Of a stretch of DNA of 64,000 nucleotides, positions 1-64,000 are shown piece by piece. Under the pieces are notes generated by a model, which was given only the letters and a program-made list of their open reading frames with translations, ran no database searches and was not told where the DNA came from. The stretch comes from Xanthobacter sp. NM-59 (GTDB taxonomy: Bacteria; Pseudomonadota; Alphaproteobacteria; Rhizobiales; Xanthobacteraceae), in NCBI RefSeq assembly GCF_021401125.1, contig NZ_JACBFQ010000003.1, positions 186,001-250,000 of the forward strand. The letters are read 5' to 3'. Position numbers and translations under genes: made by a program. Position 1 is the first letter of the stretch. Every line of letters begins with the position of its first letter.

Positions 1-695
1 ATGAAGGTGGCGTCCGGAATGATCCGGTCGCCGGCATGAGCCTGGATGATCTGACGGAAGGTCTGCTCCGCGCCCGCATAGTCCTGGCGCTGCAGCTGGT
101 TCTGGCCCTGGTCGTAGAGGTCCCGCGCGGTGCCGCCGCCGGAGGGCAATGCGGCGACCTGGGTGCCGGCCAGCGATGAGCCGGCGTCCCCCTCGCCGAC
201 CGGGCGCGAGAGCCCTGCGGAGGCGCTGGACGGCGAGCCCAGCGGCTGCGGCACGCCCGGCGCCGCGGGATCGGCATGGGGATCGAACGCGTCGGAGCGC
301 TTTGCCGGCGCGGCCGGAGGCAGCATGGGTCGGCTCACGGCACCGCCCACGGCGGGAACGGCCGCGGCACCCGCGCTGCCACGGCCACCCGCGCGCGCGT
401 CAGCCTCGTCCTGCAGGCGCTTCACCTGCGCTTCAAGCTGCTGATTGCGATACTGGAGCTGCTCCACCTGGCCGGTCAGGTTGCGCAAGGCATTCTCCAT
501 GCGATCGAGGCGCATGACGGCCTCGGAGGCCTCCGCCCCGTGGCCCGGGTCCTGCACTGGAGCCGGCGGCTTGAAGAGATTGCCGAAAATGTTGTTGTCC
601 TGCTGCGCCGCGGCCGGGCCCGCCATGGCGAAACCGAGGACCACCGCCGGCAACGCCGCGCGGATCTTCCGGAAAGAGGGCAGAATCAAAGGCAT
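1..695 (-). CDS. cpoB: CpoB/YbgF, Tol-Pal accessory periplasmic protein (3' end cut off)
   Basis: The gene starts at ATG 695 and runs off the left edge, so about 231 residues are visible. The N-terminus MPLILPSFRKIRAALPAVVL leads into a hydrophobic signal peptide ending near AGPAAAQ. A short coiled coil follows (residues about 60-95, with repeated Leu/Gln in RLDRMENALRNLTGQVEQLQ), then a Pro/Ala/Gly linker, then the start of a TPR domain (ARDLYDQGQNQLQRQDYAGA). This order of trimerising coiled coil, linker and TPR is that of CpoB, which links Tol-Pal constriction to peptidoglycan synthesis in the periplasm. It is last in the tol-pal cluster, 289 bases after pal. The C-terminal TPR repeats lie outside the window. 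Confidence 0.9.
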   Translation of the reverse strand, partial: MPLILPSFRKIRAALPAVVLGFAMAGPAAAQQDNNIFGNLFKPPAPVQDPGHGAEASEAVMRLDRMENALRNLTGQVEQLQYRNQQLEAQVKRLQDEADARAGGRGSAGAAAVPAVGGAVSRPMLPPAAPAKRSDAFDPHADPAAPGVPQPLGSPSSASAGLSRPVGEGDAGSSLAGTQVAALPSGGGTARDLYDQGQNQLQRQDYAGAEQTFRQIIQAHAGDRIIPDATF

Positions 696-984
696 GGGGC
701 TCGCAACGGGGCTCGCTGGGTCTTAAAGCACGAACCGGTCGCAACCGGCTTCCGCGCGCCCGAATCCCGCTTCGGCAAGGGGCGCCGGCAGGGCCCGCTC
801 AGGCCCGCCAACAGCTTGTTCCCAAAGGCAAAGACAGCGGCCGCACGTGCCTTGCAGCATAAAGCGGCGATCGCGTCCAAAGTGTGACCCGCACCGCGGC
901 GTTCACAGGCACCGGGGGAGAAAGGCGAAAGCCGGTGCCCGGGAGAGCACCGGCCTTGCGCACATCCGGTTAGCGTCGAGCGGC

Positions 985-1476
985 TCAGGCGCCGCCGGCG
1001 TTCAGCACGGTCACAGCACGACGGTTCTGCGACCAGCAGGAGATGTCGTTGCAGATGGCCACCGGGCGTTCCTTGCCATACGAAATGGTGCGCATGCGGG
1101 CCGGGTCGATGCCACGGGCGGCCAGGTAATCACGCACGGCCTGGGCGCGGCGGGCGCCGAGGGCGATGTTGTATTCGCGGGTGCCGCGCTCGTCGGCATG
1201 ACCTTCGATGGTGAAGGTGTAACGGTTCCACTGCTGGAGCCACTGGGCCTGGCGATCAAGGGTCGCGCGGGCCTGGGGGGTCAGGTCGGTCTGATCGCTT
1301 TCGAAGAACACCCGATCGCCCACCGCCACCACGAATTCCTGCGGAGAACCGGGAGGGCCGCCCGCTCCGCCCATGCCGGCATTCTGATTCTGATTGTTGG
1401 CACACGCGGCCAGCGCCAGCGCGAAACCGAACACAGCCGCGAACCGGAAGCCGCGAACAACCTCAAGAAAACGCAT
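985..1476 (-). CDS. pal: Peptidoglycan-associated lipoprotein Pal
   Basis: 163 residues. The N-terminal signal peptide ends in a lipobox (LALAAC), so Cys-25 is the predicted lipidated residue anchoring the protein to the outer membrane. An OmpA-type peptidoglycan-binding domain follows, recognisable by FTIEGHADERGTREYN and ALGARRAQAVRDYLAARGID, which includes the Asp and Arg that bind diaminopimelate in this family. Length is normal. The start at 1476 is preceded by GGAGACACCGGA, a good ribosome site. Pal bridges the outer membrane to peptidoglycan and is moved by TolB and TolQRA during cell constriction. It sits between tolB and cpoB, as in most proteobacteria. Confidence 0.97.
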   Translation of the reverse strand: MRFLEVVRGFRFAAVFGFALALAACANNQNQNAGMGGAGGPPGSPQEFVVAVGDRVFFESDQTDLTPQARATLDRQAQWLQQWNRYTFTIEGHADERGTREYNIALGARRAQAVRDYLAARGIDPARMRTISYGKERPVAICNDISCWSQNRRAVTVLNAGGA

Positions 1477-1867
1477 TCCGGTGTCTCCTTATCTCAACGC
1501 AAACCGGATGGGCTCATCTAGCCGCTCGCCGGTTAAGCGAATGTTCCGTGCGCCCACCGTCGCGCACCCCCAAGACGAGACCCTGCCGAATACTGGGCGC
1601 TATGGTTTCTCATCCGTTGACGCTCAGGTTTCACGCATGATCTCAACGCGCGTGGGATAGCCGGCGGCCGCAAGGCCGCAGACGTGCCCTCACGGGCGCT
1701 TCCCATCGCTTTGATTTCAAGAAGGCTGGCGGCTTCGCAGCGCCGACCTTGAATGTTCCCTTGGTGCTGCCGCCTTGGGGCGGCATCATGGCAACCTTGT
1801 GCACACGAAGGGGCGAAGCCAATGCGGCGCGCGACTGTGGCGCGCCGGTCACACCGAAAATGCCGGC
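1477..1867. other. tolB-pal spacer with two hairpins
   Basis: This 391-base gap has no convincing gene. Just downstream of the tolB stop is a perfect inverted repeat at 1825-1847 (8-base arms CGGCGCGC/GCGCGCCG, 7-base loop). A second lies at 1768-1785 (TGCCGCC/GGCGGCA, 4-base loop). Neither is followed by a T-run on the minus strand, so they are at best partial or Rho-aided terminators, or mRNA-end stabilisers. The pal promoter should lie in the part next to 1477, but no clean -35/-10 pair was found. Confidence 0.45.
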
Positions 1868-3205
1868 TCAGGACCGCAGCGGCGACCAGGCGGGATCCGA
1901 GGCGTAGCTCGGCGTGGGCACGCGCTGCTCGTTATATCCGGTCACGTCCACCGTGTAGAGCGAGGGGCCGGAAGCGCCGCCCGGATCGCGGAAGAACATG
2001 ATGACCCGGCCGTTCGGGCAGAAGGTGGGGCCTTCATTATGGTAGCCCTCGGTCAGCACGCGTTCGCCCGAGCCGTCCGGCCGCATGACGCCGATGGCGA
2101 ATCGCCCTTCCGCCTGGCGGGTGTAGGCGATCCAGTCGCCGCGCGGCGACCAGACCGGGGTGGAATAGCGCGCCGTGCCGAAGGAAATGCGGTGCTGGCC
2201 CGAGCCGTCCGCGTTCATGACATAGATCTGCGAGGAGCCTCCGCGATCGCTCTCGAAGCAGATCTGCCGGCCATCCGGCGAATAGCAGGGCGCCGTGTCG
2301 ATGGCCGGAGTGTCAGTGAGGCGGGTGGTGGCCTTGGAACGCAGGTCCATGACGAAGATGTTGGAATTGCCGCCCTGCTGCAGGCTCATGATGACGCGCT
2401 GGCCATCGGGCGCGAATCGCGGCGCGAAGCTCATGCCCGGGAAATTGCCCACCACCTCGCGCTGCCCGGTTTCGATGTTGAGCAGGAACACCCGGGGCTC
2501 GCCCTGGGCGTAGGACATGTAGGTGATTTCCTGGCTGGTGGGCGAGAAGCGCGGGGTGAGCACCAGCGAATCACCGCGGGTGAGATAGCTCACATTTGCG
2601 CCGTCCCAGTCCATGATGGCCAGGCGCTTGATGCGGCGTTCCTTGGGTCCGCTCTCGTCCACGAACACGATGCGGGTATCGAAATAGCCCTTCTCGCCGG
2701 TGAGCTTCTCATAGATGACGTCGGCGATGATGTGGGCGATGCGCCGCCAGTTCTCCGGCTGGGCCACGAACTGCTGACCGGTGAGCTGCTGGCCCGCCAC
2801 CACGTCCCACAGGCGGAACATGACCTGGAAGCGCCCGTCCGACTGGCGGGTGACGCGCCCGGTGACCAGCGCCTGGGCGTTGATGACGCGCCAATCCTGG
2901 AAGCGCGGCGTGTCGGGATTGGAGATCTGCTCCACGAACGCCTTGGGATCGATGGGCGCGAACAGGCCGCAGCGCTTCAGATCGGAAGTGATGACGCCGG
3001 AGATCTGCCGCCCCATCTCGGTCTCGCCGAGCAGATCGGTGATGGCGATCGGGATCGGCTGCGGGGTGCCGCCCGTAATGTCGAGCTTCGTGGCGGCGAG
3101 AGCCGGCAGCGCGCCCAGGGTGGCGCCGGCGGCGAGGAGACCTCCTGCGCCGGCGACGAAGCGGCGACGTGTCAGCGCGGATCCGAAGCGGTCGAACGGG
3201 GGCAT
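1868..3205 (-). CDS. tolB: TolB, periplasmic beta-propeller of the Tol-Pal system
   Basis: 445 residues from ATG 3205; a GTG directly before it at 3208 is a possible alternative. The N-terminal TolB domain is followed by a C-terminal WD40-like propeller with repeated blades such as [42 protein letters not shown] and [14 protein letters not shown]. The protein binds Pal and shuttles between it and TolA. The export signal contains [10 protein letters not shown] followed by a hydrophobic stretch ending LPALA, which matches the twin-arginine consensus (S/T-R-R-x-F), whereas E. coli TolB uses Sec. Gene order tolA-tolB-pal is normal, with a 137-base gap from tolA. Confidence 0.97.
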
Positions 3206-3342
3206 CACGGTCTCGGGGCCTCTGGGGTTCGGCCGCTGTGCTGCGAAGGAAACCGCGCGGCGGCCATAGACGGACGAAAAGAGTTAAAAGACGAAGCGCG
3301 AACGCGCCATGACAAAAAGCGCCTTCACCGGGTCAAGCGGCA

Positions 3343-4329
3343 TTACCGCTCAAACTCCTGTGGCCGGAAAGTCAGATCCATGCTCTTCCACTGCGCATAG
3401 GTCTCCTTGCGGAACATGGTGAAAGGCTGGCAGCGCACCAAGGCGGCCACCGCCGTGCGGGCCACCGCCGGACCATAGGTGGAGGCGCTGCCGCCGATCA
3501 CCGTCGGTTCAATCCGCAGCGTGCCATCCATCTTGAAGTCCACGCGGATGTCCACGAACACGTTTTCCTGCGGCGGAATGCCGGTGGTGTTCCAGCATTG
3601 CCGCATGCGGGCGCGGAAGGCGTCAATCTCGCTCATGCTCAAGGTTGCCGCCTGTCCGGAAGGCGCGCCGAGGGACGAGGTGGTGGACGTCTCCTGGGCG
3701 CTGGCCACCCGGCGGGTGGGGGTGCGCTTGTCGAGCAGTTCCTTGATCTGGTCAGTATTGAACTCGCGCGATGGCGCCTGCTGCGCCTGCACCGGGCGCG
3801 GTGGCGGCGGCGCAGGTTTCTTGGGCGGCAGCGGGGTCGGGGCCACCTTGGCCTCTTCCTTGGGCTGCTCTTCCTTCGGCTTGTCTTCCTTCTTGGGCTC
3901 GCTCTTCAGCGCCTCGTCCACCTTGGGCTCGGGCTTGGGCGGGGCCTCGACCGATTTCTGGGGCGCCGGCGGCTTGGGCGGGGCTTCCACGGGCTTGGGC
4001 GGCTCGGGCGGCACATCCACCTTGGGAGCGGGCGCGAGCGCGGGCGGCGGCGGCGCGGAAGCCTCCACCGGCGCATCCTTGCTCACCTTCAGCTTGGCGT
4101 CTTCCACAGGGGTTGGCTCGGCCACCTGCTCGGCCACCTGCTTCTGCTTCTCCGCCTTGGGCGCGGTCTTCGACCCCTTGGTGAGCTTGGTGAAATCGCT
4201 GGCGGAGATGACGTCCACCGGCATGGATTCGGGCATGGGCTCAAACGGCTTCGCCCTGGTGAAGGACACCAGGGTGAGAACGAGGATGGCCGCATGGGCG
4301 ATCGTCGATGCCGCAAGGCCCGGTTTCAT
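3343..4329 (-). CDS. tolA: TolA, inner-membrane energy-transducing link of Tol-Pal
   Basis: 328 residues from ATG 4329, chosen because it lies 10 bases after the tolR stop and is preceded by a GGGGAG ribosome site. One N-terminal membrane anchor (residues about 5-22, LAASTIAHAAILVLTLVSF) is followed by a long Pro/Lys/Glu-rich periplasmic stalk (PPKPEPKV- and KEEQPKEEAK-type repeats). The C-terminal globular domain has the TonB/TolA-like ending with MSEIDAFRARMRQCWN and a conserved Cys pair. TolA spans the periplasm, using energy from TolQR to reach TolB-Pal. The low-complexity stalk explains the long spurious frames opposite it. Confidence 0.95.
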   Translation of the reverse strand: MKPGLAASTIAHAAILVLTLVSFTRAKPFEPMPESMPVDVISASDFTKLTKGSKTAPKAEKQKQVAEQVAEPTPVEDAKLKVSKDAPVEASAPPPPALAPAPKVDVPPEPPKPVEAPPKPPAPQKSVEAPPKPEPKVDEALKSEPKKEDKPKEEQPKEEAKVAPTPLPPKKPAPPPPRPVQAQQAPSREFNTDQIKELLDKRTPTRRVASAQETSTTSSLGAPSGQAATLSMSEIDAFRARMRQCWNTTGIPPQENVFVDIRVDFKMDGTLRIEPTVIGGSASTYGPAVARTAVAALVRCQPFTMFRKETYAQWKSMDLTFRPQEFER

Positions 4330-4339
4330 GGCCGTGACT

Positions 4340-4798
4340 TCAGCTCCCCTGATCCACTTCGGTGACAAGCGCCACCTTCTTGAAGCCGGCGCCCGAGAGG
4401 CGGCCCATCACCCGCATCACGGTGCCGTAATCCACCTTCTTGTCGCCGCGCACAAAGATGCGCTCTTCCATGCCGCCGCGCGCCTGGGTGACGGCCTGCA
4501 GCTTGGTGACGAGGTCGTCATACTTGATCTCGCTGTCGCCCAGGAAAATCTGGCCCTTGTCGTTCACCGAGAGGGTGATGGGCTCCTTGTTGTCCTGGTT
4601 CACGGCGCTGGCCTGCGTCTGCGGCAGGTCGATGGGCACGCCGACCGTGAGCATGGGCGCGGCCACCATGAAGATGATGAGCAGCACCAGCATGACGTCC
4701 ACCATGGGCGTCACGTTGATCTCGGCCATCACGTGGGTGGGGCGGCGGCGCGAGCGCCGGCTCTGCCACCCCGAAGCGCCTCCTCCTCCCATGCCCAT
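4340..4798 (-). CDS. tolR: TolR, ExbD-family stator protein
   Basis: 152 residues. The start is placed at ATG 4798 (MGMGGGG), 4 bases after the tolQ stop; upstream in-frame codons lie inside tolQ. It has a short Arg-rich cytoplasmic N-terminus and one membrane helix with the functional aspartate (INVTPMVDVMLVLLIIFMV). The periplasmic ExbD domain shows IFVRGDKKVDYGTVMRVMG. TolR works with TolQ as a proton-driven motor that energises TolA. The tight spacing with tolQ and tolA indicates one transcript. Confidence 0.96.
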   Translation of the reverse strand: MGMGGGGASGWQSRRSRRRPTHVMAEINVTPMVDVMLVLLIIFMVAAPMLTVGVPIDLPQTQASAVNQDNKEPITLSVNDKGQIFLGDSEIKYDDLVTKLQAVTQARGGMEERIFVRGDKKVDYGTVMRVMGRLSGAGFKKVALVTEVDQGS

Positions 4799-4802
4799 GG
4801 CG

Positions 4803-5690
4803 TCAGCCCCGCTCGTCGATCTGCCGCGATAGGATGGCGGAGAACTCGTCCGCGAAGCCTTCGAGGCGCTGAGCCTGACGGCCCGTCTGGGAGATGAACT
4901 TGTTGTAGAAAATGGTCGCGGGAATGGCCGCAATGAGGCCCATGGCGGTCGCGAACAAGGCCTCCGCGATGCCCGGCGCCACCACGGCCAGCGACGTATT
5001 CTTCGACGCCGCGATGGACTGGAACGAGGTCATGATGCCCCACACCGTGCCGAACAGGCCAATGAAGGGGCCCGCCGAACCCACGGTGGCCAGCACCAGC
5101 AGGCGCGATTCGAGCCGCTCCACCTCGCGGGCGATGGTCACGTTCATCACCTTGTCGAGGCGCTGCGAAAGCCCGGTGAGCGAGCGGGCGCCGCCCTCAT
5201 AGGTGCGCTTCCACTCGCGCATGGCGGCGACGAAGATGGCGGCCATGCCGTGATTGTTGCGCCCGGAGAGGGTGCGATACAGCTCTTCCAGGCTCTGGCC
5301 CGACCAGAACACCTGCTCGAACTGATCCATCTCGCGCTTGTTGCGGCCGAACAGGATGGTCTTGTCGACGATGATCGCCCACACCCAGACGGACGAGGCG
5401 ATGAGGCCCAGCATCACCAGCTTCACGACGAAGTGGGCTTGCAGGAACAGGCCAAGGAAGGAAATGTCCGCGGCAGGCGCGGCCATGGGCGCGGCGGCCA
5501 CCGGCGGCGTGGGCACGGCGCCCATGTCCTGTGCCAGGGTCGGCGCGGCGCCCAGCACGACAAGGCCCAGGGCCAGAAGCGCGACGGTGGCCAGGGGACG
5601 AAGGGCGCGGCCCGCAAATGCCGGAACCCGGACAGGAAGAGGCGACGCAATCGCAGGCGCCCGGCTGCGCCTGCTCATCTGATCGTTCAT
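4803..5690 (-). CDS. tolQ: TolQ, MotA/ExbB-family proton channel
   Basis: 295 residues from ATG 5690 (MNDQMSRRSR). The core is typical: a helix with FVVKLVMLGLIASSVWVWAI, the cytoplasmic loop, then two helices including LVLATVGSAGPFIGLFGTVWGIM and AGIAEALFATAMGLIAAIPA-like sequence with the conserved Thr/Ala/Gly pattern of MotA/ExbB proteins. Before the core there are about 100 additional residues with a signal-peptide-like hydrophobic segment (TVALLALGLVVLGAAPTLAQ), longer than the usual roughly 230-residue TolQ. It is the first gene of tolQRAB; the 203 bases upstream should hold the promoter, but no clear -35/-10 was found. Confidence 0.94.
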   Translation of the reverse strand: MNDQMSRRSRAPAIASPLPVRVPAFAGRALRPLATVALLALGLVVLGAAPTLAQDMGAVPTPPVAAAPMAAPAADISFLGLFLQAHFVVKLVMLGLIASSVWVWAIIVDKTILFGRNKREMDQFEQVFWSGQSLEELYRTLSGRNNHGMAAIFVAAMREWKRTYEGGARSLTGLSQRLDKVMNVTIAREVERLESRLLVLATVGSAGPFIGLFGTVWGIMTSFQSIAASKNTSLAVVAPGIAEALFATAMGLIAAIPATIFYNKFISQTGRQAQRLEGFADEFSAILSRQIDERG

Positions 5691-5893
5691 TCTCGGCTCC
5701 GCTGCACGCAGCTCCTCGCTGCGCGGGACAACTCCGCCCGTTTGTCCAAAGTATCCCGGTGTTTGAGCGGGGGACTCTGTCCAAACTTTGACGGGAGCGC
5801 TCTTTCGTGCTGCGGCGCGAAGAAAACGCCGCAAGGCTCGGCAAAAACCTAGGCACGAACAGCCTTAAGGCCAGGTTAGCGAAGCACCCGGAG

Positions 5894-6439
5894 CTAGGAC
5901 TTAGCCGTTGTTTTCGCCTCTTCCCCAGCGTCACCATCCGCCGCGCGCGCATCGGCGAGAGTCGCCTGCCGCAGGGAGTCGGGGATGCGCTTGGCGCGGC
6001 CCTGGGAGACGAAGGCCACCCGCACCATGGCGGACACCAGCAGCTCACCGCCCCGCTTCACCTTCTGGGACAGGGTGATGGACGCCCCCGCCACATCCTT
6101 CGACAGGGTCTCGACGTGCAGCACGTCATCAATCTTGGCGGGCTTGAGGAAGTCGATCTGCATGGAGCGGACGACAAAATGGAAGCCCGGGGCCTCCTCG
6201 GCCGCCTGGGCGAACAATTCGCCCTGCACCACGCCCAGAAGGCGCATGTAGTCGGAGCGGCCGCGCTCCATGAACTTCAGGTAATTGGCGTGGTAGACGA
6301 TGCCCGAGAAGTCGGTGTCCTCGTAATAGACGCGCAGCGTCAGCTCGTGGCCGCCTGGAATGAGCCGCCCCGCCAGATGGGGATGGGCCTCAAGCTCGCC
6401 CGGCGCCACGGTCCGCTCGCCCGAAAGATCCGTCTTCAT
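5894..6439 (-). CDS. ybgC: YbgC-type acyl-CoA thioesterase
   Basis: 181 residues from ATG 6439 (MKTDLSGERT). It is a hotdog-fold thioesterase with the family signature around the catalytic Asp (VYYEDTDFSGIVYHANYLKF) and ERGRSDYMRLLG. The family hydrolyses short acyl-CoAs and commonly lies beside tolQ, as here, where a role in membrane lipid metabolism linked to Tol-Pal has been suggested. A longer start at 6508 would overlap ruvB by 11 bases and adds non-conserved residues, so it is rejected. The spacer to tolQ (203 bases) leaves room for a separate tol promoter. Confidence 0.94.
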   Translation of the reverse strand: MKTDLSGERTVAPGELEAHPHLAGRLIPGGHELTLRVYYEDTDFSGIVYHANYLKFMERGRSDYMRLLGVVQGELFAQAAEEAPGFHFVVRSMQIDFLKPAKIDDVLHVETLSKDVAGASITLSQKVKRGGELLVSAMVRVAFVSQGRAKRIPDSLRQATLADARAADGDAGEEAKTTAKS

Positions 6440-6497
6440 GCCGTCGTCCCGAATTGCTGCGCGGCCGAAGAAGCAGCCGCCGCCTTCGGGCGCACAC

Positions 6498-7541
6498 CTA
6501 CCCCTCATCCTCGAACAAAGGCAAGTTCGCGGGGTTTTCCGCCTCCCGCTTGGGCTCCGGCAGGCCGAGATGGCGGAACGCGATGGCGGTCAGCATGCGC
6601 CCGCGCGGAGTACGCTGGATGAAGCCCTGCTGCACCAGATAGGGCTCCACGATCTCCTCGATGGCGTCGCGCGGCTCGGAAAGGGCCGCCGCCAGGGTAT
6701 CCACGCCCACCGGACCGCCGCCATAATATTCCGCGATCACCGTGAGATAGCGCCGGTCCATGGCATCAAGGCCAGCGCTGTCCACCTCCAGGGCAGACAA
6801 AGCACGGTCCGCGATCTTTCGGTCGATGGCCTTGGCCTCCGCCACCAGCGCGAAATCCCGCACCCGGCGCAACAGGCGCCCGGCGATGCGGGGCGTGCCG
6901 CGGGCGCGGCGGGCGATCTCGGTGGCGCCGTCGGGCACGATGGCGATGCCCAGCACCTTGGCTCCGCGCACCACGATCTTTTCCAGCTCTTCCACCGTGT
7001 AGAACTGAAGCCGGATGGGAATACCGAATCGGTCGCGCAGCGGCGTGGTGAGCAGGCCCGAGCGCGTGGTGGCGCCCACCAGAGTGAATTTCGGCAGCGA
7101 GATCTTCACCGAGCGGGCCGCCGGCCCCTCGCCAATGACGAGGTCCAGCTCATAATCCTCCATGGCGGGGTAGAGGATTTCCTCCACCGCCGGGGCGAGC
7201 CGGTGGATCTCGTCGATGAAGAGCACGTCGCGCTCTTCCAGGTTGGTGAGAATGGCGGCGAGGTCGCCCGCCTTGGCGATCACCGGGCCGGAGGTGGAGC
7301 GGAAGCCCACCCCCATTTCCCGCGACATGATCTGCGCCAGCGTGGTCTTGCCCAGGCCCGGCGGGCCCACGAACAGCACATGGTCCAGCGCCTCGCCGCG
7401 GGCGCGGGCGGCCTTGATGAAGATGTCGAGATTGGCGCGCGCCTGGGCCTGCCCCACGAACTCGCCCAGCATCTGGGGGCGCAGGTGGAGCTCGGCGTCG
7501 TCTTCGCGCTTTTCGCCTGAAACGAGGCGGCGAGTGTTCAT
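6498..7541 (-). CDS. ruvB: RuvB, Holliday-junction branch-migration ATPase
   Basis: 347 residues from ATG 7541 ([14 protein letters not shown]), the usual RuvB start; the upstream in-frame extension is not conserved. It has an AAA+ domain with Walker [13 protein letters not shown], Walker [12 protein letters not shown] and sensor motif [12 protein letters not shown], followed by a lid and a winged-helix DNA-binding domain ([16 protein letters not shown] near the C-terminus). Hexameric RuvB drives branch migration with RuvA during recombinational repair. It follows ruvA after a 120-base spacer containing overlapping palindromes. Confidence 0.98.
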
Positions 7542-7591
7542 ATGGAATGCCTGTGGCACGGACGGCCGGAGGCCCCGTGGATCGCGCTGCA

Positions 7592-7614
7592 TCACCCTGG
7601 GGTGAAATCACCCC
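7592..7614. repeat. Overlapping palindromes in the ruvA-ruvB spacer
   Basis: Three half-sites TCACCC, GGGTGA and TCACCCC follow each other within 23 bases. The middle one can pair with either neighbour: TCACCC-TG-GGGTGA at 7592-7605, or GGGGTGA-AA-TCACCCC at 7599-7614. It could be an operator or alternative mRNA hairpins before ruvB. It does not resemble the alphaproteobacterial LexA box (GTTC-N7-GTTC). The function is unknown. Confidence 0.4.
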
Positions 7615-7661
7615 GAAAGTGCCATGACGGGGGCCGATCGCCAAACAGCGGCCCTAAGTCC

Positions 7662-8279
7662 TTATTTCGCCAGCTCCTTGAGGCCCAGGCGAATCAGCTT
7701 TTCGGTGGTGGCGTCCTCGCCCGCCTCGCGCATGGCGGCGGCGATGGCGCCATGGGCCTGGGGCGGGCCATAGCCCAGATTGACCAGGGCCGAAATGGCG
7801 TCCGCCACCGCACCACCCTCTGCGGCCACCACGCTCTCGCCACCAAGCGAGGGCAGGCCGAGATCCGACGACAGGCCACCGGGCACCTTGTCCTTCAGCT
7901 CGGTCACGATGCGCGTGGCCACCCGCGGGCCCACGCCCTGGGCGCGGGCGATCATGGTCTTGTCGGCCAGCGTCACCGCCTGGGCGAGCTCGCTGGGGCG
8001 CAAGGTGGAGAGCACCGCCAGGGCAATCTTGGTGCCGATGCCCTGCACCGTCAGCAGCAGGCGGAACCAGTCCCGCTCCGCCTCCGAGCCGAAGCCGTAA
8101 AGGCGGATCATGTCCTCACGCACATGGGTCTCGATGACGAGGCTGGTCGCCTCTCCCATGCGCGGCAGGTCGCGCAGGGTGCGGGCGGAGCAGTGCACCA
8201 GATAGCCGACACCGTGCACATCGAGGATGAGGTGATCCTCGGCCACGGTGTCCACCACGCCCTTAAGCTTGCCGATCAT
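7662..8279 (-). CDS. ruvA: RuvA, Holliday-junction DNA-binding subunit
   Basis: 205 residues starting [20 protein letters not shown], the conserved OB-fold start of RuvA. Helix-hairpin-helix motifs follow ([16 protein letters not shown] and [19 protein letters not shown]). The C-terminal domain III ([20 protein letters not shown]) contacts RuvB. It tetramerises on Holliday junctions and recruits RuvB. It lies between a DUF1772 gene and ruvB; ruvC is separated from it by the DUF1772 gene, so ruvCAB is interrupted here. Confidence 0.97.
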
Positions 8280-8362
8280 TCAAATTCCCCAGCTCGCCGA
8301 CCGGCCGTGGCCAATGGCGGCGCGCGCCTTCCCGCTCTCCTGCCCGCACCCGCGCGGCCGCC

Positions 8363-8794
8363 TCACGGGATCGCGGCGCACAGAAAGACGAAGCTCGCCA
8401 CCGCGCCGAGGCCGGTGCGCACCATGTGCAGCTGCCCCCAATTGGCCATCAGCCGCAGCGTGTCCTCGCCCGCTTCCCCCTCTTTCGTGGAGATGAGGCG
8501 CCGGTTGGTGGGCATGATGCCGATGAAGGTATAGGGCCAGTTGGCCAGCAGCAGCACCCCGCCCGCCAGCCACTGCCAGTTGCCGGTCATCCAGAACGCG
8601 CCGGCGCCGAGCACGAAGCCCAGCAGCGAAAGGCTCGCCTGCATGGCCGCGCCGCGCCGATAGGCCGGCTTCCATTCGCCCAGCGCCGCCGGTGCGGCAA
8701 GGCGCAGCCGTGCCGGCTGCTCCGCCACGTTGATATAGAGCGCCGCCCCGGTGAACAGGGCCGCCACCAGAAGCGCCAGATGCCCCACGATCAT
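8363..8794 (-). CDS. DUF1772-type four-helix membrane protein
   Basis: 143 residues from ATG 8794 (MIVGHLALLVAALFTGAALY). Four predicted membrane helices are separated by short loops. The pattern NVAEQPARL after helix 1 and the conserved NWPYTFIGIMPTNRRLISTK between helices 3 and 4 are those of the DUF1772 (anthrone-oxygenase-like) family of small membrane proteins. No biochemical role is established for the bacterial members. It lies between ruvC and ruvA in the same direction. An upstream extension of 40 Arg-rich residues to 8914 is rejected because it is not membrane-protein-like. Confidence 0.8.
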   Translation of the reverse strand: MIVGHLALLVAALFTGAALYINVAEQPARLRLAAPAALGEWKPAYRRGAAMQASLSLLGFVLGAGAFWMTGNWQWLAGGVLLLANWPYTFIGIMPTNRRLISTKEGEAGEDTLRLMANWGQLHMVRTGLGAVASFVFLCAAIP

Positions 8795-8950
8795 CCGCCG
8801 GTCCCCCACCCCCGCCAGGCGCCGCCGGCCTGGAGCCTGTCCCCGCCGCGCGGCGGCTCGGACACGCCCTCGATCGCTCGCCCGAGCATGGCGCTCGAAA
8901 ACGCCCCGGAGCATGCGCCCGCCCCGCGAGATCAGCGGAATGCCCCAGCC

Positions 8951-9010
8951 TGTTGAGTTGACACGTTTTTCTCACGCGCGCCGGAATCCACTTCGCTCGA
9001 AAGCGCCCTA
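8951..9010 (+). repeat. Dispersed intergenic repeat, copy A
   Basis: About 60 bases running TGTTGAGTTGACACG, then TTTTTCTCACGCGCGCCGG, then AATCCACTTCGCTCGAAAGC. Recognisably related sequence occurs at 26384-26445 and 41791-41848 in the same written orientation. The right end reaches the ruvC stop codon (CTA at 9008 on this strand). No coding capacity is evident. Confidence 0.6.
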
Positions 9011-9541
9011 GAGCACATTCAGCGCGCGGGCCGCGGCGCCGCGATGATGGGCGTGGGTGACCGCGATCGCAAGGGCATCGGCGGCATCCTCGCTCTTCGG
9101 CGCGGCCTGGGGCAGCAGGATGGTGATCATCATGCGGATCTGCGCCTTCTCGGCCCGGCCCGCGCCCACCACGCTCTTCTTCACCAGAGTGGGGGCGTAT
9201 TCCGCCACGCTCAGCCCCTTGAGGGCGGGGGCCAGCAGCACCACGCCGCGTGCCTGGCCCAGCTTCAGGGTGGAGGACGGGTTCATGTTGACGAAGGTCT
9301 CCTCCACCGCCGCCTCATCGGGCTCATAGCGGTCGAGAACGGCCATCAGCCCGTGGTGCAGCTCGGCGAGACGATCGCCCATCGGGGCGTCTTCAGGCGG
9401 CAGGATGGCGCCGCAGTCCACATAGCGCAGGCGCGGCCCATCCGCCTCGATCACCCCCCAGCCGGTCCGGCGCAGGCCGGGGTCCAGGCCGAGGATGCGC
9501 ACGGCGTGGTTGGGACGAATCGGGGTTACGGTCATGGACAT
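9008..9541 (-). CDS. ruvC: RuvC, Holliday-junction resolvase
   Basis: 177 residues from ATG 9541 (alternative ATG 9535). The RNase H-like fold carries the four acidic catalytic positions in context: [14 protein letters not shown] near the N-terminus, [12 protein letters not shown] in the middle, and [14 protein letters not shown] near the C-terminus. It cuts Holliday junctions delivered by RuvAB. It is transcribed toward the DUF1772 gene and ruvA. No LexA-type operator was found in the short upstream spacer, so SOS control is not supported by the sequence. Confidence 0.97.
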
Positions 9542-9635
9542 CAGGGTGCGCCGCCCGCCTCGTCAAGGAAAGCCCCCGGGCGCGCCCAGGATGCCGTTTC
9601 ATGCACCCGACGGCGCAAACGCCGCCGGAATACCC

Positions 9636-12545
9636 TCAGTGCTTGCTGCCGAGAGGGTTGCCCGAGAACAACATGTTGTTGGCCACCAGGGTGTTGGCGC
9701 CCAACCCATTGGACGCCACGTGCTCGCCCGCCTCGCTGGCGTTCCATTCGGGAGGAACCACGACCACATTGGCCGCCTCGTTCATGGGCTTGGCGACGAA
9801 CGCGTCAGCCGCCTTGCGGGCGCGCGCCAGGGTGGCCTGGTCCGCCTCGCGGGCGAGGGCATCGCGCTTCTCGGCGCTGTCCTGGTCGCCCTGCCGCGCG
9901 GCGATGTTGAACCATGTGAGCGCCTCGGTGAGATCGCTGGTGCCGGAGAAGCCACGGGCGAAGATGATGCCCAGATTGTGCTGGCTGTCCTTCAACCCCA
10001 GCTCCGCCGCCTTGCGGAACCACTTGAGCGCCTCGCCCCAATCGGGATTGCCCTCGATTCCCTGGCTGTAGAGCACCGCCAGATTGTGCATGGCCCGCAC
10101 ATTGCCCTGCTCCGCCGCCCACTTATAGAAGCGGTAGGCCTCGTCGACATTGCGCAGATTGTTCTCATAGAGGCTGCCGAGCCGGTAGCCTGCCGGCGCA
10201 TAGCCGCGCGAGACCGCATAGCCCAGCCACTTGATGCCCGCATCAAGATCCTGCGGAATGCCCACGCCATCGGCGAAGCGCACCCCCTCTTCGTAGGCCG
10301 CCGCCAGGTTGCCCTCCAGCGCCGCCGTGCGCAGCGGCTGCGGGCCGGTGGGCGCCGGCAGGTCCGCCGTGGACTTGGCGGCATCGGCCGTGGCCGCCCC
10401 TGCGGCCTTGCCGGTCGTGCCCCCGCTCGGGCTCAGCGCCGCCAGCGGATTGCCCACCTCACCCATAAGGCGGGAGGCCTCGGCCTTGATGGCGTCGCGG
10501 TGGGTCCAGGCGGTGCCCGCCGTGGCCGTGGCCAGGATCACGAGCGCCGCTGCGGCGATCACCGCCGGCGAAAGGCGCGCCGCCATGGGGCGCCGGGCCG
10601 CCGCGCGATTGCGATCGACCCGCGGGCGCGTGCCCGAACCGGCCGCACGACCGGGAATCTGCACATCCGCGGTGCTGCGGCCACGCCGCACCTTCTTCGT
10701 CCGCGGAATCACCGGATCGGGTCGCACCTCGCCCAGATCCGGCGCCGCTGCCATACGCTGCGGATCGGGCGCGAAGCCCGGCTCCGCGAAGAAATCATGG
10801 GGCATGCGCGGGGTCGGCGCGGCCTCGGCCCCGTTCGGCGCGAACGGCCGGAAGGACTCTTCATCCGGCGCGGACACGAAGGGCTCACGCCCCTCATCCG
10901 TGCTCAGCTGCTCGCCCGCGCCATTGTCCTGGGCTGCGGCGGAGACATCATAGGCCGGGGCGTCATAGGCGGTGTCTTCATAGCCGCGAGGCTCGCAGGC
11001 GGCGGCATCCGGAGCCGCGCCATCTTGCACTGCAGCTTGGCCGGTCGCGGCCTCATAAGCCTGCGCGTCGTCATAGAATACGTCTTCCGGCCGCGGCGTC
11101 TCGTCGACCACGCAGGCGTGGGCCACCCATTCATTGTCGCTGGTCCGGCCCAGCTCCACGGTGCGGTCTTCGAGCCCGCGCGCCAGGTTCTCACCCAGAA
11201 TCTCCGAGGCGCGACGCTCAACATGCTCCTGCCGGGCTTCAAGGGCGGCAAGGCCACGCTTGAGCCCCACCACCGCCTGGCCTGCCGGATCACTGGAAAC
11301 CTTGCGACTGACGGCTTCCACCGCCACTTCCACCGCTTCCTGCGTGGCTTCCGCCGAAGCCGCATGGACGCGGTGCATCTCCTCCCTCATGTCCGCGAGG
11401 AGGGCCTCGATATCGTCCAGGCGTTCCAGGCGGGCATGGGCATCCTGGAACCGTTCCGTCAGCACCAGCAAGTGGTGCTCCACAACCTCCGCCAGCGGGC
11501 TCGCCGCCGGCGCCTCGCCGCGCGCGCCGTCAAGCCGGTCGAGCAGCGGCGCAAGGTGCCCCGCCAGCTCGGAAGCCACGGCCGGCGGGAGGGAGGAAAG
11601 GTATTCAGAGACCTTGTCGAGCCGATCATGGATGCCATGCACATTGGCTTCCATGCTCGCGTCCATGTGCCGGCGCAGGTCCTCGGCCACCGCGCCCTGC
11701 TCGGCGCGCAGGTTGGCTTCGTAGGCATCGACGCGGGAAATGATGGCCTCGGCATTGCGCTCGAAGCTCTCGGTGGCCTGCACCACGCGCTGGGCCGCCT
11801 CGCTGCTGCTGCGGCTGACCTCCTCGGCGCAGACCGCAAGCCTTTCCGCCAGCGGCTGCAGCGCGGCACCCGACATCGTGCGCGAAACCAGCGACTTCAG
11901 CTCGGCCGACTGCGCCTGCAGCCGCGCCACCTCCACCGGATCCACGGCGCGGGCGTTGAGAATATCGATCTTGCGCGAGAGCATCTCGACACCGGCGGAC
12001 AAGGCCTGGAACCGCTCCGGCGCCCGCATCTCGTCAAGCGCGGTGCGCAGCTCCAGCAGCTCTTCCGCCAGGTAGGCCATCTCCTCGTGGCCGGCGCCGA
12101 AGCCTGCCCCGCGCATGTCCTCCACCCGGTGATGCAGGAGGGTAATGGCGCGGTCCATCTCCACCACCGCGCGCCGGGGCGCGGCCTGTGAGAGGCGCGC
12201 CCGCAGCTCGCCGACTTCGGAACGCAGTGCGTCGAGGGGCTCCGTGTGAACGGCTTCGCCCCGAGCCGCAGCCTGACGGGCCGCCGTCGGGTGGACCCAG
12301 GAGGCGGACGGGTCACGGTCGCGGGGGTTCCATGCCGGAGGAGCCTTCCCGTTGGGGAGCCGCATGGGCTCCTCGATAGCCGCGATGACGGGATCGGAGA
12401 TGGGCGGCGAAACCCAGCCGCGATCCTCCTCCGGGCCGGCACCTGCCGGCGCCGACGCTCCCGGATGACCACCTCCCAAGCCGCGCCGAGGTGCAGCCGC
12501 GGCATTGGCCGATGCCATCCGCTGTGTCCGCTCCGTCCGCTCCAT
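9636..12545 (-). CDS. PodJ-like coiled-coil, transmembrane, Sel1-repeat polarity protein
   Basis: 969 residues from ATG 12545, chosen for its strong ribosome site (AGGGAGG 6 bases upstream). A Pro-rich start is followed by a long charged helical region rich in Ala/Glu/Arg (coiled coil, about residues 120-480) and an acidic low-complexity stretch. A basic segment leads into one membrane helix (VIAAAALVILATATAGTAW, about residue 657-680). The C-terminal domain has about four Sel1 repeats (GIPQDLDAGIKWLGYAVSRG, NLAVLYSQGIEGNPDWGEAL, NLGIIFARGFSGTSDLTEAL). This order of cytoplasmic coil, helix and periplasmic Sel1 is that of PodJ, a polar scaffold in alphaproteobacteria. The PodJ name is inference from architecture. 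It is a single gene transcribed away from merR. Confidence 0.8.
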   Translation of the reverse strand: MERTERTQRMASANAAAAPRRGLGGGHPGASAPAGAGPEEDRGWVSPPISDPVIAAIEEPMRLPNGKAPPAWNPRDRDPSASWVHPTAARQAAARGEAVHTEPLDALRSEVGELRARLSQAAPRRAVVEMDRAITLLHHRVEDMRGAGFGAGHEEMAYLAEELLELRTALDEMRAPERFQALSAGVEMLSRKIDILNARAVDPVEVARLQAQSAELKSLVSRTMSGAALQPLAERLAVCAEEVSRSSSEAAQRVVQATESFERNAEAIISRVDAYEANLRAEQGAVAEDLRRHMDASMEANVHGIHDRLDKVSEYLSSLPPAVASELAGHLAPLLDRLDGARGEAPAASPLAEVVEHHLLVLTERFQDAHARLERLDDIEALLADMREEMHRVHAASAEATQEAVEVAVEAVSRKVSSDPAGQAVVGLKRGLAALEARQEHVERRASEILGENLARGLEDRTVELGRTSDNEWVAHACVVDETPRPEDVFYDDAQAYEAATGQAAVQDGAAPDAAACEPRGYEDTAYDAPAYDVSAAAQDNGAGEQLSTDEGREPFVSAPDEESFRPFAPNGAEAAPTPRMPHDFFAEPGFAPDPQRMAAAPDLGEVRPDPVIPRTKKVRRGRSTADVQIPGRAAGSGTRPRVDRNRAAARRPMAARLSPAVIAAAALVILATATAGTAWTHRDAIKAEASRLMGEVGNPLAALSPSGGTTGKAAGAATADAAKSTADLPAPTGPQPLRTAALEGNLAAAYEEGVRFADGVGIPQDLDAGIKWLGYAVSRGYAPAGYRLGSLYENNLRNVDEAYRFYKWAAEQGNVRAMHNLAVLYSQGIEGNPDWGEALKWFRKAAELGLKDSQHNLGIIFARGFSGTSDLTEALTWFNIAARQGDQDSAEKRDALAREADQATLARARKAADAFVAKPMNEAANVVVVPPEWNASEAGEHVASNGLGANTLVANNMLFSGNPLGSKH

Positions 12546-13091
12546 GCCCGCCTCCCTGCGGCTGGGAGAGCCCCGAGAGGGTGCTTTCATACCATGACCG
12601 CAATGCGTGATTCGCTTCATTCAGCATCCGGCCGATATGGTAAATGCGCGGTTAAACGGCGGATTCTGACGGTTTTTCAGCGTCAGGTAACGGTTACTTT
12701 CCCCTACGGTAGCCCGTTGACTCTCCCGGCGGGGCGATGCCGTGCGCTACAAAATTCGACGTGACGGAGCGGAAATCATTCTGCCCGCTTGCGCCGTGGT
12801 TTCGACCATCCAGGGGCGCGGTACCGGAGGGCATTGCCGCCGGCACAGCTTCCACCAGCGGCCAAGGCGAGCCCGGGCGAAAGCCCTTTGATCTCCCGCG
12901 ATGTGCACACCGCCGTTGGACGCGGTGCCGTGGGCGCCAGTTCGCGTCGGCTCCACCGACTGGCAGACCCCGCCGACCATCCGGCGCGGACACAAGGAAA
13001 CTCGCGGCCCACCGGCAGGCGCAAGCTGGTGCGGCCGCGCCAAGCGCAATCCCACGGGCGCCCAGGCGCCGTGAGACGGGAGTGACCATTT
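12546..13091. other. Divergent spacer between the PodJ-like gene and merR
   Basis: 546 bases without a supported gene; short frames here are arginine/proline-rich and unconvincing. It should hold promoters for both flanking genes. A perfect palindrome GTAAC-G-GTTAC lies at 12687-12697, between a T-rich stretch (GGTTTTTCAG) and TTTCCCC. The stretch from about 12610 to 12770 is visibly less GC-rich than its surroundings, as expected for a promoter region. No clean sigma-70 pair with normal spacing was found. Confidence 0.45.
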
Positions 13092-13571
13092 ATGGATGTA
13101 ACGACGACCTACGATGTCGCCCACACCTCGGGCCACGCCGCGCCGGCCGGGACCATGGCTCCGCCGGCCTCCCCCATGGAAGAGGTCTTCACCATCGGCG
13201 ATCTCGCCCGCGAATTCGGCACGACCCTGAGGGCCCTGCGCTTCTATGAAGACAAGGGCCTGCTGGCGCCGCGCCGTGACGGCATGACCCGTCTTTATTC
13301 GGTGGCCGACCGTGAGCGGCTCGCGGTGATCCTGAAGGGCAAGCAGCTCGGCTTCACCTTGGCTGAGATCCGCGCCCTGGTGGCGGCCAAGACCGGCGTT
13401 CCCGCGGTGAGCAATGTGCCCGCGGCCGGCGAGAGCGGCGCCGCCGGCGGCCTTGCCCTCACCCGCGAGCGCTGCCTGAGGCAGCTGGCGCAGCTCGAGC
13501 GCCAGCGCACCGAGATCGATGCCGCCATTCACGAGCTGAAGGGTATCGCCGACAGCCTCGCTGCGGCCTGA
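13092..13571 (+). CDS. MerR-family transcriptional regulator
   Basis: 159 residues. About 30 poorly conserved residues precede the winged helix (FTIGDLAREFGTTLRALRFY, then EDKGLLAPRRDGMTRLYS), the classic MerR DNA-binding start. A dimerisation helix follows, with CLRQLAQLERQRTEIDAAIH near the C-terminus. One cysteine lies in that helix and no metal-binding Cys cluster is present, so the effector is unknown. MerR proteins twist promoters with overlong spacers. It stands alone between the PodJ-like gene and yebC, with its own terminator. The GTGACCATTT before ATG is a weak ribosome site; an internal Met (PMEEVFTIGD) could also start it. Confidence 0.88.
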   Translation: MDVTTTYDVAHTSGHAAPAGTMAPPASPMEEVFTIGDLAREFGTTLRALRFYEDKGLLAPRRDGMTRLYSVADRERLAVILKGKQLGFTLAEIRALVAAKTGVPAVSNVPAAGESGAAGGLALTRERCLRQLAQLERQRTEIDAAIHELKGIADSLAAA

Positions 13572-13579
13572 AGCCTTGC

Positions 13580-13605
13580 GGCCGGAGGCCCTGCCTCCGG
13601 CCCTT
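13580..13605 (+). terminator. Terminator of merR
   Basis: A perfect 9-base stem GGCCGGAGG/CCTCCGGCC with loop CCCTG starts 9 bases after the merR stop and is followed by CTTT. The stem is strong and the T-tract short, fitting an intrinsic terminator in a high-GC genome. Confidence 0.7.
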
Positions 13606-13918
13606 TCCGAGAGTTTGAGCGGTGCCCCTCTGCGCCCGGCGCCTGAGGAATCGGCTCTCAAGCCACTCGGGCGCCCGCCAGCGGTGCCGAGGGCGTCCCA
13701 GAAGCCGCGCACGCCTTCTCTCGCTCAGGGCTCGGCTGATGCCGCGGGCCCTCAGGAGAGCTCACGGCGGCGGGCGCACCGCGCTTCTCCCCATCGGCAC
13801 GGCGCCGCAGCGGGACGGACGAACGCCCCCCCGACAGCGAATGCGCCGCAACGGCGCTTCTCAGCTTTGCTGCAGCGGGCAGTCCCGCCGGCCCACCGCA
13901 GCGGGCCGGCGCAAGATC
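13606..13918. other. merR-yebC convergent spacer
   Basis: About 313 bases with no supported gene. A hairpin at 13887-13910 (GCCGGCCC/GGGCCGGC, 8-base loop) lies 8 bases beyond the yebC stop and is a candidate end of the yebC transcript, although no T-run follows on that strand. The rest is featureless GC-rich sequence. Confidence 0.4.
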
Positions 13919-14671
13919 TCAGTCTTCGCTGCTCAGCTTGGCGAGCATGGCTTCGGACAGCTCGAAATTGGCCGTCACGGTCTGCACGTCGTCATTGTCT
14001 TCCAGGTTTTCCACCAGACGCAGCAGCTTTTCGGCCGTCTCGTCGTCCACCGCCACGGTGTTCTGGGGGCGCCACACGAGCGCTGCCTTGCGCGGCTCGC
14101 CGAACTTGGCTTCGAGCTGCTTCTGCACCTCCGCCAGATTTTCAGCCGCGCACACCACCTCGTGGCCATCCTCGTCGGACGACACGTCGTCGGCGCCGGC
14201 CTCGATGGCGGCTTCCATCATGGCATCCGCATCGGCCTTGGCAGCTTCGAACTCGATCACGCCCACCCGATCGAAACCGAACGACACCGAGCCGGTTTCA
14301 CCCAGGTTTCCGCCCGACTTGGTGAAATAGGAGCGCACTTCGGAGGCGGTGCGGTTGCGGTTGTCGGTCAGCGCCTCCACGATCACCGCCACGCCGCCGG
14401 GGCCGTAGCCCTCGTAGCGGATCTCCTCGTAGTTCTCCATGTCGGCGCCGGCGGCCTTCTTGATGGCGCGCTCGATATTGTCCTTGGGCATGTTCTCGGC
14501 GCGGGCCGCGAGGATGGCGGCGCGCAGGCGCGCATTCATGTTGGGATCGGGCAGGCCCATCTTGGCCGACACCGTGATCTCGCGCGCGAGCTTGGAGAAC
14601 AACTTGGAGCGCACCGCGTCCTGACGGCCCTTGCGGTGCATGATGTTCTTGAATTGTGAATGCCCGGCCAT
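13919..14671 (-). CDS. yebC: YebC/PmpR-family protein
   Basis: 250 residues from ATG 14671 ([15 protein letters not shown]), the near-invariant start of the family; four extra codons upstream are ignored. Other family marks are [36 protein letters not shown] and [25 protein letters not shown]. YebC proteins act on the ribosome or as regulators; recent work assigns YebC-type proteins a role in relieving stalls at proline-rich sequences. In alphaproteobacteria yebC often precedes ruvC; here it lies about 5 kb away with other genes between. Confidence 0.96.
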
Positions 14672-14826
14672 GGCCGTCACCATCCCTTGATAGACCGATC
14701 CCGCGCGCCGCCGCTGCGGCGCCGCTCGGATCGATTGCGTTGACTGGAGCCGGCCTTATAGGCGGGAGCCGGGGAGATGGGCAAGGTGGGGTGCGCGCGC
14801 GCCGCAGCTCCCCTTAGGTCAGCGCC

Positions 14827-15651
14827 TCAGCTCTCCCAAAAGGCGGGCCGCGTCTCGCCCAGGCTGCCGCCGAGCCGCACCGGCGCGACCTTCACCGCAA
14901 GACCCGAGCGATCATCGGTCTCCACCGCCACGCCGCACATGCTGGCCGGCCCGTTCGCCGGCTCGAACCGGCCCGAGGCGAGCTTGCGGGTGAAGCGGCG
15001 CAGCGGCTCTTCCTTGTCCATGCCGATCACGCCGTCATAGCAGCCGCACATGCCGGCATCGGTCTGGAAGGCGGTGCCACCGGACAGGATGCGGTGATCG
15101 GCCGTGGGCACATGGGTGTGGGTACCCACCACCAGGGAGGCGCGGCCGTCGCAATAGTGGCCGATGGCCTGCTTCTCGCTGGAAGCCTCGGCGTGCACGT
15201 CGACCACCACCGCGTCCGCGACCTCGCCCAGCACCGCGCCATCCAGGGCGCGGTCGAGGCCGGCGAAGGGGTCGTCCAGCGGATCCATGAAAATGCGGCC
15301 CATCACGTTGAGCACCAGCACCCGCGCGCCATTCTTGGCCTCCACCAGCGCGGCGCCGCGGCCGGGCGTACCGGGCGGATAGTTCAGGGGGCGCACCAGC
15401 GCCGGCGCGCGCTCGATGAAGATGAGGGCCTCGCGCTGGTCGAAAGAGTGGTTGCCGAGAGTGATGGCATCGGCCCCGGCGGCCAGCAGGTCCTCATAGA
15501 TGCTCTCGGTGATGCCGAAGCCGCCGGCGGCGTTCTCCGCATTCACCACCACCAGGTCCAGCTTCCAGGAGGCGACAAGGCCGGGCAGGCGCGAGGTGAC
15601 GATCTCCCGCCCGGGCCGCCCCATCACATCGCCGAGAAAGAGAATGCGCAT
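14827..15651 (-). CDS. YmdB-type metallophosphoesterase
   Basis: 274 residues from ATG 15651; a GTG just before it, 15654, could also serve. Metal-binding motifs of the TIGR00282 family are clear: MRILFLGDVMGRPGRE at the start, VNAENAAGGFGIT, LGNHSFDQRE, VVGTHTHVPTADHRIL and DAGMCGCYDGVIGM. The best-studied relative, YmdB of Bacillus, is a phosphodiesterase active on 2',3'-cyclic nucleotides and involved in development and RNA turnover. It starts within 4 bases of the fau stop, so the two are co-transcribed. Confidence 0.92.
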   Translation of the reverse strand: MRILFLGDVMGRPGREIVTSRLPGLVASWKLDLVVVNAENAAGGFGITESIYEDLLAAGADAITLGNHSFDQREALIFIERAPALVRPLNYPPGTPGRGAALVEAKNGARVLVLNVMGRIFMDPLDDPFAGLDRALDGAVLGEVADAVVVDVHAEASSEKQAIGHYCDGRASLVVGTHTHVPTADHRILSGGTAFQTDAGMCGCYDGVIGMDKEEPLRRFTRKLASGRFEPANGPASMCGVAVETDDRSGLAVKVAPVRLGGSLGETRPAFWES

Positions 15652-15654
15652 CAC

Positions 15655-16278
15655 TCAGACCCCGTGCCCTTCACCGCAGGAAAACCCCTCCGCTTCAGTT
15701 ACCATCACATCCACCGGTTCGTCATGGGGTTCCGCGGGCACCTCATCCACCTGCTGGCAGGCGAAGGCGAAGCCGATGGCTTTCACTGGCCGGTGCCGGC
15801 GCAGCTCCTCGAGGGTGCGATCGTAAAAGCCGCCGCCATAACCGATGCGCAGCCCGCGCCGGTCGAAGGCGGCCAGCGGCACCAGCAGCACGTCCGGCAC
15901 CACCTGCGGGCAGTCGGCGCCCGGGGTGGGAATGCGGAAGGCCCCCGCCGGCTCCAGCTCAGCCCCCTCCCGCCAATGGCGGAACAACAGGGGCAGGCCG
16001 CGCCCCACGATAACCGGAAGCGCCAGATCGGCGCCGCGCGCCCACAGCGCGCGCGCAAGGGGAAGGGTGTCAATCTCGTCGCGGAAGGAGGCGAACAGCG
16101 CGATGCGCCGGCCCCGCGGCGCGCGAAGCTCCGGCACCGCGGATAAAGCGTGAAGCGCAGCCTCACCGGCCGCATGGGCGCGGGCGACACCGCCCATCTC
16201 CGCCCGCCGCGTCAGCGCGGCGGCGCGCAAGCGGGCCTTTTCGGCGCTCAGCTCTTCAGGGGAGGTCATGGTTTGCAT
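15655..16278 (-). CDS. fau: 5-formyltetrahydrofolate cyclo-ligase
   Basis: 207 residues from ATG 16278 (MQTMTSPEEL; ATG 16269 is an alternative). Family marks are the early basic helix SAEKARLRAAALTRRAEM, the phosphate loop RGLRIGYGGGFYDRTLEEL, which binds ATP, and PDVLLVPLAAFDRRGL. The enzyme converts 5-formyl-THF to 5,10-methenyl-THF using ATP. It directly follows the 6S RNA gene, the conserved arrangement zapA-ssrS-fau known from E. coli and many proteobacteria, so processing of a joint transcript is likely. Confidence 0.94.
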   Translation of the reverse strand: MQTMTSPEELSAEKARLRAAALTRRAEMGGVARAHAAGEAALHALSAVPELRAPRGRRIALFASFRDEIDTLPLARALWARGADLALPVIVGRGLPLLFRHWREGAELEPAGAFRIPTPGADCPQVVPDVLLVPLAAFDRRGLRIGYGGGFYDRTLEELRRHRPVKAIGFAFACQQVDEVPAEPHDEPVDVMVTEAEGFSCGEGHGV

Positions 16279-16283
16279 GAAAC

Positions 16284-16440
16284 GTGCGGAGCCACAAAGC
16301 CGTCGGAGGTCGATCCCGGGAAACCTACAACGTAGGTGGGCGCCGTGTGTCCAAGTCCTGGGACGAGGTCAGGGACAGCTCCCTTAAGGATCGATAAGGC
16401 CCCGGGGAATAGTCTCCTAACGCACCCCGCAGCCCCGCTT
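16284..16440 (-). ncRNA. ssrS: 6S RNA (ssrS)
   Basis: About 157 bases between zapA and fau, read on the minus strand. The ends pair perfectly: 5' GCGGGGC (16432-16438) with 3' GCTCCGC (16286-16292), giving the closing stem. Inside are an asymmetric purine/pyrimidine-rich region and the sequence GCGCCCACCTACGTTGTAGG close to the 3' half, which resembles alphaproteobacterial 6S RNAs. The length fits the family in this class. 6S RNA mimics an open promoter and binds RNA polymerase in stationary phase. Exact ends are estimated from the closing stem. Confidence 0.85.
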
Positions 16441-16530
16441 TGCCAATGTAGGAAGCTTTGTTCGCCGGCGCCAGCCCCCGCCCGCACGTTATCCCGCGCA
16501 GAGCGCGGAAAGAGCCGGGCGCGCCGCGCG

Positions 16531-16914
16531 TCAGCCCATGCCCACGGTGCCGCGCTCGGTGGGCACCAGCTCGGCCACCAGGCGCTCGATGCGCTCCGCC
16601 ACTTCCTCGATGGTGCGGGCCACCTCGCTCTCGCTCTCGTGGATCCGCTCCAGCGCGGAGGCGCGGGCGTCGCGCTGGCCCTCGATGTCGCTCTCCAGGG
16701 CGCGGATGCGGCCGCGGGCCTCGGCCAGCTCGTCGGCAATGGTGATGGCAGCCATCACCACCAGCCGCTGGTCCCCAATCTCGCCGAAGGCGGTGCGCAG
16801 CTGGGAAATGCGGCTGTCGATGTCGTGCGCCAGCCGCACCAGATGGTCTTCCTGCCCTTCGTCGCAGGCCATCCGATACTGGCGACCGGCGATGGTGACG
16901 GAGACATGGGGCAT
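16531..16914 (-). CDS. zapA: ZapA, FtsZ-ring-associated protein
   Basis: 127 residues. The N-terminal globular part begins MPHVSVTIAGRQYRMACDEG and continues with HLVRLAHDIDSRISQLR, typical of ZapA. A long C-terminal coiled coil is rich in Glu/Arg (ESEVARTIEEVAERIERLV). ZapA tetramers cross-link FtsZ filaments at mid-cell. It begins 6 bases after the DUF4164 stop, so the two form an operon; the 6S RNA gene starts about 90 bases downstream. Confidence 0.93.
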   Translation of the reverse strand: MPHVSVTIAGRQYRMACDEGQEDHLVRLAHDIDSRISQLRTAFGEIGDQRLVVMAAITIADELAEARGRIRALESDIEGQRDARASALERIHESESEVARTIEEVAERIERLVAELVPTERGTVGMG

Positions 16915-16920
16915 GGGCGA

Positions 16921-17226
16921 TCAGCCGCCGTGGGTCGCGAGCACGTCGCGGATGGTGGTCATGGCCACGTCCAGGCGGCGCGTGACCTCGCGCGCCACCT
17001 CGCCCACCTGCCCCGCCTCGGATTGCGCACGGTCGAGATCAGCCGCAAGCCGCGCCCGGTCATTGCCCAGGGCATGGAGCTGCGCCTGCAAGGCGGCCTG
17101 ATGACGATCCGCGTCGCGCCGCCGATCCAGGGCGTCGACCAGCGAATCGAGGGCCGCATTGAGGCGCCGGGTCGCCGCCATAATGGGGGCGTCCTCGATC
17201 GGGGGGCGTTGCTTCAGCGCGTACAT
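16921..17226 (-). CDS. DUF4164 coiled-coil protein
   Basis: 101 residues, ATG at 17226. The protein is almost entirely heptad-rich helix (RRLNAALDSLVDALDRRRDA through EVAREVTRRLDVAMTTIRDV). It corresponds to the small DUF4164 family found directly upstream of zapA in Hyphomicrobiales. No enzymatic motif is present. A division-related role, perhaps a ZapB-like partner of ZapA, is inference from position and coil character only. Confidence 0.8.
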   Translation of the reverse strand: MYALKQRPPIEDAPIMAATRRLNAALDSLVDALDRRRDADRHQAALQAQLHALGNDRARLAADLDRAQSEAGQVGEVAREVTRRLDVAMTTIRDVLATHGG

Positions 17227-17527
17227 GGCAAAAGTGTAGCTGAGTCGAGGGCCAGCGCGCCACCGCTCCCGAGGTTGTCAACCAGAATGAACGGGCGAAA
17301 TTTCGCGTCACGCTTACCAGGTCGTTGCCAGCATCTTGACCACCCAGCACCCGCGCGCCCACCGGTGAAGCCCCGCTGAAGGCCTTGCCGCGGTGCGGTA
17401 TATTCCCATCCCGAGGCGCTCCTCCGGCACCCGCTGAAGGCGAGCAATGCCCTATCGGCAATCGCCGCGACGAACAAGCGCGCCCATCTTGCACCGCAAC
17501 CGGCTTGACGGCAGGGAGCATGTGCGT

Positions 17528-17555
17528 TTGACACCCCCGCGAGCGCTGCTATCTA
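17528..17555 (+). promoter_or_regulatory. Sigma-70 promoter of the tkt-gap-pgk unit
   Basis: A consensus -35 TTGACA at 17528-17533 is followed after 16 bases by TATCTA at 17550-17555, about 120 bases upstream of tkt. This is the best promoter match in the window. A second TTGAC lies 23 bases upstream at 17505-17509. No certain CbbR (LysR-type) TNA-N7-TNA site was identified. Confidence 0.65.
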
Positions 17556-17594
17556 GACAGCCGCCAAGGCAGGCGCCCGCCGACCAGGCCACAC

Positions 17595-17646
17595 TTCTGC
17601 TCCAATGGATGGAGCAGAACCTGGGCGCGGCCCATCGGAGGGCCGC
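17595..17646 (+). promoter_or_regulatory. Two hairpins in the tkt leader
   Basis: A 9-base perfect stem TTCTGCTCC/GGAGCAGAA with 7-base loop (17595-17619) is followed 7 bases later by a 7-base stem GCGGCCC/GGGCCGC with 6-base loop (17627-17646). Both lie between the promoter and ATG 17676, and an ATTTTT run follows at about 17661. They could be operator, leader-stability or attenuation elements. No evidence separates these options. Confidence 0.45.
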
Positions 17647-17675
17647 CCGCGCGTGCCGCAATTTTTGAGGGGCTC

Positions 17676-19667
17676 ATGTCGAACCGCACCCGCCACGATC
17701 GTATGGCCAACGCCATCCGGTTCCTGTCCATCGACGCCGTGGAAGCCGCCAATAGCGGGCATCCGGGGCTGCCCATGGGTGCGGCGGACATTGCGACGGT
17801 GCTGTTCAGCCGCGTTCTGAGGTTCGACCCGACCGCGCCGCGCTGGGCCGACCGCGACCGCTTCGTGCTCTCCGCCGGCCACGGCTCCATGCTCCTGTAT
17901 TCGGTGCTGCACCTCACGGGCTACAAGCAGCTGACCATTGACGAGCTCAAGCGCTTCCGCCAGCTGGGCTCGCTGACGCCCGGCCATCCGGAAAACTTCG
18001 TCACCGAGGGCATCGAGACCACCACCGGCCCCCTGGGTCAGGGCATCGCCACCGCCGTGGGCATGGCCATCGCCGAAAAGGCGCTCGCCGCCCGCTTCGG
18101 CTCCGATCTCGTGGACCACCGCACCTATGTGCTGTGCTCGGACGGCGACCTCATGGAGGGCATCAGCCAGGAGGCGGCGGACCTTGCCGGCCACCTGAAG
18201 CTCTCCAAGCTGACGGTGCTGTGGGACGACAACCGCATCTCCATCGACGGCCCCACCTCCATTTCCACCTCCACCAACCAGCTGGCGCGCTTCGCCGCCT
18301 CCGGCTGGGCCACCGCCGAGGTGGACGGGCACGACCCGGAGGCCATCTTCGCGGCGGTCGAGGCGGCCAAGGCCTCCGACAAGCCCACCTTCATCGCCTG
18401 CCGCACCACCATCGGCTTCGGCTCGCCCAAGAAGGCGGGCTCCGAGAAGGTGCACGGCTCGCCGCTGGGCAAGGACGAGGTGGCCGCCACCCGCGCCGCG
18501 CTCGGCTGGGAGGCCGGCCCGTTCGAGGTGCCGCAGGACGTCGCCGCCGACTGGCGCGCCGCCGGCGCCCGGGGCCAGGCGGATCGCGCGGCCTGGGAAG
18601 CGCGGCTCGCCGCCGCCCCCGCCGAGCTGCGCGCCGAATTCGAGCGCCGTATCTCCGATACCCTGCCGGCGGGCTTCAAGGCCGCGGTGGTGGACGCCAA
18701 GGCCAAGGCGGTCGCGGCCGGCGGCGCCGTCGCCACCCGCAAGTCGTCCGAGGCGGTGCTCGACACCCTGGTGCCGGTGGTGCCGGAGCTGTTGGGCGGC
18801 TCGGCCGACCTCACCGGCTCCAACAACACCAAGGCGAAGAGCGCCAAGTCGATCACCCCTGACGACTTCTCCGGCTCCTTCATGCACTGGGGCGTGCGCG
18901 AGCACGGCATGGCCGCGGCCATGAATGGTATCGCGCTGCACAAGGGCCTTGTGCCCTTCTCCGGCGGCTTCATGGTGTTCTCGGACTATTGCCGTCCGGC
19001 CATCCGCCTTGCCGCCCTCATGGGCGAGCGGGTGATCCATGTGCTCACGCACGATTCGATCGGCCTCGGCGAGGACGGCCCCACCCACCAGCCGGTGGAG
19101 CATCTGGCCGCCCTGCGCGCCATCCCGAACCTTACCGTGCTGCGCCCCGCCGACACGGTGGAAACGGCGGAAGCCTGGCAGATCGCCATTGAGAACACGG
19201 AGGGCCCTTCCGCCCTCATCCTGACGCGCCAGAACCTGCCTCTGCTGCGGGCCGACGCCACGGAAGAGAACAAGAGCGCCGCCGGCGCCTATGAGATCAG
19301 CCCCGCGAGCGGGCCGGCCAAGGTGTCGCTGTTCGCCACCGGCTCGGAAGTCTCGCTGGCGGTGGACGCTCAGAAGATTCTGGAGGCCCAGGGTGTCGCC
19401 ACCCGCGTGGTCTCCGTGCCCTCATTCGAACTTTTCCTCGCGAAGTCCGCCGCAGAGCGGGCGAAGGTGATCGGGGAAGCGCCCGTGAAGGTGGCGGTGG
19501 AAGCCGCCATCCGCATGGGATGGGACGAAATCGTCGGTTCGGATGCCGCCTTCGTGGGAATGACCTCATTCGGCGCCAGCGCGCCAGCAAAGGATCTCTT
19601 CGCCCATTTCGGAATCACTGCGGAGAAGGTGGCCGAGGCCGCCCTGGAAAAGCTCCGGCAGGCCTGA
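17676..19667 (+). CDS. tkt: Transketolase
   Basis: 663 residues, start ATG 17676 after GAGGGG. Thiamine-diphosphate enzyme motifs are complete: [38 protein letters not shown], the cofactor loop [19 protein letters not shown] with [10 protein letters not shown], and the C-terminal catalytic Glu region [13 protein letters not shown]. It moves two-carbon units between sugar phosphates in the pentose phosphate and Calvin cycles. It is the first gene of tkt-gap-pgk with its own promoter upstream; gap follows after 102 bases. A CbbT role in carbon fixation is possible but cannot be told from sequence. Confidence 0.97.
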
Positions 19668-19769
19668 GTTCCGCGCACGGCGGGCGCGAAAATCGCAGCG
19701 GCGCGGATGTCCGCAGCCGCGCCCACAAGATCGAGCCGTGCTGGCAAGCCGGCTTAAGGAGGATGAAAG

Positions 19770-20777
19770 ATGAGCGTCAAGGTGGCCATCAACGGTTTTG
19801 GTCGCATCGGCCGTAACGTGCTGCGCGCCATTATCGAATCGGGCCGCACCGATATCGAGGTGGTGGCGATCAACGATCTCGGCCCGGTCGAGACGAACGC
19901 CCACCTCATGCGTTTCGACAGCGTTCACGGCCGCTTCCCGGGCGAGGTGAAGGTGGCCGGCGACACCATCGACGTGGGTCGCGGCCCCATCAAGGTGACC
20001 GCCGTGCGCAACCCGGCCGAGCTGCCCCACAAGGAGCTGGGCGTCGACATCGCCCTCGAGTGCACCGGCATCTTCACCTCGAAGGAGAAGGCCTCCGCGC
20101 ACCTGACCGCCGGCGCCAAGCGCGTGCTGGTCTCCGCCCCGGCGGACGGCGCCGACCTCACCGTGGTGTTCGGCGTGAACCACGACAAGCTTTCGGCCGA
20201 GCACCTGGTGGTGTCCAACGCCTCCTGCACCACCAACTGCCTCGCCCCCGTGGCCAAGGTCCTCAACGATGCCATCGGCATCGAGAAGGGCTTCATGACC
20301 ACCATCCACTCCTACACCGGCGACCAGCCCACGCTGGACACCATGCACAAGGACCTCTACCGCGCCCGCGCGGCGGCCATGTCCATGATCCCCACCTCCA
20401 CCGGCGCCGCCAAGGCTGTGGGCCTGGTGCTGCCGGAGCTGAAGGGCAAGCTGGACGGCACCTCCATCCGCGTGCCGACCCCGAACGTCTCGGTGATCGA
20501 CCTCAAGTTCATCGCCAAGCGCGCCACCACCAAGGAAGAGATCAACGAGGCCATCCTCGCGGCGGCCAATGGTGCGCTGAAGGGCATTCTCGGCACCACC
20601 GACCAGCCCAACGTCTCCATCGACTTCAACCACGACCCTCACTCCTCCACCTTCCACCTGGACCAGACCAAGGTCATGGAAGGCACGCTGGTGCGCGTGC
20701 TGTCCTGGTACGACAACGAGTGGGGCTTCTCGAACCGCATGAGCGACACCGCCGTCGCCATGGGCAAGCTCGGTTGA
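19770..20777 (+). CDS. gap: Glyceraldehyde-3-phosphate dehydrogenase
   Basis: 335 residues preceded by AAGGAGGATGAAAG, a near-perfect ribosome site. The NAD(P)-binding start [17 protein letters not shown] is followed by the catalytic [15 protein letters not shown] with its active Cys, then [12 protein letters not shown] and [13 protein letters not shown]. Normal length for type [18 protein letters not shown] follows the second strand, where the cofactor-specificity Asp of NAD enzymes would lie. It serves glycolysis, gluconeogenesis or CO2 fixation. In Xanthobacter flavus a gap-pgk operon is reported to be under CbbR control; here gap sits between tkt and pgk. Confidence 0.97.
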
Positions 20778-20798
20778 TCGGGTAAGGGAGGCGCGACA

Positions 20799-22001
20799 AT
20801 GATCGCCTACCGCACCCTCGACGACGCCGACCTCGCTGAAAAGCGGGTTCTGGTCCGGGTCGACCTCAACGTTCCCATGGAGAGCGGGCGCGTCACCGAC
20901 GACACCCGCATCAAGGCCATCCTGCCCACCATCCGCGCCATCACGCAGAAGGGCGGCAAGGCGGTTCTCCTCTCCCACTTCGGCCGCCCCAAGGGCCGGG
21001 ACGAGAGCCAGTCTCTCGCCCCGCTCGCCAAGGCGCTGGAGGCCCAGCTCGGCCATTCGGTGGCGTTCGCCTCCGACTGTGTGGGCGAGGAGGCGGCTAA
21101 CGCCATCTCCCGCCTCGCCTCCGGCGACGTGATCGTGCTGGAGAACACCCGTTTCCATGCGGGTGAGGAGAAGAACGCGCCGGACTTCATCAAGGCGCTC
21201 GCCAGCCTCGGCGACGTCTATGTGAACGACGCCTTCTCCACCGCGCACCGCGCCCATGCCTCCACCGCCGGCATCGCCAGCATCCTGCCGGCCTATGCGG
21301 GCCGCTGCATGCAGGGCGAGCTGGACGCGCTCACCAAGGCGCTGGAGGCTCCCGAGCGTCCGGTGCTGGCCGTGGTGGGTGGCGCCAAGGTGTCCTCCAA
21401 GCTCGAGCTGCTCGGCAATCTCGTGCACAAGGTGGATGTCCTGGTGATCGCCGGCGGCATGGCGAACACCTTCCTGGCCGCCATGGGCCACAAGGTGGGC
21501 AAGTCCCTGTGCGAGCATGACCTCGGCGACACCGCCCGGGCCATTCTCGAGGAGGCGAAGAAGGCCAAGTGCGAGATCGTGCTGCCGGTGGATGCCGTCG
21601 TCACGACCGAGTTCAAGGCCAATGCCCCCCACCGCGTGGTGGATGTGGACCATGTGGGCGACGACGAGATGATCCTCGACGCCGGCCCCGCCACCGTCGC
21701 GCTGGTGAAGGAGAAGCTGAAGGGCGTGAAGACCGTGGTCTGGAACGGCCCGTTCGGCGCCTTCGAGATCGCCCCCTTCGATGCCGCGACGGTTGCCGTG
21801 GCGCAGGAGGTGGCGGCCCTCACCAAGGCTGGCAAGCTCTTGTCCGTGGCGGGCGGCGGCGACACGGTCGCGGCGCTCAACCACGCCAAGGCGGGCTGCG
21901 ACTTCTCCTATGTCTCCACCGCCGGCGGCGCCTTCCTCGAATGGCTGGAGGGCAAGGCTCTTCCGGGCGTTGAGGCCCTGAAGCCCGGCGCATCGGCTTG
22001 A
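20799..22001 (+). CDS. pgk: Phosphoglycerate kinase
   Basis: 400 residues starting 21 bases after gap. Family motifs: [20 protein letters not shown], the substrate-binding [57 protein letters not shown], and the nucleotide-binding [15 protein letters not shown] near the end. It converts 1,3-bisphosphoglycerate and ADP to 3-phosphoglycerate and ATP, or the reverse in CO2 fixation. A strong hairpin follows the stop, so transcription may drop before the aldolase. Confidence 0.97.
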
Positions 22002-22007
22002 TGACAA

Positions 22008-22029
22008 GGGGCGGCCCTCGGGCCGCCCC
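22008..22029 (+). terminator. Hairpin after pgk
   Basis: A perfect 10-base stem GGGGCGGCCC/GGGCCGCCCC with a 2-base spacer begins 7 bases after the pgk stop. The T-tract is only CTTG, so it may be a partial terminator or a 3'-end stabiliser that separates tkt-gap-pgk from the aldolase gene. Confidence 0.6.
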
Positions 22030-22110
22030 GCTTGCGCGCGGGGGCGAGTTGTGGAAACTCCCCCAGCGTTACCGAAGATCCCACAGACGGCCAAGGCAGG
22101 ACGAACAAAC

Positions 22111-23136
22111 ATGACGGCTGAGCTCGACACGAACGCTCAGAAGATGGTGGCCAGCGGCAAGGGCATCCTGGCCGCCGATGAAAGCACCGGCACCATCAAG
22201 AAGCGTTTCGACGCCATCGGCGTGGAGTCCACGGAAGCCAACCGCCGCGATTACCGCGAGCTGCTGTTCCGCTCCACCGAGGCGATGCAGAACTACATCT
22301 CCGGCGTGATCCTCTATGACGAGACGATCCGCCAGAAGGCCGCCGACGGCACCCCGCTCGTCACCCTCATCGCCCAGTCGGGCGCGCTGCCGGGCATCAA
22401 GGTGGATGCCGGCGCCAAGCCGCTGCCCTTCTGCCCCGGCGAGACCATCACCGAGGGCCTCGACGGCCTCGGCGGTCGCCTGAAGGAATATTATGATCTG
22501 GGCGCCCGCTTCGCCAAATGGCGCGCGGTGATCGACATCGCCGCCGGCATCCCCTCCCGCGGCGCGGTCGAGGCCAATGCCCAGGCGCTGGCACGCTATG
22601 CGGCCCTGTGCCAGGAAGCCGGCATCGTCCCGATCGTCGAGCCCGAAGTGCTCATGGACGGCGACCACTCCATCGACCGCTGCTACGAGGTCACTCAGCT
22701 CGTGCTGAAGGAGACCTTCAACCAGCTCTTCCATCAGCGCGTCCGCCTGGAAGGCATGGTGCTGAAGCCCAACATGGTGGTGCCCGGCAAGAAGGCCGCC
22801 AAGCAGGCCTCGGTGGCCGAGGTGGCCGAGAAGACCGTGCGCCTGCTGAAGAATTGCGTGCCCGGCGCGGTTCCCGGCATCGCCTTCCTTTCCGGCGGCC
22901 AGTCGGACGAGGAGGCCACCGCCCATCTCGACGCCATGGTGAAGCTGGGCGGCCTGCCGTGGGCCCTCACCTATTCCTACGGCCGCGCCCTACAGGCCGC
23001 GCCGCAGAAGGCGTGGTCGGGCAAAGTCGAGAACGTGGCCGCCGCCCAGGCCGCCTTCACCCACCGCGCGCGCATGAACTCGCTGGCCTCCAAGGGCCTG
23101 TGGTCCGCGGAGCTGGAAGGCAAGAAGGCCGCCTGA
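22111..23136 (+). CDS. Fructose-bisphosphate aldolase, class I
   Basis: 341 residues from ATG 22111 (MTAELDTNAQKMVASGKGIL); an upstream in-frame start at 22051 lies in the pgk-aldolase spacer and is rejected. It is the eukaryote-type class I enzyme: ILAADESTGTIKKRF, then the Schiff-base lysine in MVLKPNMVVPGKK, and IAFLSGGQSDEEATAHL. It splits or forms fructose-1,6-bisphosphate without a metal. Following tkt-gap-pgk, it completes a carbon-metabolism block, and an intrinsic terminator closes it. Many bacteria have a class II enzyme instead or as well; none is in the window. Confidence 0.96.
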   Translation: MTAELDTNAQKMVASGKGILAADESTGTIKKRFDAIGVESTEANRRDYRELLFRSTEAMQNYISGVILYDETIRQKAADGTPLVTLIAQSGALPGIKVDAGAKPLPFCPGETITEGLDGLGGRLKEYYDLGARFAKWRAVIDIAAGIPSRGAVEANAQALARYAALCQEAGIVPIVEPEVLMDGDHSIDRCYEVTQLVLKETFNQLFHQRVRLEGMVLKPNMVVPGKKAAKQASVAEVAEKTVRLLKNCVPGAVPGIAFLSGGQSDEEATAHLDAMVKLGGLPWALTYSYGRALQAAPQKAWSGKVENVAAAQAAFTHRARMNSLASKGLWSAELEGKKAA

Positions 23137-23165
23137 TCCACGGGCCGAATTCATCCGCAGATGAG

Positions 23166-23190
23166 GGGCCGGCCTCCGCCGGCCCTTTTT
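23166..23190 (+). terminator. Intrinsic terminator after aldolase
   Basis: An 8-base perfect stem GGGCCGGC/GCCGGCCC with loop CTCC is followed directly by TTTTT. This is the clearest Rho-independent terminator in the window, 30 bases after the aldolase stop, and ends the carbon-metabolism unit. Confidence 0.9.
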
Positions 23191-23259
23191 CATGCCCGGA
23201 TGCGCGCACTCGCGGCCGCCGCCGCCAATTTGCCCCTTTCTTGGCCGACCGATCCTGCC

Positions 23260-23889
23260 ATGTCCCAATCCGCCGATCCCATTCGCGCCCGCCTGATGCT
23301 GATTCTCTCCTCCGCTTTGCCCCCCGGGGAGGCGGCGGCGCGGGTCGCCGCGGGCGATGTGGCCGCCGTCGTGGTGCGCGGCGGCGCGGCGGTGCCCGAT
23401 GCCGCGCGCCTGCGGGCACTGGCGCAGCCGCTCCAGAAGGCCGATTGCGCCGTGCTGCTGGAGGATCACGCCGATACCGCCAAGGCGGCCGGCCTGGACG
23501 GCATGCACGTCGAGGACGCAACCAGCCTGCCTGCCGCCGTCAAGCGCTTGAAGCCGGACGCCATTGTCGGCGCGGGCGGTCTCACCGGCCGGCACGAGGC
23601 CATGGAAGCCGGGGAAAGCGGCGCCGATTACGTGATGTTCGGCTCCCTCGACGGCAGTGATTTCGCGCGCGCCTGCGCGCTGGTGGCGTGGTGGAGCCCC
23701 CTGTTCGAGGTGCCCTGCGCCGCCGTCGCCCGTTCCCTCGACGAAGTGGAGGCCCTCGCCCGCGCCGGGGCCGACTTTATCGCCCTCGGAGCGGAATGGA
23801 CCGGCGGCGTGGACGGCATCGCCACCATCGCGGCGGCACAGGCCATTATCGATTCGACTGCGGCGGACCCGGCCGCGGGCCCGGCATGA
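23260..23889 (+). CDS. ThiE/TenI-like thiamine phosphate synthase family protein
   Basis: 209 residues from ATG 23260 (MSQSADPIRARLMLIL). It is a TIM-barrel of the ThiE/TenI type: ADCAVLLEDHADTAKAAGLD with MHVEDAT corresponds to the ThiE region LLNDRxDLAxxxxADGVHxGQ, and GAGGLTGRHEAMEAGESGAD, YVMFG and ADFIALG match later strands. Several ThiE active-site residues (the DR and GQ motifs) are replaced, so thiamine synthase activity is doubtful; a TenI-like or divergent role is equally likely. The stop overlaps the next ATG (ATGA), indicating translational coupling with the secreted Sel1 protein. Confidence 0.75.
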   Translation: MSQSADPIRARLMLILSSALPPGEAAARVAAGDVAAVVVRGGAAVPDAARLRALAQPLQKADCAVLLEDHADTAKAAGLDGMHVEDATSLPAAVKRLKPDAIVGAGGLTGRHEAMEAGESGADYVMFGSLDGSDFARACALVAWWSPLFEVPCAAVARSLDEVEALARAGADFIALGAEWTGGVDGIATIAAAQAIIDSTAADPAAGPA

Positions 23890-25235
23890 TGACCCGTCCG
23901 CCCTCTCCCAGGGGAATGGCCACCGGACAGCACGGTGCTCCCGCACACCGGGGCCTGAACACCCATTCCCTCCTGAGGCTCTGGGCAGGCCCGCTCGCCC
24001 TCCTCCTCGCTTTCGGCCCGCTGGCGGTGCCCGCCTGGGCCCAGCGCCCGATCCAGCTTGCCGAGAACAGCAGCAAGACCAAGCCTGCGAAGACGCCCCA
24101 CGGCAAGGGCGAGCAGAAGGGCGACCAGAAAGGCGCGGACGCGCCGAAGGCGGATACCCAGCCACAGCCCGCCGGGCCCGGCCATCTCGGGCAGTCTCCC
24201 GCCGCACTCGGCCGTTATCCGCAACTGGATACCATGGGCGGCAGCGGCGACCTCGCCTTTGGCGCCTATCAGCGCGGCTTCTACATCACGGCGTTCCACG
24301 AAGCGCTCAGGCGCATCAAGGAGCAGAACGACCCGGTGGCCATGACGCTGCTGGCGGAGCTCTACACCCACGGCTTCGGGGTGCCCCACGACCCCAAGAA
24401 GGCCATCGAGTGGTATCAAAAGGCCGCGGACAAAGGCTCGTCCGACGCCCAGTTCGCGCTCGGCCTGATGGCCCTGACCGGCGACGGCCGGCCCGCCGAT
24501 GAGGAGGAGGCCGCCAGGATGTTCCGCAAGGCGGCCGACAAGGGCAACGCCGCCGCCGCCTATAATCTCGGCCTGCTCTACATGCAGGGCCGCAAAGTCC
24601 AGAAGGACATGAAGCAGGCCGCCCACTGGTTCGAGATCGCCGCGGAACGCGATCTCGAAGACGCCCAGTACGCGTTGGCGGTTCTGCTGAAGTCGGGCAA
24701 TGGGGTGGAGCGCGACCTGCCCGGCGCCGCCCAGCTCATGGGTCGCGCCGCCAACCTGGGCCATGTCACGGCACAGGTGGAATTCGCCATCATGCAGTTC
24801 AACGGCATCGGCGTGCCAAAGGACGAAGCGGCGGCGGCGGCCATGTTCCGCAGGGCCGCCCTCGCCGGAAATGCCATTGCCCAGAACCGCTATGCCCGGC
24901 TGCTGGCCGCCGGCCGCGGCGTGGCGCCCGACCCGGTGGCCGCCGTCACCTGGCACCTGATGGCCAAGAGCCGCGGACTCGGCGATCCCATGCTCGACGG
25001 CGTGGCGGACAAGCTGAGCCCCGCCGACCGCCAGAAGGCGGAGGACCAGGCCCGCCGCTGGGGCGCCGACCAGCCTGCCGACGCAAAGACGCACTACGTG
25101 CCGGGCCAGACCGCCCCGGCCGATGGCAAGAGCGCGCCCGCAAAGCCTGCGCAAGCAAAGCCCGCGAACGCGAGTCCTGCCAAGCCCCCGCCGGCCAAAC
25201 CGCCGTCGGACAAGTCACCGCCGGCCAAGCCCTAG
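23886..25235 (+). CDS. Secreted Sel1-repeat protein
   Basis: 449 residues; ATG 23886 overlaps the ThiE-like stop, with a second ATG directly after. A signal peptide (core LWAGPLALLLAFGPLAVP, cleavage near AWAQ) is followed by a Lys-rich linker. About six Sel1 repeats of the GFGVPHDPKKAIEWYQKAAD type follow (others: RPADEEEAARMFRKAADKGN, KVQKDMKQAAHWFEIAAERD, GIGVPKDEAAAAAMFRRAAL). The tail is made of Ala/Lys/Pro repeats (PAKPPPAKP type). Such proteins are periplasmic scaffolds. No partner is visible beyond the coupled ThiE-like gene. Confidence 0.88.
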   Translation: MMTRPPSPRGMATGQHGAPAHRGLNTHSLLRLWAGPLALLLAFGPLAVPAWAQRPIQLAENSSKTKPAKTPHGKGEQKGDQKGADAPKADTQPQPAGPGHLGQSPAALGRYPQLDTMGGSGDLAFGAYQRGFYITAFHEALRRIKEQNDPVAMTLLAELYTHGFGVPHDPKKAIEWYQKAADKGSSDAQFALGLMALTGDGRPADEEEAARMFRKAADKGNAAAAYNLGLLYMQGRKVQKDMKQAAHWFEIAAERDLEDAQYALAVLLKSGNGVERDLPGAAQLMGRAANLGHVTAQVEFAIMQFNGIGVPKDEAAAAAMFRRAALAGNAIAQNRYARLLAAGRGVAPDPVAAVTWHLMAKSRGLGDPMLDGVADKLSPADRQKAEDQARRWGADQPADAKTHYVPGQTAPADGKSAPAKPAQAKPANASPAKPPPAKPPSDKSPPAKP

Positions 25236-25403
25236 GCCATTTTCAGCTTTCGCGGAAACGCGTTTGCGCAAAGCCGCGGGCTGAGGCCGGCAGCGGCCCA
25301 GCCGCCTTGACGTGGCAGCCCAAGGCGGGCACACGTCGGCACAACACATCCTCGGCCCGCACCCGCCTTTGCGTACCGCCGGCCCCACCATCAGAGTCCG
25401 CGC

Positions 25404-26192
25404 ATGATCCGCTCGCCCCTCATCACCGTCATGGTCCAGGCCGTCCGCAAGGCCGGCCGCGCCCTCATCCGCGATTTCGGCGAGGTGGAGCAGCTGCAGG
25501 TCTCCACCAAGGGCCCGGCCGACTTCGTTTCAGCCGCCGACCGCAAGTCCGAGGACGTTCTGTTCACGGAGCTGTCGAAGGCGCGCCCCACCTACGGTTT
25601 CCTGATGGAGGAGCGCGGCCGCGTGGAGGGGAGCGACGAGGCCAATGAGTGGGTGGTGGACCCTCTCGACGGCACCACCAATTTCCTGCACGGCATCCCC
25701 ATGTTCGCCATCTCGGTAGCGCTGGTGCGCAATGGCGTGCCCATGGCCGGCGTCATCTTCAACCCCGCCAATGACGAGCTGTTCGTGGCCGAGGCCGGCC
25801 AGGGCGCCTACCTCAATGACCGGCGCCTGCGCGTCGCAGGGCGGCGCAGGCTGGCGGAATGCGTGGTGTGCTGCGGGCTGCCGCACATGGGCCGCGGTGA
25901 CCACGAGCAGTTCAACCGCGAGCTCTCGGTGGTGCAGAAGCAGGTGGCGGGCCTGCGCCGCACCGGCTCCGCCGCGCTCGACCTCGCCTGGGTGGCCGCC
26001 GGCCGCTTCGACGCCTTCTGGGAACGCAACCTTGCCCCCTGGGACATGGCCGCGGGCCTGGTGATGGTGCGTGAGGCGGGCGGCTTCGCCTCCGACATGG
26101 ACGGCGGCGACAAGGTGCTGGAGAAGGGCCATGTGCTCGCCGGCAACGAGCTGATCCACCGCGACCTGGAACGGCTGCTGAAGAGCGCCTGA
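25404..26192 (+). CDS. suhB: Inositol monophosphatase family protein (SuhB-like)
   Basis: 262 residues. Mg-dependent phosphatase motifs are intact: FVSAADRKSEDVL, FLMEERG (metal-binding Glu), WVVDPLDGTTNFLHGIPMFA (the signature DPLDGTTN) and NLAPWDMAAGLVMVREAGG near the C-terminus. It hydrolyses inositol-1-phosphate or related substrates; SuhB in E. coli also binds the transcription machinery, which cannot be judged here. It is a stand-alone gene; the 168-base upstream spacer holds TTTCGCGGAAACGCG, a short partial palindrome. Confidence 0.93.
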   Translation: MIRSPLITVMVQAVRKAGRALIRDFGEVEQLQVSTKGPADFVSAADRKSEDVLFTELSKARPTYGFLMEERGRVEGSDEANEWVVDPLDGTTNFLHGIPMFAISVALVRNGVPMAGVIFNPANDELFVAEAGQGAYLNDRRLRVAGRRRLAECVVCCGLPHMGRGDHEQFNRELSVVQKQVAGLRRTGSAALDLAWVAAGRFDAFWERNLAPWDMAAGLVMVREAGGFASDMDGGDKVLEKGHVLAGNELIHRDLERLLKSA

Positions 26193-26623
26193 TCCAAAGG
26201 TCCGGGCACGCATCTCCTGAGCCTCCCGTTTTCCGGACCTCGCATCTCCAAGACCTTGGGCTTTCTGGGCCTCGCGCTTTTTGGAGCCCGAGGTCGAGCC
26301 CGCGCAGGCTGCACGCGCCCCCCTGGGCCACGTCCGTTTCGCAGCGGCGAGGGAATACCCTGAGGCGGGGAAATGCCGTGACGCGTTGAGCGTGCGCGTT
26401 TTCCACACGCGCACTGGCATCCGCCTCGTTCAAGACCGCTCCCGAACCCGCTCTTAGGCGGGAGCCGGCACATGTCGCCGGCTGGTGGGCGGGATCGGCA
26501 GTGGTTTCGCGCGGGGATAGGAGCTCGCGTGAAAATCACGCGGCCGCTCGGTCACCCCAGCCCTTTCCCCGGTTTCGCGAAGCGGGACAGGCTTGCAGGG
26601 TCCGCCTCCGGCCCCGCCATGCC
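26193..26623. other. Convergent suhB-mutL spacer
   Basis: 431 bases with no supported gene. About 26207-26290 contains two imperfect copies of a roughly 40-base unit, readable on the minus strand as GGAGATGCGAGGTCCGG and GGAGATGCGTGCCCGG with related AAACGGGAGGCTCAG/AAGCGCGAGGCCCAG blocks. It also holds copy B of the dispersed repeat (26384-26445) and a hairpin AGCCGGC/GCCGGCT at 26463-26483. The spacer probably ends both transcripts. Confidence 0.45.
26384..26445 (+). repeat. Dispersed intergenic repeat, copy B
   Basis: A degenerate copy of the element at 8951: CGTTGAGCGTGCGCG, then TTTTCCACACGCGCACTGG, then ATCCGCCTCGTTCAAGACCG. It contains a perfect stem GTGCGCGT/ACGCGCAC (26392-26414) that could form a hairpin between the convergent genes. 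Confidence 0.5.
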
Positions 26624-28528
26624 TCACCGCCGGGCGAACAGCTTTTCCACGTCCTTGAGGGAGAGCGTCACGAAGGTGGGGCGGCCGTGATTGCATTCCC
26701 CGGAATTGGGGGTGGCCTCCATCTCGCGCAGCAGAGCGTTCATCTCCTCCACCCGCAGGCGACGGCCGGCGCGCACCGAACCGTGGCAGGCCATGGTGGC
26801 GGCCACATGCAGCAATCGCCGCTCCAGGGGCAAGGCGTCGTCCCACTCGGCGGCATGCTCGGCGAGATCGCGCACCAGCCGGCTCACATCCGCATCCTTC
26901 AGCAGCGCCGGCACCTCGCGCACCAGCACCGCCCCGGGGCCGAACGGCTCCACCACCAAGCCGAGGGCGGCAAGGTCGGCAGCCTTCTCCCCCAGGCGCT
27001 CCGCGTCGGCGGGGTCGAGATCAACCACGGCGGGGATGAGCAGGCCCTGGCGTGCGACGCCGTCGCGATCGAGCCCCGCCTTCAGCTTCTCATAGACCAG
27101 CCGCTCATGGGCGGCGTGCTGATCCACCAGCACCAAGCCCTCGCGGGTCTGCGACACGATGTAGGTCTCGTGCAGCTGCGCCCGCGCCGCGCCCAGCGGG
27201 CGATCGAGATCCCCCGCCTGCACCGGCGCCGCATCGGCCCGCGCGTCGGCGGAGGGGGGCGCGATGTCGAAGGAGCCCTGCGCCGGCTCCTGCGCCCGCG
27301 GCGCATAGCCCGCGCCATCGGTCTCCGCGAAACTGGCGGCCTCGCCGGGACGGGAGACGGAGGACCGCCAGTCATAGCCCCCCCGGGGCGCGAAGGCCGC
27401 AGCGCGCCGCCAATCCGTCGTGGGCCCGGCCGGGCCCGGCTGGGGCGCGCCGAGCGCCGGCGCGGGCGGCTCCAGCTCCGGGGTCCGGGCCAGGGCCACC
27501 AGCCGGTCCGCGATGGTGGCAGCGGTGCGCGGCACCCGCGCCGCCAGCGCATCGGTGAGGGTGCGCACGATCAGCGCGCGCACATTGCCGCCGTCGCGAA
27601 AGCGCACCTCGGTTTTCGCCGGGTGCACGTTCACGTCCACTTCCCTGGGATCCAGGGAGAAAAACAGCGCCAGCACCGGATAGCGATCCGAGGGCAGAAG
27701 ATCGGAATAGGCGCCGCGAATGGCGCCCATCAGCAGCTTGTCGCGCACCGGGCGGCCATTCACGAACAGATATTGGCTGAGCGAATTGGCCTTGGAATAG
27801 CTGGGCAGCCCGGCCAGCCCCTCCAGCACCACGCCGCCGCGCTCGCCCTCCACCGCGATCACGTTGCGCCCCACCTCGGCGCCCAGCACGTCGGCGAGGC
27901 GGGCGGCCCGGCCCTCGGCATCGCAGGGGCGGGCGGGCCAGGTGACAGCCGGCTTGTCCTCGGCCACCAGGGTCACCGCCACATCCGGCCGCGCCAAGGC
28001 CAGGCGGCGCACCACGTCCACCGCGGCCGTCGTCTCCGCCCGATCGGACTTGAGGAATTTGAGCCGCGCCGGGGTGGCGAAGAACAGATCGCGCACCTCC
28101 ACCCGCGTGCCCTCGCCCAGCGCGGCCGGTCGGGGCGGCGTCACAATGCCCCCATCCACCCGCACCTCGAAGGCGTGGGCGGCGCCCCGGGGCCGGCTGG
28201 CGATGGCGAGATGGGCCACGGCGCCGATGGAAGGCAGCGCCTCGCCCCGGAAACCCAGGGTGGAGATGGCCAAAAGGTCTTCCCCCTCCAGCTTGGAGGT
28301 GGCGTGGCGCTCCACACAGAGGGCCAGGTCGTTCGGCCCCATGCCGCTGCCATTGTCGGTGATGCGCACCAGTTCGCGGCCACCGCCGTGAATCACCACC
28401 TCCACCGCGGTGGCGCCGGCATCCATGGCGTTCTCCATCAGCTCCTTCACCACGGCCGCCGGCCGCTCCACCACCTCGCCGGCGGCGATGCGGTCGATCA
28501 GGATGGGGGGAAGGCGGCGAATGGTCAT
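26624..28528 (-). CDS. mutL: MutL, mismatch-repair ATPase
   Basis: 634 residues from ATG 28528 (MTIRRLPPILIDRIAAGEVV). GHKL ATPase motifs are complete: VKELMENAMDAGATAVEV, ITDNGSGMGPNDL, HATSKLEGEDLLAISTLGFR with GEAL, then GTRVEVRDLFFATPARLKFL. A long Pro/Ala-rich linker (about residues 340-430) leads to the C-terminal dimerisation domain (ETYIVSQTREGLVLVDQHAA). The metal-binding endonuclease motif DQHA(x)2E is visible in DQHAAHERLVYE, so this MutL may be a nicking type, consistent with alphaproteobacteria lacking MutH. A 985-codon open frame opposite it is an artefact of GC-rich codons. Confidence 0.96.
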   Translation of the reverse strand: MTIRRLPPILIDRIAAGEVVERPAAVVKELMENAMDAGATAVEVVIHGGGRELVRITDNGSGMGPNDLALCVERHATSKLEGEDLLAISTLGFRGEALPSIGAVAHLAIASRPRGAAHAFEVRVDGGIVTPPRPAALGEGTRVEVRDLFFATPARLKFLKSDRAETTAAVDVVRRLALARPDVAVTLVAEDKPAVTWPARPCDAEGRAARLADVLGAEVGRNVIAVEGERGGVVLEGLAGLPSYSKANSLSQYLFVNGRPVRDKLLMGAIRGAYSDLLPSDRYPVLALFFSLDPREVDVNVHPAKTEVRFRDGGNVRALIVRTLTDALAARVPRTAATIADRLVALARTPELEPPAPALGAPQPGPAGPTTDWRRAAAFAPRGGYDWRSSVSRPGEAASFAETDGAGYAPRAQEPAQGSFDIAPPSADARADAAPVQAGDLDRPLGAARAQLHETYIVSQTREGLVLVDQHAAHERLVYEKLKAGLDRDGVARQGLLIPAVVDLDPADAERLGEKAADLAALGLVVEPFGPGAVLVREVPALLKDADVSRLVRDLAEHAAEWDDALPLERRLLHVAATMACHGSVRAGRRLRVEEMNALLREMEATPNSGECNHGRPTFVTLSLKDVEKLFARR

Positions 28529-28639
28529 GGGCACCGGGCGACTCAAGGGGAGGACAGGCGGATGTTAACGCGGATCATGGCGCGGGAACGGACGCCGCGC
28601 CCGCCATCCCCGCCTTTACAGCAGGCGCGCGCGCCAGCC

Positions 28640-29458
28640 ATGATCCACCCGAACGGGGCATTGGGAATGGACGGGCTCTCCTGCCGGCTGAAGCGGGCCG
28701 GCGCCGCCGCGCGGCGGGTGGCATCCGGGGTGCTTGATTTCGCCCTGCCGCCGACCTGCGTCGCCTGCGGACGGATCACGGGCGACGCAGGCGGACTGTG
28801 CCCCAGCTGCTGGAGTGCTCTGGACTTCATCACCCCGCCTGTGTGCGAGCGCACCGGCGCGCCCCTTCCCGCCCTTGAAGGGAAGGGCGACGGTGGCGGG
28901 CCCGCCGCCCCTCGCCTTTCCGCCGAGGCGGTCGACCATCCTCCGGCGTTCGATCGCGCGAGATCCGCCGTGCTGTTCGGCGACGTGGCCCGCAGACTGG
29001 TGCACAACCTGAAATATGCAGACCGGCTCGACGTGGCGGTGCCCATGGCCCGCCTGATGGCCCTGGCCGGGCGCGAGCTGATCGCCGAGGCAGACCTCAT
29101 CGTGCCGGTGCCGCTGCATCCGCTGCGCCTGTGGCGGCGGCGCTTCAACCAGGCCGCCGTGCTGGCGCGCCGGCTTGCCCCGGCGGAGGGTGCCGCGGTG
29201 CAGGTGGACCTGCTGCGCCGGCGCCGCGCCACCCCTTCCCAGACCAAATTCGGCCGGCGCGAGCGGCAGGCCAATGTGGCGGATGCCTTCGCGCCATGCC
29301 GCGATGCGGCATCAACGCTGGCCGGGCGGCGCATTCTGCTGGTGGATGACGTCTACACGACCGGCGCAACCCTGGATGCGTGCGCCCGCGCTTTGCGCCG
29401 CGCCGGCGCTACCCATGTGGACGCGCTCACGTTCGCGCGTGTTGTCGACTTCGCATGA
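28640..29458 (+). CDS. comF: ComF-family phosphoribosyltransferase-like protein
   Basis: 272 residues from ATG 28640 (ATG 28667 is an alternative). The N-terminal zinc-finger region (LPPTCVACGRITGDAGGLCP, Cys spaced as in ComF) leads to a PRTase domain ending in ILLVDDVYTTGATLDACARA, the PRPP-binding signature. VPVPLHPLRLWRRRFNQAAV is the family motif. ComF proteins take part in DNA uptake in competent bacteria, but are also widespread in non-competent ones where the role is unknown. It is divergent from mutL across 111 bases and lies 67 bases upstream of grxC. Confidence 0.92.
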   Translation: MIHPNGALGMDGLSCRLKRAGAAARRVASGVLDFALPPTCVACGRITGDAGGLCPSCWSALDFITPPVCERTGAPLPALEGKGDGGGPAAPRLSAEAVDHPPAFDRARSAVLFGDVARRLVHNLKYADRLDVAVPMARLMALAGRELIAEADLIVPVPLHPLRLWRRRFNQAAVLARRLAPAEGAAVQVDLLRRRRATPSQTKFGRRERQANVADAFAPCRDAASTLAGRRILLVDDVYTTGATLDACARALRRAGATHVDALTFARVVDFA

Positions 29459-29525
29459 AGCCTTATGATACGTCACTTTCGTGACGGCGCCTCTGCCGTT
29501 TCACAGGCCCCGAATGTGACGACCC

Positions 29526-29780
29526 ATGAAGCAGATTGTCATTTATACGAAGAGCTGGTGTCCCTATTGCCACTCCGCGAAGGAATTGCTGCGCCGCAAA
29601 GGCTGGACCTTCACCGAGGTTGACGTGACCACCGATGCCGAAGGCCAGCAGGAGATGTCCCGCCGCGCTGGAGGCCGCACCACGGTGCCGCAAGTCTTCA
29701 TCGGCGATACCCATGTGGGCGGATGTGACGACCTTTATGCCTTGGACCGCGCCGGCGAGCTCGATTCCCTCGCCGCGTAA
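29526..29780 (+). CDS. grxC: Glutaredoxin 3 (GrxC)
   Basis: 84 residues. The CPYC active site lies in IYTKSWCPYCHSAKELL, followed by the glutathione-binding TVPQVFIGDTHVGGCDDLYA with the cis-Pro and GGCDDL motif. The size is normal. It reduces disulfides with glutathione and supplies ribonucleotide reductase or peroxiredoxins. It follows comF by 67 bases in the same direction and is ended by a two-tier hairpin. Confidence 0.96.
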   Translation: MKQIVIYTKSWCPYCHSAKELLRRKGWTFTEVDVTTDAEGQQEMSRRAGGRTTVPQVFIGDTHVGGCDDLYALDRAGELDSLAA

Positions 29781-29785
29781 CCGCT

Positions 29786-29833
29786 TCGCCGCCGGAGGAG
29801 CGCGCAGCCGCGCTCCAGGGGCACCGGCGGCGA
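29786..29833 (+). terminator. Two-tier hairpin after grxC
   Basis: An outer 10-base stem TCGCCGCCGG/CCGGCGGCGA encloses an inner 8-base stem GGAGCGCG/CGCGCTCC with loop CAGC. It starts 6 bases past the grxC stop. No T-run follows, so it is either a Rho-aided end or an RNA stabiliser. The rest of the 309-base spacer before the next gene holds only a 13-base palindrome GTGATC-G-GATCAC at 29981-29993. Confidence 0.5.
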
Positions 29834-30089
29834 GAGAACAGCCCGGCAAGGCCAGGCTGTCGCGCGGGGTCTTCGGGGTCCCGCCATCACTTCTTTGCGA
29901 GGGCCCATCAGCCGCCATCCCGGGTCAGGCGCCGGGCCCTGTCCAGCGCTGGCGCCCAGGCCGCGCGGAGCGGGCCGCGGGTGATCGGATCACGCGCCAC
30001 GCCCCGTGCAAAATGCGCGGGCGCTCACTATCTTCCAATGTGTTGGGGCAATGCCACGCAAACGCCCGCAGATAGCGAAGGCAACCTGA

Positions 30090-30974
30090 ATGACCTCCCT
30101 CGACACCGCCCAAACCCTGCGCGTCGGCCTGGTGCAGCTGCGGACGGGCCGCGATCCCGCTGCCAATCGCGAGGCGGCGGCGGCCTTGATCCGCTCGGCG
30201 GCCGGGGAAGGCGCGCGCTATGTGCAGACGCCCGAGACCACCAACATCATGGAGCTGGACCGCGGGCGGCTGTTCGAGCTTCTGGCCGAGGAGCAGGACG
30301 ACGCGACCCTCGCCGCCATGCGGGAGCTGGCGCGCGAGCTGAAGATCCACCTGCACATTGGCTCTCTCGCCCTCAAGGTTTCCGAGACCAAGGCCGTGAA
30401 CCGTGCCTTCATCATCGATCCGGAGGGCGAGATTTCCGCCCGCTACGACAAGATCCACATGTTCGACGTGGATCTGGGCAATGGCGAAAGCTACCACGAA
30501 TCCAGCGCCTACAGGCCCGGCGAGCGCGCCGTGACGGCAGGTGTGGACGGCATCCGCATGGGCCTGTCCATCTGCTACGACCTGCGTTTTCCCGCCCTCT
30601 ACCGCGCCCTGGCGGAAACGGGCGCCAAGGTGCTCACCGTGCCCGCCGCCTTCACGCGGCCCACTGGCGAGGCCCACTGGCATGTGCTGCTGCGCGCCCG
30701 CGCCATCGAGAACGGCGCCTATGTCCTGGCTGCCGCACAGGGCGGTCGGCATGAGAATGGCCGCGAAACCTATGGCCACTCCCTGGTGGTTGACCCGTGG
30801 GGCCGCGTCATTGCGGAAGGCGGCGCGGAGCCGGGCTTCCTGCTGGCGGAAATCGACATGAAGGAGGTCGCCATGGCGCGTGCGCGCATCCCCTCCCTCA
30901 CCAATGGCCGGCGCTTCGAGGTGGCCGACGCCCAGCCGGCGGGCCGGCTGCACGTGGTGGGGAGCGCGTCGTGA
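30090..30974 (+). CDS. Nitrilase-superfamily carbon-nitrogen hydrolase (Nit1/YafV-like branch)
   Basis: 294 residues. The catalytic triad of the superfamily is present: Glu in YVQTPETTNIM, Lys in ARYDKIHMFDVDL, and Cys in MGLSICYDLRFPALYR. The DKIHMFD and GHSLVVDPWG motifs point to the Nit1-type branch (deaminated glutathione amidase), which repairs glutathione side-products. That assignment is supported by the grxC neighbour only as context. It is coupled to the downstream DUF1178 gene by a 4-base GTGA overlap. Confidence 0.92.
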   Translation: MTSLDTAQTLRVGLVQLRTGRDPAANREAAAALIRSAAGEGARYVQTPETTNIMELDRGRLFELLAEEQDDATLAAMRELARELKIHLHIGSLALKVSETKAVNRAFIIDPEGEISARYDKIHMFDVDLGNGESYHESSAYRPGERAVTAGVDGIRMGLSICYDLRFPALYRALAETGAKVLTVPAAFTRPTGEAHWHVLLRARAIENGAYVLAAAQGGRHENGRETYGHSLVVDPWGRVIAEGGAEPGFLLAEIDMKEVAMARARIPSLTNGRRFEVADAQPAGRLHVVGSAS

Positions 30975-31447
30975 TTCTCTATGCGCTGCAGTGCGCGGCG
31001 GGGCACCGGTTTGAAAGCTGGTTCCCCTCCTCCTCCAGCTATGAGAACCAGCGCGCGCGCCAGCTCGTGAGCTGCCCGGCCTGCGGCTCCACCGACGTGG
31101 AAAAGGCCATCATGGCCCCTTCCGTGGCACGCACCGACCAGCCCCGCCCCCCAGCCGAGGCTACCGCCCCGGCGCCGGAGGCCGCACCCGAGGGCGCGCC
31201 TGCTCTTCCCGTCCTGTCCCAGCCCGAGGCGGAGCTGCGCGATCTCATGCGCCGGCTGCGCGAGCATGTGGTGAAGACGTCGGATTATGTGGGCGGTGAG
31301 TTCGCGGATCTCGCCCGCAAGATGCATGAGGGCGAGGTGGAGCATCGCTCCATCTATGGGGAAGCCACGCCTGACGAAGTGAAGTCCCTGCACGAGGACG
31401 AGATCGAGGTCTTCCCCCTGCCGATCCTGCCCGACGAGCGCAACTGA
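30971..31447 (+). CDS. DUF1178 family protein
   Basis: 158 residues from GTG 30971, which overlaps the upstream stop (GTGA). The N-terminus MILYALQCAAGHRFESWFPS and the CPACGS pair form a putative zinc ribbon (C-x3-H and C-x2-C), followed by a Pro/Ala linker and a helical C-terminus (LRDLMRRLREHVVKTSDYVG, then GEATPDEVKSLHEDEIEVFP). This matches the DUF1178 family, normally next to the nitrilase-like gene in Hyphomicrobiales. The function is unknown. The coupling suggests a shared role. Confidence 0.9.
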   Translation: MILYALQCAAGHRFESWFPSSSSYENQRARQLVSCPACGSTDVEKAIMAPSVARTDQPRPPAEATAPAPEAAPEGAPALPVLSQPEAELRDLMRRLREHVVKTSDYVGGEFADLARKMHEGEVEHRSIYGEATPDEVKSLHEDEIEVFPLPILPDERN

Positions 31448-31629
31448 GCCGCACCGGCTTCCTTCGTGACATCAGACGAGGCCCGCGTTTCAAGCGGGAA
31501 GCGCTCCGGATGACGCCCATTGCCCATCCGCGAGGGCGCGGAAAGGCGCATCCCGCCGGTGCGGCACCCCACACAATCGCAGGCAATCTAAGGCCTTTGG
31601 CGCGGCGCGTGGCCAGACCGCGGCCCCGC

Positions 31630-32613
31630 TCAGACCGGAGCGGGAGCCGCCTTGCCTGCGGCCAGCTTGCCGGAGCCCGCATTGGCCGTGGAACGGGGCG
31701 CCTTCGCCGGAGGGGCCGGCAGATCGCCATCCACATCGCCCTCGGAACTCCGCATGCGGTCCATGACCGCCTTCTGCACCTTCTCGAAGGCCCGCACCTC
31801 GATCTGCCGCACGCGCTCTCGGGAGACACCGAACTCGGAGGCGAGATCCTCCAGCGTCATGGGATCTTCCGACAGGCGGCGCGCCTCGAAGATGCGGCGC
31901 TCGCGATCGTTAAGCACGGAGAGGGCGCCGGCCAAGGCAGCGCGGCGATTGTCCAGCTCCTCGCTTTCGGCGAGCTGCTCTTCCTGGTCCAGGCGCTCGT
32001 CCACCAGCCAGTCCTGCCACTCGCCGCCCTCGGAATCCTCGCGGATGGGGGCATTGAGGGAGGCGTCGCCGCTGAGGCGGCGGTTCATGTCCACCACCTC
32101 CTGCTCGCTCACGCCCAGCTTGGTGGCGATCTGCGCCACCTGATCGGGCCTGAGGTCGCCTTCCTCGAGGGCGGAAATCTGGCTCTTGGCCTTGCGCAGG
32201 TTGAAGAACAGCTTCTTCTGCGCCGCCGTGGTGCCCATCTTCACGAGGCTCCACGAGCGCAGGATGTATTCCTGAATGGAGGCGCGGATCCACCACATGG
32301 CGTAAGTGGCAAGGCGGAAGCCCTTTTCGGGCTCGAACCGCTTCACCGCCTGCATGAGGCCCACATTGCCCTCGGAGATGACTTCCGAGATGGGCAGGCC
32401 ATAGCCGCGATAGCCCATTGCGATCTTCGCCACGAGGCGCAGATGGCTCGTCACCAGCTTGTGAGCGGCTTCCCGGTCCCCGTGCTCGCGCCAGCTCTTG
32501 GCGAGCATATATTCCTGTTCGGGTTCCAACATGGGAAACCGGCGGATCTCTTCGAGATACCGCGTCAGCCCCCCCTCGGCGGAGGGGATGCTCATGGTCT
32601 TGGCCTGGGCCAT
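31630..32613 (-). CDS. rpoH: RNA polymerase sigma-32 factor RpoH
   Basis: 327 residues from ATG 32613 (MAQAKTMSIPSAEG), preceded by a perfect AGGAGG 8 bases upstream. Sigma-70 regions are clear: region 2 with HKLVTSHLRLVAKIAMGYRG, YGLPISEVISEGNVGLMQAV and GFRLATYAMWWIRASIQEYI; the RpoH box QKKLFFNLRKAK; region 4 with TLEDLASEFGVSRERVRQIE. The C-terminal Ala/Pro/Lys tail is lineage-specific. It drives heat-shock gene transcription. Many Hyphomicrobiales carry two or more rpoH copies; this one lies downstream of rluD, its usual neighbour. Confidence 0.96.
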   Translation of the reverse strand: MAQAKTMSIPSAEGGLTRYLEEIRRFPMLEPEQEYMLAKSWREHGDREAAHKLVTSHLRLVAKIAMGYRGYGLPISEVISEGNVGLMQAVKRFEPEKGFRLATYAMWWIRASIQEYILRSWSLVKMGTTAAQKKLFFNLRKAKSQISALEEGDLRPDQVAQIATKLGVSEQEVVDMNRRLSGDASLNAPIREDSEGGEWQDWLVDERLDQEEQLAESEELDNRRAALAGALSVLNDRERRIFEARRLSEDPMTLEDLASEFGVSRERVRQIEVRAFEKVQKAVMDRMRSSEGDVDGDLPAPPAKAPRSTANAGSGKLAAGKAAPAPV

Positions 32614-32695
32614 GGAGGATGCCTCCTGTTTCTGCGGTCCCGATGCGGGCGACCGCGCGCAGCTGCGTGACGCCCGCCGCAACTTTCAACCATAC

Positions 32696-32725
32696 ATAAT
32701 GACAGCGCGCCCGAACAGGCTTCAA
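32696..32725 (-). promoter_or_regulatory. Candidate rpoH promoter
   Basis: On the minus strand TTGAAG (32720-32725) is followed after 18 bases by CATTAT (32696-32701), about 80 bases before rpoH. The -35 overlaps the end of rluD. It resembles a weak sigma-70 or RpoH-type site (CTTGAA core), which would allow self-control, but the match is modest. Confidence 0.35.
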
Positions 32726-33810
32726 TTCCTCACGTCATCGCGAGTGCGGTGCGAAATGGACAGGGCCTCGCGCAAGGCGGAAAGGTCCGCCGGCAGCTCG
32801 CTCTCAAACGAGAGATGCTCCCCCGTCACCGGGTGGGCGAAGCCCAGCCGCGCGGCATGGAGCGCCTGGCGCCCCAGCCCAGCCAGCAGCTCGCGCGCGG
32901 CGGGATCGAGCCGCGCCGCCTTGGTGCGGAAACCCAGGCCATAGACCTCGTCCCCCAGCAGCGGATGGCCGGCATGCGCCATATGGACGCGGATCTGGTG
33001 AGTCCGGCCCGTCTCCAGGCGGCATTCCACGAGGCTGGCCACCGCGGTGCCATCGGCCCCCGCATAGGTTTCCAGCACCTGCCAATGGGTGATGGCATGC
33101 CGCCCGCTGGCGCGCACCGCCATCTTCTGCCGGTGGGTGGGGTGGCGATCGAGGGGCGCATCCACCGTGCCGCGCAGCTCCGGCACACCCCACACGAAGG
33201 CGAGATAGGCGCGCTCCAGCGGCCCGGTGCGGCCGTGATCGGCGAACTGGGCCGCCAGGCCCTGGTGGGCCTTGTCGGACTTCGCCACCACCAGCAGGCC
33301 GGACGTGTCCTTGTCGATGCGGTGCACGATGCCCGGCCGCTTCACCCCGCCAATGCCGGACAGGCTCTCCCCGCAATGGTGCAGCAGCGCGTTCACCAGC
33401 GTTCCGGAGGCGTGCCCCGGGGCCGGATGCACCACGAGGCCCGCCGGCTTGTCGATGACGATCAGCTGGTCGTCCTCATAGGCCACGGTGAGGGGCAGGT
33501 CCTCCGGCTGCGGCTCGGCCGGCTCGGGGGGCGGCAGCAACAAGGTGAAGACATCGCCGGCATTGACCCGTCCCGCCGCGTCGCCTACCACACGCCCGCC
33601 GGCGCTCACCCGCCCTTCGGCCACCAGGCGCTGGATGCGGGTGCGGCTGAGGTCGGGCGCGAGGCGCGCGAGCACGCGATCGAGCCGCGCGCCCTGGTCC
33701 TCCGCCCCGGCCGTCAGGGTGAGCTCGATCGCGGCCTCGCCATCGAGACCGTCATCGAGGATGTCGTCCGCGACATCATCATGCTTCATCCGCGCGTCAG
33801 TCTTCTTCAT
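32722..33810 (-). CDS. rluD: RluD-type 23S rRNA pseudouridine synthase
   Basis: 362 residues; ATG 33810, with ATG 33789 possible. An acidic N-terminal extension precedes the S4 domain (ARLDRVLARLAPDLSRTRIQ), then the catalytic domain with the Asp of HRIDKDTSGLLVVAKSDKAH, the family signature. CRLETGRTHQIRVHMAHAGH lies downstream. The family modifies 23S rRNA helix 69 positions (1911, 1915, 1917 in E. coli). It lies 28 bases from the divergent small membrane-protein gene, so their promoters must overlap coding sequence. Confidence 0.94.
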   Translation of the reverse strand: MKKTDARMKHDDVADDILDDGLDGEAAIELTLTAGAEDQGARLDRVLARLAPDLSRTRIQRLVAEGRVSAGGRVVGDAAGRVNAGDVFTLLLPPPEPAEPQPEDLPLTVAYEDDQLIVIDKPAGLVVHPAPGHASGTLVNALLHHCGESLSGIGGVKRPGIVHRIDKDTSGLLVVAKSDKAHQGLAAQFADHGRTGPLERAYLAFVWGVPELRGTVDAPLDRHPTHRQKMAVRASGRHAITHWQVLETYAGADGTAVASLVECRLETGRTHQIRVHMAHAGHPLLGDEVYGLGFRTKAARLDPAARELLAGLGRQALHAARLGFAHPVTGEHLSFESELPADLSALREALSISHRTRDDVRN

Positions 33811-33838
33811 TCACCACAGGTCCGCCAAAGGTCCGCTC

Positions 33839-34186
33839 ATGTTCCATCGCCCGCCCCCTCCCGACACCCCCGAAGAGGCGCTGACGCCGGAGCAGGAGCG
33901 GGTCATCACCAAGTTCCGGCGCTTTTCCAGCATGTCCATCCTGGTGATGGTGCTGGGCGTCGCGGCGGTTCTCGGCGTCATCAGCTACCGTATGATGCGC
34001 GCCAAGCCGCTGGCCACCGGCGAGGTCACCGCGCTGCTGCCCAAGGGCGCGAAGATCACCTCCACCGCGGTTTCCGGAGACGCCGTGGTGGTGGTGCTCG
34101 ACATCAACGGCTCCACCGAGATCCGCACCTTCGATCTGCACACCCTGGCGCCCGCCGGCAAGCTCCGCTTCGCCGTGGAGCCCTGA
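33839..34186 (+). CDS. Small single-pass membrane protein (DUF6476-like)
   Basis: 115 residues from ATG 33839. A 30-residue cytoplasmic head (EEALTPEQERVITKFRRFSS) leads to one membrane helix (MSILVMVLGVAAVLGVIS). The C-terminal domain of about 60 residues is mostly beta (GEVTALLPKGAKITSTAVSG and VVVVLDINGSTEIRTFDLHT). It resembles small alphaproteobacterial proteins next to rluD and rpoH that have been grouped as DUF6476; this name is from memory and should be tested. Function unknown. Confidence 0.75.
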   Translation: MFHRPPPPDTPEEALTPEQERVITKFRRFSSMSILVMVLGVAAVLGVISYRMMRAKPLATGEVTALLPKGAKITSTAVSGDAVVVVLDINGSTEIRTFDLHTLAPAGKLRFAVEP

Positions 34187-34230
34187 GGCGCCAGCCGCCG
34201 CTGGCGGGCCAGCGCGCCCGCCAAAGCCGC

Positions 34231-34899
34231 TTATTGCAACGAGCCCTCGCCATCGCCCGGCATGCGCGCCAGCAGCATCTGGGTGATGGCCACCAGCATG
34301 TCGGCCCGCGCCTTCAGGGTCTCCGCCTCCAGCAGGGCCTGCTTTTCCAGCGCCCCATAGGGCGACATTACCGACAGGGTGTTCACCAGCGTCTCGGTGC
34401 CGGCCTGCCGGATGCCCTCCCAATCGGCTTCGAGCTGATTGGCGTCGAGAAAGGCCGCGAGCGCCTCCAGCAGCGCGGAGCGGTCCACCTCAGCCTCGCC
34501 CGCGGGCGCGAAATCGGTGCCGAAGGGCGCCGTGTCGATCTTCGCCTGGCGGTAGGAGGTGGTGACGTCCAGCTCCTCCATCACGCGGTAGCGGCAGATG
34601 CCGGTGAGCGTGATGAGATATCGCCCGTCGCCGGTTTCACTGAACTCGGTCAGCCGGCCGACACAGCCCACCTTGTGCAGCGCCGGCCCGCGACCGGTGG
34701 CAGGCACGGTTTCGTCCGGCTGCACCATGCCGATGAGGCGCGAGCCGCCCAGCACGTCGTCCACCATGGCGAGGTAGCGCGGCTCGAAGATGTTGAGCGG
34801 CAACTCGGCCCGAGGCAACAGCAAGGCGCCGGTGAGCGGGAACACCGGAATCACCGGCGGCAGATCCGCCGGCGACAGGTATGTCTTGTTGGAAGCCAA
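34231..34899 (-). CDS. Lon substrate-binding-domain protein
   Basis: 222 residues, apparently starting at TTG 34899 (MASNKTYLSPADLPP), with AAGGA upstream. The Lon N-terminal-like (LAN) domain is clear: IPVFPLTGALLLPRAELPLN, FEPRYLAMVDDVL, GCVGRLTEFSETGDGRYLIT and LTGICRYRVMEE. There is no ATPase or protease domain, so it is a stand-alone LON-domain protein of unknown role, conserved beside the YbbN-like thioredoxin as here (28 bases downstream of it), implying one operon. Confidence 0.9.
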   Translation of the reverse strand: MASNKTYLSPADLPPVIPVFPLTGALLLPRAELPLNIFEPRYLAMVDDVLGGSRLIGMVQPDETVPATGRGPALHKVGCVGRLTEFSETGDGRYLITLTGICRYRVMEELDVTTSYRQAKIDTAPFGTDFAPAGEAEVDRSALLEALAAFLDANQLEADWEGIRQAGTETLVNTLSVMSPYGALEKQALLEAETLKARADMLVAITQMLLARMPGDGEGSLQ

Positions 34900-34927
34900 G
34901 GGTCGAGATCCTTCGCGTCTAGGGCCT

Positions 34928-35872
34928 TCAGGCGAACATGATCGCCGACAGCTTCTTGCGGCCGGTCAGGGTGAGGGGGTCGGTGGGGCCCCAGGCCTCG
35001 AACAGCTGCAGCAGCTGCTTGCGCGCGGCGTCCTCATTCCAGGCGCGGTCGCGCTTGACGATGTCGAGCAGGTGAACCATCGCGTCCTCGCGGCGGCCAC
35101 GGGCATGGAGCGCCAGGGCCAGATCGAAGCGGGACTGATAGTCCGCCGGGTCGATGTCCACCTTGGCCTCGAGCGTGGCGAGATCGCCCAGCGCGGCCGC
35201 CTGCTCCGCCAGCTCCACCGCCGCGCGGGCGGCCGAGATGGCCGGGTCGTTCTGCTTGTCGGCGGGAACGGACGCAAGCGTCGCCTTCGCCTGCTCAAGG
35301 GCGCCGGCCTGCACCTGGGTGCGCACCAGGCCGGAGAGGGCCGCAAGGTTGGCGGGGTCCTCGCCCAGCACGGCGGCGAAGATCTCGGCCGCGCCCGCAA
35401 GGTCGTTCTGGGCCAGCGCCGCCTCGCCGGAGGCCAGCACCTCGGCGACATCCGCGCCCTCCGCGCCGCCACCGCCACTCAGGAGGCGCTCGATGAAGCC
35501 CTTCACCTGGCCTTCCGGCAGCGCGCCCATGAAGCCGTCCACCGGCTGTCCGCCCACGAAGGCGTAGACGGTGGGAATGGACTGGATGCCGAGCTTGCCG
35601 GGAATGACAGGGTGCTCGTCAATATTCATCTTGGCGAGGCGCACCTTGCCCTTGGCCGCCTTCACCACCTTTTCGAGGATCGGGCCGAGGCTCTTGCAGG
35701 GGCCGCACCAGGGCGCCCAGAAGTCCACCAGCACCGGGCGGTGCTTGGACTCCTCCATGACATCCTTCATGAAGCTCTCGGTGGTGACATCGATGATGTC
35801 GCCGGCGGGCGCCGCTCCGCCATTGCCCGCGCCCGCTGCCGCGCCGTTGGCGCCCGGCTGATTGAACAGCAT
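34928..35872 (-). CDS. YbbN/CnoX-like thioredoxin with TPR
   Basis: 314 residues from ATG 35872 (MLFNQPGANG); the longer frame to 36109 adds Arg-rich sequence lacking conservation. The thioredoxin domain has an intact redox site VLVDFWAPWCGPCKSLGPIL and cis-Pro in GIQSIPTVYAFVGG. A C-terminal TPR half (NDLAGAAEIFAAVLGEDPAN) follows. This is the CnoX/YbbN layout, a holdase that hands oxidised clients to GroEL. E. coli YbbN has lost one Cys (SxxC); this protein keeps CGPC, as in other alphaproteobacteria. Confidence 0.93.
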   Translation of the reverse strand: MLFNQPGANGAAAGAGNGGAAPAGDIIDVTTESFMKDVMEESKHRPVLVDFWAPWCGPCKSLGPILEKVVKAAKGKVRLAKMNIDEHPVIPGKLGIQSIPTVYAFVGGQPVDGFMGALPEGQVKGFIERLLSGGGGAEGADVAEVLASGEAALAQNDLAGAAEIFAAVLGEDPANLAALSGLVRTQVQAGALEQAKATLASVPADKQNDPAISAARAAVELAEQAAALGDLATLEAKVDIDPADYQSRFDLALALHARGRREDAMVHLLDIVKRDRAWNEDAARKQLLQLFEAWGPTDPLTLTGRKKLSAIMFA

Positions 35873-36081
35873 GTGTCGGCTCCTCGATCCCTGCCCGCGA
35901 TGTCGCGGCCACGCTTCGTCCCTTAGATGGGGCGGCGACGGCGACGCGCAATCGCTCCACCCGCCTTCTAGCCTTTTCCCTTCGCGAGCGTAAGGCACGC
36001 TCGCGCGTCGCCATCGTGCGATCGCGCATCGCCGCATTCTGGCGCTATGATATGTTCTCCCTCGCGCCTGGAGCTGCCCCC

Positions 36082-36798
36082 ATGAGCGAAGACAGCAGTG
36101 AACATTCAACGCCCGCGCGCGACAACCACCCCCTTCCGGTGGATGCCGGCCCGGCCGTGCCCACCAAGCTGACGACCTCCAAGACCCGGTGGGCGGAGGA
36201 ACGGCGCTTCATCACCGGCCATGGCGACGCGCCGGGAAAGGAGCGCCTGCCCCCGGGCCAGCACCTGGTGACCGACTGGCCGGTGCTGGACCTGGGCGAG
36301 CAGCCGCAGGTGCCGCTCGCGGCCTTCCGCCTCGATGTCACAGGCGCGGTGGAGGCTCCGGCCTCCTGGGATTGGGACGCCTTCATGGCGCTGCCGCAGA
36401 CCCGCTTCGTCAGCGACATCCACTGTGTCACCACCTGGTCGCGCTACGACAATGCCTGGGAAGGTGTCTCCACCCGCGCCATCCTCGATCTGGTGCGCCC
36501 CACCGCCGATGCGCGCGCGGTGATGCTGCGCAGCCACGACGGCTACACCACGAATCTCCTGCTCGAGGATTTCGCCGATCCCCTGGCGCTGGTGGCCCAT
36601 TCCTGGGAGGGCGAAGCGCTCACCCGCGTCCATGGCGGGCCGGCGCGGCTGGTGGTGCCCCACCTCTATTTCTGGAAGAGCGCCAAGTGGCTGCGCAAGA
36701 TCGAGGTGCTCACCGCCGATAAGGCCGGCTTCTGGGAGCGGCGCGGCTACCACATGCGCGGCGAGCCCTGGGCCGAGGAGCGCTATTCCGACGACTGA
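36082..36798 (+). CDS. Sulfite-oxidase-like molybdopterin oxidoreductase
   Basis: 238 residues from ATG 36082 (MSEDSSEHST). The molybdopterin-binding fold of the sulfite oxidase family is marked by FRLDVTGAVEAPASWDWDAF, the Mo-ligand cysteine in VSDIHCVTTWSRYDNAWEGV, and MLRSHDGYTTNLLLEDF. No signal peptide, heme or dimerisation domain is present, so it is a short cytoplasmic form, like the uncharacterised YuiH-type proteins. The substrate is unknown. It is divergent from the thioredoxin gene and convergent with the amine oxidase. Confidence 0.88.
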   Translation: MSEDSSEHSTPARDNHPLPVDAGPAVPTKLTTSKTRWAEERRFITGHGDAPGKERLPPGQHLVTDWPVLDLGEQPQVPLAAFRLDVTGAVEAPASWDWDAFMALPQTRFVSDIHCVTTWSRYDNAWEGVSTRAILDLVRPTADARAVMLRSHDGYTTNLLLEDFADPLALVAHSWEGEALTRVHGGPARLVVPHLYFWKSAKWLRKIEVLTADKAGFWERRGYHMRGEPWAEERYSDD

Positions 36799-36816
36799 GC
36801 ACAAGGGCGCCCAGCC

Positions 36817-38184
36817 TCACGGCGCCTTAAGAAGGGTCGCCACCTGCGCGGCGGCCCTCTCTCCCGATTGCCAGGCCCCGCCCACGGTGCCCCACAGGCT
36901 CTCATGGGCATGCTCACCGGCAAACAGCAGGCGCCCCGCCACCACCTCCAGGAAGGCGCGGCGCATATTGCCGGCCCCCGGCAGGGCGCACGACATGGCA
37001 CCGAGCGCCAGCGGCTCGCGGCCCCAGGCCGTGCTGTGGACGCGGCCGATGCGACGGGCCGCATCGGCGCCGAATTCGCGGGCGATGGCCTCCGCCAGCA
37101 CCGCGCGCACCCCCTGCGGTGATGCATTCTCCACATTCTGCGCGAACCGCCCGCCCACCTCCAGGCTGTAGAGGGCGCTGCCCGCCAGGCGGGCCCGCAG
37201 CGCATAAGCCTGCGCCCCTTCAGTGCGGAAGAAGATGGTTTCGTCGGGCAGGAAGCCGGCGGGCGCGCCGGGCCATTCAAAGACGATGTGATTGAAGATG
37301 CCGAGCGGAATCCTCTCCGCCGCCGCGCGCTGGCGCGCCGGCAGCTGGGGAATGCGCAGCTTGCCCGCGGCCAGGAGGCTGGGCGGCACCGCCACGATGA
37401 CGAACCGCGCCGTGAGGCTGCCACGCCCGGTGACCACCACCACACGCTGCCGGCTGGTGAATTCCACGGAGCGCGCGGCCGTGTCCAGCTGCACGGCGAG
37501 CGGCGTGGCGAGGCTCGCCACCAGCGTGCCGATGCCCTGGCGGCAGACACTGGCGCCGCCGCGCTCCTCCGCATGGGCGACATCCACGGTGGAGACGTCT
37601 TCCAGGTCCCTCGCACGCAGGAACGGCCCGGCCACGAACCGCGCCGATGCCGACCAGGGGCCGAGCTCCGGCATCACCCGCGTGGCAGGCATGTCGCGCC
37701 CGGCATCGCCGGCGGCCACGATAGCCCGCTCGCCCCGGCGCACGGCGCCCACGAAATCCTCATATTCGGGATCACGCGCCTCCTTGCCGCCGAGATACAG
37801 GCGGCCCGCCTCGGGCGCGGCGGTCACCTCCAGCCCGGCGGCGCGGCCGAGGGCGGGAAGCGGGGTGGCGGCGGGAAAATCGAGGCGGTTCGCACCCAGA
37901 TCGACAGGCACGCCGAACGTGCCGCTGTCGGTGCTGGCGCGCCCGCCCACGCGGTGGGCCGCCTCGATCATGGTGTAGCTGATTCCCGCCTCGGCCAACT
38001 TGCGCGCGGCGGCGATGCCGGCGGCGCCCGCGCCGATGATGATGACGTCCGGCTGGGAGGTCTGCCCCAGCGCGGCATAAGGCACGCCGGCCAGCGCCAG
38101 CGCCGCGCCAGCCCTCAGCAGGCGGCGGCGGTCGAGCGGGCGATCAAGGGCGTGCGACAGGGGATCTGAGGGCAGCTTCGACAC
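36817..38184 (-). CDS. Tat-exported flavin amine oxidase
   Basis: 455 residues if GTG 38184 is used (VSKLPSDPLS); ATG 38232 or TTG 38238 would add 16-18 residues that look like spacer sequence. The signal LDRRRLLRAGAALALAGVPY is a twin-arginine type. The FAD-binding DVIIIGAGAAGIAAARKLAE follows, then the GG motif VGGRASTDSG. The C-terminal flavin contact is RLLFAGEHAHESLWGTVGGA. It oxidises a primary amine or related substrate in the periplasm; the substrate cannot be predicted. It stands alone. Confidence 0.88.
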   Translation of the reverse strand: MSKLPSDPLSHALDRPLDRRRLLRAGAALALAGVPYAALGQTSQPDVIIIGAGAAGIAAARKLAEAGISYTMIEAAHRVGGRASTDSGTFGVPVDLGANRLDFPAATPLPALGRAAGLEVTAAPEAGRLYLGGKEARDPEYEDFVGAVRRGERAIVAAGDAGRDMPATRVMPELGPWSASARFVAGPFLRARDLEDVSTVDVAHAEERGGASVCRQGIGTLVASLATPLAVQLDTAARSVEFTSRQRVVVVTGRGSLTARFVIVAVPPSLLAAGKLRIPQLPARQRAAAERIPLGIFNHIVFEWPGAPAGFLPDETIFFRTEGAQAYALRARLAGSALYSLEVGGRFAQNVENASPQGVRAVLAEAIAREFGADAARRIGRVHSTAWGREPLALGAMSCALPGAGNMRRAFLEVVAGRLLFAGEHAHESLWGTVGGAWQSGERAAAQVATLLKAP

Positions 38185-38627
38185 GGCGCGCAACCTATCA
38201 CGCCCCCCGCACGCGGGCGAGGGGCTGGGCATGATCAACCGTCAGGAACCACAGGCGCGCAACGGGCGCCCCTCCTCCGCGCGCTGGGACTGCGGCACGG
38301 CCTCCGCGATAGGGCGGGAGGCTGGCATTCAAGGTGGACTGGCCTTTCCCGGCGACCCGTCCCCGCCTCGCCGGGCTCTCCCCCACCTTCGGGCCCCGCC
38401 CCAGCGCGCGGGGGGAGGGCCAGGACGTGCGGAACAGCCGCTGGCGGGACCTAACCTTCGCCACGGCTAGCCACAGTCGATCGGCCCCATGGGGCGTCGA
38501 TCGAGCTTGGGGGGGACCGGTCCTGGGGGGGGGCGACCGGTCTTGGGGCTGACCGGTCTTGGCGGCCTGGGCGCGGGACCACATGCCACGGCCGCTTGCG
38601 CCTCCCCCGGATCTCCGCCCCTCGGAG
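38185..38627. other. Spacer between ispA and amine oxidase, palindrome-rich
   Basis: 443 bases with no convincing gene. Left part is Pro/Gly-coding-like GC sequence in all frames. From 38476 there is a dense set of symmetric elements: GTCGATCG (38476-38483), palindrome GCCCCATGGGGC (38484-38495), GTCGATCG again (38496-38503), a G-rich run, then three GACCGGTC palindromes listed separately. It may carry the amine oxidase control region or act as a spacer cleared of genes. Confidence 0.45.
38515..38558. repeat. Three GACCGGTC palindromes
   Basis: GACCGGTC occurs at 38515-38522, 38535-38542 and 38551-38558, followed by CTG or TTG and G-rich spacers (spacing 20 and 16 bases). Each is an 8-base perfect palindrome. 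It looks like a small tandem array, possibly an operator cluster for the leftward amine oxidase gene, about 330 bases downstream. Confidence 0.5.
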
Positions 38628-39554
38628 TCAGCTCTTGCGCTCGGCGACGAAGTGCGCCGCCGCCTTCAGGGTGTCGCCGCGCGGGCCGAACCCGGCCAGG
38701 GCCGCCTCGGCCTGGGCCACCAGGCCGGCCAGCTCGTCCCGCGCCGCGGGCAGGCCGAGGCGGGAGACCAGCGTGCCTTTTCCGGCCGCCTCATCCTTGC
38801 CCACCTTCTTGCCCACCGCATCGGCGGAGCCTTCCACGTCGAGGATGTCGTCGGCGATCTGGAACGCCGCGCCCAGCGCCAGCCCATAGGCCGCCAGGGC
38901 GGCGCGCTCGGTGGCGTCGGCGCGGCCAAGGATCGCCCCCGCCTCCACGGAAAACAGCAGCAGCGCGCCCGTCTTCATGGCCTGGAGCCGGCGAATCGCC
39001 TCCACCGGCAGCGCCAGCGGCCGCCCGCCGTCGAAGCGCCCCTCGGCCGCAAGGTCCAGCATCTGCCCGCCCACCATGCCGCCGAGCCCGGCCCCGCGCG
39101 CGAGGCCCCGCACCAGCTCCAGCCGCACGGTCGGGTCGGGGTGGGTATCCTCGCCGGCCAGCAGGTCAAAGGCCAGAGTGAGCAGGCCATCACCGGCGAG
39201 GATGGCGCTCGCCTCGTCGAACGCCTTGTGCACGGTGGGGCGGCCCCGGCGCAGGTCGTCATTGTCCATGGCCGGCAGGTCATCGTGGATCAGGGAATAG
39301 CAGTGCACGCACTCCACCGCCGCGGCCGCCGTGACCGACGCCTCCACCGGAAGGCCGAACAGCGCGGCCGCCTCGATTACCAGGAACGGCCGCAGCCGCT
39401 TACCGCCACCGAGGGCCCCGTGGCGCATGGCGGCCAAGAGGCGGGCCGGGCGCTCCCCCTCCCCCGGCAAGGCTGGATCGGCAAGGGCGGCAGCGAGGCG
39501 AACCTCGGTGACGGTGGCGGCGGCTTCAAGGCGCAAAGCGAGCGATGGGGTCAC
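38628..39554 (-). CDS. ispA: Farnesyl-diphosphate synthase family (polyprenyl synthetase)
   Basis: 308 residues from GTG 39554 (MTPSLALRLEAAATV); the longer frame to 39629 is unlikely. The chain has both Asp-rich motifs: first YSLIHDDLPAMDNDDLRRG and second FQIADDILDVEGSADAVGKK. GGKRLRPFLVIEAAALFG and the FAR-type GGKR match short-chain synthases. It condenses IPP with allylic diphosphates to make farnesyl diphosphate. The upstream mtgA gene is divergent. Confidence 0.95.
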   Translation of the reverse strand: MTPSLALRLEAAATVTEVRLAAALADPALPGEGERPARLLAAMRHGALGGGKRLRPFLVIEAAALFGLPVEASVTAAAAVECVHCYSLIHDDLPAMDNDDLRRGRPTVHKAFDEASAILAGDGLLTLAFDLLAGEDTHPDPTVRLELVRGLARGAGLGGMVGGQMLDLAAEGRFDGGRPLALPVEAIRRLQAMKTGALLLFSVEAGAILGRADATERAALAAYGLALGAAFQIADDILDVEGSADAVGKKVGKDEAAGKGTLVSRLGLPAARDELAGLVAQAEAALAGFGPRGDTLKAAAHFVAERKS

Positions 39555-39748
39555 GGGGGAACCTTCGTGCAGCGGGCGGGGACGGGCGGCCGGAACCACA
39601 GGCGATGCACCTTCCCCCGGTTGACGCATCGATCCGGGTGCCCCAACCAGGAGGCAAGGTCAAGGCGCCCGCTTCCGGCGCGGCCGAACGGCGTGGCCGC
39701 CGGAGCGGGGGCCACCGGCATGGAAAGGCGACCGCGAGAGGACTTGCG

Positions 39749-40420
39749 ATGATCCGGTTCCTAGCCCAGCTCGCGCTGGCGCTTCTGGCCATCCCGATGG
39801 TTCTGGCGGTGCTCTACAATTTCAGCAATCCCGCCTCCACCCTCATGCTCTACCGGCTGGCGAGCGGCCAGAGGGTGGAGCGCATCTGGACGCCCATTTC
39901 CCAGATCTCGCCGACCCTGGTGCGCACCGTGGTCGCCTCCGAGGACACGCGCTTCTGCAGCCATAACGGCATCGACATCACCGAAATGCGCCGCATGGCC
40001 GAGCGGGCGGACGACCTGGAGGACCTGCGCGGCACCTCCACCATCACCATGCAGGTAGTGAAGAACCTGTTCCTGTGGCAACACCCCGAAGTGCCGCGCA
40101 AACTGTTGGAAATGCCGCTGGCGCTCTGGCTCGACCTCGTCATGAGCAAGCGGCGCATCATGGAAATCTATCTCAACATCGCCGAATGGGGGCCGGATGG
40201 CACCTTCGGGGTCGCCGCCGCCGCGCAGGCGTCCTTCGGCATCCCGCCGGCGCGCCTCAATGCCACCCAGTCGGCCCGGCTGGCGGTGATGCTGCCGAAC
40301 CCTCGACGCCGCAGCGCCGCCAATCCCGGCCCCGGCCTGCTGCGCCTCGCCGATCGCCTCCAGGCACGGGTGCCGCGCGAGGCGCCGGACATGATCGCCT
40401 GCCTCGGGCTGCGCGATTAG
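39749..40420 (+). CDS. mtgA: MtgA, monofunctional peptidoglycan transglycosylase
   Basis: 223 residues from ATG 39749 (MIRFLAQLALALLAIPMVLA), preceded by GAGAGGAC. One N-terminal membrane helix is followed by a GT51 domain: TVVASEDTRFCSHNGIDITE with the catalytic Glu, RGTSTITMQVVKNLFLW and RRIMEIYLNIAEWGPDGTFG. There is no transpeptidase domain. It polymerises lipid II glycan chains. The gene is divergent from ispA and lies 115 bases upstream of yciB. Confidence 0.95.
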   Translation: MIRFLAQLALALLAIPMVLAVLYNFSNPASTLMLYRLASGQRVERIWTPISQISPTLVRTVVASEDTRFCSHNGIDITEMRRMAERADDLEDLRGTSTITMQVVKNLFLWQHPEVPRKLLEMPLALWLDLVMSKRRIMEIYLNIAEWGPDGTFGVAAAAQASFGIPPARLNATQSARLAVMLPNPRRRSAANPGPGLLRLADRLQARVPREAPDMIACLGLRD

Positions 40421-40535
40421 GAGCCTTCCGAGCCGGAGCCACCCATGCGCCGGCGCGCGAAATGGCGCAGGCGGCGCGGCGAGCTTGATTGTGCCCCTTT
40501 TTGTCGCCACATGGGCGCAAGGAGACACCGCCCCA

Positions 40536-41165
40536 ATGCCCCAAGCCCCAACGCCTGAAGCCCCAATGTCCGGAGCCCCCGCCGCGCCCCGCCCCGCCAT
40601 CAGCCCCATCCTGAAGATCGCCCTGGAGGTGGGTCCGCTGGTGCTGTTCTTCGCCGCCAACGGCTATGGCGGCATCTATGTGGCGACCGGCGTTTTCATG
40701 GTGGCCACCTTCGCCGCCCTGGCTCTGATGTGGGTGCTGGCGCGGCGCATCGCGGTCATGCCCCTTGTGTCGGCCGGGGTGGTGCTGGTGTTCGGCGGGC
40801 TTACCCTGTGGCTGCAGGACGACCACTTCATCAAGCTGAAGCCCACCATCGTGAATGCCGTTTTCGGCGTGCTGCTGCTGGGTGGCCTGGTGGCGAAAAA
40901 GCCGCTGCTGCCTTATGTCTTCGACGGCATGGTGAAGCTGACGGACGAGGGCTGGCGGGCCCTCACCATCCGCTGGGGCATTTTCTTCCTGGTGATGGCG
41001 GTGGCCAACGAGATCGTGTGGCGCAACTTCTCCACGGATACCTGGGTCGCCTTCAAGTCCTTCGGCTACCTGCCGCTCACCTTCGCCTTCGCGATGGCCC
41101 AGGCGCCGCTCATGGCGCGCTACGAGCTGAAGGATGAGGCCGAGGATCTCGCCCCGCACAATTGA
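40536..41165 (+). CDS. yciB: YciB/IspZ-family septation protein A
   Basis: 209 residues from ATG 40536 (MPQAPTPEAP), with AAGGAG upstream; a second ATG in the same GCCCCAATG context is at 40566. About five membrane helices follow the Pro/Ala-rich start. Family marks are KIALEVGPLVLFFAANGYGG, LQDDHFIKLKPTIVNAVFG, WGIFFLVMAVANEIVWRNF and KSFGYLPLTFAFAM. It is an inner-membrane protein needed for normal septation and envelope integrity. It lies downstream of mtgA, fitting a cell-wall theme. Confidence 0.94.
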   Translation: MPQAPTPEAPMSGAPAAPRPAISPILKIALEVGPLVLFFAANGYGGIYVATGVFMVATFAALALMWVLARRIAVMPLVSAGVVLVFGGLTLWLQDDHFIKLKPTIVNAVFGVLLLGGLVAKKPLLPYVFDGMVKLTDEGWRALTIRWGIFFLVMAVANEIVWRNFSTDTWVAFKSFGYLPLTFAFAMAQAPLMARYELKDEAEDLAPHN

Positions 41166-41234
41166 GCGCGAGCGCGGGAGAACGCGGTTGACGCCATCGC
41201 CCGCTATCCCCATAAGCCCATCAGAGGGCGAGGA

Positions 41235-41681
41235 ATGCTGACGAAAAAAGGCAAATACGGGCTGAAGGCGGCGGTGCATCTCGCGCGCCTGCCGGCGGGC
41301 GCCTCCACCCAGGTGGCGGACATCGCCGACAGCAACAACATTCCGAAGAAGTTCCTGGACGTCATCCTGGGCGAGCTGCGCAATGCCGGCTTTCTCGCCA
41401 GCAAGAAGGGCAAGCTCGGCGGCTACCGGCTCGCCAAGGCGCCGGAAGACATCGTGGTGGGCGACATGATCCGCGCCCTCGATGGGCCGCTCGCCCCCTT
41501 CCCCTGCGCCAGCCGCAACGCCTATGAGCCGTGCGAGGACTGCGACGTGGCCACCTGCGAGGTCCGCATCCTGATGGTGCGCGTGCGCGACGCCATCGGC
41601 ACCGTGCTCGACACCACGACGCTGGCGCAGATGCGCGACATGTCGCACGAGGCTCTGACCTCGTTCGTCGACTATATCTGA
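41235..41681 (+). CDS. Rrf2-family transcriptional regulator with four-cysteine motif
   Basis: 148 residues. The winged helix begins MLTKKGKYGLKAAVHLARLP with NIPKKFLDVILGELRNAGFL as recognition region and KKGKLGGYRLAKAPEDIVVG. A C-x8-C-x2-C-x4-C arrangement is seen in PCASRNAYEPCEDCDVATCE, with one more Cys than the three-Cys set of IscR and RirA. The family commonly senses Fe-S cluster status, iron, or NO. The adjacent genes do not indicate the target. A short G/A-rich stretch (GAGGGCGAGGA) precedes the start. Confidence 0.92.
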   Translation: MLTKKGKYGLKAAVHLARLPAGASTQVADIADSNNIPKKFLDVILGELRNAGFLASKKGKLGGYRLAKAPEDIVVGDMIRALDGPLAPFPCASRNAYEPCEDCDVATCEVRILMVRVRDAIGTVLDTTTLAQMRDMSHEALTSFVDYI

Positions 41682-41790
41682 GGGCCGCGAGATCCGCTGG
41701 CGCCAGTAGATCTTGGCGGCCACTCTGCCAGGCGGAATGGAGCTCGCTGCGGGCCTCCGCGTTTCACGGAATCGAGTCAGAGCTCCAGCC

Positions 41791-41848
41791 CATTGAGCTG
41801 GCGCGCTTTCTTCACGCGAACCGGTGCCCGCCTCGCCCGCATAGCTCC
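41791..41848 (+). repeat. Dispersed intergenic repeat, copy C
   Basis: CATTGAGCTGGCGCG, then CTTTCTTCACGCGAACCGG, then TGCCCGCCTCGCCCG. It aligns to copies A and B over the TTGAG, CGxTTT and CACGCG blocks. It lies between two convergent genes (Rrf2 regulator and ABC permease). Confidence 0.55.
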
Positions 41849-41885
41849 TTGTGTGCGGGAGCCGACGGCGCCCGCTCCACCGCCC

Positions 41886-43055
41886 TCACTGCTGGGCGGC
41901 GAGGAATTTGCGGAAGCGCACCAGCGCCACCATGAAAAACAGCATGCCGATGGCGAAGGTGGCGAGAAAGCGCGGCCACACCGTATCCATGCCCGCCCCG
42001 CGATAGAGGATCGCCTGGGCGAACGCCACGAACTGGGTGGAAGGCGAGGCCTGCATGGCCGTCTGCAGCCATTGGGGCATGCTCTCCAGGGGCGTGAAGC
42101 CGCCCGACAGCATGTTCATTGGCAGCACGATGAGGAAGAATAACAGCCCGAATTGCGGCATGGAGCCCGACAGCGTGCCCAGGAAAATGCCCAGTGCCGC
42201 CGTGAAGAACAGGTAGAGCGCCGTGCCCACAAGGAACAAGGGCACCGAGCCAGCGATCTGCATGCCCATCACCATCTTCAGCACCACCACGATGGAGAAG
42301 GTGGAGCCCAGAAGGATCACCGTGCCATTGGCGAAGATCTTGGCCAGCATGATCTCGGACGGATGAACCGGCAGCACCAGGAGATGTTCCAGCGTGCCGT
42401 GCTCACGCTCGCGGATCAGCGCCGCGCCAGCCAGGAGCACGGACAGCATGGTGATGTTGGTGATGAGGCCCATGGTGCCGGTGAACCAGGAAGATTCGAG
42501 CCCCTGGTTGAACGCCACCCGGATCTTCAGCTCCGCCGGGGCCGGAGTGTCGCGCCCGGTGCGGGACACGAATCGGTTCACCTCCTGCTGGAAGATGCCG
42601 GAAATGTCCGTGGCCCCGAGCCCCGCCTGCATCAAGGCGGTGGCATCAATGAGAAGTTGCACGCTGGGTGAGCGCCCCGCCAGCACGTCCGATTGGAAAT
42701 CCGGCGGGAAATTCAAAACGAAGGTGTAGCGCGCGGCATCCATCTCCTTGTCCACACGCCCCGGGTCCAGCGACACCGGCGGCTGGAAGCGCGGCGGCAG
42801 GAAGGCGTCCAGGATGGCGTGGGAGAGGGCGGAATTGTCCTCGTCCACCACCCCGATCGTGGCGCGGTGAAGATCGTGCTTCATGCCGTTGGCCTGGATG
42901 TAGATGGCCGCCGTGAAGGCATAGAGCACCAGGATCAGCAGCGCCCGGTCCCGCCACAGGGAAATGAGCTCCTTGACCAGGAGGTGGCGCACATTGTTCA
43001 CGCGGGCCGCGAGGCGGGCGCCCAGGCTGAGCCTTTGGGGAGCGGGTGCGGCCAT
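41886..43055 (-). CDS. ABC-2-type permease (YhhJ-like)
   Basis: 389 residues, ATG 43055, starting only 1 base after the rbbA stop. A basic N-terminus (RHLLVKELISLWRDRALLIL) leads to the first helix, then a large extracytoplasmic domain (residues about 50-190) and about five more helices with the ABC-2 signature PMNMLSGGFTPLESMPQWLQ. Third gene of the hlyD-rbbA-permease operon. The E. coli relative is YhhJ. It probably exports a hydrophobic or toxic compound together with the fused ABC protein; the substrate is unknown. Confidence 0.92.
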   Translation of the reverse strand: MAAPAPQRLSLGARLAARVNNVRHLLVKELISLWRDRALLILVLYAFTAAIYIQANGMKHDLHRATIGVVDEDNSALSHAILDAFLPPRFQPPVSLDPGRVDKEMDAARYTFVLNFPPDFQSDVLAGRSPSVQLLIDATALMQAGLGATDISGIFQQEVNRFVSRTGRDTPAPAELKIRVAFNQGLESSWFTGTMGLITNITMLSVLLAGAALIREREHGTLEHLLVLPVHPSEIMLAKIFANGTVILLGSTFSIVVVLKMVMGMQIAGSVPLFLVGTALYLFFTAALGIFLGTLSGSMPQFGLLFFLIVLPMNMLSGGFTPLESMPQWLQTAMQASPSTQFVAFAQAILYRGAGMDTVWPRFLATFAIGMLFFMVALVRFRKFLAAQQ

Positions 43056-43056
43056 C

Positions 43057-45822
43057 TCACGTCTCCTGTTTGCGCAGGATGAGGTGGGCGATGAGCAGCA
43101 GCGCCGGCCAAAAGGCCGCCGTGACGAGAATGAACGGCACGAGCTCCATGAAGCCCAGCCCCTTGGTGAAGGCGCCGACGCTGATGCGCATGAAATAGGT
43201 GGTGGGAAAGAAGGTGCCCACCGCCCAGGCCGCCCCCTCCAGGGTCGCCACGGGCTGCAACAGGCCCGAAAACTGGGTTGCCGGCATCATGGTGCCGATA
43301 GCCGTGCCGAACAGGGCCGCCACTTGGGTATTGGTGAGGGTGGAGGAAACGAGGCCGATGGCGGTGGTGGCCAGCACATAGACCACCGCGCCCAGGAACA
43401 GCCCCAGGAACGAGCCCTTCAGCGGCACCCCGAACAGGAAGAGAGCCAGCCCGACCATGACGAAGAAGTTGAACACCGCCACCGCCACATAGGGCGCCTG
43501 CTTGCCCAGCAGGAATTCCAGCTTCGTCACCGGCGTCACATAAAGATTGGTGATGGAGCCCAGCTCCTTCTCCGTCACCACGCCCAAGGCGGTGAGAATG
43601 GCGGGGATGAAGATGAGCATCAGCGCGATCACCGCGGGCACCATGGCGTCCACGGACTTGAACGACTGGTTGTAGCGGTAGCGCATCTCCAGGCTGGCGG
43701 CGGTGGTGAGGCTGCGCCCCGCCTCCTGCGCCGCCTGCTGCAGGAACTGCAGGTGCACCTGCTGCACATAGCCCTGTATGGTCTCGGCGCGGAACGGCAT
43801 GGCGCCGTCAATGGTCACCAGCACCTCGGTAGGCCGGCCGGATCTCAGATCCGCCCCGAAATCCGGCGGCAGCTCGATGGCGAAGGCGATGTCATTGGCC
43901 TTCAACCGCCGGTCGAGGTCGGCGGGGTCCGCGAGCGGGGCCTCGGCCACGAAATAGGTGGAGTGGGCGAAGCCATCGATATAAGCGCGGCTTTCGGCGG
44001 TCTGGTCACGATCGAGCACGGCGAAGCGCAACTTGTCCACGTCCAGCGTGATGCCGTAGCCAAAGATGATCATGAGAATGGCGGTGCCCAGCAAGGCGAA
44101 GGCGAGCCGCACCGGATCACGCCGCAGCTCCAGCGTCTCGCGCCAGGCATAGGCGCCGAGCCGCGACCAGGAGAAGCTGGAGCGGTGGGCGCTGGTGGCC
44201 GCGGGCGGCGGCAGGCGGGCATCGGTCTCGGCCTCGCGCCCGCCCATCTCCATATAGGCGATGAAGGCTTCCTCCAGCGAGGCGGCCTTCTGCGCCTGGC
44301 GCAGCTCCTCGGGTGCACCGGTGGCGATGACCCGGCCCGCATGCATGAAGGAGATGCGATCGCACCGCTCCGCCTCGCCCATGAAGTGGGTCGAGACGAA
44401 GATGGTCACCCCCTCCTCGCGCGACAGGCGCTGCAGGTGGTCCCAGAAGCCGTCGCGGGCCACCGGGTCCACGCCCGATGTGGGCTCGTCGAGGATCAGC
44501 AGCTCGGGATCATGCAGGATGGCCACCGCGAGCGACAGGCGCTGGCGCACGCCCAGAGGCAGGCCGTCGGAAAGGGCGTCGAGATGCTCCGTCAGGTCGA
44601 AGTCGTCGGTCAGCTTGGCGATGCGCCGGGCCGCCGCGTCCTCCTCCAGGGAGAACAGGCGGGCGTGCAGTTCCAGGTTCTGCCGCACCGTCAGCTCGCC
44701 ATAGAGCGAGAAGGCCTGGGACATGTAGCCCACCCGGCGCCGGGTCTCGATGTCGGCGGGGTCCACCGGCACGCCGAACAGCAGGGCCTCGCCCTCGCTG
44801 GCCGGCAGAAGGCCGGTGAGCATCTTCATGGTGGTGGACTTGCCGCAGCCATTGGAGCCCAGGAAGCCGAAGATCTCGCCCCGGCGGATCTTGAAGCTTA
44901 CATGGTCGACAGCCACGAAATCCCCGAACCGCCGGGTGAGCCCGCGCGATTCGATGGCGATGGGCGCGTCGTCCGGAATGGGGGCGCTGCGCTCGGCCCC
45001 GTCCCCATCCCCGCGCCGATCCTCGGGCAAAAGGGAGATGAAGGCGCGCTCCAGATTGGGCTGGCCGGTCCTTTCCAGCAGCGCCGCCGGGCTGTCATCG
45101 GCCAGGATGCGGCCTTCATCCACCATCACCACCCGCCCGAAGCGGGCCGCCTCCTCCATGTCGGAGGTGGCAACCAGCAAGGTCAGCTGCGGGCGGTCGG
45201 CGCGGATGGTTTCCACGAAGTCCCAGAACTGACGGCGGGAGAGCGGATCGACGCCGGTGGTGGGCTCGTCCAGCACCAGCAGATCGGGATCATGCACCAG
45301 GGAGCAGCACAGACCGAGCTTCTGCTTCATGCCGCCGGACAGCTTGCGCATGAGCCGCCCGGCGAAGGGCGTGAGGCCCGTGGCCGCCAGCAGGGGCGCC
45401 ACGCGCGCGCCCTTGGCATCGGCATTTTCCCCGAACAGGCGGGCGAAGAAGGCGATGTTCTCCGCCACCGTGAGGTTGGGATAAAGATTGCGCCCCAGCC
45501 CCTGGGGCATGAAGGCGATGCGCGGCTGGACCAGGTCGCGCTGGCGGCGCGTGGCCAGGTCCGCGCCCAGCACCTCCACCGTTCCCGCCTGGATGCGCTT
45601 GGCACCGGTGATAAGCCCGAGCAAGGTGGACTTGCCCACCCCATCCGGCCCCACCAGGGCGACCGACGCCCCTTCGGCAATGGTAAGGTCGATGCCGTCC
45701 ACCGCCGTGGTGTCGCCATAGCGGTGGCGAATGCCCGCGAGGCGCACGGCCGCCGGGCGGCCGCCCCCGGCCGCGCCCGAAGGCGCGGGGGTCCCGGACG
45801 AACGCTCCGATGGTGTGTTCAC
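43057..45822 (-). CDS. rbbA: Fused ABC protein: two ATPase domains and an ABC-2 permease (RbbA/YhiH-like)
   Basis: 921 residues from GTG 45822, preceded by GGGAG; an ATG at 45894 lies inside the hlyD-like gene. Two nucleotide-binding domains are present: VALVGPDGVGKSTLLGLITG with LSGGMKQKLGLCCS and LVLDEPTTGVDP, and FGFLGSNGCGKSTTMKMLTG with LSLAVAILHDPELLILDEPT. A membrane domain with about six helices fills the C-terminal 350 residues (YRYNQSFKSVDAMVPAVIAL). The layout equals E. coli RbbA (YhiH). The signature of the second domain is degenerate (LPLGVRQRLSL). Hydrolysis probably drives efflux with HlyD and the permease. Confidence 0.95.
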   Translation of the reverse strand: MNTPSERSSGTPAPSGAAGGGRPAAVRLAGIRHRYGDTTAVDGIDLTIAEGASVALVGPDGVGKSTLLGLITGAKRIQAGTVEVLGADLATRRQRDLVQPRIAFMPQGLGRNLYPNLTVAENIAFFARLFGENADAKGARVAPLLAATGLTPFAGRLMRKLSGGMKQKLGLCCSLVHDPDLLVLDEPTTGVDPLSRRQFWDFVETIRADRPQLTLLVATSDMEEAARFGRVVMVDEGRILADDSPAALLERTGQPNLERAFISLLPEDRRGDGDGAERSAPIPDDAPIAIESRGLTRRFGDFVAVDHVSFKIRRGEIFGFLGSNGCGKSTTMKMLTGLLPASEGEALLFGVPVDPADIETRRRVGYMSQAFSLYGELTVRQNLELHARLFSLEEDAAARRIAKLTDDFDLTEHLDALSDGLPLGVRQRLSLAVAILHDPELLILDEPTSGVDPVARDGFWDHLQRLSREEGVTIFVSTHFMGEAERCDRISFMHAGRVIATGAPEELRQAQKAASLEEAFIAYMEMGGREAETDARLPPPAATSAHRSSFSWSRLGAYAWRETLELRRDPVRLAFALLGTAILMIIFGYGITLDVDKLRFAVLDRDQTAESRAYIDGFAHSTYFVAEAPLADPADLDRRLKANDIAFAIELPPDFGADLRSGRPTEVLVTIDGAMPFRAETIQGYVQQVHLQFLQQAAQEAGRSLTTAASLEMRYRYNQSFKSVDAMVPAVIALMLIFIPAILTALGVVTEKELGSITNLYVTPVTKLEFLLGKQAPYVAVAVFNFFVMVGLALFLFGVPLKGSFLGLFLGAVVYVLATTAIGLVSSTLTNTQVAALFGTAIGTMMPATQFSGLLQPVATLEGAAWAVGTFFPTTYFMRISVGAFTKGLGFMELVPFILVTAAFWPALLLIAHLILRKQET

Positions 45823-45853
45823 GATCCGCTCCCGCACCGACGGCACGCGCCGC

Positions 45854-46972
45854 TCACTTCGGCGCCCCCGCCTTCGGATCGCCCTTGGAGGCATCGGCTC
45901 CCTCCGCCGGGGAGATGGGCACGGACTTCACCCTGTCCGCGTCGTCGGCCGCCGGCTGGCCGCCGGCCCCCTTCGCCGCCACGGCGGCCTGCAGCACCAG
46001 GTCGGAATCAAGCCAGCTCGGCCACTGGGCGGTGGGATCGAGCCGCACATAACCCATGCCGGTGACGCCCGTCTTGGCCTCGTTGATGTATTTTTCCACC
46101 AGCGACTGTGGCACCCGCAGCTTCACGCGAAACATCATGCGGTCGCGCTCGCTCTGGGTCTCCACCTGCTTGGGCGTGAACTGCGCGCGCGCCGACACGA
46201 ACGACACATTGGCCGGCACCGCCCGGTCCGGCAGCGGCTCCAGCAGCAGCCGCGCCTCGGCGCCCAGCGCCAGCCGGCCGGCGTCGGAAGCGGGCAGGAA
46301 GACGGTCATGTAGACATTGGAGAGGTCGAGCAGGGTCAGCACCTTGCCACCGGCCGCCAGCACCTCCCCGGGCTCCGCCAGCCGGTAGAGCACGCGGCCC
46401 GCCTTGGGCGCGACCAGCGTCCCGTCCTGGACCATGCGGGTCAGGCGCTCCACCTCCGCCTCGGCGGCGCGGATGGCCGATTCGCTGGCGGCAAGGCTGC
46501 TCTGGGCAGCCGCCAGCGCCGCCTGGGCGGTGAGCTTGGTTGTGCGGTACTGGTCCACCTTCTGCACGGTGGTGAAGCCGCTGGCCACCAGGGTGGTCTG
46601 GCGTTCCAGCTCCTTGGTGGCGAGATCGAGTTCGCCCTTGCGCTGCTCCACCACATGGGAGGCGGTGTCGCGCGACTTGATGGCCTGCTGTTCCTGGGCC
46701 TGGGCGGTGCGCAGGGCGGCGGCGGTCTCCTCCACATCCATGTGGGCGACCACCTGGCCTTCCTTCACGAAGTCGCCTTCCTCCACCAGCACGTCGACCA
46801 CGCGGCCGGCGGCCTTGGTGGCCACGTCCACCTCGGTGGCCTCGATGCGTCCGTTGCCGGCGGCGAAGCCGGGCGGCAGGCTGCGCGCACGCGAGGCGAA
46901 ATAATAGGCGCCAACCCCTCCGATCGCGACCACGGCGAGGAGCAGGACGATAAGCGACACGGTCCGCTTCAT
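45854..46972 (-). CDS. HlyD-family membrane fusion protein
   Basis: 372 residues from ATG 46972 (MKRTVSLIVLLLAVVAIGGV), with GGAGG upstream. One N-terminal membrane helix, then a lipoyl half (NGRIEATEVDVATKAAGRVV), a helical hairpin with AQAQEQQAIKSRDTASHVVE, and a second lipoyl/barrel part (DGTLVAPKAGRVLYRLAEPG). The tail is Pro/Asp-rich. It links the inner-membrane ABC pump to an outer-membrane channel; no TolC gene is in the window. It begins the operon hlyD-rbbA-permease and is divergent from the Rieske gene. Confidence 0.94.
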   Translation of the reverse strand: MKRTVSLIVLLLAVVAIGGVGAYYFASRARSLPPGFAAGNGRIEATEVDVATKAAGRVVDVLVEEGDFVKEGQVVAHMDVEETAAALRTAQAQEQQAIKSRDTASHVVEQRKGELDLATKELERQTTLVASGFTTVQKVDQYRTTKLTAQAALAAAQSSLAASESAIRAAEAEVERLTRMVQDGTLVAPKAGRVLYRLAEPGEVLAAGGKVLTLLDLSNVYMTVFLPASDAGRLALGAEARLLLEPLPDRAVPANVSFVSARAQFTPKQVETQSERDRMMFRVKLRVPQSLVEKYINEAKTGVTGMGYVRLDPTAQWPSWLDSDLVLQAAVAAKGAGGQPAADDADRVKSVPISPAEGADASKGDPKAGAPK

Positions 46973-47264
46973 CAGCGAAGAGCCTCCAAGACACGGAATT
47001 CGCACATGCCGTGCGCATCCCCCCGCTTCAGCGGGGCTCGTCACGATCCGCACGGACTGCCGCAACTCGGTCGGCGGATGTTCCTTCTTCCCACATCTGC
47101 CGGGGCCGCTGCAATGCGGCATCACCGGCCACGCGCGGCCCATACCCGGCATCGTCGTCGCTTTTGCGACACTGGAGCCCTTCCAACGGACAAGGTGGAG
47201 GCGTTTGTTCGTGGTCCGTAATTTGCCTCGCAACGGGAAGGATCCGTTTCAGAAGGCAAGCGCG

Positions 47265-47606
47265 ATGGCTTTCACCTCGATCTGCAACACCGACGCCGTC
47301 AGCGAAGGGGGCATGGGCCTGTTCCAGGCCGGGAAAAAGAGTGTGCTGCTGCTCTGGCCGGCGGGCGGCGAGCTGAAGGCCTACCGCGGCCGCTGCCCCC
47401 ATGCGGACGTGCCGCTGGAAGGCTCCACTTTCAATGGCGCCGTCATCACCTGCCCGCACCACCAATGGGGGTTCGACGCCACCAGCGGCAAGTGCGTGAC
47501 CCACCTGGTCCGCAATGCGCTGCACCCCTATCCCCTGCGCATCGAGGGCAACGAGATCCAGGTGGACCTCGGCCCGGTGAGGGCGCCGCGCGCCCCCGCC
47601 GCCTGA
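47265..47606 (+). CDS. Rieske [2Fe-2S] ferredoxin, toluene-4-monooxygenase C type
   Basis: 113 residues from ATG 47265 (MAFTSICNTDAVSEGGMGLF). The Rieske motif is C-x-H-x16-C-x2-H: CPHADVPLEGSTFNG then AVITCPHHQWGFDATSG. Alignment by eye is closest to the soluble T4moC/TmoC/XamoC ferredoxins of diiron monooxygenases (PLRIEGNEIQVDLGPVRAP end). No hydroxylase, effector or reductase gene is adjacent, so this is an orphan. A role as a ferredoxin for a monooxygenase encoded elsewhere is inference. It lies divergent from hlyD. Confidence 0.9.
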   Translation: MAFTSICNTDAVSEGGMGLFQAGKKSVLLLWPAGGELKAYRGRCPHADVPLEGSTFNGAVITCPHHQWGFDATSGKCVTHLVRNALHPYPLRIEGNEIQVDLGPVRAPRAPAA

Positions 47607-47985
47607 TCCCGCCGGCTGATCCCGCCTAGACCCGACGCGGGACGAACCGGCGCGGGGCGCCGCGCATCCACGCACCCCCGCCCCGCTTTCCTGCGCGCAT
47701 TCCCCACCCGCATGCCCTGCCCCAGAGGCATTATCCAGAAAAATGCAGTCGACACCGCAGGAAATGACACCCTAAAATACCAGATCAAGATGTCGTGGCA
47801 CGTGAGAGACAGTCATCTTTACGAAGCGGGCGAAACTAACATCCTGGACGTTGCGGAACTACACTGAGACGACCTGGGGTCGCGCCACCTTCCAGCAAGC
47901 ATAGCGTTGAAGTGCCATCACAAATGGGCGTGCATCACCTGGGATCGGGGCAGGATTCCAGGCGGGAACCAAGGGCGGGGGGCGT
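47607..47985. other. Spacer between Rieske and outer-membrane protein genes
   Basis: 379 bases without a supported gene. The middle (about 47740-47870) is much less GC-rich than the rest of the window (CAGAAAAATGCAGTC, CACCCTAAAATACC, TCATCTTTACGAAG), which fits a promoter region for the outer-membrane protein gene; no standard -35/-10 pair stands out. Confidence 0.4.
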
Positions 47986-49737
47986 ATGCGCAGGCAGGGT
48001 CTATTCCATGTGCTCGGCATGGGCACGGCCATCGGGGCTATGCTGGCGGGCGCTCCGGCTCTCGCGGCGGATCTGAATTCCTATAAGGCCCCTTCGCCCC
48101 CGCCGCCCGCGTGGAGCGGCTTCTATGCGGGCCTGAATGCGGGGTATGGCTGGGGCACCTCCGGGTCGGCTCAGACCACGGGCGTCGCGCTGCTGGACGC
48201 CATTTCCGGCAGCCCCGCCTGGGGCACGCCTTATGGCTATACGGCGCTTGCCAGCACCGGCACGTCCACGTTCAACCCTTCCGGCGTCATCGGTGGCCTG
48301 CAGGCGGGCTATAATTTTCAGCTGAATCCAGGCCTTGTTGTCGGCATCGAGGCGGACCTCCAGGGGGCCGGCATCTCCGGCAGCGGCGCACTGGCCAGCA
48401 TCGTCGCCTACGGCCCCGACGCCTCGGGGCTGATCGACACGGCCGCCGGCGGCATTCACGTCTCCAGCAGCCTCGACTGGCTGGGCACGGTGCGCGCCCG
48501 CATCGGCTATCTGGCCACGCCCGCCATCCTTGTCTATGCCACGGGCGGCCTGGCCTATGGCGGGGTCACCGCCACCCAGACGGCCTCCCTCGCCTTCGCG
48601 GACGACCAGCCTTTCACCTACCCCACCTTCGGCGGAACCGCGAGCGCCGCCGAGACCCGGCTGGGCTGGACCGCCGGCGGCGGCGGCGAATGGGCCCTGA
48701 CGCCGGGCTGGAGCGTGAAGGCCGAGGCGCTCTATTACAATCTCGGCAGCGCCACCTTCACGGGCGCGCCCGCGGGAGCCATCGACACGGACGGCTCGGC
48801 CGGCCCGCCCGGCGGCCTTCTGTTCGCCAATCAGGCCTCCACGCGCATCACCTATGACGGGGTGATCGTTCGCGGCGGCATCAACTATCACTTCAATGCC
48901 GGGGCGGCGGCGAGCGAACCGGCAACCTCGGCGCCCCAGGCCTGGACCGGCTTTTATGGCGGCCTCAATGCCGGCTACGGCTGGGGCACCTCCAGCAGCG
49001 CAGACACCCGCGCGATCCCGGTCATCGACAATCTGGCCGGCGATCCCTTCTGGCTCACCCCCGCAGGCTTCACCGCGGCGGCCAATACGGGCAGCGCCAG
49101 CCTTTCACAATCGGGCTTCGTGGGCGGCGTCCAGGCCGGCTACAACATGCAATGGTCGCAGCTGGTCGCGGGTATCGAAGCAGATATCCAGGGCGCCGGC
49201 CTGCGCGGCCAGGGGCGCTATTCCGGCTTCGCCCAAACGGGTCCCGATGCCTCCGGCTTCACGGATGCGGCCATCGGCGGCGGCACCGTCACCGCCAATA
49301 TCGACTGGCTGGGCACCGTGCGCGCCCGCGCCGGCTACCTGCCCATGCCCGGCCTGCTGATCTACGCCACCGGCGGCCTCGCCTATGGCGGCGTCAGCGC
49401 CAGCACCTCCAACTCGGTGATGTTCGCCGACAACTTCCCCGACCTTTACCCCACCTTCGGCGGTGCCGGCGGCGGCTCCAAGACCCGCACCGGCTGGACC
49501 GTTGGTGGCGGCGGCGAATGGCTGCTCGCCTCCCGCTGGAGCGTCAAGGCGGAGGCGCTCTATTACGATCTCGGGAGCGAGACCTTTGCCTCGTCTCCCG
49601 TGGGCGCGGTCGATCCCGATGGCAACGCCCTGGTCGGCGGGGTACCCGGGGCCACCATGTTCGCCAACGTGCCCGTCACCCGCGTCAATTATGACGGGGT
49701 GATCGTGCGCGCGGGGCTCAACTATCGCTTCAACTGA
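47986..49737 (+). CDS. Outer-membrane protein with two tandem beta-barrel domains
   Basis: 583 residues. The signal peptide MRRQGLFHVLGMGTAIGAML ends near LAADL. The mature protein is two homologous halves of about 270 residues. Each starts with AWSGFYAGLNAGYGWGTS or AWTGFYGGLNAGYGWGTS, continues with LVYATGGLAYGGV or LIYATGGLAYGGV, and closes with YDGVIVRGGINYHFN or YDGVIVRAGLNYRFN. Each half alone has the length and C-terminal Phe signature of an Omp25/Omp31-type 8-stranded barrel common in Hyphomicrobiales. A tandem double barrel is unusual. It may form two barrels or one larger barrel. Confidence 0.92.
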   Translation: MRRQGLFHVLGMGTAIGAMLAGAPALAADLNSYKAPSPPPPAWSGFYAGLNAGYGWGTSGSAQTTGVALLDAISGSPAWGTPYGYTALASTGTSTFNPSGVIGGLQAGYNFQLNPGLVVGIEADLQGAGISGSGALASIVAYGPDASGLIDTAAGGIHVSSSLDWLGTVRARIGYLATPAILVYATGGLAYGGVTATQTASLAFADDQPFTYPTFGGTASAAETRLGWTAGGGGEWALTPGWSVKAEALYYNLGSATFTGAPAGAIDTDGSAGPPGGLLFANQASTRITYDGVIVRGGINYHFNAGAAASEPATSAPQAWTGFYGGLNAGYGWGTSSSADTRAIPVIDNLAGDPFWLTPAGFTAAANTGSASLSQSGFVGGVQAGYNMQWSQLVAGIEADIQGAGLRGQGRYSGFAQTGPDASGFTDAAIGGGTVTANIDWLGTVRARAGYLPMPGLLIYATGGLAYGGVSASTSNSVMFADNFPDLYPTFGGAGGGSKTRTGWTVGGGGEWLLASRWSVKAEALYYDLGSETFASSPVGAVDPDGNALVGGVPGATMFANVPVTRVNYDGVIVRAGLNYRFN

Positions 49738-49855
49738 CGCCTCGACCGACGATTGGGCCTCTCGCCCCGTCGGGCCACCTTCCCCATCAGCACCCAGCCC
49801 ATCCCGCAGCTGCCAGGGCGGCGGCAGGGACCCGAGACAGCCGGGAGTAAGCACG

Positions 49856-51922
49856 ATGCAGACGAAAACAGGTTTCGCCTCCCAACGACCGGCCCCAAGG
49901 GGCGCGACGGCAGCGACCGGGCTCACCCTCGCCGCCCTGTTGCTGGGCTTCCCGACGCCGGAAGCGAAGGCGGCCAGCGCGCCGCTTACCTGCAAGATTG
50001 GAACGGAAAAGCATTGTTATAAAGAAGTCCGCATCGTCAACAATACGGGCGGAACCATCTATATTGTCATCCAAGGCTCGCAACACCTCGACGCAGCCGC
50101 CATCAACTGCCCCACCGGCGGCGATCTCTGGCTTCAGGGCGCGTTCGCCGACACGTCGCAATGCTATGCGGTCAAGAATAATTATTATATCTACGTGAAC
50201 CCCACCAAAGGCATTGCCAACGGCGCGACCGTCTCCATCACGCTGCCCTGGTGGTCCAAGCTGAATACGAAGCGCGATCCCGCCGCCGATACTTATGTGG
50301 ACTGGTGGCAGAGCGCCCGCGTCTTCGTGTTCGACGACCAGGCCGCGCTGAAGCAAAGCTACAATGTGAACGCCGGCCGCCAGGGCAAGGCCGTGACGCT
50401 GGCCTCTGGGAGCCCCGCCCCCGCCTGCAACACGGCCCTGAAGGGCAATGCCTGCGACAGCAACGACATGCGGACCTACCGGGTCACGACGATCCCGGGC
50501 AGCGCCATCGACCTGCAGACTCCGTATCAGCTCAGCGAATTCACCTTCGCTGACGTCCTGAACCAGTCGAACACCGCGATCGTGGCGGACCTCGATGCCA
50601 ATTACAATGTGTCGTACGTTGATCAGATCTACCTGCCGGTGGCCATTGCTCCCCTCACCAGCAGTGGCAAGGTGGGCTATATTGGCAGCGTCATGTCGGT
50701 GAGCGATTGGCGGACCCGGCTCAAGACCTTCACCGGCGCCAATTCCAGCCTGACCGCAGCCACCAAATGGCCCATCTACAACAATCCGGTCACGGCATCC
50801 AAAAAGCGGCTTTACCCCAATGCGGGCATTCGCGTGCCATCCGCCGCTTCCGCCTTCAACTTCTACATGGACCCCACTTATATCGACGCCCCGAAGACGC
50901 AGCAGCCGCTGCTCATCGCGAAATCCGGCATCACGCCGCCGACGCTGATCGCGAACATGCAGGCGAACTGGAAAAACTGCACCACTTCTCCCTACAAAAA
51001 CTGCCCGTCCCACGCCTTGTACGCACCCATTTCCGCGAGCTTCAACCAGAATTACAAGAGCTTCCTGGCCAACAATTGCTGGAACAAGACTACCGGACCG
51101 AGCTTTCTGGCCCCGCAGAGCAACGGCCTGCCAAATATCAACACCTACCTCTTCTTCTTGTATGGATGGGCCGCGTTCAATAACAATGGCTGCACCGCAC
51201 CCGCGCTGCCACAGGCCAACGATCCACCCAGCCTTTACGGTAACGCGCGCGTCAATTACGACACGATCCAATACAATTACGCTTACCCCATGTTGAATTC
51301 CACCGGCGCGCGGATGTTCAACCCCTATACCCAGCTGATCCATGGCCCCACCAGCAAGGGTTTTCTGGGTGCCACGGCCTACGCCTTCTCGGTGGACGAT
51401 CTGGTCAGCCTTCAGAAGCGCCCGGCCAATGGCCTGGTGTTCGCCATCGGCGGCAGCAAGGGCCTGCCAAGCGCCACGATGCTGCCCTCGAGCCCTCCCG
51501 CCGCCTATAACTGGTACACGGCATCCCTGAACCTTGGATCGGCGGGCCCTGGCAAGGTTGGCTGGAAGGCCTATGGGCTCTGTTCCAGCACCACCAACGC
51601 GCTGTTCCCCTCCTCCACGCCCGGCGCGATCGGCCTTGATCCGAACATTACGCCATCGCCCTGCATGATCACGCTGACGGACACCAAGAACAGGCAATAC
51701 CAGTTCACCATAAAGTCGTTTAGCGCCTCCGGCACGCCGCCCTACCAGATCTGGCCGGCCTTCACCCCGTCTGGCACGAAGACTTTGGATCCCAATGTCG
51801 TCCAGTGTTCCAGCAAGGACAGCTGGTGCAAGAGCGCCGTGGAGACGGCGACCAAGGTGACCGCCGGCCAGGCCGCCCCGCCGACGTTCACCCTGGCCAC
51901 GCAGCCGCCGTTGCAGAACTGA
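49856..51922 (+). CDS. Secreted cysteine-rich protein of unknown family
   Basis: 688 residues. A signal peptide (core TGLTLAALLLGFPTPEAKAA) is followed by a mature chain with 14 cysteines, all after the signal, and high Asn, Tyr and Pro. RIVNNTGGTIYIVIQGSQHL near the start and SYVDQIYLPVAIAPL near residue 250 faintly recall beta-sandwich proteins such as GH64/thaumatin-like glucanases, but this is only an impression. Codon use (more AAT, TAT, AAA) and base composition differ from neighbours, suggesting a recent arrival or an extracellular protein with its own bias. Positioned between the double barrel and the type II secretion genes, it is a candidate substrate. A strong hairpin follows. Confidence 0.75.
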   Translation: MQTKTGFASQRPAPRGATAATGLTLAALLLGFPTPEAKAASAPLTCKIGTEKHCYKEVRIVNNTGGTIYIVIQGSQHLDAAAINCPTGGDLWLQGAFADTSQCYAVKNNYYIYVNPTKGIANGATVSITLPWWSKLNTKRDPAADTYVDWWQSARVFVFDDQAALKQSYNVNAGRQGKAVTLASGSPAPACNTALKGNACDSNDMRTYRVTTIPGSAIDLQTPYQLSEFTFADVLNQSNTAIVADLDANYNVSYVDQIYLPVAIAPLTSSGKVGYIGSVMSVSDWRTRLKTFTGANSSLTAATKWPIYNNPVTASKKRLYPNAGIRVPSAASAFNFYMDPTYIDAPKTQQPLLIAKSGITPPTLIANMQANWKNCTTSPYKNCPSHALYAPISASFNQNYKSFLANNCWNKTTGPSFLAPQSNGLPNINTYLFFLYGWAAFNNNGCTAPALPQANDPPSLYGNARVNYDTIQYNYAYPMLNSTGARMFNPYTQLIHGPTSKGFLGATAYAFSVDDLVSLQKRPANGLVFAIGGSKGLPSATMLPSSPPAAYNWYTASLNLGSAGPGKVGWKAYGLCSSTTNALFPSSTPGAIGLDPNITPSPCMITLTDTKNRQYQFTIKSFSASGTPPYQIWPAFTPSGTKTLDPNVVQCSSKDSWCKSAVETATKVTAGQAAPPTFTLATQPPLQN

Positions 51923-51930
51923 GTGCATGT

Positions 51931-51957
51931 CCCGCGCGGCGGCCAGCGCCGCGCGGG
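51931..51957 (+). terminator. Hairpin after the secreted protein gene
   Basis: An 11-base perfect stem CCCGCGCGGCG/CGCCGCGCGGG with loop GCCAG begins 8 bases after the stop codon. An A-run follows on this strand, so it reads as a terminator more clearly by stem strength than by T-tract. It lies between convergent genes. Confidence 0.55.
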
Positions 51958-52033
51958 AAAACTCACCTCGCCGGGACATTTCCAAGCGACGTGATTACAT
52001 GCACGGAATGCGCGAACCTTCTGTTCAGGTCCG

Positions 52034-52615
52034 TCAGCGCGCGGCCATGGGGGCGGAAGGGCTCCATTGGAGCGCCAGCTGCTGGGCCAGATTGATCTGC
52101 GCCCGGCTCATCTTGCTGGCCACCGCGTCGCGAATGCGGGCATAGGTCTCCCGCTCCTGGCGTCCGGCCCGCGACGCGGCCAGGATCAGCCATTTCTGAG
52201 ACAGCACCGCGTCGCGCGGCACGCCCCGCCCCTTGTCGTACAGCACGCCCAGAAGATATTGCCCGCTGGGGTCGCCGCGCTCGGCCGCACAGCCGTACCA
52301 CCAGGCGGCCGCGGCAAAATCCTGCGGCACCCCGTGGCCGTATTCGTAAAGCAGCCCGAGCATGGCCTGCGCCCGTGCGTGGCCCGCTTCCGCCAGCCGC
52401 GTCAGCAGGGCGGCGGCCGCCATGTAATCGCCCTTCGCGTACAGCGACATGGCCTTCGCGGTCTCGTCCGCGCGCGCGCCGGCGAAAGCGGGGCCCGCCG
52501 CCATCGGAGAAAGCCCGAGCAGCGCCGCCAAGGCAAGACGGCCAAAGGCGGAACCCCACGGCGCCACGCGCCCGCGCCGACCCGACCCAGCGGTGTTCTG
52601 ACCGTGCCCCGCCAT
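52034..52615 (-). CDS. Sel1-repeat periplasmic protein beside the prepilin peptidase
   Basis: 193 residues. A signal peptide (LALAALLGLSPMAAGPAFAG) leads to two clear Sel1 repeats (ARAQAMLGLLYEYGHGVPQD with FAAAAWWYGCAAERG, and GQYLLGVLYDKGRGVPRDAV) and a helical tail. It begins 3 bases after the prepilin peptidase stop, so the two are co-transcribed with gspD. A scaffold or assembly role in the secretion apparatus is inference from position. Confidence 0.85.
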   Translation of the reverse strand: MAGHGQNTAGSGRRGRVAPWGSAFGRLALAALLGLSPMAAGPAFAGARADETAKAMSLYAKGDYMAAAALLTRLAEAGHARAQAMLGLLYEYGHGVPQDFAAAAWWYGCAAERGDPSGQYLLGVLYDKGRGVPRDAVLSQKWLILAASRAGRQERETYARIRDAVASKMSRAQINLAQQLALQWSPSAPMAAR

Positions 52616-52618
52616 GGC

Positions 52619-53317
52619 TCAGAACCCTCCCCATGCCATCAGATCGAGATCCAGCGCCCGACCCAACGCCCAAGTGATCCAGATGGCAGGCGCAAGGAAC
52701 AGGCCGAACGGCAGGCGCCGCTCAAGCCGCAGCCGCCCCCGGCCGGCCAGATGCCCGACGCCGATCACCAGCAGGGCCGAAAGGGCGGCGATCTCGATGG
52801 CGAGCGGGATCTCGCCCACCTCCAGCCACACCCCGGCGACCCCGGCCAGTTTCACATCCCCAAGGCCCAACCCGTCACGACCGCGCAGCGCACGGTAGGC
52901 GCCGCGCAAGGCCCAGAATGCCGCCGCCAGCGCCAAGCCGCGCGCGGCGGCCTCCAGGGGAAAGACCAGCTGCCCGCCCAGGGTCGCGGCGTAAACGAGC
53001 CCCAGCGCCAGGCCCGCCGCGTTCAGGCTGTTCGGAATGATGAAGAAGCGCGCGTCCACCAACGCCACGGCGGCGACCACCGGCACGAAGGCCACCGCCG
53101 CGAGAGCACCGACCATGGCCTCCCAGCGGCCCTCAAGCCCCCCGGCGAGGAGAAAGCTGGCCGCCATGGCGCCAGCCACCACAAGCGAGAGGACAATGGC
53201 CGGCCCCGCCCCCAGGGCGGCCCACCCGCGCGCCAGCAGGCGATGGGGCGCCGCGACATGAGCCGGGGCGCCGCGGTCCATGGGAAGCTCGCAGGGGGCA
53301 CCCATGGCGCGGCTCAC
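52619..53317 (-). CDS. A24-family prepilin peptidase (GspO-like)
   Basis: 232 residues from GTG 53317, whose last two bases start the gspD stop (GTGA); ATG 53305 is an alternative. About six membrane helices. Both catalytic aspartates are seen: LVDARFFIIPNSLN and GLGDVKLAGVAG (the GxGD motif). The N-terminal Cys-rich N-methylase domain of bifunctional PilD/GspO is missing, so it cleaves but probably does not methylate, as in short CpaA-type enzymes. It should process the pseudopilins GspG, H, I, J and K encoded nearby. Confidence 0.92.
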   Translation of the reverse strand: MSRAMGAPCELPMDRGAPAHVAAPHRLLARGWAALGAGPAIVLSLVVAGAMAASFLLAGGLEGRWEAMVGALAAVAFVPVVAAVALVDARFFIIPNSLNAAGLALGLVYAATLGGQLVFPLEAAARGLALAAAFWALRGAYRALRGRDGLGLGDVKLAGVAGVWLEVGEIPLAIEIAALSALLVIGVGHLAGRGRLRLERRLPFGLFLAPAIWITWALGRALDLDLMAWGGF

Positions 53318-55590
53318 CGGTTGAGAATGGGCTGCGGGCCGCCGGGCGGCACGCCCACCGAGCCCTTCATCTTGGCGCGCAGTTCTTCCGCCACCGTGTG
53401 CGCATCCACATTGTCGCGGATGATCTGCGGCCGGATGAAGATGATGAGCTCCGTACGCTTCACCGTATTGTTGGTGTGCGCGAAGGCGTCGCCGACGCCG
53501 GGGATCTGGTCCAGCACCGGCACGCCCTGGCGCACGCCATTGCTGCGCTCCATGATGAGGCCGGCGAGCAGCACCGTCTGCCCGCTCGCCACGGCGATGG
53601 TGCTCTTGACCTTGCGCTGGGAGACGGTGGGCGTCAGCGTGCTGCCGGAGCTGCCGCCATTGCCGCCGGTGGTGTCGGTCTGGGTGACGTTGCTGATCTC
53701 CTGCTCGATGTCGAGCCGGACCTGACCGTTGACGTTCACCCGCGGCACCACATTCAGGATGATGCCCGTATTCTTGTATTCGATGGTGTTGACCACCGTG
53801 TTGGAGCTGGACAGCACGGTAGCGCTGCCGGTCGACACCGGCACCTCGTCGCCCACCTGGAGCGTGGCCTTCTGATTGTCCACCACCACCACCGACGGAT
53901 TGGAGAGCACCTTCACGTCGGTGACGGTGTGCAGGGCGTCGAGGATCATCTTCGGCTGATTTTCTCGCCCCACCAGCAGGTTGAAGCCCGGCAGCACGCG
54001 GTTGATGGCCTGGTCGGTGACGCTGCTGGACAGGGTGTTCAGGGCCGAGCCGTTATTGCGCCCCAAGCCCAGATCCTTGCTGGTGAGATAGAACTGCACG
54101 CCATAGGCCAGGGTATCATTCAAGGTGACCTCGGCCACCGTGGCCTCGATGGCCACCTGGAGCTGGGGCTGGTCCAGCTGCATCAGGGTGCGTTCGATGA
54201 TGCGGTAATTCTCCTGGCTGGCGAAGATGAGCAGCGAGTTGTTCACCGCATCCGCCGTGATGCGCACGCCCGTCATCACCGGCCCGCCACTGCCCGCCGG
54301 CGCGGCATTGCGCCCGCCGCCGGGCGCGCCGGCGTCCTCGCCCTCCTCGCCACCCGGCTGGCTTTGCGCCTGGGGCGGCGCGGGCTGGCCCAGGCGCTGC
54401 TGCACCGTCAGGTTCTGCCCTCCGCCCGAGGCGGACATGCCGGAGCCCGGGGCGATCTGGCTCGCCGCCTGGTCAATCCCGGCCGAACCGCCGCTGCCCA
54501 CGAACAGATCATTGAGCACCTTGGCCATCTGCCGCGCATCGCCATAGCGAAGCCGGTAGACGCGCACCGCCACGGTGCTGTCGGAGCGGTCGAGCCGGTC
54601 GATCCAGGTGGCCGCCGTGCGCAGCAGCTCCGGCTTCTTGGCCACCACCATGATGGAGTTGAGGCGGTTGATGGCCTGGAGCTTCACCAGGTTGCGACTG
54701 AGGCCGCCCTCCCCCGAATCGAGAATGTTCTCGAGTTCGGAGATCACGGCCTCGGGCGCGCTGTTGCGCACGGGATAGATGCCCACCGACTGGCCGCGCA
54801 TCCAGTCCGCGTCGAACGAGAGGGCGGTGCGCACGGCCTGCTGGCGCTCGGCCGCCGTGCCCTGGATCAAAAGCAGGTTCCGTGAGGGGTCCGAGCGCAC
54901 CGAGCCGGCCTGAAGGGCGAAGCTGTCGAGCAGGGGAATGAGGGTCGCCGCCGACACATAACGCAGGGGCACGACGGAAACGCCATAGCCCGCCTCGGGG
55001 CGACCGCCGCCCATGCTGACGCTGCCGGAGCCGGCGGCTTCACTGAGCGGCACCAGCCGATAGCCGGAGGCATCGTGCACCATGGCGATGCTGTTGGCCT
55101 TCAGCGCGGTTTCCAGCACATAGGGCAGGTCCGCCTTGGGCACCGCCCGCACCGATGACAGGCTGATATTGCCCTGCACCCGCGGATCGATGACGTAGGG
55201 CTGGCCGAGAATGTCGCCGAGCACCACCTTCGCCACCGTGGCGACGGGCGCATCTTCAAAATTGAGATCGTAGCCGGAGCCGGCGGCCGCGGCGCCCGCG
55301 CCGCCCCCCTCCGCCGGGAACGACGCCGCCGGATCACCTCCGGACGCGAAATATTCCACCGCGCGGCGATTGTCGGGAATCTGGGGAGAGCCCGGCACCG
55401 CGCTCGTCTGGCGCGGCGACAAATCGAGCGCGCTCACCTGGTCCATCACGCCCTGAGGGCGCGTGTCATCCTGGATTCCGGAGCAGGCCGCCAAACCCAT
55501 CGCGACGAGCAGGGCACCAAGGCGGAGGGCGCCGAACGAGCGGAAAAATCCCGATCGTGGGGCAAACCGGTCTGGCCGATCGTTCCGCAA
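53314..55590 (-). CDS. gspD: GspD, type II secretion secretin
   Basis: 758 residues from TTG 55590 (MRNDRPDRFAPRSG). A lipoprotein-like signal (VAMGLAACSG) suggests outer-membrane anchoring. The N0/STN-like start (YDLNFEDAPVATVAKVVLGD), N1-N3 repeats (SVVPLRYVSAATLIPLLDSF, VGIYPVRNSAPEAVISELEN, VRVYRLRYGDARQMAKVLND) and a low-complexity Gly/Gln/Pro insertion in N3 are followed by the secretin core (VAIEATVAEVTLNDTLAYGV, TLQVGDEVPVSTGSATVL, NTGIILNVVPRVNVNGQVRL). It forms the multimeric outer-membrane pore. It is transcribed away from gspE over 497 bases. Confidence 0.96.
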   Translation of the reverse strand: MRNDRPDRFAPRSGFFRSFGALRLGALLVAMGLAACSGIQDDTRPQGVMDQVSALDLSPRQTSAVPGSPQIPDNRRAVEYFASGGDPAASFPAEGGGAGAAAAGSGYDLNFEDAPVATVAKVVLGDILGQPYVIDPRVQGNISLSSVRAVPKADLPYVLETALKANSIAMVHDASGYRLVPLSEAAGSGSVSMGGGRPEAGYGVSVVPLRYVSAATLIPLLDSFALQAGSVRSDPSRNLLLIQGTAAERQQAVRTALSFDADWMRGQSVGIYPVRNSAPEAVISELENILDSGEGGLSRNLVKLQAINRLNSIMVVAKKPELLRTAATWIDRLDRSDSTVAVRVYRLRYGDARQMAKVLNDLFVGSGGSAGIDQAASQIAPGSGMSASGGGQNLTVQQRLGQPAPPQAQSQPGGEEGEDAGAPGGGRNAAPAGSGGPVMTGVRITADAVNNSLLIFASQENYRIIERTLMQLDQPQLQVAIEATVAEVTLNDTLAYGVQFYLTSKDLGLGRNNGSALNTLSSSVTDQAINRVLPGFNLLVGRENQPKMILDALHTVTDVKVLSNPSVVVVDNQKATLQVGDEVPVSTGSATVLSSSNTVVNTIEYKNTGIILNVVPRVNVNGQVRLDIEQEISNVTQTDTTGGNGGSSGSTLTPTVSQRKVKSTIAVASGQTVLLAGLIMERSNGVRQGVPVLDQIPGVGDAFAHTNNTVKRTELIIFIRPQIIRDNVDAHTVAEELRAKMKGSVGVPPGGPQPILNR

Positions 55591-56087
55591 ACTGGCCCCG
55601 CCCTCTCCCTCATGTCGGCGTGCGGCCCGGCCTCGGGACCGAGGTCGCCTGCCGGCGAGAGTTCAAATTTCTAAATTTTCGGTTAACGCCCTTCAACCCC
55701 TGCTCAAGCGGAAGCATAAAGAGGAAGGAAGCCCATCCACAGGATAGCCCCTTGTCCACACGCCTTGAGCCACAATGATGCGCGCAAGACGAGCAGAACA
55801 TCATGCATGTGCACCTGCGCTGCCCCTGCCGTCGCCGGAGCGCCTCGCCTCCGGCTTTCTCCCCCAGGTCCACGGCCGAGGCACGTTGACGCCGCGCGGC
55901 GTTGCTGGGATTGTTCGCGGCATGGGCGGTACCGCATGGACGCGGCTTTCAACCCCGTCCCGCCGATGAGCGGAGCATCGACAGCGCCCATGGAGCGTGT
56001 TTTCCAGCTCGGGTCCCGCGCCGTCGCGTCCGGCCTCCGTTCAATTTTGGCGATCAAGCGCGCCCGCGCCGCCGGAGGGCTGCGGGC
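55591..56087. promoter_or_regulatory. Divergent control region of the type II secretion genes
   Basis: 497 bases between gspD and gspE. An AT-rich stretch at about 55660-55690 (CAAATTTCTAAATTTTC) has AAATTT twice, 8 bases apart. A 14-base palindrome ACGCCGCGCGGCGT lies at 55889-55902 overlapping a TTGACG that could be a -35 for gspE. The gspE start is preceded by GGAGG. A frame upstream of gspE is open but not conserved. Confidence 0.45.
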
Positions 56088-57752
56088 ATGAGAGCGGATG
56101 GCGTCGACGCCTTTTGCCGATACCTGGCGCAGCACGGCCATGTGGTCGGCGCCGATGGCGCTGCTGGGGTGGAAGGCGGCGGCTCCACGCTGCGGCGATT
56201 GTGGGACACCACGGAGCTGTCATCGGCGGAGTTCGCCCAGGCGGTCGCGACCTTCTTCGGCCTGGAGCGCATGGAGCTGCCCCAGTTGCTGGCCGCCACA
56301 TCGCTCGCCGACCGTTTCTCGGCCCGCTTCCTGCGCGAGGTGGCGGCCGTGCCGTTCCGCGCCGCGGACGGTTCCGCGCGGCTCGCCTTGGGCGACCCCA
56401 CGGACGCCAGCGTGCTGCGCGCCGCCGAGATCGTGCTTCAGGAGAACGTGACCCCAGTGGTGGCCGCGTTCGAGGACATCGCCACGGTGCTGGCCGAACG
56501 CCTGGGGGCCGACGAGCCGGCCGCCGAAGCCTCCGCGCCCCGCGCCGACGACGACATTGACAGCCTGCGGGACCTCGCCAGCGGCGCACCGGTGGTGCGT
56601 GCTGTCGGCGACCTGCTGGAAAAGGCGATGGAGCTGCGGGCCAGCGACATCCATATCGCCCCCTATCGGGGCGCGCTGGAGGTGCGCCTGCGCATCGACG
56701 GGCTGTTGCGGCAGGTGGCCTTTCCCGCCGATGTGCTGCCACAGGCGGTCATTTCCCGCGTCAAGATCCTGTCCGGCCTCGACATCGCCGAGCGCCGCCT
56801 GCCCCAGGACGGCGCCGCCCGCCTGAAGCTCGGACGCTCCGAGATCGACATTCGCGTGGCCATCATGCCCACCCAGCACGGCGAGACGGCGGTCATCCGC
56901 CTGCTCCCGCGGGATCGCGGCCTGCTCAGCGTGGATCGGCTGGGCCTCGGCGCGCGCGATGCGGCGACGCTGGAACGCCTCATCGCCATGCCCCACGGCA
57001 TGATCGTGGTGACCGGCCCCACCGGCTCCGGCAAGACGACCACGCTCGCCACCGTGCTGTCCATGCTCAACACGCCCACGCGCAAGATCCTCACCATCGA
57101 GGACCCGGTGGAATACGAAATCCGCGGCGTGTGCCAAAGCCAGGTGAAACCGGCTATCGGCCTCACCTTCGCCACCGCCTTGCGCTCCTTCCTGCGCCAG
57201 GACCCGGACGTGATTATGGTGGGCGAGGTGCGGGATCCGGAAACGGCGCACATCGCCGTTCACGCCGCGCTCACCGGCCACCTGGTGCTCACCACCCTGC
57301 ACACGGACACCGCGGCGGCGGCGGTGCCGCGCCTGCTCGATCTCGGGGTCGAGGCCTTCCTGCTGAAATCCACCCTGCGGGCGGTGGTGGCGCAGCGGCT
57401 GGTGCGCCAGCTGTGCGAGCGCTGCAAGCGCGCCCATACCCTGTCCCACGCCGATACCACCGGCGATCCACGCTATGCCGCGCTCGGCCTCGCGCCGGGC
57501 GAGACCGTCTATGAGCCCCAGGGGTGTGAACGCTGCGGAGGCGCCGGCTATCGCGGCCGGCTGGGCGTGTTCGAGATCCTCACCCTCGACGACGACATTC
57601 GCGAGATGATGGACCACCGCGCCGGAGCGGGCGCCCTCGACCGGGCCGCCATCGCCGCCGGCATGTCCACCATGCTCGACGATGGCATCGCCAAATGCCG
57701 CGCCGGCCTCACCTCGGTGAGCGAGGTGCTGCGCGTGACCACCGTGCGCTGA
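56088..57752 (+). CDS. gspE: GspE, type II secretion ATPase
   Basis: 554 residues from ATG 56088 (MRADGVDAFCRYLAQHG). An N-terminal GspE_N-like domain (SLADRFSARFLREVAAVPFR) precedes the ATPase core: DIHIAPYRGALEVRLRIDGL, Walker A VTGPTGSGKTTTLATVL near residue 310, the Asp box and Walker B region RQDPDVIMVGEVRDPETAHI, and the His box TGHLVLTTLHTDTAAAAVPR. A four-Cys zinc motif is present (CERCKRAH and CERCGGAG, about residues 443-485). It powers pseudopilus assembly. gspF follows after 2 bases. Confidence 0.97.
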   Translation: MRADGVDAFCRYLAQHGHVVGADGAAGVEGGGSTLRRLWDTTELSSAEFAQAVATFFGLERMELPQLLAATSLADRFSARFLREVAAVPFRAADGSARLALGDPTDASVLRAAEIVLQENVTPVVAAFEDIATVLAERLGADEPAAEASAPRADDDIDSLRDLASGAPVVRAVGDLLEKAMELRASDIHIAPYRGALEVRLRIDGLLRQVAFPADVLPQAVISRVKILSGLDIAERRLPQDGAARLKLGRSEIDIRVAIMPTQHGETAVIRLLPRDRGLLSVDRLGLGARDAATLERLIAMPHGMIVVTGPTGSGKTTTLATVLSMLNTPTRKILTIEDPVEYEIRGVCQSQVKPAIGLTFATALRSFLRQDPDVIMVGEVRDPETAHIAVHAALTGHLVLTTLHTDTAAAAVPRLLDLGVEAFLLKSTLRAVVAQRLVRQLCERCKRAHTLSHADTTGDPRYAALGLAPGETVYEPQGCERCGGAGYRGRLGVFEILTLDDDIREMMDHRAGAGALDRAAIAAGMSTMLDDGIAKCRAGLTSVSEVLRVTTVR

Positions 57753-57754
57753 CC

Positions 57755-58984
57755 ATGGCCACCTTCAGCTACAAGGCCCTGACCCAGGCCGGCCAACTGG
57801 TGAGCGGCGAGATTTCCGCCCCCACCGAGGCGGAGGTGCGCCGGCGCATCGAATATCTGGGCCTGGTGCCGGTGGAGACCATGCCGGCCGGCCGCGGTGC
57901 CGGCCGGCCGGGCGCGCGGCCCGGCTTTCGCCTGCCATCGTTCGGCGCCGCGCCGCGCGCCCAGGACGTGACGCTGTTCACCCGCGATCTTGCCTTGCTG
58001 CTGCGGGCGGGCGCGCGCCTGGACGAGGCGCTGGACCTGCTGGGCGGAGACGCCGATCTTGGCCGCATGCACGAGCCGGTGCGCCGCATCCGCGCCGCCG
58101 TGCTCTCCGGCGAGGGCTTCGCGGAGGCCCTGGCCGCCCGGGAGAGCCTGTTTCCACCGGTCTATGTGGCGCTGGTGCGCGTGGGCGAGGCCTCCGGCAC
58201 TCTGGACCGGGTGCTGGAGCTTCTGGCGCAGGAGCGCGCGCGGGCCGAGGCGCTCCGCCGCAAAGTGGTGGAAGCGCTGCAATATCCCGCCTTCGTCCTG
58301 GCGGCCGCGGGCGCCGTCCTGGTGTTCTTCCTCCTGTTCGTGCTGCCGCAATTCTCCGGCGTGCTGCGGGACATGGGCGCCAAGCTCGACCCCATGGTGG
58401 CATTCCTGCTCGATGCCTCCGACACCCTTCAGGCCCACACCGACGCGCTGGCCCTCCTCGCCGCGCTGCTGGCGCTGGCGCTGTGGCTGGGGCTGCGGCA
58501 GGCCAGGACGCGCGCGGCGCTCCTCGGGCTTCTGGCGCGGCTGCCACTGGTGCGCACCATTCTCGTCTATCGCCGCTCCGCCATGTTCTGCCGCAACCTC
58601 TCCATCCTCATCGGCAATGGCGTGACGCTGACGGCGGCGCTGAAGATCCTGGTGGAGGTGGTCGCCAGCGGGCCGGACGGGGCAGTGTGGTCGGCGGCGG
58701 CGGAGAAGGTACGCCACGGGGGCCGCCTCTCCGATGCCTTCGCCAGCGGCGAGGCGCTGCCGCCCATGGCCATCCGCATGCTGCGCCTGGGGGAGGAGAC
58801 GGGCCAGCTCGCCCTGCTGTCCGGCCGCATCGCCGACTTCTACGAGGAGAAGCTGCAGCGCGCCCTGGCGCGTCTCGTCGCCATTGTCGGCCCCGTGTCC
58901 ATCATCACCATTTCGGTGGTGGTGGGCGGGCTCATCGTCTCGGTCATGACCGCATTGTTGTCGGTCAGCCAAAGCATTGGATGA
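57755..58984 (+). CDS. gspF: GspF, inner-membrane platform protein
   Basis: 409 residues from ATG 57755 (MATFSYKALTQAGQLVSGEI). Two repeats of the GspF domain, each with a cytoplasmic helical part (TLFTRDLALLLRAGARLDEA; FCRNLSILIGNGVTLTAALK) and membrane helices (VLAAAGAVLVFFLLFVLPQF; ITISVVVGGLIVSVMTALLS). It is the membrane core contacting GspE. The start is 2 bases after gspE and the stop overlaps gspG (ATGA). Confidence 0.96.
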   Translation: MATFSYKALTQAGQLVSGEISAPTEAEVRRRIEYLGLVPVETMPAGRGAGRPGARPGFRLPSFGAAPRAQDVTLFTRDLALLLRAGARLDEALDLLGGDADLGRMHEPVRRIRAAVLSGEGFAEALAARESLFPPVYVALVRVGEASGTLDRVLELLAQERARAEALRRKVVEALQYPAFVLAAAGAVLVFFLLFVLPQFSGVLRDMGAKLDPMVAFLLDASDTLQAHTDALALLAALLALALWLGLRQARTRAALLGLLARLPLVRTILVYRRSAMFCRNLSILIGNGVTLTAALKILVEVVASGPDGAVWSAAAEKVRHGGRLSDAFASGEALPPMAIRMLRLGEETGQLALLSGRIADFYEEKLQRALARLVAIVGPVSIITISVVVGGLIVSVMTALLSVSQSIG

Positions 58985-59463
58985 ACAGCATGTGGATTGC
59001 CCCGCGCCGGGCCCGCGCCCTCAAGCTCCGTCGCCGTCAGGGCGAGGGGGGCTACACCCTGGTGGAGCTGCTGGTGGTCATCACCATCATCGGCCTGCTC
59101 ACCGCCCTGGTGGGGCCGCGCGTGCTCAATTATCTCGGCGACTCCAAGGTGAAGACCGCGAAAATCCAGATCCAGGGCTTCGCCAGCGCCCTCGATCTGT
59201 TCTACCTGGATGCCGGCCGCTACCCCTCCTCCTCGGAGGGGCTGAATGCCCTGGTCCAGCGCCCGGCCGGCGTCGGCACGTGGAACGGCCCCTACCTCAA
59301 GGGTGCGACCGTGCCCCAGGACCCGTGGGGCAAGCCCTATCTCTATCGCGCCCCCGGCCCCAACGCGCCCTACGAGATCGTCTCGCGCGGCTCCGATGGC
59401 CAGGAGGGCGGCACCGGCAACGCCGCCGACCTCTCCAGCTCCGCCAAAAGCGGAACACCCTGA
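58981..59463 (+). CDS. gspG: GspG, major pseudopilin
   Basis: 160 residues from ATG 58981, overlapping the gspF stop. The class III signal is EGGYTLVELLVVITIIGLLT, with cleavage after the second Gly and the conserved Glu at +5. The mature part has the GspG features LDLFYLDAGRYPSSSEGLNA, GPYLKGATVPQDPWGKPYLY and YEIVSRGSDGQEGGTG (calcium-site region). It is the main pseudopilus subunit. A Tyr replaces the usual Phe at +1, acceptable in the family. Confidence 0.97.
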   Translation: MNSMWIAPRRARALKLRRRQGEGGYTLVELLVVITIIGLLTALVGPRVLNYLGDSKVKTAKIQIQGFASALDLFYLDAGRYPSSSEGLNALVQRPAGVGTWNGPYLKGATVPQDPWGKPYLYRAPGPNAPYEIVSRGSDGQEGGTGNAADLSSSAKSGTP

Positions 59464-59538
59464 TGGGGCGGAACACGCCACGCGGGCGGCCGCGCGCCGC
59501 CATCCGCCTCACGCCGGCCAGCTGACGGGCGACCGCCG

Positions 59539-60045
59539 GTGGACGCGCGCCGCACAGGCCCCCGCGAAGCGGCGGGACCAGACCCGGAGAGGCAAGCGGG
59601 CGAGGCCGGCTTCACCCTGCTGGAGGTGGTGTGCGCGCTCATCATCGTGGCGGCCCTGGCCGCGCTCGCTCTGCCGCGCATTCCCCTTGGAACCTCGCGT
59701 CCGCGGCTGGAGGCCCTGGCGGTGGAAGCAGCCGCGGTGCTGAAGGCCGATCGCTCCGCCGCCATGCGCCAGGGCCGCCGCGTTGCGACCCTGGTGGACG
59801 CCCCGGATGGCCGCCTGCGCTCCGGTTCCACCGGCCGCCTGCTACGCCTGCCCACCGATGTGCATATTGAGGCGCTTCTGCCCCGCCGGTGCGGCGGGCA
59901 GGAGGTTGAGGCGCGGATCGAGTTCTTTCCCAGCGGCATGTCCTGCGGCGGCGTGGTCACGCTGTCCCGCGGCGGCACCAGCTTCGAGGTCCGCGTGAAC
60001 TGGTTGACGGGAGGGGTGGAGATTGTCCCGCGCCACGCCTCCTGA
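59539..60045 (+). CDS. gspH: GspH, minor pseudopilin
   Basis: 168 residues, apparently from GTG 59539. An N-terminal extension of about 22 residues precedes the class III signal GEAGFTLLEVVCALIIVAAL, with Glu at +5. The mature domain is short (LRLPTDVHIEALLPRRCGGQ, GVVTLSRGGTSFEVRVNWLT) and fits GspH, which caps the pseudopilus complex. A 75-base gap separates it from gspG; a 220-base gap follows before gspI. Confidence 0.9.
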   Translation: MDARRTGPREAAGPDPERQAGEAGFTLLEVVCALIIVAALAALALPRIPLGTSRPRLEALAVEAAAVLKADRSAAMRQGRRVATLVDAPDGRLRSGSTGRLLRLPTDVHIEALLPRRCGGQEVEARIEFFPSGMSCGGVVTLSRGGTSFEVRVNWLTGGVEIVPRHAS

Positions 60046-60265
60046 CAGGCCCGCAGACGCCCGACGTGCCCCCCCGTCGGCGCCGCGCATGCGCGCGGAC
60101 CCCGCCACGCCCGGGCCATGCACCCCCGCCAGCCGCGCGCCCACCGGGCCCGGCCATGCGATCACGCCCGCCCTACAATCCCCGAGTGCGGCAGCGGGTG
60201 GGCCAGGAGCCTGGAACGCGTGTGGGAGCCAGCCTTTGTCTCGACCGGAAGCGAAGGGTCGGGCC

Positions 60266-60715
60266 ATGGCCGCACGCGACGGCGGGCAGGCGGGCTTCAC
60301 CCTGGTGGAAGTGCTGGTGGCGCTGGCGGTCACGGCGGCAGTGATCACCGCCATCGGCCTGCTGATCGGGAGCAACGCCCGCGCCACCCGGGCACTGGAG
60401 CGCCACGCCGCCTTGATGGCCGCCGCCCAGGCGGTGGAAGCGGGCATTCCCCCCCGCGCCCGGCTCCGTGACGGGCGCATCGAAGGCGCCGTGGCGGGCC
60501 ACGCCTGGCGCATGGATGTGAGCCCGATGGATGTGGGCGCGATCCCCGACGACGCATCCTGGCTGCCGCGCCATGTGCGCATCCGCGTCACCGGCCCCGG
60601 CGGCGACGCCGTCGAGATCGAAACCGTGCGCCTCGTGCCCACCGGCGCCGCGGATACGGCGGAGGGGGATGCCGCCGACGACGCCACACCGAGCCCGGCG
60701 GATGGCGCGCAATGA
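60266..60715 (+). CDS. gspI: GspI, minor pseudopilin
   Basis: 149 residues from ATG 60266 (MAARDGGQAGFTLVEVLVAL), preceded by GAAGCGAAGG. The class III signal has Gly at -1 and Glu at +5. The mature part (SNARATRALERHAALMAAAQ, VEIETVRLVPTG) is the expected size for GspI. The stop overlaps the first ATG of the repeat array (ATGA). The 3' end, with TPSPADGAQ, has been copied into that array. The 220-base spacer before this gene holds no gene. Confidence 0.92.
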   Translation: MAARDGGQAGFTLVEVLVALAVTAAVITAIGLLIGSNARATRALERHAALMAAAQAVEAGIPPRARLRDGRIEGAVAGHAWRMDVSPMDVGAIPDDASWLPRHVRIRVTGPGGDAVEIETVRLVPTGAADTAEGDAADDATPSPADGAQ

Positions 60716-61641
60716 CCCCTCCCACGCACCAACCCGCCGGCTTCACCCTGTTGGCAAGGCGCATCGCCCCGGTGCGCGCTGCGTGGGTGATATCGGGCCT
60801 GCCCGCCCTGCCGGCACGGTGGCTACCCATCGGGAAACAAGACGACGGCGGAAGGGGAGACCAACGCCGCGCCCAGCGCACCGGATGGCGCGCGATGATC
60901 GGTCCCGCCCACCGTCCCGCCGGCTTCACCCCGGTGGCACGGCGCATCGCCCCCGTGCGCGCTGCGTGGGTGATATCGGGCCTGCCCGCCCTGCCGGCAC
61001 GGTGGCTACCCATCGGGAAACGAGGCAGCGGCAGGCGCCGCCACGTCCAGGACAGCGGATGGCGCACAAGGACTGGCCCCGCGCACCAGCCCACCGGCGG
61101 CACCCCAATGGAAAGGCGCGTCGCCCCGGTGCCCGCCGTGCGGATGATAGCGCGGGTGATATCAGGCCTGTCCGTCCCGGCGGCGCGCTGGCTGCTCATC
61201 GGGGAACAAGGCGACGGCGGAAAGATTGGCCGACGACGCCCAACCCGCCACGCCGAATGGCGCTCAATGATCGGTCCCCCGCATCAGCCCGTCGGCCCCA
61301 CCCCAGTCAAAATGCGCGTTGCCCTGGTGCGTGCCGCGGGGCCGGTATCGGAGCTGTTCACCCTAACTGCGGGGCGGCTGCCCAACTGGAAACCACGCGA
61401 CGGCGGAGGCAGCGGCGGACGACGCCACGCCCGCCGCACCGGATGGCGCTCTATGATCTGCCACTCCCTCCGGCCCGCCAGCTTCGCTGCGGTGGAACGG
61501 CGCCTCGCCACGGTGCGCGCCGCGCGGGCGGAGTCGGGCCACTCCCTCCTAACGGCGCAGGGGCTGCCCAACTGGAAACAGGGCGACGGCGGAGAAATTG
61601 GTGGATGCCGCCACGCCGCCGCAACGGGTGGTGCGCAATGA
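60712..61641 (+). repeat. Five diverged tandem copies of the gspI-gspJ junction forming a 309-codon frame
   Basis: The start of gspJ plus the end of gspI is repeated as units beginning at 60712, 60895, 61069, 61267 and 61453 (steps 183, 174, 198 and 186, all multiples of three, then 185 to gspJ). Each unit carries a copy of the gspJ N-terminus: MTPPTHQPAGFTLLARR, MIGPAHRPAGFTPVARR and so on, ending LPIGK or LPNWK like gspJ LPNWK. Each then has a stretch resembling the gspI end (GATGGCGCxC then ATGA). The copies lost Glu at +5 and gained Arg in the hydrophobic core, so they cannot act as pseudopilin signals. The frame ends in ATGA at gspJ. It is probably a decaying duplication array; expression is unknown. 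Confidence 0.85.
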
Positions 61642-62330
61642 CCCGTCCCGCGCACCACTCTGCCGGCTTCACCCTGGTGGAAATGCTGGTTGCCCTGGTG
61701 CTCGCGGCGCTGGTGGTGTCGGGCCTGTCCGTTCTGACGGCGCAATGGCTGCCCAACTGGAAGCGCGGCATCGAGCGGGTGGATAATGCGGAGCGGGTTG
61801 CCCTCGCCTTGCGCCGCATCTCGGCCGACATCGGCGCGGCCACCTTCGTGCCCGCCACGACGGAACGCCCGCGCCCGCTGTTCGCGGGCGGTCCCTCCGC
61901 CGTCACCTTTGTGCGCACGGCGCTGGGGCCCAATGCACGGCTGGGCCTCGAAATCGTCCGCCTCGCTGCCGAGGGCGGCGGGCTGACGCGCAGCACCGCG
62001 CCCTACGTGCCCCGCGCCGCCGGCGATGCCGCGCCACGGTTCGGCGCGCCCGTGCAGCTGTTGCGGGCGCCCTACCAGATCGACTTTTCCTATTCCGGGG
62101 AGGACGGATTGTGGCGCGGCTCCTGGTCCGATGTCGACCAGCTGCCGCGCGCCGTGCGCATCGTGGTGCGCGATGGGCGCACGGGCCGGCCGCTGAACGT
62201 GTCCACCGTCGCGGAACTGCATGTGGAAGCGCCGGCCTCCTGCCTCAGCAGCGCCATGCTGCCGATCTGCAACGGCTCCGGCACCTCGGACTTCGGCCCG
62301 GCCCCACCGGCGGAGGGACAGGCGCCGTGA
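61638..62330 (+). CDS. gspJ: GspJ, minor pseudopilin
   Basis: 230 residues from ATG 61638 (MTRPAHHSAGFTLVEMLVAL). The class III signal is intact with Glu at +5 and a hydrophobic helix (VLAALVVSGLSVLTAQ). The mature part includes VDNAERVALALRRISADIGA and YQIDFSYSGEDGLWRGSWSD, with a Cys pair near the C-terminus (ASCLSSAMLPICNG). It is coupled to the upstream repeat frame (ATGA) and downstream gspK (GTGA). An N-terminally extended frame runs upstream to 60531 but is Arg-rich and not credible. Confidence 0.94.
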   Translation: MTRPAHHSAGFTLVEMLVALVLAALVVSGLSVLTAQWLPNWKRGIERVDNAERVALALRRISADIGAATFVPATTERPRPLFAGGPSAVTFVRTALGPNARLGLEIVRLAAEGGGLTRSTAPYVPRAAGDAAPRFGAPVQLLRAPYQIDFSYSGEDGLWRGSWSDVDQLPRAVRIVVRDGRTGRPLNVSTVAELHVEAPASCLSSAMLPICNGSGTSDFGPAPPAEGQAP

Positions 62331-63211
62331 CACGCCCTGCCCGCATCCTTCGAGCGCACGGACAGGATGGCTTCATCCTCGTCGCCGTCCTCTGGATTCT
62401 GGTGGCCCTCGCCACCTTTGCCGGCGCCTATGCGGCCTATGTCTCCGCCACCGCGCGCAACGCGTCGGCGCTGCAGGAGGAGGCCGCCGCCCGCCCCCTG
62501 GCGCGTGCGGCGCTGGAGCTCACCGCCTTCCAGCTGCTGGCCCAGCCGGCGACCGCGCGGCCGGCGAGCGGCAGCTTCTCCTTTCGCATGGGCAAGGCGC
62601 GGGTCGCCGTGAGCTATGTGGAGGAAACCGCGCGCATCGACCTCAATGTCGCCCCGCTGGAGCTGTTGGCCGGCCTGTTCACCGCCCTCGGCGCCGACCC
62701 GAAGGCCGCCGAGGCCGATGCGCGCCACGTCGTCGCGTGGCGATCGAGCGACCCGGAGGAATCCCCCCCGTCGGAAGCCGCCCTCTATCGCGAAGCCCAG
62801 CTCGGCTATGAACCGCGCGGCGCGCCTTTCGTGCATGTGGACGAGCTGTGGCTGATTCCCGGCCTGCCGGCGGAGCTGGTGGCGGCGGCGCTGCCCCACG
62901 TCACCGTTTTCAGCGGCCAGGCGCAGGTGAACGCCGCCATCGCCGGCCCGGTGGCGCAGGCCGCCGCCGACTTCGCCCGGGCCGGGGACAAGACGGACGA
63001 ACCGCAGCAAGACCCCGGCCGCTCCGACGCTGTCAGGGTGACAATCCGCGCGGATTTCGATAGCGGACGACAGCGGACCATCGAAGCGGTGATCCTGCTC
63101 CGCGTGGCCGGCGACGTGCCCTATCGCGTGCTGGCCTGGGACGAGGACGCGCCGGGGCCTGCACACGGGCGCTTGTCGGCGGAGCCTGGGGGATTGGAGA
63201 GCGGGCAATGA
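62327..63211 (+). CDS. gspK: GspK, tip pseudopilin
   Basis: 294 residues from GTG 62327, overlapping the gspJ stop. The class III signal GQDGFILVAVLWILVALATF lacks Glu at +5, as is usual in GspK. The mature protein has TARIDLNVAPLELLAGLFTA and the helical insert PFVHVDELWLIPGLPAELVA, typical of the GspK alpha domain. It caps the pseudopilus with GspI and GspJ. gspL follows with an ATGA overlap. Confidence 0.95.
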   Translation: MTRPARILRAHGQDGFILVAVLWILVALATFAGAYAAYVSATARNASALQEEAAARPLARAALELTAFQLLAQPATARPASGSFSFRMGKARVAVSYVEETARIDLNVAPLELLAGLFTALGADPKAAEADARHVVAWRSSDPEESPPSEAALYREAQLGYEPRGAPFVHVDELWLIPGLPAELVAAALPHVTVFSGQAQVNAAIAGPVAQAAADFARAGDKTDEPQQDPGRSDAVRVTIRADFDSGRQRTIEAVILLRVAGDVPYRVLAWDEDAPGPAHGRLSAEPGGLESGQ

Positions 63212-64000
63212 CCCTCACGGGGCTGATGGATCTGTTCTCCGCCTGGCTCGACACGGTCGCCGGTTTCATGGCGGAGCTGCTGGCGCGGGCCCGCCACCGC
63301 GAGGCTCTGCGGCTGACCGAGGCGGCGGGGGGCGTGTTCCAGCTCGCCCTGTCCAACGGCGCCACCATGGCCCTGCGCCTCGACGGCCCGAATGGACCCG
63401 ATGTGCCCCAGGCCATCGCGGCGCGGCTGAAGGACCAGCCGGTGGAACTCCGCCTCGACGGGCGGCGTCTGCTGGCGCGCCCCCTGGAGCTGCCCAAGGG
63501 GGCCGAGCCCTACCTGCCCGGCATCGTGCGGGCGCAGATCGACCGCCTCACCCCCTGGACGGCCGAGGAGGCGCTCTATGGCTGGACCGCGCCACAGGAG
63601 GCCCCCGGCGAGCGCATTCGCCTGACGGTGGCGGCGACGCCGCGCGGCGCCATCGCGCCCCTCCTTTCGCGGCTGCGGGGGCTCGCGGTGGGCCCCATCT
63701 CCATCGTCGCATCCCTGGAGGAGGCGACCGGCCCCACGCCCGTGCGCTTGCTGGAGCAGCACGACGGCGCGCCCTGCGAGGCGGGGCGCATCCGCAAGAT
63801 ACTGATGGGGCTGCTGGCGGGTACAGCGCTGCTGGCCGCCGCCACGCTGGTCATCTCCGATTTCGCCGTGCGCAGCCTGAATGAGGAGCTGGCGGGCATC
63901 GAACAGAGCACCGCCGCCACGCGGCGCCTGCTGCTGGCCGCGCGTGACGGGCTGGGGGCCGATGGCCCGGCCCTGCGCGCCCTCGAACGGCGCAAGCGCG
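63208..64000 (+). CDS. gspL: GspL-like assembly protein (3' end cut off)
   Basis: 264 residues visible, starting MTLTGLMDLFSAWLDTVAGF and overlapping the gspK stop. The cytoplasmic part includes LELPKGAEPYLPGIVRAQID and RLTPWTAEEALYGWTA, the pattern of PilN/GspL-type proteins (short cytoplasmic actin-like half). A membrane helix (ILMGLLAGTALLAAATLVIS) and a coiled periplasmic start (RSLNEELAGIEQSTAATRRL) follow. It anchors GspE. The rest, and likely gspM, lie beyond the window. Confidence 0.85.
   Translation, partial: MTLTGLMDLFSAWLDTVAGFMAELLARARHREALRLTEAAGGVFQLALSNGATMALRLDGPNGPDVPQAIAARLKDQPVELRLDGRRLLARPLELPKGAEPYLPGIVRAQIDRLTPWTAEEALYGWTAPQEAPGERIRLTVAATPRGAIAPLLSRLRGLAVGPISIVASLEEATGPTPVRLLEQHDGAPCEAGRIRKILMGLLAGTALLAAATLVISDFAVRSLNEELAGIEQSTAATRRLLLAARDGLGADGPALRALERRKR

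Follow-up and report, generated by a model that had tools for sequence, protein, structure and literature searches.

Partial tandem gene duplication followed by decay occurs in bacteria, and leaves part of a locus repeated head to tail, in copies that are without coding constraint and are lineage-specific. The array described here differs from ordinary duplications of this kind in that its unit spans a gene junction, and in that five decayed extra copies are open and in phase. The source genes of the unit, which encode GspI and GspJ, minor pseudopilins of type II secretion, are intact beside the array.

Two further systems are relevant to the locus. According to a report on six gene pairs (PMC10666635), reinitiation drops steeply with distance, and is almost nil at about 20 nt. 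A second report (PMC12548453) describes that Rho loads on untranslated RNA, that short ORFs can hand ribosomes to the next gene, and that ORFs of mycobacterial interspersed repetitive units (MIRUs; Supply et al. 1997, as cited there) couple with -4 spacing at gene starts, MIRUs being dispersed and apparently mobile. The locus resembles termination-reinitiation coupling in having the 4-nt overlap position between the two genes in most of the relatives examined, and the array keeps one such overlap at each end; what sets it apart from coupling at short overlaps is the 926-nt decayed array between the genes and the proposed relay frame.

The closest known kind of element is the MIRU, which also consists of short repeated units at a gene start, carries an ORF coupled with -4 spacing, and is thought to be a cheap insert for expression. 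A MIRU-like -4 spacing is present here, where the stop of the array frame overlaps the gspJ start at the ATGA of 61638-61641. Unlike MIRUs, the units of the array were copied from two flanking genes, have strong matches at one locus and are decayed. Since it is not a dispersed family, the array is not a MIRU, although by analogy it may work like a MIRU located at a gene start. Among the titles and abstract openings listed from the open-access literature we found no precedent for a decayed gspI-gspJ junction array or for a self-derived translational bridge. On balance we lean, with some reserve, towards the view that the array is a self-derived tandem duplication, which was free to decay and has been held open as a translational bridge from gspI to gspJ.

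Architecture of the array and its operon

All positions refer to the window, by which we mean the whole stretch of 64,000 nt of Xanthobacter sp. NM-59 DNA that was analysed. The operon was assigned to type II secretion from Pfam scores, which were above the cut-off for GspD, E, F, G and K and just below it for GspH (19.8 vs 21 bits), and from NCBIfam scores, which were above the cut-off for GspD and GspG. The genes gspI (60254-60715, + strand) and gspJ (61638-62330, + strand) both match Pfam N_methyl. They were named by their position in the operon and by their relatives; their NCBIfam scores were below the cut-off (30.3 bits vs 44.35 with TIGR01707 for gspI; likewise below for gspJ). The first lies between gspH and gspJ and has an orthologue with 69% amino acid identity in the closest relative (G013), and the relatives of the second show 45-70% identity within the family. 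The following gene, gspK (62327-63211, + strand), overlaps the end of gspJ by 4 nt, and is recognised by Pfam T2SSK_1st above the cut-off and by NCBIfam T2SS_GspK below it. The spacer between gspH and gspI (60046-60253, about 208 nt) is poorly conserved relative to the corresponding G013 spacer, with a best match of 74 nt at 72%.

Intact gspI and intact gspJ are separated by five tandem units of 183, 174, 198, 186 and 185 nt (60712-61637), which make up an insert of 926 nt. By reading, each unit is a gspJ start of about 127 nt followed by a gspI end of about 59 nt, the sources being the first ~127 nt of gspJ and the last ~59 nt of gspI (60653-60711). A 169-nt reference recovered six in-register copies with 60-87% identity to it and start-to-start distances equal to the five unit lengths; the sixth copy is the functional junction of the gspI end and the gspJ start. 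Self-comparison of 60656-61762 gave a match far above chance (E = 1e-133), thus the likeness of the units to the gspI end and the gspJ start stands above background. TRF recovered part of the array (60681-61106) with a score of 462, the highest of the 17 rows in the window. The five-unit junction array proposed in the initial annotation is confirmed by these three results.

All five units are on the + strand. Unit 1 (60712-60894, 183 nt) and unit 2 (60895-61068, 174 nt) begin with ATGA and are 3 and 12 nt shorter, respectively, than the inferred ancestral length of 186 nt. Unit 3 (61069-61266, 198 nt) has a 12-nt insertion at 61138-61149 and has AGG in place of ATG, so that the gspJ-like start codon ascribed to every unit is present in the other four only. 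Unit 4 (61267-61452, 186 nt), the deepest array branch in the tree described below, and unit 5 (61453-61637, 185 nt), which has a 1-nt deletion near 61615, both start with ATGA, and the alignment bears out that both have retained LPNWK. As had been noticed, units 1 and 2 are the closest pair (86% identity over the aligned unit and 91% over the gspJ-like part), whereas the mutual difference among units 1-5 ranges from 14 to 33% over the aligned unit. Other details of the initial annotation held for some of the units. Lengths that are multiples of three are found in units 1-4, but not in the last one. Glu at +5 was lost from units 1 and 2 (Ala) and unit 4 (Lys), but is retained in units 3 and 5, and agreement with the motif MxxPxHxxAGFT is best in units 1 and 2, that of units 3-5 being only loose.

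The 309-codon ORF (ORF309, 60712-61641, + strand) is present and open through all five units, as originally described. It starts within the ATGA at 60712-60715, which also contains the TGA stop of gspI, and it stops within the ATGA of gspJ (61638-61641), thus there is a 4-nt overlap at both ends. It is the 1-nt deletion in unit 5 that makes the array frame land on the TGA inside this second ATGA. A second open frame of 599 codons (60531-62330, + strand), which is in register with gspJ, also passes through the array; its use would lengthen GspJ considerably at the N-terminus.

Origin of the units and their occurrence in relatives

The history of the units was reconstructed as a tree from 102 nt of the heads of all six copies, the sixth being this genome's gspJ, together with 16 sequences of relatives. 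Units 1-5 grouped with this genome's own gspJ, after the G013 branch (UFBoot/SH-aLRT 98/88), and with one another (100/97), a topology that shows descent from the resident gspJ and not from an acquired element. The branching order was unit 4, unit 5, unit 3 and then units 1 and 2 together, with the unit 5 and unit 3 forks being weaker (93/76 and 93/85). The stem common to all five units has a length of 0.13, which points to decay of the first copy ahead of its amplification. The units have even root-to-tip lengths (0.34-0.36). At fourfold sites 535 of 1572 positions differ between this genome and G013 (0.34; corrected 0.53, or about 0.27 per lineage). As the root-to-tip lengths exceed this per-lineage value, which weighs against the reading that we favour, the array is either very old, dating from near the G013 split, or it drifts faster than fourfold sites.

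At the level of sequence, it is well supported that the array is a self-derived, lineage-specific tandem duplication of the gspI-gspJ junction, and a re-amplification from an already decayed copy is probable. A junction segment of about 186 nt was tandemly duplicated after the split from the nearest sampled species, and we infer that the decayed copy was then re-amplified to yield the five extra units.

The distribution of the array among relatives agrees with such a history. A gspJ match was present in 19 of the 61 genomes searched (own genome, which is one of the 19, and 60 relatives). None of the other 13 genomes of the genus was seen to carry the array; a gspJ relative exists in 11 of them, the two without a gspJ match being G007 and G010. 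DNA matches were obtained in nine of these 13 and corresponded to the real junction or gspJ start, to the prepilin motif or to short stretches; four gave no DNA match at E 0.001. G013, whose gspJ product is 72% identical in amino acid sequence, has an ordinary gspI/gspJ overlap in ATGA. The option of a decaying duplication, one of three considered in the initial annotation, is thus supported by the tree, by the non-detection in relatives and by the flat codon-position pattern described below. In G011, another member of the genus, there are two gspG-to-gspJ regions (L011 and L028), in which the starts of gspG and gspI are identical over the protein stretch compared and the gspJ genes differ.

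TRF, run with a period of at least 40 near the junction and liable to miss arrays with copies less than ~70% alike, detected no comparable array at 92 other pseudopilin-pair loci. Near-junction repeats occurred at two of the 93 loci, this one and L090; the latter repeat (84 nt x 1.9) was rejected as a similar array since its motif is, by reading, unrelated. The 93 loci comprise our own, 22 others from the genome searches and 70 from genome contigs, the last set including distant pilin pairs. A DNA search of the own genome gave strong unit matches at the array locus only, the next best having an E of 0.001 over 36 nt, and the plasmids searched contained no array match. With no strong match elsewhere in the genome and none in plasmids, a dispersed or mobile repeat was rejected. 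In viral contigs one stretch fitted a peptide pattern, and none was confirmed.

Loss of constraint, the open frame and alternative explanations

The 78 parsimony changes in the array heads are distributed evenly over the three codon positions (27/27/24, chi-square p 0.89), whereas on the branches of G013, the two G011 copies and own gspJ 28 of 48 changes fall at third positions (Fisher p 0.003 vs the array). This even distribution indicates that no peptide has been kept, with no hint in any frame of retention for its amino acids, and the loss of amino acid constraint in the units is well supported. The numbers of AT-to-GC and of GC-to-AT changes that the array has undergone correspond to an equilibrium of about 69% GC, the window's own value. 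The units would be drifting near the base composition of the genome without amino acid constraint, and the functional gspJ that follows the last unit stays constrained. Unlike GspI and GspJ, the units are not pseudopilins: ORF309 gave no N_methyl match, Arg, which the initial annotation had noticed in the former hydrophobic segment, is present in each of the five units where a pseudopilin has its hydrophobic helix, and the Glu of the GFxxxE motif is left in units 3 and 5 only. Selection against a hydrophobic helix (Leu to Arg) was considered and rejected: T was lost at 0.46 at second codon positions, which is no special loss beside the values for first (0.36) and third (0.90, from 2 sites) positions.

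How could a decayed insert be tolerated between these two genes? The 4-nt gspI/gspJ overlap of the relatives is an arrangement that would couple translation. Of the 93 loci examined, nine lacked a motif pair and one is our own; in 70 of the remaining 83 the overlap position is occupied by an in-frame start codon (ATG, GTG or TTG), which may or may not be the one that is used. The genes were located by regular expression, and L039, L069, L071 and L091, which are probably mis-paired, were counted as lacking the overlap. As this position is so widely conserved, a long untranslated gap should cost expression. Coupling should fail across an untranslated insert of 926 nt, and Rho would gain access to the operon RNA. 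The array most likely escapes this through its uninterrupted frame: ribosomes finishing gspI would restart on it and then pass to gspJ. Selection, if any, would act on the openness of the frame and on the two overlaps, not on the peptide. We infer both translation of the frame and selection for its openness, and propose ORF309 as a translational bridge on account of the open frame, the simulations described below and the missing family matches. Taken alone, the bridging role is suggestive, judged from sequence features; against it, the start that some relatives actually use may lie outside the 4-nt overlap. The earlier idea of a spacer that tunes gspJ translation survives only in this form, as an open-frame bridge with 4-nt overlaps at both ends, for which the statistics are modest.

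The best-surviving alternative is that the same partial duplication left neutral debris, that the frame is open by chance in GC-rich DNA, that translation of gspJ begins at an initiation site of its own, and that the array is under no selection. We take this to be a real possibility, if a tentative one. The absence of codon-position constraint agrees with it, and so does the presence in the same genome of other decayed gene-end copies without evident role. In dinucleotide shuffles of the array, which ignore the repeats, the frame was open in 1.4%. When neutral substitutions were simulated along the unit tree without indels, it stayed open in 5.5% of the runs started from the unit ancestor and in 8.4% of those started from gspJ, hence openness alone is weak evidence. 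The frame in gspJ register is open too, for which the neutral expectation is 23-31%, and both frames were open in 1.6-1.7%; the bridge needs only the array frame and does not explain the other, which counts against it.

Neutral debris accounts less well for the exact architecture. With a mean of 4 random indels added to the neutral simulation, a frame that was open and ended in gspJ's ATGA was obtained in 0.5-0.8% (3000 runs x four settings), and 3.0-4.2% of the same simulations gave a bridge of any kind, by fusion, by overlap or by a stop no more than 30 nt away; it should be noted that these openness tests were chosen post hoc, and that the substitution matrix, the branch lengths and the number of indels were taken from the array itself. 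Three of the four indels inferred from the unit alignment are multiples of three and keep the frame, and the cost expected of an untranslated gap, given the conserved overlap position, also speaks against debris.

The initial annotation had also considered a new repeat protein, i.e. a 309-residue Arg-rich product with a function of its own. The open ORF with overlaps on both sides would suit such a gene, as would the weak residual pattern of GC by codon position (0.73/0.66/0.78), but this pattern is much flatter than in gspI, gspJ and gspK, and the changes are spread evenly over codon positions. There was no Pfam, NCBIfam or PDB-sequence match to ORF309, and the 309-residue frame had matches in four of the sampled 198 family genomes, namely in our own, in G013 at the real junction (E 4e-5) and in two others, weakly (E 3e-4 and 7e-4). 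We consider a functional repeat protein very improbable.

The chance that the repeats form a cis-acting RNA or DNA element, such as a structured leader, a promoter or an attenuator, appears similarly slight. RNAalifold did propose a structure with six pairs changed on both sides, which was reached by 26 of 500 shuffles, and the covariation score was reached by none of 500 column shuffles, a result that serves as a control and is not a probability. The covariation term of the consensus was, however, unfavourable (+2), the alignment that was scored had also served to derive the structure, and none of the units, taken singly, folds better than its dinucleotide shuffles (z +0.3 to +1.4). There is no terminator-like site in 60000-62400, and the sole promoter-like site and the sole Rfam match (E 0.2, below gathering) both lie outside the array.

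An assembly artefact, conceivable with tandem repeats in a 36-contig assembly, can practically be discounted, because the units differ by too much (14-33%) for read-level confusion and the array is internal to a 422-kb contig; identical collapsed copies are possible, therefore the copy number may be a minimum.

Tandem gene-end copies elsewhere in the genome

Copies of gene ends are not confined to the gspI-gspJ locus. Self-comparison of 800 kb outside the window (40 stretches) yielded 17 near direct repeats, of which nine were noncoding according to a simple gene caller. One of these, on L147 (14132-15833, G000:C30), is an array with a period of about 66 nt, which, from the translations of its repeats, looks like a CRISPR array; dropping it left eight. 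The same scan found two noncoding repeats in 556 kb of G013, none in 400 kb of G012 and one in 400 kb of G001. The difference, eight in 800 kb vs three in 1356 kb, has a one-sided p of 0.018, or of 0.036 without L141, which appears as two related coding stretches missed by the gene caller. The surroundings of four of the eight were inspected: L141, L142, L151 and the groEL repeat on L237.

On L151 (6977-7443, G000:C33), the interval between recJ (7444-9264, minus strand), identified by Pfam RecJ_OB, and a DUF1275 gene contains a decayed tandem array of about three copies of the 3' end of recJ. No such copies were found in any of the other 13 genus genomes, in each of which the match was confined to the genuine recJ end. 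The copies are spaced at about 183, 167 and 118 nt, and two of these distances are not multiples of three; the copies are in mixed frames and contain stops. The recJ array is a natural contrast to the gspI-gspJ array: it is not in frame, and it does not lie between overlapping genes.

The groEL (Cpn60) gene (17650-19281, minus strand) is accompanied by a 91-nt tandem copy of its 3' end and downstream DNA (L237 17481-17672, G000:C11) with 99% identity, and by reading there is a GC-rich near-match of about 10 nt at the breakpoints. In view of this high identity the duplication process looks recent as well as old. A tandem copy of about 210 nt (72%) is found at the 3' end of a gene on L142 (14409-14839, G000:C22), where the G013 interval is about 200 nt shorter. 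An ORF at L142 14774-15631, thought by eye to be DnaJ-like, gave nothing with Pfam at 1e-5, and this assignment was dropped. Further noncoding near direct repeats, 73-99% identical, are located in this genome (G000) at L229 7633-8061 and 16587-16903, L231 1772-2242 and L236 2904-3144.

It is conceivable, although we would not call it probable, that the gspI-gspJ array is a translational relay whose peptide is irrelevant and at the same time one case of a lineage-wide tandem copying of gene ends, in which most copies decay and those between coupled genes persist as open bridges. The array itself is real, lineage-specific and decayed, it is not a protein gene of the usual kind, and it is possibly a translational bridge.

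Because a single genome contains tandem gene-end copies that differ in age, it can be measured how often such duplications arise and what becomes of them. A real bridge would separate selection for being translated from selection on the encoded product, and would provide a natural test of the constraint that operon coupling places on DNA inserted between genes. It would also mean that a long ORF may have a plausible start and stop without being a protein gene in any sense, which would be a trap for annotation and for claims of new genes.
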